The position numbers and the translations under genes were made by a program. 24,658 nucleotides of DNA from a virus, in IMG/VR virus record IMGVR_UViG_3300049597_000054, positions 1 through 24,658 of that record. One strand, given 5' to 3'. The notes beneath the pieces are model-generated. The model had not been told where the DNA came from, did not search any database, and saw nothing but the letters and a program-made list of their open reading frames with translations. How positions within the stretch are numbered: position 1 is the first letter of the stretch; each line of letters begins with the position of its first letter. Positions 1-24,658 of this stretch are shown here, one piece after another.

Positions 1-1118
1 TCTATGATATCACTATTTGTAGCACGACCAAGTGCTAAAACCCAGTCAGCATCGTAAGCAATCTGACGTGACCATGCAGTTTGTCCCAGAGTTGGAACAC
101 CACTTAGGTCATTCACGTCGTCTGGGGTAGCTGATGAGATAGCAATGATTGGAACCTCTTCACCAATAGCCAATAGCTTTAGTTCACGAGATAGGTTCTT
201 CATACGAACAACTTCATTCTCAGACCTTTGGTTTGGACTCATTAGCTGTAGGTAGTCCACAATAATAAAGTCAGGCCTATACTGGTCAATCTTTCCACGA
301 ACAACTGATGGATTAATTTCTCCACCTGAATCATTAGAGATGATGTGAAACTCTGGCTTACCAGTCATCTCTTTGGCATACCACTTCTTTAGCATGTCTA
401 GCTCAATCTCACCATTGCTAATCTTACGATGTGACCAAATACCCTCACCCATAATTGTTAAAACACGATTACGAACTTCTGTCTCTGACATTTCTAGAGA
501 TATGATTAGTGGTGACTTTCCTTGCTTCCATGCTTGTACCGCAAAATATAGAGCCATCCAAGACTTACCAATACCTGGATAAGCTAAGAATACACCAAGC
601 TGTCCTGGCATAATGCCAGCTGGTAGATAATTGTCAAACCCTGGCAGGTTAGTCTTAATACCAGTTATTCCCAAAGCTTGCTGTGCTTTTACATTTTCAA
701 AGTATGCAATTGTTGACTCAAGATCTGTAACGTCAATGTCACGAATGGCAGATGTGTTTTTCTTTAACTCTGAAGTTTTTGTAATTAGCTGTTCAAGAGC
801 CTTGTTTCCTTCTCCAGACTGAACTTCTCCTGCAGCAACACGAAGAATATCTTTAAGGCTATCTGTTAGATACTCACCCTGAAGCTGTTCTAGATGATGC
901 TTTGTTGAGCCTATGCCCTCGTCTACAGAAAAATCACGGAACTTTTCAACAACTAATTCTTTTGGAGGAACTGCTTGATTGATTTCAAAATATTTACGAA
1001 TAAATTCCCAGATGTCTCCGTGGGTTCTAAGTAGTTTTTCTACATCAGCTTGTAGCAAGACATGCATCTGCTTATCTTCAAGCAGTGCTGATATCACTTT
1101 TGATTCTGTGCTACTCAC
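1..1118 (-). CDS. DnaB-type replicative helicase (3' end beyond window)
   Basis: This is an ATP-driven, ring-forming helicase expected to unwind DNA at the phage replication fork. It begins at GTG 1116-1118 and stays open to base 1, giving 372 residues with no stop, so the C-terminus is missing. The RecA-like core is clear: Walker A AYPGIGKS at about residues 179-186 (K185), SLEMSE with the likely catalytic glutamate E209, and Walker B IIVDYLQLM with D288. About 170 residues precede Walker A, which fits a small DnaB N-terminal domain; no primase motif is seen, so it is not a T7 gp4-like fusion. The first Walker A residue is Ala where Gly is usual. The AAGGTGG ribosome site lies just upstream, and the GTG overlaps the stop of the preceding gene (GTGAGTAG), suggesting translational coupling. 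The helicase assignment is confident from the motifs; the partner loader is not known. Confidence 0.94.
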   Translation of the reverse strand, partial: MSSTESKVISALLEDKQMHVLLQADVEKLLRTHGDIWEFIRKYFEINQAVPPKELVVEKFRDFSVDEGIGSTKHHLEQLQGEYLTDSLKDILRVAAGEVQSGEGNKALEQLITKTSELKKNTSAIRDIDVTDLESTIAYFENVKAQQALGITGIKTNLPGFDNYLPAGIMPGQLGVFLAYPGIGKSWMALYFAVQAWKQGKSPLIISLEMSETEVRNRVLTIMGEGIWSHRKISNGEIELDMLKKWYAKEMTGKPEFHIISNDSGGEINPSVVRGKIDQYRPDFIIVDYLQLMSPNQRSENEVVRMKNLSRELKLLAIGEEVPIIAISSATPDDVNDLSGVPTLGQTAWSRQIAYDADWVLALGRATNSDII

Positions 1119-1419
1119 TTAGCCACCTTTTTGCCATCTCTCTACGCTCTGCTCGTTCTCTTTCATCTTTAGCTTTATCACCCATTGCCTGCAAAAGTTT
1201 TTCTGCATTGTAGGCATAAAATGTCCAGCTTGGGGATTGTGCTACCTCAAAATAATAGTACACTAGTCTTAAGGATAAGTCAAGACCAAAGGATTCAATG
1301 ACAGCATCAGCTGCCCATTGCTCTGAATTTAAATTTAGTAATGGCTTAGCACCATACTTCTTTAAGTGTTGACTAGAGTAGGTGCCTAGCAAAGCCATAC
1401 GGTCTTTGCGAGCTGCCAC
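1111..1419 (-). CDS. Small protein upstream of the helicase, possible helicase loader or accessory
   Basis: A 102-residue soluble protein of unknown function. It is rich in predicted helix, with an aromatic stretch (LVYYYFEVAQ, about residues 52-61), and ends in a strongly charged helix (residues about 82-98, many Lys/Glu/Arg). There is no signal peptide or membrane segment. The start is GTG 1417-1419, sharing one base with the stop of the upstream gene (TAGTG), and its own stop overlaps the helicase start, so three genes are translated as a coupled unit. A small helical protein directly upstream of a phage dnaB-like gene is often a loader or fork-assembly factor. That role is inferred only from position and size, because I recognise no diagnostic motif. 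An alternative start at residue 8 has no better ribosome site, so the longer form is kept. Confidence 0.7.
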   Translation of the reverse strand: MAARKDRMALLGTYSSQHLKKYGAKPLLNLNSEQWAADAVIESFGLDLSLRLVYYYFEVAQSPSWTFYAYNAEKLLQAMGDKAKDERERAERREMAKRWLSE

Positions 1420-1625
1420 TATTCGTCTATCTCAGTTTTAGCTTCGTTAATTTTGTCTGCAAGCTTTGCTTCTACAAAACTGTAGACACGCTCAAAAGCT
1501 TCATTGACAGTCTCACTATCACGACGTGAGTCAACAACGCCAATGTCAACTCTTAGCGACTGAAAATTACCTAGGTTAAGTGTATATCCTAGTGTAACGT
1601 TTACCTTAGTGTCTTCGTTGTTCAT
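1419..1625 (-). CDS. Small conserved phage protein of unknown function in the replication operon
   Basis: A 68-residue protein. The N-terminal half is beta-like (VNVTLGYTLNLGNFQSLRVD) and the C-terminal half is a charged amphipathic helix (NEAFERVYSFVEAKLADKI). I associate this pattern, a 'LNLGNF/Y' strand pair followed by a 'EAFERVYxFVExKL' helix, with short proteins in phage replication clusters, but I cannot attach a function. A nucleic-acid-binding accessory would fit its position. The start is ATG at 1623-1625 with a strong GGAGGGG ribosome site about 8 bases upstream. It is the first gene after the strong promoter at 1703-1731, and its stop overlaps the start of the next gene. The short length and clean ribosome site make it a real gene with fairly high confidence. 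Confidence 0.72.
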   Translation of the reverse strand: MNNEDTKVNVTLGYTLNLGNFQSLRVDIGVVDSRRDSETVNEAFERVYSFVEAKLADKINEAKTEIDE

Positions 1626-1644
1626 TTATCTACCCCTCCAGGCA

Positions 1645-2187
1645 TTATATTGATTCGCTCCAAACAGGAATGTATCTACCATCTTCTGTTCTTGTATAAG
1701 TCAGTATACCATCTCCCATGCGCCTTGTCAACTCTTGATTGGTGGGGGTCATATTATTAGTAATAAGACCATCTTTTCTTGGTTGACCAATGTGTATTGA
1801 CGCTAGGATACTGCGAATTTCTTTGACTTGTGATTCTGAGTAGTAGCTTCTTATCTGCCACCCAGTTTTTCCATCCTTAGATGAACCCATAGGTTCTGGG
1901 ATTACTCCCCTTTTCATCAGGCTTGGCATATACTTTTTATGACGATTAACTAACTTAGCAGTTTCTCCTACTGTATATGCACGTTCTCTATTACGTTTAA
2001 AATCTGAGGTAAAACAAGTTTCCATTCTATCTTTAGTTATATTATAAAATGTAACCATTCCAGTAGAGCGACTTGTGTGATGTGGTCTTACAAGATCTCC
2101 ATTTAAGAACCAAACTTTTTTATTGCCAGAAATTGCTGGATCGCTATTATAGGTTTCTACTAAAAGACGTTTTTGTTTTTCTTGCAT
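1645..2187 (-). CDS. MerR-like helix-turn-helix DNA-binding protein
   Basis: A 180-residue predicted DNA-binding protein. Residues about 70-128 read as a winged-helix/MerR-like unit: YTVGETAKLVNRHKKYMPSL is a helix-turn-helix with the typical 'T..E.A.L......L..L...G.IP' spacing, and a wing follows (GWQIRSYYSESQVKEIRSIL). The N-terminal 65 residues look beta-rich, and the C-terminal 50 residues are polar. No effector-binding domain is visible. The ATG overlaps the stop of the upstream tail gene (TAATG), so it is probably co-translated with it. It sits exactly between the tail genes and the replication genes and is flanked by two strong promoters, including one inside its own 3' end. A regulator of the structural-to-replication boundary is therefore attractive, but that is inference; a structural DNA-binding protein or recombination accessory is also possible. 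Confidence 0.75.
   Translation of the reverse strand: MQEKQKRLLVETYNSDPAISGNKKVWFLNGDLVRPHHTSRSTGMVTFYNITKDRMETCFTSDFKRNRERAYTVGETAKLVNRHKKYMPSLMKRGVIPEPMGSSKDGKTGWQIRSYYSESQVKEIRSILASIHIGQPRKDGLITNNMTPTNQELTRRMGDGILTYTRTEDGRYIPVWSESI
1703..1731 (-). promoter_or_regulatory. Strong sigma70-type promoter for the replication operon
   Basis: On the minus strand the sequence is TTGACA (1726-1731), a 17-base spacer, then TATACT (1703-1708) preceded by TGG, an extended -10. All six -35 bases and five of six -10 bases match consensus. It lies inside the 3' end of the HTH gene. Transcription would start near 1696, in front of the small protein gene at 1625 and the helicase. Confidence 0.7.
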
Positions 2188-2630
2188 TAATTTGGAATTC
2201 CGATTATAATTAGATTAACTGTTGTGGATGCATTTCCAGCAGTATCAAACCTAACTAAACCAGTTAATCCATTTGCATCAACACTTGTTAGCACAACAGT
2301 AGCTCCATCTCCTGCAGTATTAACACCTCCAGTATTTACAATTGTTGCAGTTACGATTGGTGTGTATTTAAAATTTGCGTTAAATGGGTACTCAAAAGTT
2401 TTTGTAGATCCAGCCAATGCTTGTCCAGCTGGAATGTTAACAGATCCACCAATCATTCTTACTTCTGAAGTTTTAATATCTTGTTTTCCAGCTGATGTTG
2501 TGTCAATGCTTGTATAATTATATCCAGTTGTTGAAAGCTGGTCAGATAGTTGATTTACAGCATTAGTAATCTGGTAGATATAACTAACGTCAATTGGCTG
2601 CCCTCGTTCAGGTAGTGGTATTTTTGCCAT
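2187..2630 (-). CDS. Small tail fibre/adhesin-like protein with C-terminal beta domain
   Basis: A 147-residue protein with two parts. Residues about 10-50 form a polar, heptad-like helix (YIYQITNAVNQLSDQL) typical of trimerising fibre stems. Residues about 75-147 are beta-rich: FEYPFNANFKYTPIVTATI is followed by alternating Val/Thr strands and a final hydrophobic strand NLIIIGI. The phrase 'F.Y.F...F..TPIV.A.I' resembles H-type lectin-like receptor-binding domains, though I cannot confirm this without a structure search. The ATG is preceded by AAGGAG at the ideal distance. A perfect consensus promoter (2651-2679) stands just upstream, so this gene can be transcribed separately from the tail operon. 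Its stop overlaps the HTH gene. It is the last tail-type gene of the module; alternatives are a head fibre or a decoration protein. Confidence 0.68.
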   Translation of the reverse strand: MAKIPLPERGQPIDVSYIYQITNAVNQLSDQLSTTGYNYTSIDTTSAGKQDIKTSEVRMIGGSVNIPAGQALAGSTKTFEYPFNANFKYTPIVTATIVNTGGVNTAGDGATVVLTSVDANGLTGLVRFDTAGNASTTVNLIIIGIPN

Positions 2631-2640
2631 GTTTTTCTCC

Positions 2641-3090
2641 TTATGATTCTATTATATTGTCTAGCTCACATATTGTCAAGACTTGTGATATTTCTTTAAC
2701 AATGCTTTCAATCTGTATAACAACTTCTACTGAAGTCGTTCCAGCTGGAGCTATTATTGAATAAGTATGAATTGGCGATGTTCCGTGATAAAAAAAGGGA
2801 TCGCCATCAAAACTAATAAAAATATCATACCTTGGACGATTAACTTCATCATCCCAAACAATTGTAACTGATGAACCAGAAACTGTTAATTCTCCTGAAA
2901 CTTGTGGTGGCAAAGACTGTAAAGAAAAAACTGTTAATGGTGTTATTTCTGACCAGTGAGAAAACTTATTTCTGTCTTCTGACACAATACGGTATCTTAG
3001 AAGGTGTCCATAAACATCTTCTGCTAACTTTGCTAAAGGGGGAAAGTCTTCTTTTCTAATAATAACTTTTTTAATTCCAGAATCAGCCAC
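2641..3090 (-). CDS. Minor tail protein with fibronectin-III-like segments
   Basis: A 149-residue structural protein. Residues about 25-55 (LLRYRIVSEDRNKFSHWS) look like the end of a fibronectin type III-like domain. Residues about 62-140 form a second beta-sandwich-like segment with the pattern 'VTIVWDDE..RP.YDIF...DG..FYHGTSPIHTYS', which I associate with minor tail proteins of phages related to those of actinobacteria. No enzymatic residues are apparent, so the probable role is a structural or adhesive part of the tail tip. The start is GTG 3088-3090, sharing one base with the stop of the preceding gene (TAGTG). The ribosome site is weak (GGATGTG), so translation probably depends on coupling. 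The 3' end carries the perfect promoter for the next gene. Confidence 0.72.
   Translation of the reverse strand: MADSGIKKVIIRKEDFPPLAKLAEDVYGHLLRYRIVSEDRNKFSHWSEITPLTVFSLQSLPPQVSGELTVSGSSVTIVWDDEVNRPRYDIFISFDGDPFFYHGTSPIHTYSIIAPAGTTSVEVVIQIESIVKEISQVLTICELDNIIES
2651..2679 (-). promoter_or_regulatory. Perfect-consensus sigma70 promoter
   Basis: On the minus strand this reads TTGACA (2674-2679), exactly 17 bases, TATAAT (2651-2656). All twelve hexamer bases and the spacer are consensus. It overlaps the 3' end of the upstream minor tail gene. The predicted transcription start is near 2644, just before the AAGGAG ribosome site of the gene starting at 2630. Confidence 0.78.
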
Positions 3091-4895
3091 TACGTCACAT
3101 CCAATATAAATCTATATTCAATATAGTTGCTAGTGTTTTCAGACTTTACGATTGTAGTTGCAGAAGAATTTTGAACAATAGAATATCCAGTTAGTCCATA
3201 CAAAGGATTTACAGTGTTTACGTTATCAAGCCTTAAAGCGTCTAGCGAAATGTAAAATTCACCACTTGCGTATTGTGCTTCTCCGTCTGGATCTAACGCT
3301 GCTGAAGTAACGTTTCCATTAGTTTTAGCATAAGTAAATGTAGTTGCTGTTGGTGTTCCAGTAATTAAATGGATACCATTAAAAATTGAATCAATGCCGC
3401 TAATTTTTACATAATCGCCTGTTGTAAAAGAATGATTTTCGCTTGTTGTTAGGGTTGCAACATTAGTTGTTAATGCTTTGTTGGTTATTAAAATTGTATC
3501 AGTGGTCGTTGCATAAATTCTAACAATTGAAACATTTTTCCAGGAAAATTGTCCAGTATTATAGAATAGTTCATCTAGTCTTTTTGTTGCAACAATGTAT
3601 CTATTGTCAGCAGAGTAGTCTTTTATTTTTTCTGATTCAATTTGCATCCATGCATATTGGCTTCTATCAGTATTGCTAAATTCAACAATGATATTTGCAG
3701 AAACTGGAATTGCATTAGACTCTCCAGTTACAGAGACTATAGAAAAGGCTAGCTTGATTAGATCTGATGATGAGTTTTTACTTAGATCTGTGGGCAGTCC
3801 AGTAATCTGTAAAAAGTTTGGAGTTCCGTTATATGTTAAAAAGTCTTCATCGTTAGAGTATATGTAAGAACTATTTCCTTTTAGCAATAAAACATTTGAA
3901 AGATATCTTGGTCTTTCGTATCTTTCTATTCTTGTTGTATTAGAAAAAATAGCATTGCTAGCTGTGGTTTTAATTGCCAGAGGCTTTAGTGTTTCTGTAC
4001 CTGATGTGCCTTCAAGATCAACGCTAATGACGTTAGAGCCATTGATGATAGAGTTTTGAGCTTCAACAAAGTTTGAATTTATTGAAGATGCATTGCTTAC
4101 GCTATTACTAGAAACTAGTTGCCAAGGCTCTTCGCCAGAAAAAGCAGATATTGTTTTACTGTCGTATCTTCCTGCTGCTGAGTTAGATCCTGCAGAATAA
4201 ATTCCAATTTCTGAAATTTCGTATCTCTCTTCAGTTGGTAGCTGTGCAGTTAAAATAATTTTATTAACACCATCGTCATTTACATATCCACGTGAAGAAA
4301 TTGGAACACGAAGCATTTCAAAATCTAAAACATTTTTGTTTGGATCAATTTGTAAGTATAAAGTTGCTCCAGAAAGATTTGTTGTTGGTCCTGGAGTAAC
4401 TATAAAGTTTGTGCTAGAACTAATCGCTGTAATAATTGTATCAGTAGTTGTACTGAATACTCCAGTTCCAGCAGTGATAGTTACTTTTGCACCTACCCAC
4501 AATCCTTCTGTAGATGCTGCAGATAAAACTTGTGCAACTATTCCAGTATTGAAGGTAATAGCCCCAACTGTGTTTGTAGTTGTTGATGTTACTGTAATTA
4601 TTGTTGGACCATCAATGCTTGTTATTGTTGTTATGCCACCAAAAACTCCTGTTCCCGCAGTTTTTGTAACTCTCATTCCTACCACTAATCCAACAGTAGA
4701 CGAAAGACCAGTAACTTGTGTTGCCAAAGTTGTAGACAAAATCTCTCCAGACAATGTTGCAGTTGATACTCCAGATTTTGTGGTAATGTTTGGTCTTGGA
4801 GCAGGTCCACATCCAACTGCGACATATGAGGCATATGCTGGAGTGTCTCCAATGAGATACTTTGCAATAATGCTTTTTCCAGTATTAGTTATCAT
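3090..4895 (-). CDS. Minor tail protein carrying inserted beta modules
   Basis: A 601-residue minor tail or fibre protein. The N-terminus (MITNTGKSIIAKYLIGDTPAYASYVAVGCG) and residues about 188-250 (DFEMLRVPISSRG, then AQLPTEERYEISEIGIYSAGS) together look like one attachment domain common in minor tail proteins. They are separated here by two Gly/Thr-rich modules (residues about 48-183). A second region (about 325-600) looks like a jelly-roll (strand pairs such as VSIVRIYATTT and EFYISLDALRLDN), and it too is interrupted, by a different module at 471-541. The start is ATG with an AGGA ribosome site, two bases after the preceding stop, and a TGGTATAAT element lies just upstream. The protein probably links the tail tip to receptor-binding parts. 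Family membership is from pattern recognition; the fold claims are inference. Confidence 0.78.
   Translation of the reverse strand: MITNTGKSIIAKYLIGDTPAYASYVAVGCGPAPRPNITTKSGVSTATLSGEILSTTLATQVTGLSSTVGLVVGMRVTKTAGTGVFGGITTITSIDGPTIITVTSTTTNTVGAITFNTGIVAQVLSAASTEGLWVGAKVTITAGTGVFSTTTDTIITAISSSTNFIVTPGPTTNLSGATLYLQIDPNKNVLDFEMLRVPISSRGYVNDDGVNKIILTAQLPTEERYEISEIGIYSAGSNSAAGRYDSKTISAFSGEEPWQLVSSNSVSNASSINSNFVEAQNSIINGSNVISVDLEGTSGTETLKPLAIKTTASNAIFSNTTRIERYERPRYLSNVLLLKGNSSYIYSNDEDFLTYNGTPNFLQITGLPTDLSKNSSSDLIKLAFSIVSVTGESNAIPVSANIIVEFSNTDRSQYAWMQIESEKIKDYSADNRYIVATKRLDELFYNTGQFSWKNVSIVRIYATTTDTILITNKALTTNVATLTTSENHSFTTGDYVKISGIDSIFNGIHLITGTPTATTFTYAKTNGNVTSAALDPDGEAQYASGEFYISLDALRLDNVNTVNPLYGLTGYSIVQNSSATTIVKSENTSNYIEYRFILDVT
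3273..3485 (-). repeat. Inserted beta module in minor tail protein (residues ~471-541)
   Basis: This segment encodes a self-contained module with the pattern 'N.ATLTT...H.FTTGDYVKISGID..FNG...ITG.PTATTFTYA'. It separates two strands of what looks like one jelly-roll (SIVRIYATTT before, EFYISLDALRLDN after). Modules of this type occur scattered in phage virion proteins. Its boundaries are estimates. Confidence 0.55.
4347..4754 (-). repeat. Two tandem Gly/Thr-rich beta modules in minor tail protein (residues ~48-183)
   Basis: Two copies of a module of about 60-65 residues lie in tandem. Copy 1 has VTGLSSTVGLVVGMRVTKTAGTG and copy 2 has LSAASTEGLWVGAKVTITAGTG, each followed by 'VF' and a threonine-rich strand pair. 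The TAGTG core matches the modules in the 1731-residue tail protein at 6838-7674. They sit between two halves of an N-terminal attachment domain. Confidence 0.62.
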
Positions 4896-4897
4896 GT

Positions 4898-5686
4898 TTA
4901 AATTCCTATCTCTTCTATTATACCAGCACTGGCAATTTGAATTTCTATTTGTTCGTCAGATCTTATATTAATAAACTCTATAATAGCGTTTCCAGTTTGC
5001 CCTTCGGATTCAAGATAAAATGTTGCTCCATTTGGTCCACGACCAACATTTGGAATTTTACTTCTTAGGTTAATTAAAAAGTTTGAAAAAAACTTGTCTG
5101 ATGTTTCTTGCAACCTTAGTAGGGTAGTTGCATTATAGGTTTCTTGCAAGATTCCCAGATTTTTAAAGGGCTGATAGACAACACTTTGACCATTAACCGT
5201 ATCATTTCTTGCAATAGTTAAAAGCTCTTGACCACCAACATCTTCAAACAATAGATCAATAATGAGGTTATCGCTAAACGTTTCATCAATAAATTCTATG
5301 GTGTCAATTGGTGCACTCTTAATTCCTGTGTATTGTGGTGGGTCTGGAAGATTTAGTGTTGGTGGGGTTGGTGCTGGTTTGCTTCTTACTGGGGTTTGCG
5401 CCACTGGTGCAGTTGGTAAAGCTGCTGGGGCAGATGGTGCAGCAAATCGTGATGTAGCGGGTGCGACTGGTGGTAATGCTGCGACACGAGCCTTGTAATC
5501 TGTCTGACTAATAAACCCAGCTGCACCCAATCCAGAAGCCTTAAAAGCTGCCGCACTTGAAATCTGATCACTTTTTATTTGAGCAGCTTTTGCTGCGGCT
5601 CTTTCGTCTGCTTCTATTTGAGCTTTAGTTTTTGTTGGTGCAGCAGCTCTTTGTATTCTTGAGTTTGAGTCTTTACTAAGTGCCAT
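4898..5686 (-). CDS. Minor tail protein with Ala/Pro-rich linker
   Basis: A 262-residue structural protein in three parts. Residues about 1-65 are a polar, Ala/Lys/Asp-rich helix (QIEADERAAAKAAQIKSDQI). Residues about 70-120 are a Pro/Ala-rich flexible linker (PPVAPATSRFAAPSAPAALP). Residues about 125-262 are a compact globular part with mixed beta and helix (IDTIEFIDETFSDNLIIDLL; TTLLRLQETSDKFFSNFLINL). No enzymatic motif is recognised. The architecture (helix, flexible linker, globular head) suits a connector or fibre attached to the tail tip. The ATG has a GAGGTG ribosome site that overlaps the end of the preceding tail hub gene, so translation follows directly from it. The downstream minor tail gene starts two bases after the stop. 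Confidence 0.68.
   Translation of the reverse strand: MALSKDSNSRIQRAAAPTKTKAQIEADERAAAKAAQIKSDQISSAAAFKASGLGAAGFISQTDYKARVAALPPVAPATSRFAAPSAPAALPTAPVAQTPVRSKPAPTPPTLNLPDPPQYTGIKSAPIDTIEFIDETFSDNLIIDLLFEDVGGQELLTIARNDTVNGQSVVYQPFKNLGILQETYNATTLLRLQETSDKFFSNFLINLRSKIPNVGRGPNGATFYLESEGQTGNAIIEFINIRSDEQIEIQIASAGIIEEIGI
4917..4925 (-). promoter_or_regulatory. Extended -10 element TGGTATAAT before minor tail gene
   Basis: TGGTATAAT on the minus strand would start transcription near 4909-4910, about 15 bases before the ATG at 4895 and just before its AGGA ribosome site. No convincing -35 is seen. It is inside the 3' end of the preceding gene, so it may also be coincidental. Confidence 0.42.
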
Positions 5687-5688
5687 AG

Positions 5689-8600
5689 CTACACCTCACT
5701 CAAGTATACGGTCATTTCGGGTCCGCTAACAGACCTACGATAGTTAATATTATATACTACATACCTAACAGATTCTGGAGTTATTAGATCAATACCTTCT
5801 GAATCTTTATAATAAACATTAACCAAGTCTCCAAGTTGTAGGGTTGGCATTGAAAAAATATCCAAACCAATTGATTTACGTGGCCTAATATTTTTATCAA
5901 TTATCCACTCTAGCAAATTTTCTGCAGTGTCTAAATCTTGTATATATATAGAATCTAGGGTAAAATCATTTTTACCATAAAGAATTCTGCTCTGTCTAAT
6001 TTTTTCGTATTGCTCTGTAAACTTAAAGGGAGATTCAGTTATTACAGATCCTTTAATTTCTGGGTCTGAAGTGTTTCCCCTTCTTTTCAAAAAATCATCA
6101 ACGGTTACACTTGTAGTGTTTTCACCAGTAAAAGCAATACCTAAAATTCTAAGTGAATTGTTTGTACTAGAATCTAACAATAGGGCTGAGTCAGTATTAT
6201 TAAATACTAAAAATTCTGCTCCATAAGAATCTGCGGTAAAGCCAGAAACAGTATACCCCTTCAGTCTATTAAATGTTGGGGCAATCTTAGCATATAGTGC
6301 TGGGAAGGCACGTTCATATTTAATATTAAAGTATGCAGCTTCACGCATAATAGTTCCAAATTCTTCAAAGTATAGGTCATATCCTGGGGTAGACGTAGAA
6401 CTTATATCACTTAGATATGTATTCTGTACAATACTGCTTAGGGCATATTTACTAAGAGACTCAATAGCATTAATCTGATTGTCAGAGTCCCCAAAAACTT
6501 TTGCTATTGGAACGTTTGTATCAAACACAGTATTTGTTGCATAGTTTTTACCAAGGGCATAAATATTTTCAAACATGGCCCTTGCATTTCCACGAACAAA
6601 AAGACCAACTGATGAGTTTACTATTGGAAGCGGATCATCATCTGTTACTCTTCCTACTAGCTGTTGATTTATATATAAATAGAAATCTCTTCTTGTTGCA
6701 TTAACGTCAACGTATTCAATAGCTAAGTCGTATACCGTTGGATTTTCCTCACCTGTAAGCCTATACTGTCCAGCAAAGTTTCCATCATCTACGACAATAT
6801 TTCCAATTCCACCCCACAGCTTAACTGGAACTGCCTTAGTTGCTGTTCCTGCTGTTGCACTTATCTTGTCTCCAACACGTAATCCAGAAGTTGATGTTAG
6901 TCCAGTTAGTCTTGCATCCCAAACGGTAGTATAGTCTACAGTTGTTCTTGCGTTTGTTACTGTGCCAGCCGTAGGAGTGGTTCCTCCAGTAACAAGATAA
7001 TTTATTGAGGTAGAGCTATTAATTTTTTCAATTAAAACAGAAGTTGGAGTCCCTCCAAACAAAGTTCCAGTGCCTGCAGTTGCTATTATTTGGTCACCAA
7101 CATCTAGCTGAGAGGTGGAGGTTAGCCCACTTAGAGTTGCTCTAAAAACTCCACCATCAAATGATTCTATGCTTGAGACTGTTCCAGTAGCTCCAAACAC
7201 TATTGGTGTTGGTTGAGTTATGTCTTGAACAACTCCAACTTCTCCAAAAATTATTTCAGACTCTACAATAGTTTTTATGGCAGTTACATTTCCTACAGTA
7301 GGGGCTGTTCCTCCAGTAACACGATAACTAATTGCTCTAGTGCTTTCATTAATTGACGTTACTTCTACAGAAGTTGGAGACCCTCCAAACAAAGTTCCAG
7401 TGCCTGCAGTAGCTGTTATCTTATCTCCTATACGCAATGCAGAGGTAGTTTTGCCTTCTCCAGTTAAAGTAACTATTGCATTCCAAACTGAAGTAACTCC
7501 TACTTGAGATATGGATGAGACTGTTCCTGGACCAAAAGTTCTTTCGGGATCTGGAATAGTTTTTGGACTATTTAAAGTTCCAGCTATTGGTGTAACACCT
7601 CCAACAATACGATAAGAAATTGATGTTCCTGGTCCAACTTGTGTTATTATGGGAGTTCCTCCACCCAAAAATCCTGTATTTGCATCTTTCTTTATTTTAT
7701 AGAAAAGAATATTTTCAACTAATGTGGTTGCTTCTCCATTATCATTTTTTTCTATTAGCTCTTCTATATTGGAGGTAGTCAAAGCTGCTATCTCAAAGTA
7801 GTAGCCATTATTTGTTAGTGGATTTACTAAGTTTATTCCAGCTGAACCACCACCAACAGATATGGTTTGTGTTGGATCAGTACCAGCTATATTAAGATAT
7901 GTCATTCCACCCACAATGCTTTGAGACCTATTTCCTGCTGCTTCAACTTTACCAATGATTCTAAGTCTAGTTCCAAAGTGTTTGTATGCCTTATTGAGTT
8001 TTTTGTGAACATAAGAAATGTGATCTCTTGGAGTAGAGGCGGGAGCAAATGATGGACCATTCATCACCAAGGCTGATGACTGAATTGTAGCTGCTTTAGT
8101 TGTTTTTAAAGAAGAAACGTCTGTTTCTGTAGAATATTTTGAAGACAAAAAGTTTCTAATAATTCCATTTCTTTGAGTTTTTTCTGCAGTTGTTTTTGCT
8201 ACTCCAGCTTCTCCAAGTTCTGTTGTTGGCAATGATGGATTAAAGTCAGTAGTAAAAAGTAAATCACTTCTCATTTCACAACCTTGAATGTTATCATTGT
8301 TTGTCCAGTATGCATCTAGTCCAGCTTTATGACTTACCACTGGTGTCCCAAACTGACCACGGCCATGCGACAACACTTCCCCAGGTTTAAGTTTTATTGG
8401 AGCATCAATTAGCGTATCATTTTCTGTTATTGTTATTCCAGTAATTGTTTCATAATATGGATCAGCAAAGATTCTAACAAGCCCTGTTGGATAAATTTTT
8501 CCATTAAATGGTATCTTTGAAAAGTAATTTTGATATTCAAGGTTATCTGATATCCACACATCGCCAATGCCAGAAACATTATACTCAACAGCATCATACT

Positions 8601-10884
8601 TAATTATTTCTCCATTAGAATAAAGCAATCCTTGAAACCTTGCAATCCAATAAGCGTTTTCTCCAACATCAAAAGTATTATTAATTAATTCACCATTAAC
8701 AGATACGGTTGGGACAGAGTCTGACAAGTCAGTATTTAGTGGCAGTGCTGATAGAACATAGCCAGTCTGGTCTCCAGCATTAGCAGAAGATGTTTTTGAG
8801 CTTCCAGCTGCCTCCCACAATAGAGATGGCTTGTAGATATAACTTCTATCTACAAATTTATTTTGTTGAATAGTTCCAGCTGTTCTTGCAATTTGTCTTG
8901 AAGTAAAATTAATAGTTCCAGCATTAAAAACAGATTTGTCTTGAGAGGAAATTTCAATAATGTTTGGAAGCTTTCCATCTACTGATGATCCATATATTGT
9001 TGTATCTAAAGATCTTTCAGTAGACTCATCTAAAATGTATTCTTTTGTCATTACCACAAAATTATTGTATTCGTCAAAGAACATTGCTGACTGAGTTGCT
9101 CTTGATAGTTGAGCTAAGGTTTCTGCAATGCTTTGTTCTGGTGGAATAAAAAAGTTTGGAATAACTGGATCTAATGAATTGGTTTTTCTTTTGAAGACAT
9201 AATTAGAAAATCCAATTGAGTCTAACAGGATACAAATTGCCTGACTTAAAGATACCTCAGTTAATAATATTCTTGGAGCTTTTAGTGATTCAAAATAAAA
9301 GTAAAAATCTCTTAGCGTAAGAGTGGTTTCTCCTGTTTGTGCATTGCGCTCAGGGAAACCTTCAGAGTATAAAGTTTTAATTGGGACATAATAGTTTGAA
9401 TCATTTACATTTTTTATAACATCATAAAACACAAATTTAATATTTTTTTGAATATGCTTGGCAATAATACTACCACTTTGACTATCAAAGCTCCATTCAT
9501 TGTTTGGATTAAAGGATTGATCATTATCAAATAGGCTTAAACTTCCAGTCCCAGCCATTATTTGTCCTACTGGCAAAGCAGATGATGCCAAGTCAGCTGC
9601 TGCTTTTGTTATGTCAAAAGCTATAATGCTGTTAGATAAATTTGCTACTAGTCTTGGTGATATTTCAATAAGCTCCAATGTAGTATTTGGAATATTCATT
9701 GTTTCTACAACTAAGCGAATACCCTTTAAAAATACAAACTCTCTATAAGTGTTGTTGTCATTTTCATTTTCTACATAGTATGATGGATTAGTAAAATCAG
9801 TTACAAAATGTGTATTTTCATACAGTTCGTCACTACCAATAAACCATCTATAAGATGGAGTAATTGTGTCATAGTCTTCACCATTAAAAATATGCAGAAC
9901 TCCCTTTGAGTTTTCTGTTGAAACAACTAGGTATGCTCTACCAAGAGTATTGATTACTGGCAATGTTACGGCGCTTCTAATAGTGTCAACAAGTACAAAA
10001 TTATTTTTATATTCAGAAGGAATTTCAATTCCATACTCAAGGCTTAGGTGTCCATCTGCATTAAATATCGGGCTTGTGTTGTCATCTCTAAGAGATGTCT
10101 CGTCAAAACTATAAGCAGCCACCCACTGATCAAGCTCGTTTAAGTATTCAACTTTAAATCTTGACGGTACTGTTTTTCTAGATTCTCCAAAAAATGGATC
10201 ATCTATTGTTAATCCGCCAGGAGATCTGAATGGTCCCAAGTCTATACTACCAATATTAGTTTGAAGCTTTACGACAATTCTGTTTGCTGGAACTGGTTCT
10301 TTGTATACTACAAAAGGATTAGTATCTTCAATAGTGTGGTTACCAACAATGCCAGCAGCACTATTTTTTGACACTCCATACTCAGAGCTTATGTTGGTTA
10401 TAGAATCAGTTTCAGTCCTATAAGATCTCCAATATTTAAATTCATCATCTTTGGTTGGCATGTAATATCTTGGACGCAAAAACATATTTACATTTGGAAA
10501 CGATAAATATTTATTATTAAAATATGATAACTTGTTTATACCAGACCTTGGCCTAAATGGTTTTAAACAATCTTCTAAAGAATATAACATTTTTTCTTTA
10601 TCTTTTGGATAAATAAAAATTTGTGGGGTAGTTCCATCTTCTTCAAAACCATCTTGTATGCCAATGTCTGCATCTGTGGCACCAGTATAAAAATTTCCAG
10701 AATCATATGCGTCAAAAATATTTGGAAGTACACTATACTGTGCACTATTTTTCCTATATCTATAGTTACCTATTTTTTGAATATTGTCTGGATTATTCAT
10801 ATTCCATTCTGCAACTACAGCTGTCGCAGACTCAACTGAAAAAGATGTTTCCAGATGATTTTTTAGCTCATCATTCTGAAACAC
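5689..10884 (-). CDS. Giant tail hub/tip protein (1731 aa) with an interrupted concanavalin-like domain
   Basis: By size and position, two genes after the tape measure, this is the central tail hub or tail-associated protein. Residues about 430-640 look hub-like (GTGSLSLFDNDQSF; ETTLTLRDFYFYFESL; FFIPPEQSIAETLAQLSRAT, then SAMFFDEYNNFVVMTKE). The C-terminal ~110 residues (IYIQDLDTAENLLEWIIDKN, then LQLGDLVNVYY) also resemble the end of gp27/Tal-like hub proteins. Residues about 953-1440 contain a concanavalin/LamG-like domain (GYYFEIAAL... ILFYKI; KLWGGIGNIVVDDGNF; DFYLYINQQLVGRV), split by about 279 residues of repeats. No lytic or peptidase motif was recognised. The start is GTG 10882-10884 with a GAGGT ribosome site; it begins directly at the end of the preceding gene. 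Tail role is confident; domain names are inference. Confidence 0.85.
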   Translation of the reverse strand: MFQNDELKNHLETSFSVESATAVVAEWNMNNPDNIQKIGNYRYRKNSAQYSVLPNIFDAYDSGNFYTGATDADIGIQDGFEEDGTTPQIFIYPKDKEKMLYSLEDCLKPFRPRSGINKLSYFNNKYLSFPNVNMFLRPRYYMPTKDDEFKYWRSYRTETDSITNISSEYGVSKNSAAGIVGNHTIEDTNPFVVYKEPVPANRIVVKLQTNIGSIDLGPFRSPGGLTIDDPFFGESRKTVPSRFKVEYLNELDQWVAAYSFDETSLRDDNTSPIFNADGHLSLEYGIEIPSEYKNNFVLVDTIRSAVTLPVINTLGRAYLVVSTENSKGVLHIFNGEDYDTITPSYRWFIGSDELYENTHFVTDFTNPSYYVENENDNNTYREFVFLKGIRLVVETMNIPNTTLELIEISPRLVANLSNSIIAFDITKAAADLASSALPVGQIMAGTGSLSLFDNDQSFNPNNEWSFDSQSGSIIAKHIQKNIKFVFYDVIKNVNDSNYYVPIKTLYSEGFPERNAQTGETTLTLRDFYFYFESLKAPRILLTEVSLSQAICILLDSIGFSNYVFKRKTNSLDPVIPNFFIPPEQSIAETLAQLSRATQSAMFFDEYNNFVVMTKEYILDESTERSLDTTIYGSSVDGKLPNIIEISSQDKSVFNAGTINFTSRQIARTAGTIQQNKFVDRSYIYKPSLLWEAAGSSKTSSANAGDQTGYVLSALPLNTDLSDSVPTVSVNGELINNTFDVGENAYWIARFQGLLYSNGEIIKYDAVEYNVSGIGDVWISDNLEYQNYFSKIPFNGKIYPTGLVRIFADPYYETITGITITENDTLIDAPIKLKPGEVLSHGRGQFGTPVVSHKAGLDAYWTNNDNIQGCEMRSDLLFTTDFNPSLPTTELGEAGVAKTTAEKTQRNGIIRNFLSSKYSTETDVSSLKTTKAATIQSSALVMNGPSFAPASTPRDHISYVHKKLNKAYKHFGTRLRIIGKVEAAGNRSQSIVGGMTYLNIAGTDPTQTISVGGGSAGINLVNPLTNNGYYFEIAALTTSNIEELIEKNDNGEATTLVENILFYKIKKDANTGFLGGGTPIITQVGPGTSISYRIVGGVTPIAGTLNSPKTIPDPERTFGPGTVSSISQVGVTSVWNAIVTLTGEGKTTSALRIGDKITATAGTGTLFGGSPTSVEVTSINESTRAISYRVTGGTAPTVGNVTAIKTIVESEIIFGEVGVVQDITQPTPIVFGATGTVSSIESFDGGVFRATLSGLTSTSQLDVGDQIIATAGTGTLFGGTPTSVLIEKINSSTSINYLVTGGTTPTAGTVTNARTTVDYTTVWDARLTGLTSTSGLRVGDKISATAGTATKAVPVKLWGGIGNIVVDDGNFAGQYRLTGEENPTVYDLAIEYVDVNATRRDFYLYINQQLVGRVTDDDPLPIVNSSVGLFVRGNARAMFENIYALGKNYATNTVFDTNVPIAKVFGDSDNQINAIESLSKYALSSIVQNTYLSDISSTSTPGYDLYFEEFGTIMREAAYFNIKYERAFPALYAKIAPTFNRLKGYTVSGFTADSYGAEFLVFNNTDSALLLDSSTNNSLRILGIAFTGENTTSVTVDDFLKRRGNTSDPEIKGSVITESPFKFTEQYEKIRQSRILYGKNDFTLDSIYIQDLDTAENLLEWIIDKNIRPRKSIGLDIFSMPTLQLGDLVNVYYKDSEGIDLITPESVRYVVYNINYRRSVSGPEMTVYLSEV
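6838..7674 (-). repeat. Tandem Gly/Thr-rich module array splitting a domain of the tail hub (residues ~1071-1349)
   Basis: Two full and two partial copies are visible. The two full copies carry RIGDKITATAGTGTLFGG and DVGDQIIATAGTGTLFGG, each followed by 'PTSV', an 'IN.ST' turn and YxVTGGTxPT. A fourth, truncated copy (RVGDKISATAGTAT) ends at KAVPVKLWGG, where the host domain resumes; a first partial copy (GGGTPIITQVGPGTSISYRIVGG) begins straight after KIKKDANT. Removing the array would join KIKKDANT to KAVPVKLWGG and give a plausible continuous domain. Confidence 0.68.
7040..7410 (-). repeat. Near-identical 41-base direct repeats 330 bases apart
   Basis: Bases 7040-7080 and 7370-7410 match at 40 of 41 positions by eye (both begin gaagttggag and end cagtgcctgcagt). 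The distance is 330 bases, exactly 110 codons. The flanks also match more loosely (for example gttcctccagtaaca near 6980 and 7310). They encode the TATAGTGTLFGG core of two array units. Confidence 0.85.
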
Positions 10885-11556
10885 TTAGACCTCTTCCAGA
10901 GTAACAGAAACATTCCACATATCAAAATTATTTCCACCACGCTTTACAACTGAGTAATTAAAACTTGAAACAAACATTTGACGAGCTTCAGAATAACCTC
11001 TAAGATTTTTGTTGTCAGCAAAAGTAGAATATTTATCGTAACCAAGCAATACCCAAAAAGGTCCTTTATGATTTTCATACCAATTCAAAAGATCTATGCC
11101 ACCAGCTCCGCCATCAACAGTGTATTGAGTTTCTGGACCTAGACCATCTGCGTCTGGAGATTTTTGACTAAGAGATGTAGAAGCGTTTGCTTGATTAAAA
11201 TTAGGGATAGAGCTAAATGATCTTGATGGAAGCATTGACCATGAAGTGTCTATGGTTAGTTTATCTGCAATAAAGAATGACCTCATTGTTCCATTTGCCA
11301 TTCTTTGACGTTGTTCAATTCGTTCATTAGAAACGTTAATTTCAGATCTGTTATGGTCAGAAAGGATTATAAAAGACTGTTCTAACTCTTGTGCCGTAAG
11401 ACCAGTTTCATTAGATCCAAGTTCGTATCCTACAGGAATTAAGTATCCTTCTCCTGTAACTGTTGGAGCCTCATCAGCCCATACCATTGCTTGTGGACGA
11501 CCTGCGGCTGGTCCTCTTAGTCTTCTATTAGACATGTAGTTTTGTGTTACTGTCAT
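10885..11556 (-). CDS. Distal-tail-like protein (first minor tail protein after tape measure)
   Basis: A 223-residue structural protein in the position normally held by the distal tail (Dit) or first tail-tip protein, which joins tail tube to tip hub. Residues about 75-125 (RSEINVSNERIEQRQRMANG, then RSFFIADKLTIDTSW) and about 150-223 (GIDLLNWYENHKGPFWVLLGYD; MFVSSFNYSVVKRG; MWNVSVTLEEV) read as beta strands of a tail-tube-like fold ending in a hydrophobic strand. The start ATG overlaps the tape measure stop (TAATG), and an AGGTGA ribosome site precedes it. A candidate promoter about 120 bases upstream lies within the tape measure gene. I cannot prove the Dit fold from sequence alone; a more general 'minor tail protein' label is the safe fallback. 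Confidence 0.72.
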   Translation of the reverse strand: MTVTQNYMSNRRLRGPAAGRPQAMVWADEAPTVTGEGYLIPVGYELGSNETGLTAQELEQSFIILSDHNRSEINVSNERIEQRQRMANGTMRSFFIADKLTIDTSWSMLPSRSFSSIPNFNQANASTSLSQKSPDADGLGPETQYTVDGGAGGIDLLNWYENHKGPFWVLLGYDKYSTFADNKNLRGYSEARQMFVSSFNYSVVKRGGNNFDMWNVSVTLEEV

Positions 11557-14500
11557 TATCTAATCACCTGTCTTCTAACTCTTTGAGAATCAATACCCTG
11601 CAATTTTTTCATTACAACATTAGCTATTTGGTCTGGGCTGGCATTTGTACCATCAACGTTTACGCTCAAGCTATAATTATACACTGAATTGTCTTGTGAT
11701 GTCAAAGAAGATGCGGTATTTAGTTGACTATTTAGTGGCATAGTTCCACCAGAAGGTGCATAAACTTTTTCTGGCATGTTGTAGACTGGTTTTAAAAAGT
11801 TGTTTGGAATTGTAGGTCCAGAAGGAGTAGAGTATTTAAAGTTTCCACTATTAATGGCTTGAAGCAATGGTGCAAATCGTTTTGTTGAAGCTCTGTTTAC
11901 TACATACTCTCCAGGAGTTAGCATTGCTGGAACTGTATCAGTGCCTTTGGCAAACTTAGCAAATCCACCAGCGGCCATGGCCATTGGCTTAATGTATCCA
12001 CCCTTTGCAACAGCGTAGACATTGCCAAGATTTCTACCTGAAACTGGACGTGTTTTACTAGCTGCTGGAGCTGGTGCTGCTGGAGCACCATCATAAAGAG
12101 TATTAACAACATGAGTAGTTGTAAATGTATCTTGTAGCTTACTCCACTCTCCAACAAGCCCCTTGGCACTTTCTAATGCTTTTAAAACTTCTACTTCATA
12201 AAGAGCAGCATTTGCTTTGGAAGCATCAATTCTAGTATTAATGTTTTCCCATTCAGTTTTACTCTGACCCTGAACTGTAAGATTTTCTTTTGCTGTTGCA
12301 AGCGCTTCGTCTGCAGCAATAACCGCATTTCTTGCATTTTGCAAAGCTCCAAACTCAATAACCTCAACATCTTTTTTAATTTGTTTAATCTCAGCTTCAA
12401 TTTGAGCTCTGGTTCTTCCATTTTGTGTTAGTGCACTTAGCTGTGCTTGTCTTGATGCGTCAAGAGCATTGCCAGCAGCATCTCCCTGAGCAGCAGCATT
12501 TTGAGCTCTAGAATCTTGAATTGCTGAAGCAGCGGCACCAATATCTCCTTGAGATAATGCATCAGCAATAGAAAGCTGAGACTTTTGCTGATTAAGAATA
12601 TCCTGATTTAGCTTCTTTACTTTCTCAAGTGATTTATTCTTTTCATCATAAGCCTTGTTAATTTCATCTTCTTTTTCAGAAATCTTATCTAAGTCTCTTT
12701 CAAGCTCAGAAGATCTTCTTTGATATGCGTCAATTTGTTTTTCAAGAGTTTCAATTATTTTTCTGTTAGCTGCAGTAGCTGATTCATTATTCATTTCAAG
12801 AACGGCTTCTTGAGCATTAAAGACATCCATGACTTTGCTATATACATCTGCAAACTGTTCTGCTCTACCCTCTGGTGTTGAGTTTAGCCAAGCTTCTTCT
12901 TCTGCTCTAGCAGCTCTAATTGCTGTTACAAGTTGATTCCATTTTGCACTACCCACTTTTTGTGATGCTAGTGCTGCTGCGAGCATTGAATCCCCTGCAA
13001 TTTTGGATGACTCAGCTACACCAAGGCCAGCACTTCTTAGTTTGGCATATGCCATAATACTATTCTTAGCTTCTGCTTGCTGTTCTTTAAGACCATCTAT
13101 TGCTTCTTGGAATGAAGACTTTTGCCCTCCTCCACCAACTGGATTAAGCGCTGCTAAAGTTTGTTTTGCGCTATTTAGTTGTGAAGCACTTGCAATAAAA
13201 GCATCAACAGCTGCAGTATTTCCATTTGTGGCATCTGTCAATTGGGCTTGCTGGAAAGCAGCTAACTGTGCAGCATCTCCAATTAAACTATAAGCAAGTT
13301 CAGCATTCATTCCTGCAGCAACTAGGTCATTGTATCCAGTAATTTGAGCTTCAATTGCATCAACTTCAGCGTTAGATTCGTCTAAGTTATTACTAATAAT
13401 TTTTTGAGTATTTAACTTTTGCTGCTCTCTTGTTGCTTTTGCTGTTTCTGCTGCATATTTACTTCTTACTTTATTTGCAGCTGTTTGAAGAGTTGTGTTT
13501 TTAGGGTCTGCAGCAGCATCTCTTAAAGTTTTTAAATCTTCTTCTGCAACTGTAACTCCAGCAACAGTAGCCTCCAAAACCATTGCAACATCATTTGCAT
13601 CTGTTAAACCATTAACAAGATCTTTAAGACCCATATTTTCTGCTAGATTTTGCAACATCCATGTTGGCTGTTCTGAAGAAAGTAGGCTATCAAAAAGACC
13701 ACTAATTGATTGATTATATATGTCTGCTGAAATACTACCATTATCAAAAGCAAGTGTCAAAGAATCAAGTGATGTTTTTGCTACTCCTGCTGCTGCCTTA
13801 GTTTCTTTTTCTACAGTAGCTTTATCTAGTGTTAGTGTGGAATCATTGTAGGCTGAAGTATCTTGTTTATTAAATTCATTTTGTTGATCTATAATTTTTT
13901 GTTGTGCAGCTACCTCTTTATTAAAGTCTGATACAGCCTTGCTTGCTAAATCAGCTGCTGCCTTTGCACTATTTGCATCATTAATTAAAATTGAATTAAA
14001 CTTTAAGTTTAGGTCTGTTCTTTCTGCCTTAGCTGCTATTGCTGAAATAACTGCACTTACTGCGTCATCTTCAAATCCTGAGTTACGAAGCTGTAGTGCC
14101 AAAGACTGTAGCGCAAGGTCTGCCTGTTCTTTAGTTGCATTTTTTATTCCAGAAATTTCTGTTTTAAATTTTTCTGCAAATTCTGGATTTATCATTAAGT
14201 CTACAACTTGTTGTTGTTCTTGTATAGATTTTCCAGAGGTTGCTACCGCTGCTGCGCTTCTTTCTGCCCAGTTAATAGTTTTAGCTGTGACTTCAAATTT
14301 TTCTGCAAGGAATTCTAATTTATCTTTGGACAGGTTTGCAGCTGCTCCAAGTCCTTCAATTTTTCTTCTACTTTCTTCTGCAATGCTATTAAACAATATA
14401 AAGCCACCAACAACAAGAGCTAGGGCTGCAACTACCAATAATACTGGAGAGACTAGTGCTCCAACTGCTGCACTTGCTACTGAAGTAACTGTTGCAAAAG

Positions 14501-17500
14501 TTCCTAGTCCAGCTGTTGCTGCTGCAGTCATTGCTGTTTTAATTGCATCTGCAACTGCTTCATATTTTTTTATTGCTAGCTGAGCTATTTGAAGATCTTT
14601 ATATGCCTGTACGATTGAGATTAATCCAAAAAGTCCAGCAGAAACAAGAGAAACTGTTCCAGCTATTCCTGACATTTCTCCACCAAACATATAAAGAATA
14701 CCAGTTACTGAAGACAAGGCAAGTGTTACTTTAGATAAGTTATCTGTAAGCCTAGAAGTTACCACTGATGCCTTTGATGCTGGAGCTGTGCTATCTGCTT
14801 CTCTTGTGGCTCTTCTTGGCTGTCTTGATGTTCCTGCAGCTATATTTGCTGAGTCTTGAGTTGCTTGTGTTTTTTCTTGATTAGCTATCCAATCTTTTAC
14901 TGCTGGATCTGTACTTGATCTTCTAGGTCCCGTTCTTTTTGCTACTGAAGACGTAGCGTCTATAGCGGTTTCAGTTAACCCTTTTGCAAATGCCCTTGCT
15001 TGAGTTTCTGCTACTCTTTTACCAGCAAGTTTTATTTTTTGTTCTTCTTGAACTTTAGTAGTAGAGAAATGTTCTTGTGATGATGCTGCTTTATAGGCAG
15101 GACTACTAGGATGTAATCCAGCTGGAAGCATAAACCTTGCAGAACCTTTTTCTGCAATTGCACTAGCACCACCAAGCATAGCTGTAGATGCTTGCCTTGA
15201 TTTAGATAGTGCTCCAAAAGAACCTGGGGTTGCTGCCATTTGAGCAACCTTATTATCTGGAAGTGCATTTTTAAGTTTTTCTGCATCCTCTGCTGAAGCT
15301 TTAATGTCTAGTTTAAAGTCTTTTACATATTGCTGAGCCTCTTTTAAATCTTTTTGAAGTTCTGGAGTTAGTTCTTTAAAAGTCTTTGTCATCTTAGAAA
15401 CAGGCCCGCCAGCAGCCTCCATGTCTTTTTTAAACTTTTTTGTAAGTGGTCCAAAAGCCTCTGTTGAGCTTGCGCCAGATTCTACTTGACTAGTTGCAGC
15501 GTTAATTGCTTCTATGTTTGCGCCTCTCCACTCATCTATTTCTTTATTTATAGAAGCAACAGAAACTTTTGCTTGTTTAATGATTTGTGGCATATAGATG
15601 CTTGATAGATCTGACAAGTCTTTTGGATTAATTGCAGAAAAACCAACTAGTCCAGCTGAGGCTCCAACGTTTCCAGAAAAAGATCTTTGAACTGTGGGTA
15701 GTGACTTTCCAACTCTTCCCTCTGATCCACTACCAATGCCCCCCTTATATCCAGGAATATTTCCAGCAATCATTCCATTGATTATTGGCGCATATTTCTT
15801 TGCCATTTCTGCTGGGATAACCGCTTCTCCTGGAGTTAGAAGAGCTGGCTCTGTATCTTTGTTCCCACGACCGCCAACAGTAACAACTCCACCTCTTGCC
15901 ATCTTGGTTGGAGCTGCAATAGACCCTGGTCTCATCATGCCTGGGTTAATACTTGCAAAACGTGCTCCTGCGGCTGCTGCTTGCTCGTAGGCGGCACGTA
16001 AGGCATCTACTGCAGTCTTTTCTGCTGTAAACCTTTGCGTCAGTCCTGCATGGGCCTGGTCAAGTGATGCAGCGGCTGCTGCAGCCTCTAGCTGCTCCTG
16101 AGTCATGTACTGGGTTTCATCACCAATGCCCTTAGCTTGACCAGTCATCTTTAGGTAGCCAAGGCGAACGGTAGCAAAGAACTTAATCATATTAGCAATA
16201 CCATTATTAATTAGACCAAAGGTCATTAAGAGAACTGGTCCTAGTCCTCCAACAACCGTTATGATTGTTCCAATTACTTGTTTTATTCCATCTGGAAGAG
16301 CGTTGAATGCTTTTAGAACTGTAGTTACAAAATCAATAAATGGTGTTGCTATTTTTAAGAACAACTCTCCTATTGGTGCAAGGGCTACCTTTACTTGTTC
16401 AATAGATGCCCTGAATTTATTCATTGCAGAAGCTGCTGAAACACCAAGCTCTTTTTCTGAAAGACTTGCTAGATCTTCAACTGAAGATCCTGCTAGATCG
16501 AGAACTCTTGATGCCTGGCTTCCATCTTTAATTACGTTATCAAACAATGCAGAGATACGTGCAAACTGAAACTTACCAAATAGTTGCTCAATTGCTTGAG
16601 CTCTTTTCATTGGGTCAAGCTTATCTAATGCCTGAGCAAACCCAACAACGGTTCCTCTTAGATCGCCTTGATTCTGACTAACAATTGCACGAATGTTGAC
16701 GCCCATGCCAGCAAGAAGTTGTGATGCTCTTTCTGTTGGGTTAATCAAGGAAGCAAGACCAGACTTAAGTGCGTTAGCTCCTTGTGCTGCGTTTACACCA
16801 CCTTCCTTCATAGCTGCTAGGAAGAAAGCTAAATCTTTTACATCTCCACCAAGAGCCTGAATAACTGGTGCTACCCTAGGAACGGCCTCAGTGATATCAT
16901 CAAGAGATACTACTGTTTGGTTTTCTACTGCGTTAAGGAAATCAATTGTTCCAGCAAGATCTGTTGAAGAAATTCTAAAGGCGTTTTGTAAGGCAATGGT
17001 TGTTTCTAGAGCTTTTTGAAGTTCCATCTGTCCAAGTACAGATAGCTTTAGAGATGCGGTAGTTTGGTTTTGTAGATCTACTCCCTGAAAACCAGCAGCT
17101 GCGGCATCTGAGGCAACGCTTATTGCATCTGAAACTGCTACACCATATTTTGTGTAAGCAAGACCAAGCTCTACAATAGAATCTAATGCCTGTTGGGTTT
17201 CTGCAGGGGCAGTAAACAAATCTCCATAAACCTTCTTAAACTTGATTGCTGCTTTTTCCATGTCCATAAAGACACGACCAGCAGTCATACCAAGAGTAGC
17301 AAGTGGAAGAGTAAAACCAACCATAAGCTGTCTACCAGCCCACTGAGTATTCTTACCAAAGTTTAGTAGGTTTGTAGAGCCTTGCTTTACAAGTTGATTA
17401 AATAAAACTTGTTTTTGAGCAGCAATTGCAGTTTGAGTTCCAAGGTCCTTCATGTTAAGGACAGTAGGTCTAATGGCAATGGCCTGCATTGCACCTTGGG

Positions 17501-17903
17501 CATCACGACCCATCTTTACATATTGAGTCTGTAGAGTCTTTACACGTTCAATTGCTGTTTTTTCAATTGTGGAAAACTCTGAACTAAAGTTTTTACCAAA
17601 TGTTTTTGTTTGGCTAGCAGCATATCGGAAATACTGCTGAATAGAAAATTTATTTTTCTCAAGGGAATTTGTAAAAGATTCTGCAGTGCCCCTAACCGTA
17701 CGTAATTCTGCAGAAAAACCTTTAATAGCATTTACGCCATTAATAAAGTTCTTCTGCAGATCACGTTGGGCTATGGCTGCAGATGAAGATGATTTTGCTA
17801 CTGATTGGTGAAATTGAGAGATCTGTCGTTGCAGACTCTTAAGCTGATTTAAAGCATCAGATGTATCAATGCTTACGCCAATATTGGCATTAACATCAGC
17901 CAT
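11556..17903 (-). CDS. Tape measure protein (2115 aa)
   Basis: The tape measure sets tail length and leaves the tail during DNA injection. At about 0.15 nm per residue, 2115 residues predict a tail near 315 nm, a long siphovirus tail. The N-terminus is helical (LNQLKSLQRQISQFHQSV). A TP901-type tape measure core follows from about residue 180 (WAGRQLMVGFTLPLATLGMT). Hydrophobic stretches occur near 545-575, 1068-1100 and 1138-1175 (PVLLVVAALALVVGGFILF), probably membrane-active. A charged coiled coil lies near 1720-1760. Two copies of a 'GG...LTPGE.V' unit are seen, at about 668-722 and 1976-2025. The start ATG has an AAGGTGA ribosome site. It follows the chaperone genes, as is universal in these phages. 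Ala, Gln and Lys richness and low aromatic content through the middle fit the family. Confidence 0.97.
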   Translation of the reverse strand: MADVNANIGVSIDTSDALNQLKSLQRQISQFHQSVAKSSSSAAIAQRDLQKNFINGVNAIKGFSAELRTVRGTAESFTNSLEKNKFSIQQYFRYAASQTKTFGKNFSSEFSTIEKTAIERVKTLQTQYVKMGRDAQGAMQAIAIRPTVLNMKDLGTQTAIAAQKQVLFNQLVKQGSTNLLNFGKNTQWAGRQLMVGFTLPLATLGMTAGRVFMDMEKAAIKFKKVYGDLFTAPAETQQALDSIVELGLAYTKYGVAVSDAISVASDAAAAGFQGVDLQNQTTASLKLSVLGQMELQKALETTIALQNAFRISSTDLAGTIDFLNAVENQTVVSLDDITEAVPRVAPVIQALGGDVKDLAFFLAAMKEGGVNAAQGANALKSGLASLINPTERASQLLAGMGVNIRAIVSQNQGDLRGTVVGFAQALDKLDPMKRAQAIEQLFGKFQFARISALFDNVIKDGSQASRVLDLAGSSVEDLASLSEKELGVSAASAMNKFRASIEQVKVALAPIGELFLKIATPFIDFVTTVLKAFNALPDGIKQVIGTIITVVGGLGPVLLMTFGLINNGIANMIKFFATVRLGYLKMTGQAKGIGDETQYMTQEQLEAAAAAASLDQAHAGLTQRFTAEKTAVDALRAAYEQAAAAGARFASINPGMMRPGSIAAPTKMARGGVVTVGGRGNKDTEPALLTPGEAVIPAEMAKKYAPIINGMIAGNIPGYKGGIGSGSEGRVGKSLPTVQRSFSGNVGASAGLVGFSAINPKDLSDLSSIYMPQIIKQAKVSVASINKEIDEWRGANIEAINAATSQVESGASSTEAFGPLTKKFKKDMEAAGGPVSKMTKTFKELTPELQKDLKEAQQYVKDFKLDIKASAEDAEKLKNALPDNKVAQMAATPGSFGALSKSRQASTAMLGGASAIAEKGSARFMLPAGLHPSSPAYKAASSQEHFSTTKVQEEQKIKLAGKRVAETQARAFAKGLTETAIDATSSVAKRTGPRRSSTDPAVKDWIANQEKTQATQDSANIAAGTSRQPRRATREADSTAPASKASVVTSRLTDNLSKVTLALSSVTGILYMFGGEMSGIAGTVSLVSAGLFGLISIVQAYKDLQIAQLAIKKYEAVADAIKTAMTAAATAGLGTFATVTSVASAAVGALVSPVLLVVAALALVVGGFILFNSIAEESRRKIEGLGAAANLSKDKLEFLAEKFEVTAKTINWAERSAAAVATSGKSIQEQQQVVDLMINPEFAEKFKTEISGIKNATKEQADLALQSLALQLRNSGFEDDAVSAVISAIAAKAERTDLNLKFNSILINDANSAKAAADLASKAVSDFNKEVAAQQKIIDQQNEFNKQDTSAYNDSTLTLDKATVEKETKAAAGVAKTSLDSLTLAFDNGSISADIYNQSISGLFDSLLSSEQPTWMLQNLAENMGLKDLVNGLTDANDVAMVLEATVAGVTVAEEDLKTLRDAAADPKNTTLQTAANKVRSKYAAETAKATREQQKLNTQKIISNNLDESNAEVDAIEAQITGYNDLVAAGMNAELAYSLIGDAAQLAAFQQAQLTDATNGNTAAVDAFIASASQLNSAKQTLAALNPVGGGGQKSSFQEAIDGLKEQQAEAKNSIMAYAKLRSAGLGVAESSKIAGDSMLAAALASQKVGSAKWNQLVTAIRAARAEEEAWLNSTPEGRAEQFADVYSKVMDVFNAQEAVLEMNNESATAANRKIIETLEKQIDAYQRRSSELERDLDKISEKEDEINKAYDEKNKSLEKVKKLNQDILNQQKSQLSIADALSQGDIGAAASAIQDSRAQNAAAQGDAAGNALDASRQAQLSALTQNGRTRAQIEAEIKQIKKDVEVIEFGALQNARNAVIAADEALATAKENLTVQGQSKTEWENINTRIDASKANAALYEVEVLKALESAKGLVGEWSKLQDTFTTTHVVNTLYDGAPAAPAPAASKTRPVSGRNLGNVYAVAKGGYIKPMAMAAGGFAKFAKGTDTVPAMLTPGEYVVNRASTKRFAPLLQAINSGNFKYSTPSGPTIPNNFLKPVYNMPEKVYAPSGGTMPLNSQLNTASSLTSQDNSVYNYSLSVNVDGTNASPDQIANVVMKKLQGIDSQRVRRQVIR
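11676..11705 (-). promoter_or_regulatory. Candidate internal promoter at the 3' end of the tape measure gene
   Basis: On the minus strand, TTGACA (11700-11705), an 18-base spacer, then TATAAT (11676-11681). Both hexamers are perfect and the spacer is one base longer than ideal. It would add transcription of the distal-tail-like gene (ATG 11556) and the tail tip genes. It lies in coding sequence, so chance is possible. Confidence 0.45.
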
Positions 17904-17922
17904 TAATATTCACCTTTTCTAT

Positions 17923-18234
17923 TTATGCAATAACGTTTGCCCCAGTCAGGTTGGCACCTGATGCAGCTTCAACAATCTTGTAGACTGTTGGTAAATCTAG
18001 TAGATCTTCTAGCTTTGCAGGGTCTGCGGCTAGCTCTGGGCTATACTGCTTCATTGCAATTGCTACGCACTCCAAAAGAAGGTTCATTGATTTTTCGTTA
18101 TCTTCTGCGACTGCTGTAACTCCCTCAAATTTTTTCATAAAAGGCTTTAGTAGTGAAATTTTTAATGGACGAACCTCAATAGTTGTGCCATCAATTAGTG
18201 TTAGTGTCTCTGGTTCATAAGTTGTTGTTGCCAT
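17923..18234 (-). CDS. Short tail assembly chaperone (gpG-like)
   Basis: A 103-residue protein directly before the tape measure gene, the classic location of chaperones that coat the tape measure during tail assembly. It is homologous to the N-terminal ~98 residues of the preceding 244-residue gene: both share a Thr/Val-rich start with 'G..IE..P.KI..L...M..F', the core IAMKQYxPE, and 'LEDLLDL...Y.I' against 'IEDNFDL...Y.I'. It lacks the long C-terminal extension. The ATG is preceded by AAGGAG at a good distance, and a near-consensus promoter lies just upstream. The tape measure ATG follows 20 bases after its 3' end, and no overlapping extension frame is present here, so a classic G/GT frameshift cannot arise from this gene. 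Confidence 0.83.
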   Translation of the reverse strand: MATTTYEPETLTLIDGTTIEVRPLKISLLKPFMKKFEGVTAVAEDNEKSMNLLLECVAIAMKQYSPELAADPAKLEDLLDLPTVYKIVEAASGANLTGANVIA

Positions 18235-18271
18235 GTTTTCTCCTTGTTCTACCCATAGTTAGGTTATACTT

Positions 18272-18299
18272 ATTATATCACAAGCTAGGGTTTTTTCAA
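18272..18299 (-). promoter_or_regulatory. Promoter for short chaperone and tape measure genes
   Basis: On the minus strand, TTGAAA (18294-18299), 16 bases, TATAAT (18272-18277), with TGA in front forming the extended -10 TGATATAAT (18272-18280). The -35 lies in the last codons of the long chaperone. Transcription would start near 18265, about 31 bases before the ATG at 18234. Confidence 0.68.
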
Positions 18300-19019
18300 T
18301 ACCTTTGGGTCTCTAAGATCTTCATACCCTAGACCCATTCCAATACCAAAACCAGCCTTTTTTGCATTCTGTCCTTGTAAAGAAAGAACATCATTTGAGT
18401 CTGAGGTTGCTCCACTACTAAACACTCTAGCCTTCATATCTTCCCATTCTTTTTGACCCTTAACTTTTGCATCACCCTTACCGCTTTGACTATCTAGGTC
18501 TATGCCCTGAAGTGCTGCAGAAAACTTCTTTTCTTCATATTCTAGGTCTCTTGTAATAGATAGTATCTGAATTAGCTCTTCTATAGATATTGAAGATTCT
18601 AGTTCGTCAAAGTTTTTCCAAATACCCAGCAAAAATACCTCTGACTCAAGCTTTGCTAGGTCTAGGTTATTCCAGCTAGATTCGTTATCTTCTTTCTTGG
18701 CCTGATCAATAACTGCTTCATCTGAGTTTTTTTTAATATCAATACCTGCTGAATATTTCAATATGTCATATATTGAGTCTAAATCAAAGTTATCTTCAAT
18801 CTGAAAAACATCTTTAGAAAACTCTGGATAGTATTGTTTCATAGCTATCCTACAGCATTCTGCCAAGACCTCAATAGTTTCTTCTTCATTGTTTGACTGC
18901 TGAACACTATCAAATACAGACATGAGCTGTCTTAGGTATTTAATTTTAATTGGTATTATTTCAATTTCTATACCATTAACTGTTCTAACATGTCTTGTTT
19001 TATATACTTCTGTTGGCAT
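18285..19019 (-). CDS. Long tail assembly chaperone (gpGT-like, single frame)
   Basis: A 244-residue protein. Residues 1-98 are homologous to the separate short chaperone (shared IAMKQYxPE core). Residues about 110-244 resemble the T-type extension: a charged helical part (NLDLAKLESEVFLLGIWKNF), then EWEDMKARVFSSGATSDSND and a Gly-rich end GFGIGMGLGYEDL. In most siphoviruses this extension is reached only by ribosomal frameshift; here it is in frame 0. A canonical slippery heptamer lies at codons 96-98. The ATG (19017-19019) has no recognisable ribosome site, and a TGGTAAACT element ends 6 bases upstream, so the mRNA may be leaderless. The gene is separated from the tail tube gene by a terminator. 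Neighbour order (tube, chaperones, tape measure) supports the assignment strongly. Confidence 0.85.
   Translation of the reverse strand: MPTEVYKTRHVRTVNGIEIEIIPIKIKYLRQLMSVFDSVQQSNNEEETIEVLAECCRIAMKQYYPEFSKDVFQIEDNFDLDSIYDILKYSAGIDIKKNSDEAVIDQAKKEDNESSWNNLDLAKLESEVFLLGIWKNFDELESSISIEELIQILSITRDLEYEEKKFSAALQGIDLDSQSGKGDAKVKGQKEWEDMKARVFSSGATSDSNDVLSLQGQNAKKAGFGIGMGLGYEDLRDPKVLKKP
18726..18732 (-). other. Candidate -1 frameshift site A_AAA_AAC
   Basis: On the minus strand a run of eight A followed by C forms A AAA AAC in the correct phase (last base of codon 96, codons 97 and 98). A -1 shift would read CTC AGA and then stop at TGA (18718-18720), giving a 100-residue protein. An AGGT stretch (18744-18747) lies 11 bases upstream, like the stimulator in E. 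coli dnaX. I saw no obvious strong downstream stem. Confidence 0.5.
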
Positions 19020-19025
19020 AATATA

Positions 19026-19034
19026 AGTTTACCA
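19026..19034 (-). promoter_or_regulatory. Extended -10 element TGGTAAACT, leaderless start of long chaperone
   Basis: TGGTAAACT on the minus strand is followed by six bases and then the ATG at 19019. Transcription would begin at or within one or two bases of the start codon. No -35 match is seen. It lies immediately after the terminator of the tail tube gene. Confidence 0.5.
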
Positions 19035-19070
19035 TAAAACGACAAAACCCACTCCTATTAAAGAGTGGGT
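19035..19070 (-). terminator. Terminator after major tail protein gene
   Basis: A perfect 8-bp stem ACCCACTC/GAGTGGGT (19063-19070 with 19047-19054) encloses an 8-base loop and is followed on the minus strand by TTTTGTCGTTTT. It lies 21 bases past the tail tube stop codon. Such a site after a very highly expressed gene would lower expression of the chaperones. Confidence 0.83.
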
Positions 19071-19091
19071 CCGTCTTTTAGCTTTTATAGA

Positions 19092-19730
19092 TTATGATGT
19101 TGCGTTGACTGTGCGGTCAATGATTTTTCCATAAGATCCTTCTGAGTCATCTGGTAGAAGACGGAAAGATACTTCAAACATGGAAGCTTCATCACGCTTA
19201 GCTGATACTGTAACATTCTCAATTGACAATGCACGGTATGCAACGTAAACACGCTCTAGAGCTGAACCAAGTTCACAGTCGCCAGTTCCTGGACCTACTG
19301 CAATAATTCCACGCTCTACTGGGCACTCACCAAGATCTCCTGCGGACAAGTCTAATGCTCGTCCAGTTGCAAGGGATCCAAGTGTTCCAGTTAGCTTGTT
19401 ATCTCCATATGCAAGAGCAATAAGAAGATTCTCTAGTGTAGCCTCAGCAAATGCTGTGTTAAGATTAACCTGCATTCCCTGCTTGTATAGCTTAGCTACG
19501 TCTAGTAGCTGGTCAACCTGAACTTCTCCGAAGTCTGGCTGAAATTGAATCTCAAGTCCATTCATTGTGTAACCAATGTTTGTAAAACCTGGGTCATCAG
19601 ATAGTGTTTCACGATAAGACTCATTGTCAACAAAAGTTGGTCTAGTACTGATATCCAGTACTGTGTCAGCAACAAAGAACGAAGCTGCACCTACAATAAT
19701 GTTGGTAGAGTCACCACGAGTATATGCCAT
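19092..19730 (-). CDS. Major tail tube protein
   Basis: A 212-residue protein that polymerises into the tail tube. Evidence is position (after the tail terminator, before the chaperones and tape measure), typical length, and a beta-rich sequence (IIVGAASFFVADTVLDI; MNGLEIQFQPDFGEVQVDQL; IENVTVSAKRDEASMFEVSF). The N-terminus MAYTRGDSTN and the turn 'F.PDFGEVQVDQL.D..K' are features I associate with siphovirus tube proteins. The frame extends three codons further to a GTG at 19739, but that GTG is part of the AGAGGTG ribosome site, so ATG 19728-19730 is the better start. It has its own candidate promoter upstream (TGATATAAT at 19799-19807) and a terminator downstream, as expected for a protein needed in hundreds of copies. 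Confidence 0.85.
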   Translation of the reverse strand: MAYTRGDSTNIIVGAASFFVADTVLDISTRPTFVDNESYRETLSDDPGFTNIGYTMNGLEIQFQPDFGEVQVDQLLDVAKLYKQGMQVNLNTAFAEATLENLLIALAYGDNKLTGTLGSLATGRALDLSAGDLGECPVERGIIAVGPGTGDCELGSALERVYVAYRALSIENVTVSAKRDEASMFEVSFRLLPDDSEGSYGKIIDRTVNATS

Positions 19731-19798
19731 AATTTTCACCTCTTTCTAGTAGGAAAAATGGTATTTAGTTATAATTGGCGGTTGTTTCCTCAAGACTA

Positions 19799-19807
19799 AT
19801 TATATCA
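19799..19807 (-). promoter_or_regulatory. Extended -10 element TGATATAAT before the tail tube gene
   Basis: TGATATAAT on the minus strand, just past the stop of the tail terminator gene, predicts a start near 19792 and a leader of about 62 bases before the ATG at 19730. No clear -35. The nine bases are identical to the elements at 18272-18280 and 22713-22721. The 83-base gap holds nothing else recognisable apart from the ribosome site. Confidence 0.62.
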
Positions 19808-19813
19808 GTCTTT

Positions 19814-20392
19814 TTATTTAAATTGATTTTGGGTGTCGTTGACAGTTCCCCAGTTTGCGTGATAGTCATACTCAATAATAAGCTTATTAATAAATACCGT
19901 TCTAGCGGATGCCAGCTCAATAACATCCCTGGTTTCGTCTGCTTGGTAAACTCTTAAGCTGTGAAAAAATACGTTGTGTGGAAAATTAAGGTCAGATTCA
20001 TCTTTAATAAAAGAATTTAAGTCTTGAGCTGCTGCGTCTTCTCTGTCTAAAAGTTGAGAAATAAGGATGTTTGCGTAATTTACGGTTGCTAGATCTGTAC
20101 TGTATAAGTAGTACAAAAGCTGTTCTTTTTTTCTAGGGTAAAATGAATTTTGTCTAAACCTGATTAGTCTGTCGTATTGAATCAATAGTGGTTGTTCTAC
20201 CTGAACTGATTGTGATAAGTTTTTATAAATTTCTTCTGTGTTTGTTGGGGTAACTGCAAATATTGGAACTACCCCGCTTATGCTTGAACCCTCAGACATG
20301 TTGATTCCCTCATACATAGAAAGCTTTTTATATAGATACTCATTAATCCAGTGTGGTGGAAATGGTAAATCTGATGCTTTATATGTTGTCAT
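19814..20392 (-). CDS. Tail terminator (tail completion) protein
   Basis: A 192-residue protein in the slot between neck proteins and tail tube, where gpU/gp17-type terminators that cap the tail and bind the neck are encoded. The pattern supports this: SGVVPIFAVTPTNTEEIYKN followed by QPLLIQYDRLIRFR, then FYPRKKEQLLYYLYSTD, a long helix (NYANILISQLLDREDAAAQD) and a final beta strand pair (FFHSLRVYQADETRD; NKLIIEYDYH). The 'P.I.YD...R......Y..K.EQL.Y..Y' signature recurs in terminators I know from phages of Gram-positive hosts. The ATG overlaps the stop of the upstream gene (ATGA) and has an AGGAG ribosome site. The alternative is a less specific minor tail or neck protein. Confidence 0.75.
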   Translation of the reverse strand: MTTYKASDLPFPPHWINEYLYKKLSMYEGINMSEGSSISGVVPIFAVTPTNTEEIYKNLSQSVQVEQPLLIQYDRLIRFRQNSFYPRKKEQLLYYLYSTDLATVNYANILISQLLDREDAAAQDLNSFIKDESDLNFPHNVFFHSLRVYQADETRDVIELASARTVFINKLIIEYDYHANWGTVNDTQNQFK

Positions 20393-21066
20393 TTCTCAAC
20401 TCCTACTTTTGCGTTTGCAATCCAAGTATACCCTACTTTTTTGCCAACTGAACGTCCACCCATAGAGCCTGCAAGGACATTCTTTTTATACAATACTGGT
20501 TTTGAAATATAGTCAAATAGTCCAGATGACTTTAAGAATGCCTGAGTAAAGTATGATTTAAAAAATGTGTCAAAAACTCTTTCATAAGCTCCTTCTACAG
20601 CTGTTCCACCAGGATTATTAACTGTGATTGGTTTAGAAACAAAAATGGTTTCTCCACCTTCTTCAAAAACTAAAGCTTTTCTTTTGGGGGTTATAGTTAC
20701 TGGAATTCCATTTTCCATAATTCTTGCCTTATCGTAAAATGGCTCATTGCTGTCATCAGATATGCTACTTGACTGTCTGAATGATGACTTAAGTGAAAGT
20801 CCAGCATTGCTTACAGTATAATTTAAATCAAAAAGTCTGGCTGCTGGTGAACCAGTCTGATACCATTCATATACGTGATGCATAGCATACTGATCTCCCC
20901 TGGCCATTGCGTCTATGTATTGTCCCAAAGCCTCTATGGTGCTTTGACCAAGATTATCTAGCATTACCTTTTTACCATTTTGAGCACCCTCAAGGAATCC
21001 AAAAGAATAATCTACAATATTTTGCAAACTTTTTTCCATAGCTGTAGCATTAAGATTAACCTTCAT
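20389..21066 (-). CDS. HK97 gp10-like neck protein
   Basis: A 225-residue protein of the head-tail joining region. The N-terminal half is helical (NIVDYSFGFLEGAQNGKKVM; IEALGQYIDAMARGDQYAMH). The middle holds the segments VYEWYQTGSPAARLFDLNY and NAGLSLKSSFRQS, which I associate with HK97 gp10-like or minor capsid/neck proteins. The C-terminal third is Gly-rich with basic residues (GGRSVGKKVGYTWIANAKVG). It is longer than the usual gp10 family size of about 110-150 residues. Gene order (adaptor, head closure, this gene, tail terminator) is that of neck type 1 siphoviruses, in which this protein completes the joint. Start ATG overlaps the stop of the previous gene (TAATG). The order is the strongest evidence. 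Confidence 0.68.
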   Translation of the reverse strand: MKVNLNATAMEKSLQNIVDYSFGFLEGAQNGKKVMLDNLGQSTIEALGQYIDAMARGDQYAMHHVYEWYQTGSPAARLFDLNYTVSNAGLSLKSSFRQSSSISDDSNEPFYDKARIMENGIPVTITPKRKALVFEEGGETIFVSKPITVNNPGGTAVEGAYERVFDTFFKSYFTQAFLKSSGLFDYISKPVLYKKNVLAGSMGGRSVGKKVGYTWIANAKVGVEK

Positions 21067-21518
21067 TAGTCGCCTACTGCTTGTGATTCAGTTCTTCTCC
21101 AAAGCATCTTGTAGTATTCAATACTGTTGAATGGACCAGTAAAAGGTTCTAGAGTACCAATCTCATAGATAGTACCTCTGTTTGCTCTGGGACCAGCGGT
21201 TTCTTTATAAATAAGTTGGCCAGTAGAAAACCTAATGTTAGTTATTAGTATATTGGTTGTTGCTTCTTGAGATAGCTTAGATGTTATTCTTAGGTCTGCC
21301 CTGCTTCTAACTATAAGCTTGTCTTCATATTGTAAGAACATGTCTGGCTTAATTTGTTCAGATCCTGCTCCTCCTATAGGAGTTGCATTGCAAGAAATTG
21401 TGCGATCAAAAACCCATTCTTTTTTAATTTCTCCAAATGGACCTTGCGTAATTATTGGATAATAAACATCTGCAAGCATTGGATAAACAAAGTCTGTGGT
21501 ATTATCGCAGCATCCCAT
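21066..21518 (-). CDS. Head closure (stopper) protein
   Basis: A 150-residue, mainly beta-stranded protein placed between the adaptor and the gp10-like neck protein, as head closure proteins (SPP1 gp16/HK97 gp7-like) are. Strands alternate with charged turns: DVYYPIITQGPFGEIKKEWV, then RTISCNATPIGGAG, LQYEDKLIVRSRADLRITS and ILITNIRFSTGQLIY. The N-terminus MGCCDNTTDF has two adjacent cysteines, which could coordinate a metal or form a disulfide, but no partner motif is clear. The ATG overlaps the adaptor stop (TAATG), with an AGGA ribosome site about 9 bases upstream. The assignment rests on gene order and size; sequence similarity for this class is always weak. Confidence 0.68.
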   Translation of the reverse strand: MGCCDNTTDFVYPMLADVYYPIITQGPFGEIKKEWVFDRTISCNATPIGGAGSEQIKPDMFLQYEDKLIVRSRADLRITSKLSQEATTNILITNIRFSTGQLIYKETAGPRANRGTIYEIGTLEPFTGPFNSIEYYKMLWRRTESQAVGD

Positions 21519-22489
21519 TATAGAATTCCTGGCTTCTTTACGTTAGTCACGTACCTATCTAGAATTTTATCTACCAAAATATTTCCTGTTCCTGCAAGAG
21601 AAGAGATATCAATTTTAATTTTAAACTGATCTGTTGAATAGTCCGTTACATATCTTTTAAAGTATTCTAGTTTTCCACAAGAAATATCATTAATCAACAT
21701 TTTAGTAGCGTCTTGAATGTCATAAGGAATGACTCTATATCCTGTTTCTAAAAAGAATAGATAGTCTGTTCCTTGAGGAAACAATACCCCAGATTTTAGG
21801 GCTATGGTATTTCCACTATCAGATGTATCAAACATGCTTATAGAATCTGATGATGCAAGATTTAAACCTACTGGGTTGGACTCTGAGCGATTAAAATCAG
21901 TAATTGTATAGGTTGGATCTTTTGTAATGGCTGTCTTATCTCTAGTAGTTATGTAGTTCCAAGGTCCCAATGCTGGAAACTCTAAAGATGAATCATAGAC
22001 TAGCTCTGCATTTTCATAAACCTTTAAGATTTTATAGACCTGATCCCAAAGTGGCATATAGTCTGTGCTTTGTCCAACTGCTTCAATCCACTTGGTTCTA
22101 AAATAAAAACCACCAGTGATTGAATCAATTATTGCCCTTGCAAGTCTTTCATTTTCTTTTGCCACTGCAATGTCTGTTGCCGTTTCTCCAAGTGTATTTG
22201 GATCAACGTAGGGTCTTTCTACTGTTAGATTATCTTGTACAACAACATCAGTATCGTCTGTAATTTCTAAATGATAAGTGTCGTCATATTTTGTAAAATC
22301 ATAAGCAATGTCATCTTCTCCATAAACCCCTGACCAGTTAACTGTTAGGGCTCCAGTATTTGTAGATGTTATAAAGTCTTCAAAAACTACATCGTAATCA
22401 GAGTCTTCAATTCTAAGCTTGTATTCTGTTGATGCGGTTAGGGCATAGCTAATAAAATTAGTATATGGTGCCTGTCTAAGTACGATCAT
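21518..22489 (-). CDS. Head-tail adaptor (connector) protein with N-terminal beta domain
   Basis: A 323-residue protein of the neck. Residues about 110-170 form the helical core expected of gp6/gp15-like adaptors that dock under the portal: ENERLARAIIDSITGGFYFR, then KWIEAVGQSTDYMPLWDQVYK. The C-terminal ~50 residues (ATKMLINDISCGKLEYFKRY, ending VDKILDRYVTNVKKPGI) also match the tail of such adaptors. The first ~105 residues form an extra beta-rich domain (TASTEYKLRIEDSDYDVVFE; TNTGALTVNWSG), which makes the protein much longer than the usual ~100-200 residues. That domain may be exposed on the capsid or neck surface. Start ATG has an AGGAG ribosome site and overlaps the stop of the small upstream gene. 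Confidence 0.74.
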   Translation of the reverse strand: MIVLRQAPYTNFISYALTASTEYKLRIEDSDYDVVFEDFITSTNTGALTVNWSGVYGEDDIAYDFTKYDDTYHLEITDDTDVVVQDNLTVERPYVDPNTLGETATDIAVAKENERLARAIIDSITGGFYFRTKWIEAVGQSTDYMPLWDQVYKILKVYENAELVYDSSLEFPALGPWNYITTRDKTAITKDPTYTITDFNRSESNPVGLNLASSDSISMFDTSDSGNTIALKSGVLFPQGTDYLFFLETGYRVIPYDIQDATKMLINDISCGKLEYFKRYVTDYSTDQFKIKIDISSLAGTGNILVDKILDRYVTNVKKPGIL

Positions 22490-22695
22490 TATTTACTCCT
22501 GGGGTAAGCATTGGACACTTCTTCTGGGGTAGCTATACGAACTGCATCACGAGTTGTCCAAAAATCTGAAGCTTCTTTGGTTACAATATTGTATCCAATT
22601 TTTAACTCTCCAAGACCATATTTAAATAAATTCTTAGAAGAGTATACAGCAACCTTATCTGTAGTGTTTTCACTATTAGAAATAAGTTCAGCCAT
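22489..22695 (-). CDS. Small protein following the capsid gene, unknown function
   Basis: A 68-residue soluble protein. The core, KVAVYSSKNLFKYGLGELKI, then GYNIVTKEASDFW and VRIATPEEVSNAY, is a pattern I associate with short proteins encoded right after phage capsid genes. The arrangement (strand, 'G.L..GYNIVTKE', helix, 'VR.ATPEEV' helix) suggests a compact alpha/beta fold, but I know no proven function. A longer frame starts at TTG 22707, but that TTG is part of the TTGGAG ribosome site, so the ATG at 22693-22695 is preferred. It has a private promoter element (22713-22721), placed between the capsid terminator and the gene. A decoration, chaperone or neck accessory role would fit the position but is speculative. 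Confidence 0.72.
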   Translation of the reverse strand: MAELISNSENTTDKVAVYSSKNLFKYGLGELKIGYNIVTKEASDFWTTRDAVRIATPEEVSNAYPRSK

Positions 22696-22712
22696 AATTT
22701 TCTCCAATTTTA

Positions 22713-22721
22713 ATTATATCA
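22713..22721 (-). promoter_or_regulatory. Extended -10 element TGATATAAT after the capsid terminator
   Basis: TGATATAAT on the minus strand, directly downstream of the capsid gene terminator, predicts a start near 22706 and a leader of about 11 bases including the TTGGAG ribosome site. No -35 match is seen. It would restart transcription for the neck genes. Confidence 0.65.
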
Positions 22722-22725
22722 GAAT

Positions 22726-22759
22726 ATAACAAAAGAGGGCAGACTTTCGTCTGCCCCCT
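22726..22759 (-). terminator. Strong terminator after the major capsid gene
   Basis: The minus strand forms an 11-bp stem (22749-22759 with 22734-22744; one G-T wobble) closed by a GAAA tetraloop (22745-22748), followed by TTTG and TTAT. It begins 20 bases after the capsid stop codon. The GNRA loop and GC-rich stem in AT-rich DNA make it the clearest structural element in the window. Confidence 0.92.
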
Positions 22760-22779
22760 AGTGTTTTAATCAGTTGATA

Positions 22780-23925
22780 CTAGCTGTCTGAAGAGTTTGC
22801 GTCTGCATAAGCAACAGCATCTAGCTCTTCCCACTGAAGACCAAAGCGTACAAATACTGTGTACTCAATTGTGTCTTTCTTTGGGACGTACTGACGGTTT
22901 ACAGTGATGTCTCTCTGGAATCCCCATACACGGTTCTGTGGGAATGTTAGGTCAACATATCCTGCAGGGTAGTAAGGAACTTCCTGAACTTCGATACCTA
23001 GAACACGAGTTGTACGTGCTCCTCCGAAGGTCTGTGCTCCTCCATCAAGGTATGCTTGACGGTTTGCAGGAGTACCTCCTGTAGTACCAGTAAATGCTTC
23101 GGCAATTGCGTCTGCAAGAGTACCGTTGTTCTTTACGATGCCCTGGAATGCGTCTGTACCAGCGTAGAACTTAAGATTATTCTTAAGTGCACGATACTTA
23201 CGTGGCATTGCAAGGATAATATCCTGCATTACGTCTGTTGTCCATGCGTTATCTACTACGGTTGCTACTGCTTCGTGTGCATCTCCATCTGTGGTTGCCT
23301 TGCTAACAAAGCCTTCCATGATGTTAAGGAACCCGTTGTTACCTGAGCCTAGACCATTAATTGCAAGGTCCTCAATGTCATTTGCAAATGCATTTGTCAT
23401 TAGACGAACTAGGTGATCCTCAAGAGCACCACCTTCAATATTGTCTTCTAGTCCTTCAGTTGATACTTCCCAATCTAGACGAATCTTCTTGGTAGTAAGT
23501 TCAACCTTAGTAAAGGTAGCACCTGCGTTTGTAAAGGTTGGGTCAGCCTGTGCTGCTGCACGGATGACACGCTCTCCAACGTTAACTTTTTCAAGTTCAA
23601 TGGTGTTAGCTCTCATTGTTACTCTACGTCCATCTTTTGCAAGGACTGTACCGTCCCAAACATAGTCAATGAAGCGACGAGCTTGCTCTGGAGCTAGAAT
23701 ACCACCAGGAGTTCCTGTTGGATTAACTGCATTGGCGCCACCTGTTGAGCCCCATAGAGGCGTAGCAATGTTTCCAAGGCTAGCTGCTGGAGATAGGTTA
23801 CCAACTGAGTTAGTTGTTGTTGCACCACCTACAGCACCTGATGCAAATGCACCGTCACCGTTGATTTCAGCTACAGAACTTGCGTCTGTACCTGGGTAGT
23901 TTTTATTAATTTCTTTTTCCGACAT
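22780..23925 (-). CDS. Major capsid protein, HK97 fold
   Basis: A 381-residue coat protein. The first ~65 residues are Gly/Ala/Thr/Asn-rich and probably flexible (FASGAVGGATTTNSVG). The N-arm and E-loop region follows (PEQARRFIDYVWDGTVLAKD; VGERVIRAAAQADPTFTNAG). The long spine helix is near ALEDHLVRLMTNAFANDIED, then LAINGLGSG. The P- and A-domain follow with AWTTDVMQDIILAMPRKYRA and LGIEVQEVPYYPAG. The end, RFGLQWEELDAVAYAD, is typical of phage capsid (PF05065-like) proteins. The frame extends three codons to GTG 23934, but that GTG is the end of an excellent AGGAGGTG ribosome site, so ATG 23923-23925 is the start. No pro-domain is fused; a separate scaffold is encoded directly upstream. 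A strong terminator follows the stop. Confidence 0.94.
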   Translation of the reverse strand: MSEKEINKNYPGTDASSVAEINGDGAFASGAVGGATTTNSVGNLSPAASLGNIATPLWGSTGGANAVNPTGTPGGILAPEQARRFIDYVWDGTVLAKDGRRVTMRANTIELEKVNVGERVIRAAAQADPTFTNAGATFTKVELTTKKIRLDWEVSTEGLEDNIEGGALEDHLVRLMTNAFANDIEDLAINGLGSGNNGFLNIMEGFVSKATTDGDAHEAVATVVDNAWTTDVMQDIILAMPRKYRALKNNLKFYAGTDAFQGIVKNNGTLADAIAEAFTGTTGGTPANRQAYLDGGAQTFGGARTTRVLGIEVQEVPYYPAGYVDLTFPQNRVWGFQRDITVNRQYVPKKDTIEYTVFVRFGLQWEELDAVAYADANSSDS

Positions 23926-23930
23926 ATATT

Positions 23931-23939
23931 TCACCTCCT
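23931..23939 (-). promoter_or_regulatory. Very strong ribosome binding site of capsid gene
   Basis: AGGAGGTGA, an almost complete anti-16S match, 5 bases before ATG 23925. It decides the start in favour of the ATG rather than the in-frame GTG contained within it. Confidence 0.88.
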
Positions 23940-23947
23940 AGTGATTT

Positions 23948-24658
23948 TTATTTAAATAAGTCGTTATTAGTGAGGAAACGACCTCCCCATAGGGATTTTT
24001 GAACTTTCATTTCTGGAAGTTCCTGTACGATCTCGCCAAGATCGCCAGACTTGCGGAAAGCGGTGTCAGCTACTACAGCGTCTACTCTCTTTCCAAATTC
24101 ATCAAATACAGCCTTGTTAGCAGTTACATCGTTCTTAACTGCCTCTATAGACTTTGTTAGTTCTGAAATTTGATCAGCTTGTGCTTTTACAATTTCAGAT
24201 AGATCGCTAAAGGCTTTTGTAACGGTAGCTGTTAGGTCTGCTACTGCAACCTCAACAACATCGTTTGACTTAGCTACCTCAGTTTTGTCTTCATCATCAG
24301 GCATAGCTGACTTGGCCTTGGACATTTCGTCCTCATCCTCATCGTAAGACTTCTTGTCCTTAGACTTAGACATTTCGTCCTCGTCTTCTTTGTCGTCTTC
24401 ATCCATATCGTCAGACTTTACAGCCTTCTCTACGGAACCTTCTGTTGCTTCTACTGGGGCATCAGCCTCTGGAGCGACCTGTGTTTCTTCAACAACAGCC
24501 TCTTCAGCTACAGCCTCTGCTGCAACCTCTACTGCCTCGTTTGTTGTTTCATCCATAGGACTTACCTCCTTGTTAATCTCAATTGTATTAATGCCTTTAG
24601 CACTATCAACCAAGAACTTTATCATTTCAGAATTGTCTGAATCTGTCTTTTCAACAAA
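23948..24658 (-). CDS. Acidic scaffold domain, probably the C-terminal part of a larger head protein (5' end beyond window)
   Basis: This reading frame has no stop up to base 24658, so the protein may begin outside the window. From the ATG at 24556 it encodes 202 residues. These start with an Ala/Glu/Val-rich stretch (EAVEVAAEAVAEEAVVEE), continue with a highly acidic region with a repeated DEDEMSK(S/A)K unit, and then a coiled coil (LSEIVKAQADQISELTKSIE, then AVKNDVTANKAVFDEFGKRV). The end is basic and aromatic (KSLWGGRFLTNNDLF), which could be the capsid-binding tail. This is the usual build of a prohead scaffold, and it stands directly before the capsid gene. Upstream of the ATG the frame continues as ...KGINTIEINKEVSP, like the end of another domain; a head protease of the XkdF type is a guess. 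A perfect AAGGAGGT site makes the ATG at 24556 a likely internal start. Confidence 0.75.
   Translation of the reverse strand, partial: FVEKTDSDNSEMIKFLVDSAKGINTIEINKEVSPMDETTNEAVEVAAEAVAEEAVVEETQVAPEADAPVEATEGSVEKAVKSDDMDEDDKEDEDEMSKSKDKKSYDEDEDEMSKAKSAMPDDEDKTEVAKSNDVVEVAVADLTATVTKAFSDLSEIVKAQADQISELTKSIEAVKNDVTANKAVFDEFGKRVDAVVADTAFRKSGDLGEIVQELPEMKVQKSLWGGRFLTNNDLFK
24321..24382 (-). repeat. Short in-frame acidic repeat in the scaffold
   Basis: A 14-base direct repeat (gacatttcgtcctc on the plus strand) occurs at 24321-24334 and 24369-24382, a 48-base or 16-codon period. It encodes the duplicated DEDEMSK unit, with DE-rich and K-rich stretches between. It is probably a simple expansion of a disordered acidic region. 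Confidence 0.7.
24554..24571 (-). promoter_or_regulatory. Internal ribosome binding site and start codon for scaffold
   Basis: AAGGAGGT (24564-24571), 7 bases, ATG (24554-24556) on the minus strand, in frame with the open upstream sequence. It is stronger than any upstream candidate; the ATG at 24625 has no recognisable ribosome site. Confidence 0.75.

Follow-up and report, generated by a model that had tools for sequence, protein, structure and literature searches.

An array of three homologous units interrupts a domain of a 1731-aa tail protein encoded in the window, i.e. the whole 24.7-kb virus record analysed here. The array is probably a portable beta-barrel module, inserted in frame into a loop of the protein and giving it an accessory surface contact. 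Units of the same family are found in other virion proteins of uncultured phages, and most homologues of the tail protein are empty at the site.

The window carries head genes, the gene for an Ig-domain protein, a tape measure gene and a 223-aa gene, then the gene for the 1731-aa protein and more tail genes. The protein shares about 25% identity with Streptomyces phage minor tail proteins. On the basis of gene order, 'hub' is a reasonable name for it and is used below; gene order is also the only basis on which it may be identified as Tal, and no match to a hub structure was found. A 215-aa protein encoded at window positions 19092-19739 (minus strand) matches phrog_2175 (protein with Ig domain), so that a conventional Ig-like decoration is also present in the window phage.

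Array and repeat units

The features discussed are reported in Table 1, with positions referring to the window.

Table 1. Position of the array, its units, its flanks and the second carrier gene
Feature	Position	Strand	Basis or remark
Host gene, 1731-aa tail protein ('hub')	5689..10884	-	phrog_10359 minor tail protein; two genes after tape measure gene
Inserted array, residues 1071-1347, three units, in frame (277 codons)	6844..7674	-	unit alignment and shuffles; missing in most homologues
Unit A, residues 1071-1162, starts mid canonical unit	7399..7674	-	unit alignment
Unit B, residues 1163-1272	7069..7398	-	unit alignment
Unit C, residues 1273-1347, stops mid canonical unit	6844..7068	-	unit alignment
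Canonical unit, residues 1228-1320, query for structure prediction	6925..7203	-	six strands, pLDDT 90.3
Host-domain flank before array, residues 985-1070	7675..7932	-	contiguous with other flank in homologues
Host-domain flank after array, residues 1348-1465	6490..6843	-	contiguous with other flank in homologues
Second carrier, 601-aa tail protein, two diverged units at about residues 51-177	3090..4895	-	loop empty in most homologues

A preliminary description of the window had placed an array between the sequences KIKKDANT, whose last residue is 1070, and KAVPVKLWGG, whose first residue is 1350. This was confirmed by comparing the three units: local alignments between them score 132, 148 and 169, whereas in 300 shuffles the mean score was 35-37 (sd 6-7) and the highest 61-68. 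A G-x-L-x-G-G motif is found at the start of each unit and ATAGT at its end. As DNA, the units are 71-89% alike across stretches of 62-83 nt; the array was not reported by Tandem Repeats Finder.

In other proteins the canonical unit reads GTVSSI...WTATITGL...VGDKITATAGTG...GGTTPTAGTVTNI, spanning from GTVSSI to GTVTNI. When set in this phase, the hub array consists of a half, two full and again a half unit, cut between AGT and GTLFGG, a point which falls between strands 3 and 4 of the predicted unit. Module size is about 75 aa per unit, and both Cys and His are absent from the array.

The GC content of the array is 40%, compared with 31-37% in the flanks. A foreign-composition origin was rejected, because the excess is accounted for by amino-acid make-up, the GC3 of the array (15%) being slightly below that of the flanks (18-23%). 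A target-site duplication at the junctions was also rejected, the shared ACAG consisting of four bases only, no more than expected by chance.

Empty and filled loops in homologous hubs

In a first set of 80 homologues, the array was absent in 77, and in three a different insert was found at the array loop. After a second search and the removal of duplicates, 89 distinct hub sequences were available. The site is empty in 82 of them, both close and distant, the array is present in the window and in locus L082, and five (L004, L045, L047, L168, L169) contain an FCCH-like insert at the column of the window array. The array is also present in L084, a partial sequence from a phage almost identical to that of the window; its occurrence at this loop is thus limited to the window phage and near-twins. 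The array-free L002, 77% identical to the window before the site and 85% after it, reads straight across FYKVKKGTGSNTKAVPIKLWGG, its sequence over the site being FYKVKKGTGS-NTKAVPIKLWGG. The preliminary expectation that homologues lacking the array exist was therefore borne out, L002 included, and the situation named there as contrary to an insertion, an array carried by all homologues, is clearly not the one found.

In a tree built without the inserts, the carriers of the array and those of the FCCH-like insert form separate clades, each fully supported, and two changes are needed. Nested as both are among numerous empty rows, they suggest two gains, the tree alone not polarising gain versus loss. 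The array loop appears to have been filled at least twice, because five distant homologues hold a different, FCCH-like insert there.

Relatives of the hub also contain inserts at columns 132, 165, 729, 772 and 1051. The one at column 165 is found in L083, located on the same contig as L119: it is 189 residues long (residues ~165-355, near the N-terminus) and contains the module family of the window. L083 is empty at the array site of the window, to which it is about as close as L002, so that the same module family occurs at different places in two close hubs.

Carriers and predicted fold of the module

The unit was searched against IMG/VR, where 127 stretches were confirmed and 79 of their loci kept. 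The loci analysed contain 119 module hits in 86 ORFs, falling into 10 groups which stay separate after masking of the module; part of the 86 ORFs are close to copies of one another, and the lowest-scoring hits (about 10-15 bits) should be taken as uncertain. The carrier groups match PHROGs of tail fibres, long-tail-fibre distal subunits, baseplate-wedge-like and virion structural proteins, including the virion structural phrog_2941 and phrog_5838, which by name are not host-contact proteins. Module DNA from carriers with non-alignable flanks shows 75-79% identity across 93-115 nt. In L161 1688-3421 (plus strand), two module copies (residues 191-267 and 489-565), each preceded by unrelated sequence, are 91% identical as DNA; this pair is taken to reflect recent duplication or exchange. 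When the array was searched against Pfam, PHROGs and PDB sequences, all matches were sub-threshold; no copy of the unit was detected in isolated phages by tblastn, and a pattern-based scan of GTDB genomes, which reaches close relatives only, revealed no relative.

Homologues with an empty site were identified for three proteins carrying the module: the hub, the 601-aa protein and a phrog_2941-like 330-aa protein. About 70 homologues of the 601-aa protein were aligned, most of which go straight over the loop (e.g. DNFAT-KENLDFEMFRVP), while the loop is filled in the window, L082, L084, L003, L119 and L006. The unit of L006 groups, with modest support, with those of the 330-aa proteins, and the units of the window with those of L003 and L005, so that the loop may have been used by more than one subfamily. 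A separate FCCH-like stretch is located near residues 470-530 of the 601-aa protein. Within the 330-aa family, which matches phrog_2941, L086 holds one whole unit between DDTL and NQTVQSN; MW202484 (Manatee Spring; L226 1195-2181) is without a unit at that site, reading GDSL-NPIVQNN. Both MW202484 and L108, another member of the family, have other extra segments elsewhere, at two further places. The empty sites, together with the units found in other proteins, support the earlier proposal of a shuffled beta module inserted in a variable loop of the tail tip.

The structure of a single unit was predicted by AlphaFold2 from 41 aligned rows, with a pLDDT of 90.3 and a pTM of 0.81; according to the model, which is of high confidence, the unit would fold as an independent six-stranded beta domain. 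Comparison with solved structures by Foldseek gave no match below E=0.09, the best being a riboflavin synthase barrel (TM 0.63-0.64). E1 chains containing FCCH (E 0.3-1, TM 0.31-0.46), the phi92 endosialidase and the JBD30 baseplate appear in lower lines. Against predicted viral proteins, the unit strongly matches proteins without a name from uncultured phages (E=5e-8, TM 0.87) and, more weakly, a structural protein of Synechococcus phage S-WAM2. When the units were compared with the FCCH-like inserts by hhalign, a probability of 24% was obtained, and neither the array nor any of the 41 unit rows matches Pfam E1_FCCH (PF16190) at the curated cut-off. The unit has no match to a carbohydrate-binding family in Pfam or among PDB sequences, nor to a bacterial Ig-like or BACON profile, and no CBM is found among the best 50 matches of the PDB fold search.

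Cutting out residues 1071-1347, much as had been proposed (for residues ~1071-1349) in order to restore a single domain, gives the natural state of most homologues, and to this extent the proposal holds; that the joined flanks fold as one domain is not equally supported, the AlphaFold2 model of the whole interrupted region being weak (mean pLDDT 65.6). In this model the strands of unit C agree with the single-unit prediction, and its Foldseek matches are uninformative. We only infer that the array projects from the hub loop, because the whole-region model is weak. The sequence pattern of the interrupted domain is suggestive of a concanavalin A-like fold. The label, already given in the preliminary description, was not confirmed by Pfam, by PDB sequence search or by Foldseek, where the query was the weak model: no match to Pfam LamG/ConA was obtained with 18 array-free rows, and a PDB profile search with the host domain gave one weak lectin line (E=1.3).

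Selection, origin and likely role

Comparison of the array in the window (6844-7674) and in L082 (4725-5555) by a counting method gave an estimated 13 synonymous and 2 non-synonymous differences over 277 codons, with a dN/dS of 0.056; in the flanks the ratio is 0.067-0.070. These counts imply strong purifying selection on the hub array. Its synonymous difference (5.7%) is below that of all 91 other overlapping hub segments of the same size (9.4-19.3%), and a Fisher test of the array versus the rest, made after looking at the data, gave p=0.0005. Synonymous divergence is near zero in units A and B (residues ~1081-1260), compared with an average of about 14% in the rest of the hub. This is a hint, and only a hint, of a recent array exchange between the lineages of the window and L082, phage genes being mosaic. 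The number of units is also the same in both, and at the depth of this comparison the hub array is not hypervariable. The description of the array as rapidly evolving does not agree with a dN/dS of 0.06 and with fewer synonymous changes than in the flanks. The 601-aa proteins of the window and of L082 differ in their module region, more so than in the sequence that directly follows, which is almost unchanged.

According to the preferred reading, the module would have come from the gene of another virion protein, through recombination that was illegitimate or relied on short homology, and duplication would then have enlarged it. The host domain would keep its fold because the insert exits and re-enters through one loop. 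On the assembled tail tip, the units would form a projecting decoration that adds weak, accessory binding at the cell surface, probably to glycans, as CBMs do in evolved Dit and Tal proteins. Judged by this analogy, accessory adhesion is the most likely role of the array, which would decorate the surface and bind glycans. The adhesion role, as a specific one, is weakened by the carriers of the phrog_2941 and phrog_5838 type, since by name they are not host-contact proteins. The same carriers, virion structural proteins without known host contact, favour the main alternative, a non-adhesive structural decoration, in which the module is a spacer or stabiliser tolerated in virion loops, folding well, harmless and free of any specific ligand; the lack of a match to binding families also agrees with it. 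However, tail fibres and tail tip proteins are numerous among the carriers, and the low dN/dS of the hub array suggests more than a neutral spacer, although a stabiliser would fit as well. We regard this alternative as possible, but not as the likely one. A host-range cassette, in which the number and sequence of the units turn over rapidly to track the host surface, would account for the differing module regions of the 601-aa proteins, next to nearly identical sequence, and for the close similarity of the L161 copies. It is improbable for the hub, where unit number and sequence are the same in the window and L082, with two estimated non-synonymous changes in 277 codons, and where synonymous change is below that of all other segments tested.

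Two further readings concern the way in which the array arrived. It could have been present in the common ancestor of the hubs and lost by almost all descendants, which the tree alone would allow and with which the insert at the same loop in a distant clade would agree; the carriers, however, are one small clade among many empty rows, the insert of the distant clade is another sequence type and many separate clean losses would be required, so that this history is disfavoured as very improbable. Still less credit can be given to a self-propagating element, as suggested in the preliminary description, in which module DNA would move by a mechanism of its own (intein-like, homing or transposition). 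The family does occur in many unrelated genes, two of them in the window phage, and one line of the PDB search leads to an intein-like domain (E=0.49). Yet no mobile-element feature was found in the array, nor any intein or nuclease family, and Cys and His are missing among possible splicing residues. A 29-nt piece of array DNA matches contigs of the same phage only, no donor was found, and identical module DNA with constant ends was not seen in different genes. A recent copying of the hub array from the downstream 601-aa gene was considered and rejected, because the two arrays of the window phage belong to different subfamilies.

The phenomenon itself is of a known kind: shuffled domains of phage tails have been described, mostly named ones such as Ig-like, CBM and BACON, and recent domain mosaicism is over-represented among tail proteins (PMC10684548). 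Within it, the hub module is a new, unnamed family, without a Pfam or PHROGs entry, found in about ten virion-protein groups of uncultured phages with clean empty sites in three. An unnamed part of environmental virus proteins has thus been delimited and given a predicted fold, along with a role that can be tested. More speculatively, and with the odds rather against it, an undescribed small beta-barrel family might be passed around among uncultured phages and serve them as a common set of parts for accessory contact with the host, module DNA supplying the homology for recombination between unrelated virion genes.

The closest parallel is offered by siphophages of Gram-positive hosts, in which CBMs are located in loops of Dit and, less often, of Tal, some having been shown to bind host cells (PMC7291167). 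As in these evolved Dit and Tal proteins, a beta-rich module occupies a loop of a tail-tip protein, is present in some relatives and missing in others (82 of 89 hubs), and similar modules recur elsewhere in the virion, for example in major tail proteins in the siphophage case (PMC7291167). The hub module differs in lying outside the carbohydrate-binding families, its candidate ligand role being drawn from analogy, in comprising three tandem units, and in its host domain, which belongs to the later part of the hub and is neither a Dit galectin nor a gp27-like N-terminal domain. Tail-associated BACON arrays of crAss-like phages, which arose by duplication and transfer between lineages and for which binding is suspected but unproven (PMC6949934), are likewise tandem small beta domains in tail-associated proteins of uncultured phages; the hub unit is another domain, unrelated to BACON by Pfam scan, and its array interrupts a host domain for which empty-site homologues exist. 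Phage Ig-like domains are also portable beta domains, spread over unrelated virion proteins by recombination (PMC10684548), whereas the hub unit is predicted to be six-stranded and barrel-like, and in the Foldseek list it comes closer to the barrel of riboflavin synthase (TM 0.64) than to Ig folds.

The E1 FCCH-like domain has a strand pattern similar to that of the unit (...GL.VGD.V.I.G...G.Y.VT.I...) and, in other lineages, occupies the same hub loop, but no hub unit reaches Pfam E1_FCCH. More than one module type fills the same loops, and the inserts mark which loops of a tail hub tolerate insertions. In a distant hub clade (L004, L045, L047, L168, L169, L171-L175), FCCH-like beta inserts are located near window residue 1051, in a neighbouring loop, and five members of the clade have an FCCH-like insert also at the loop of the window array, near residue 1344.
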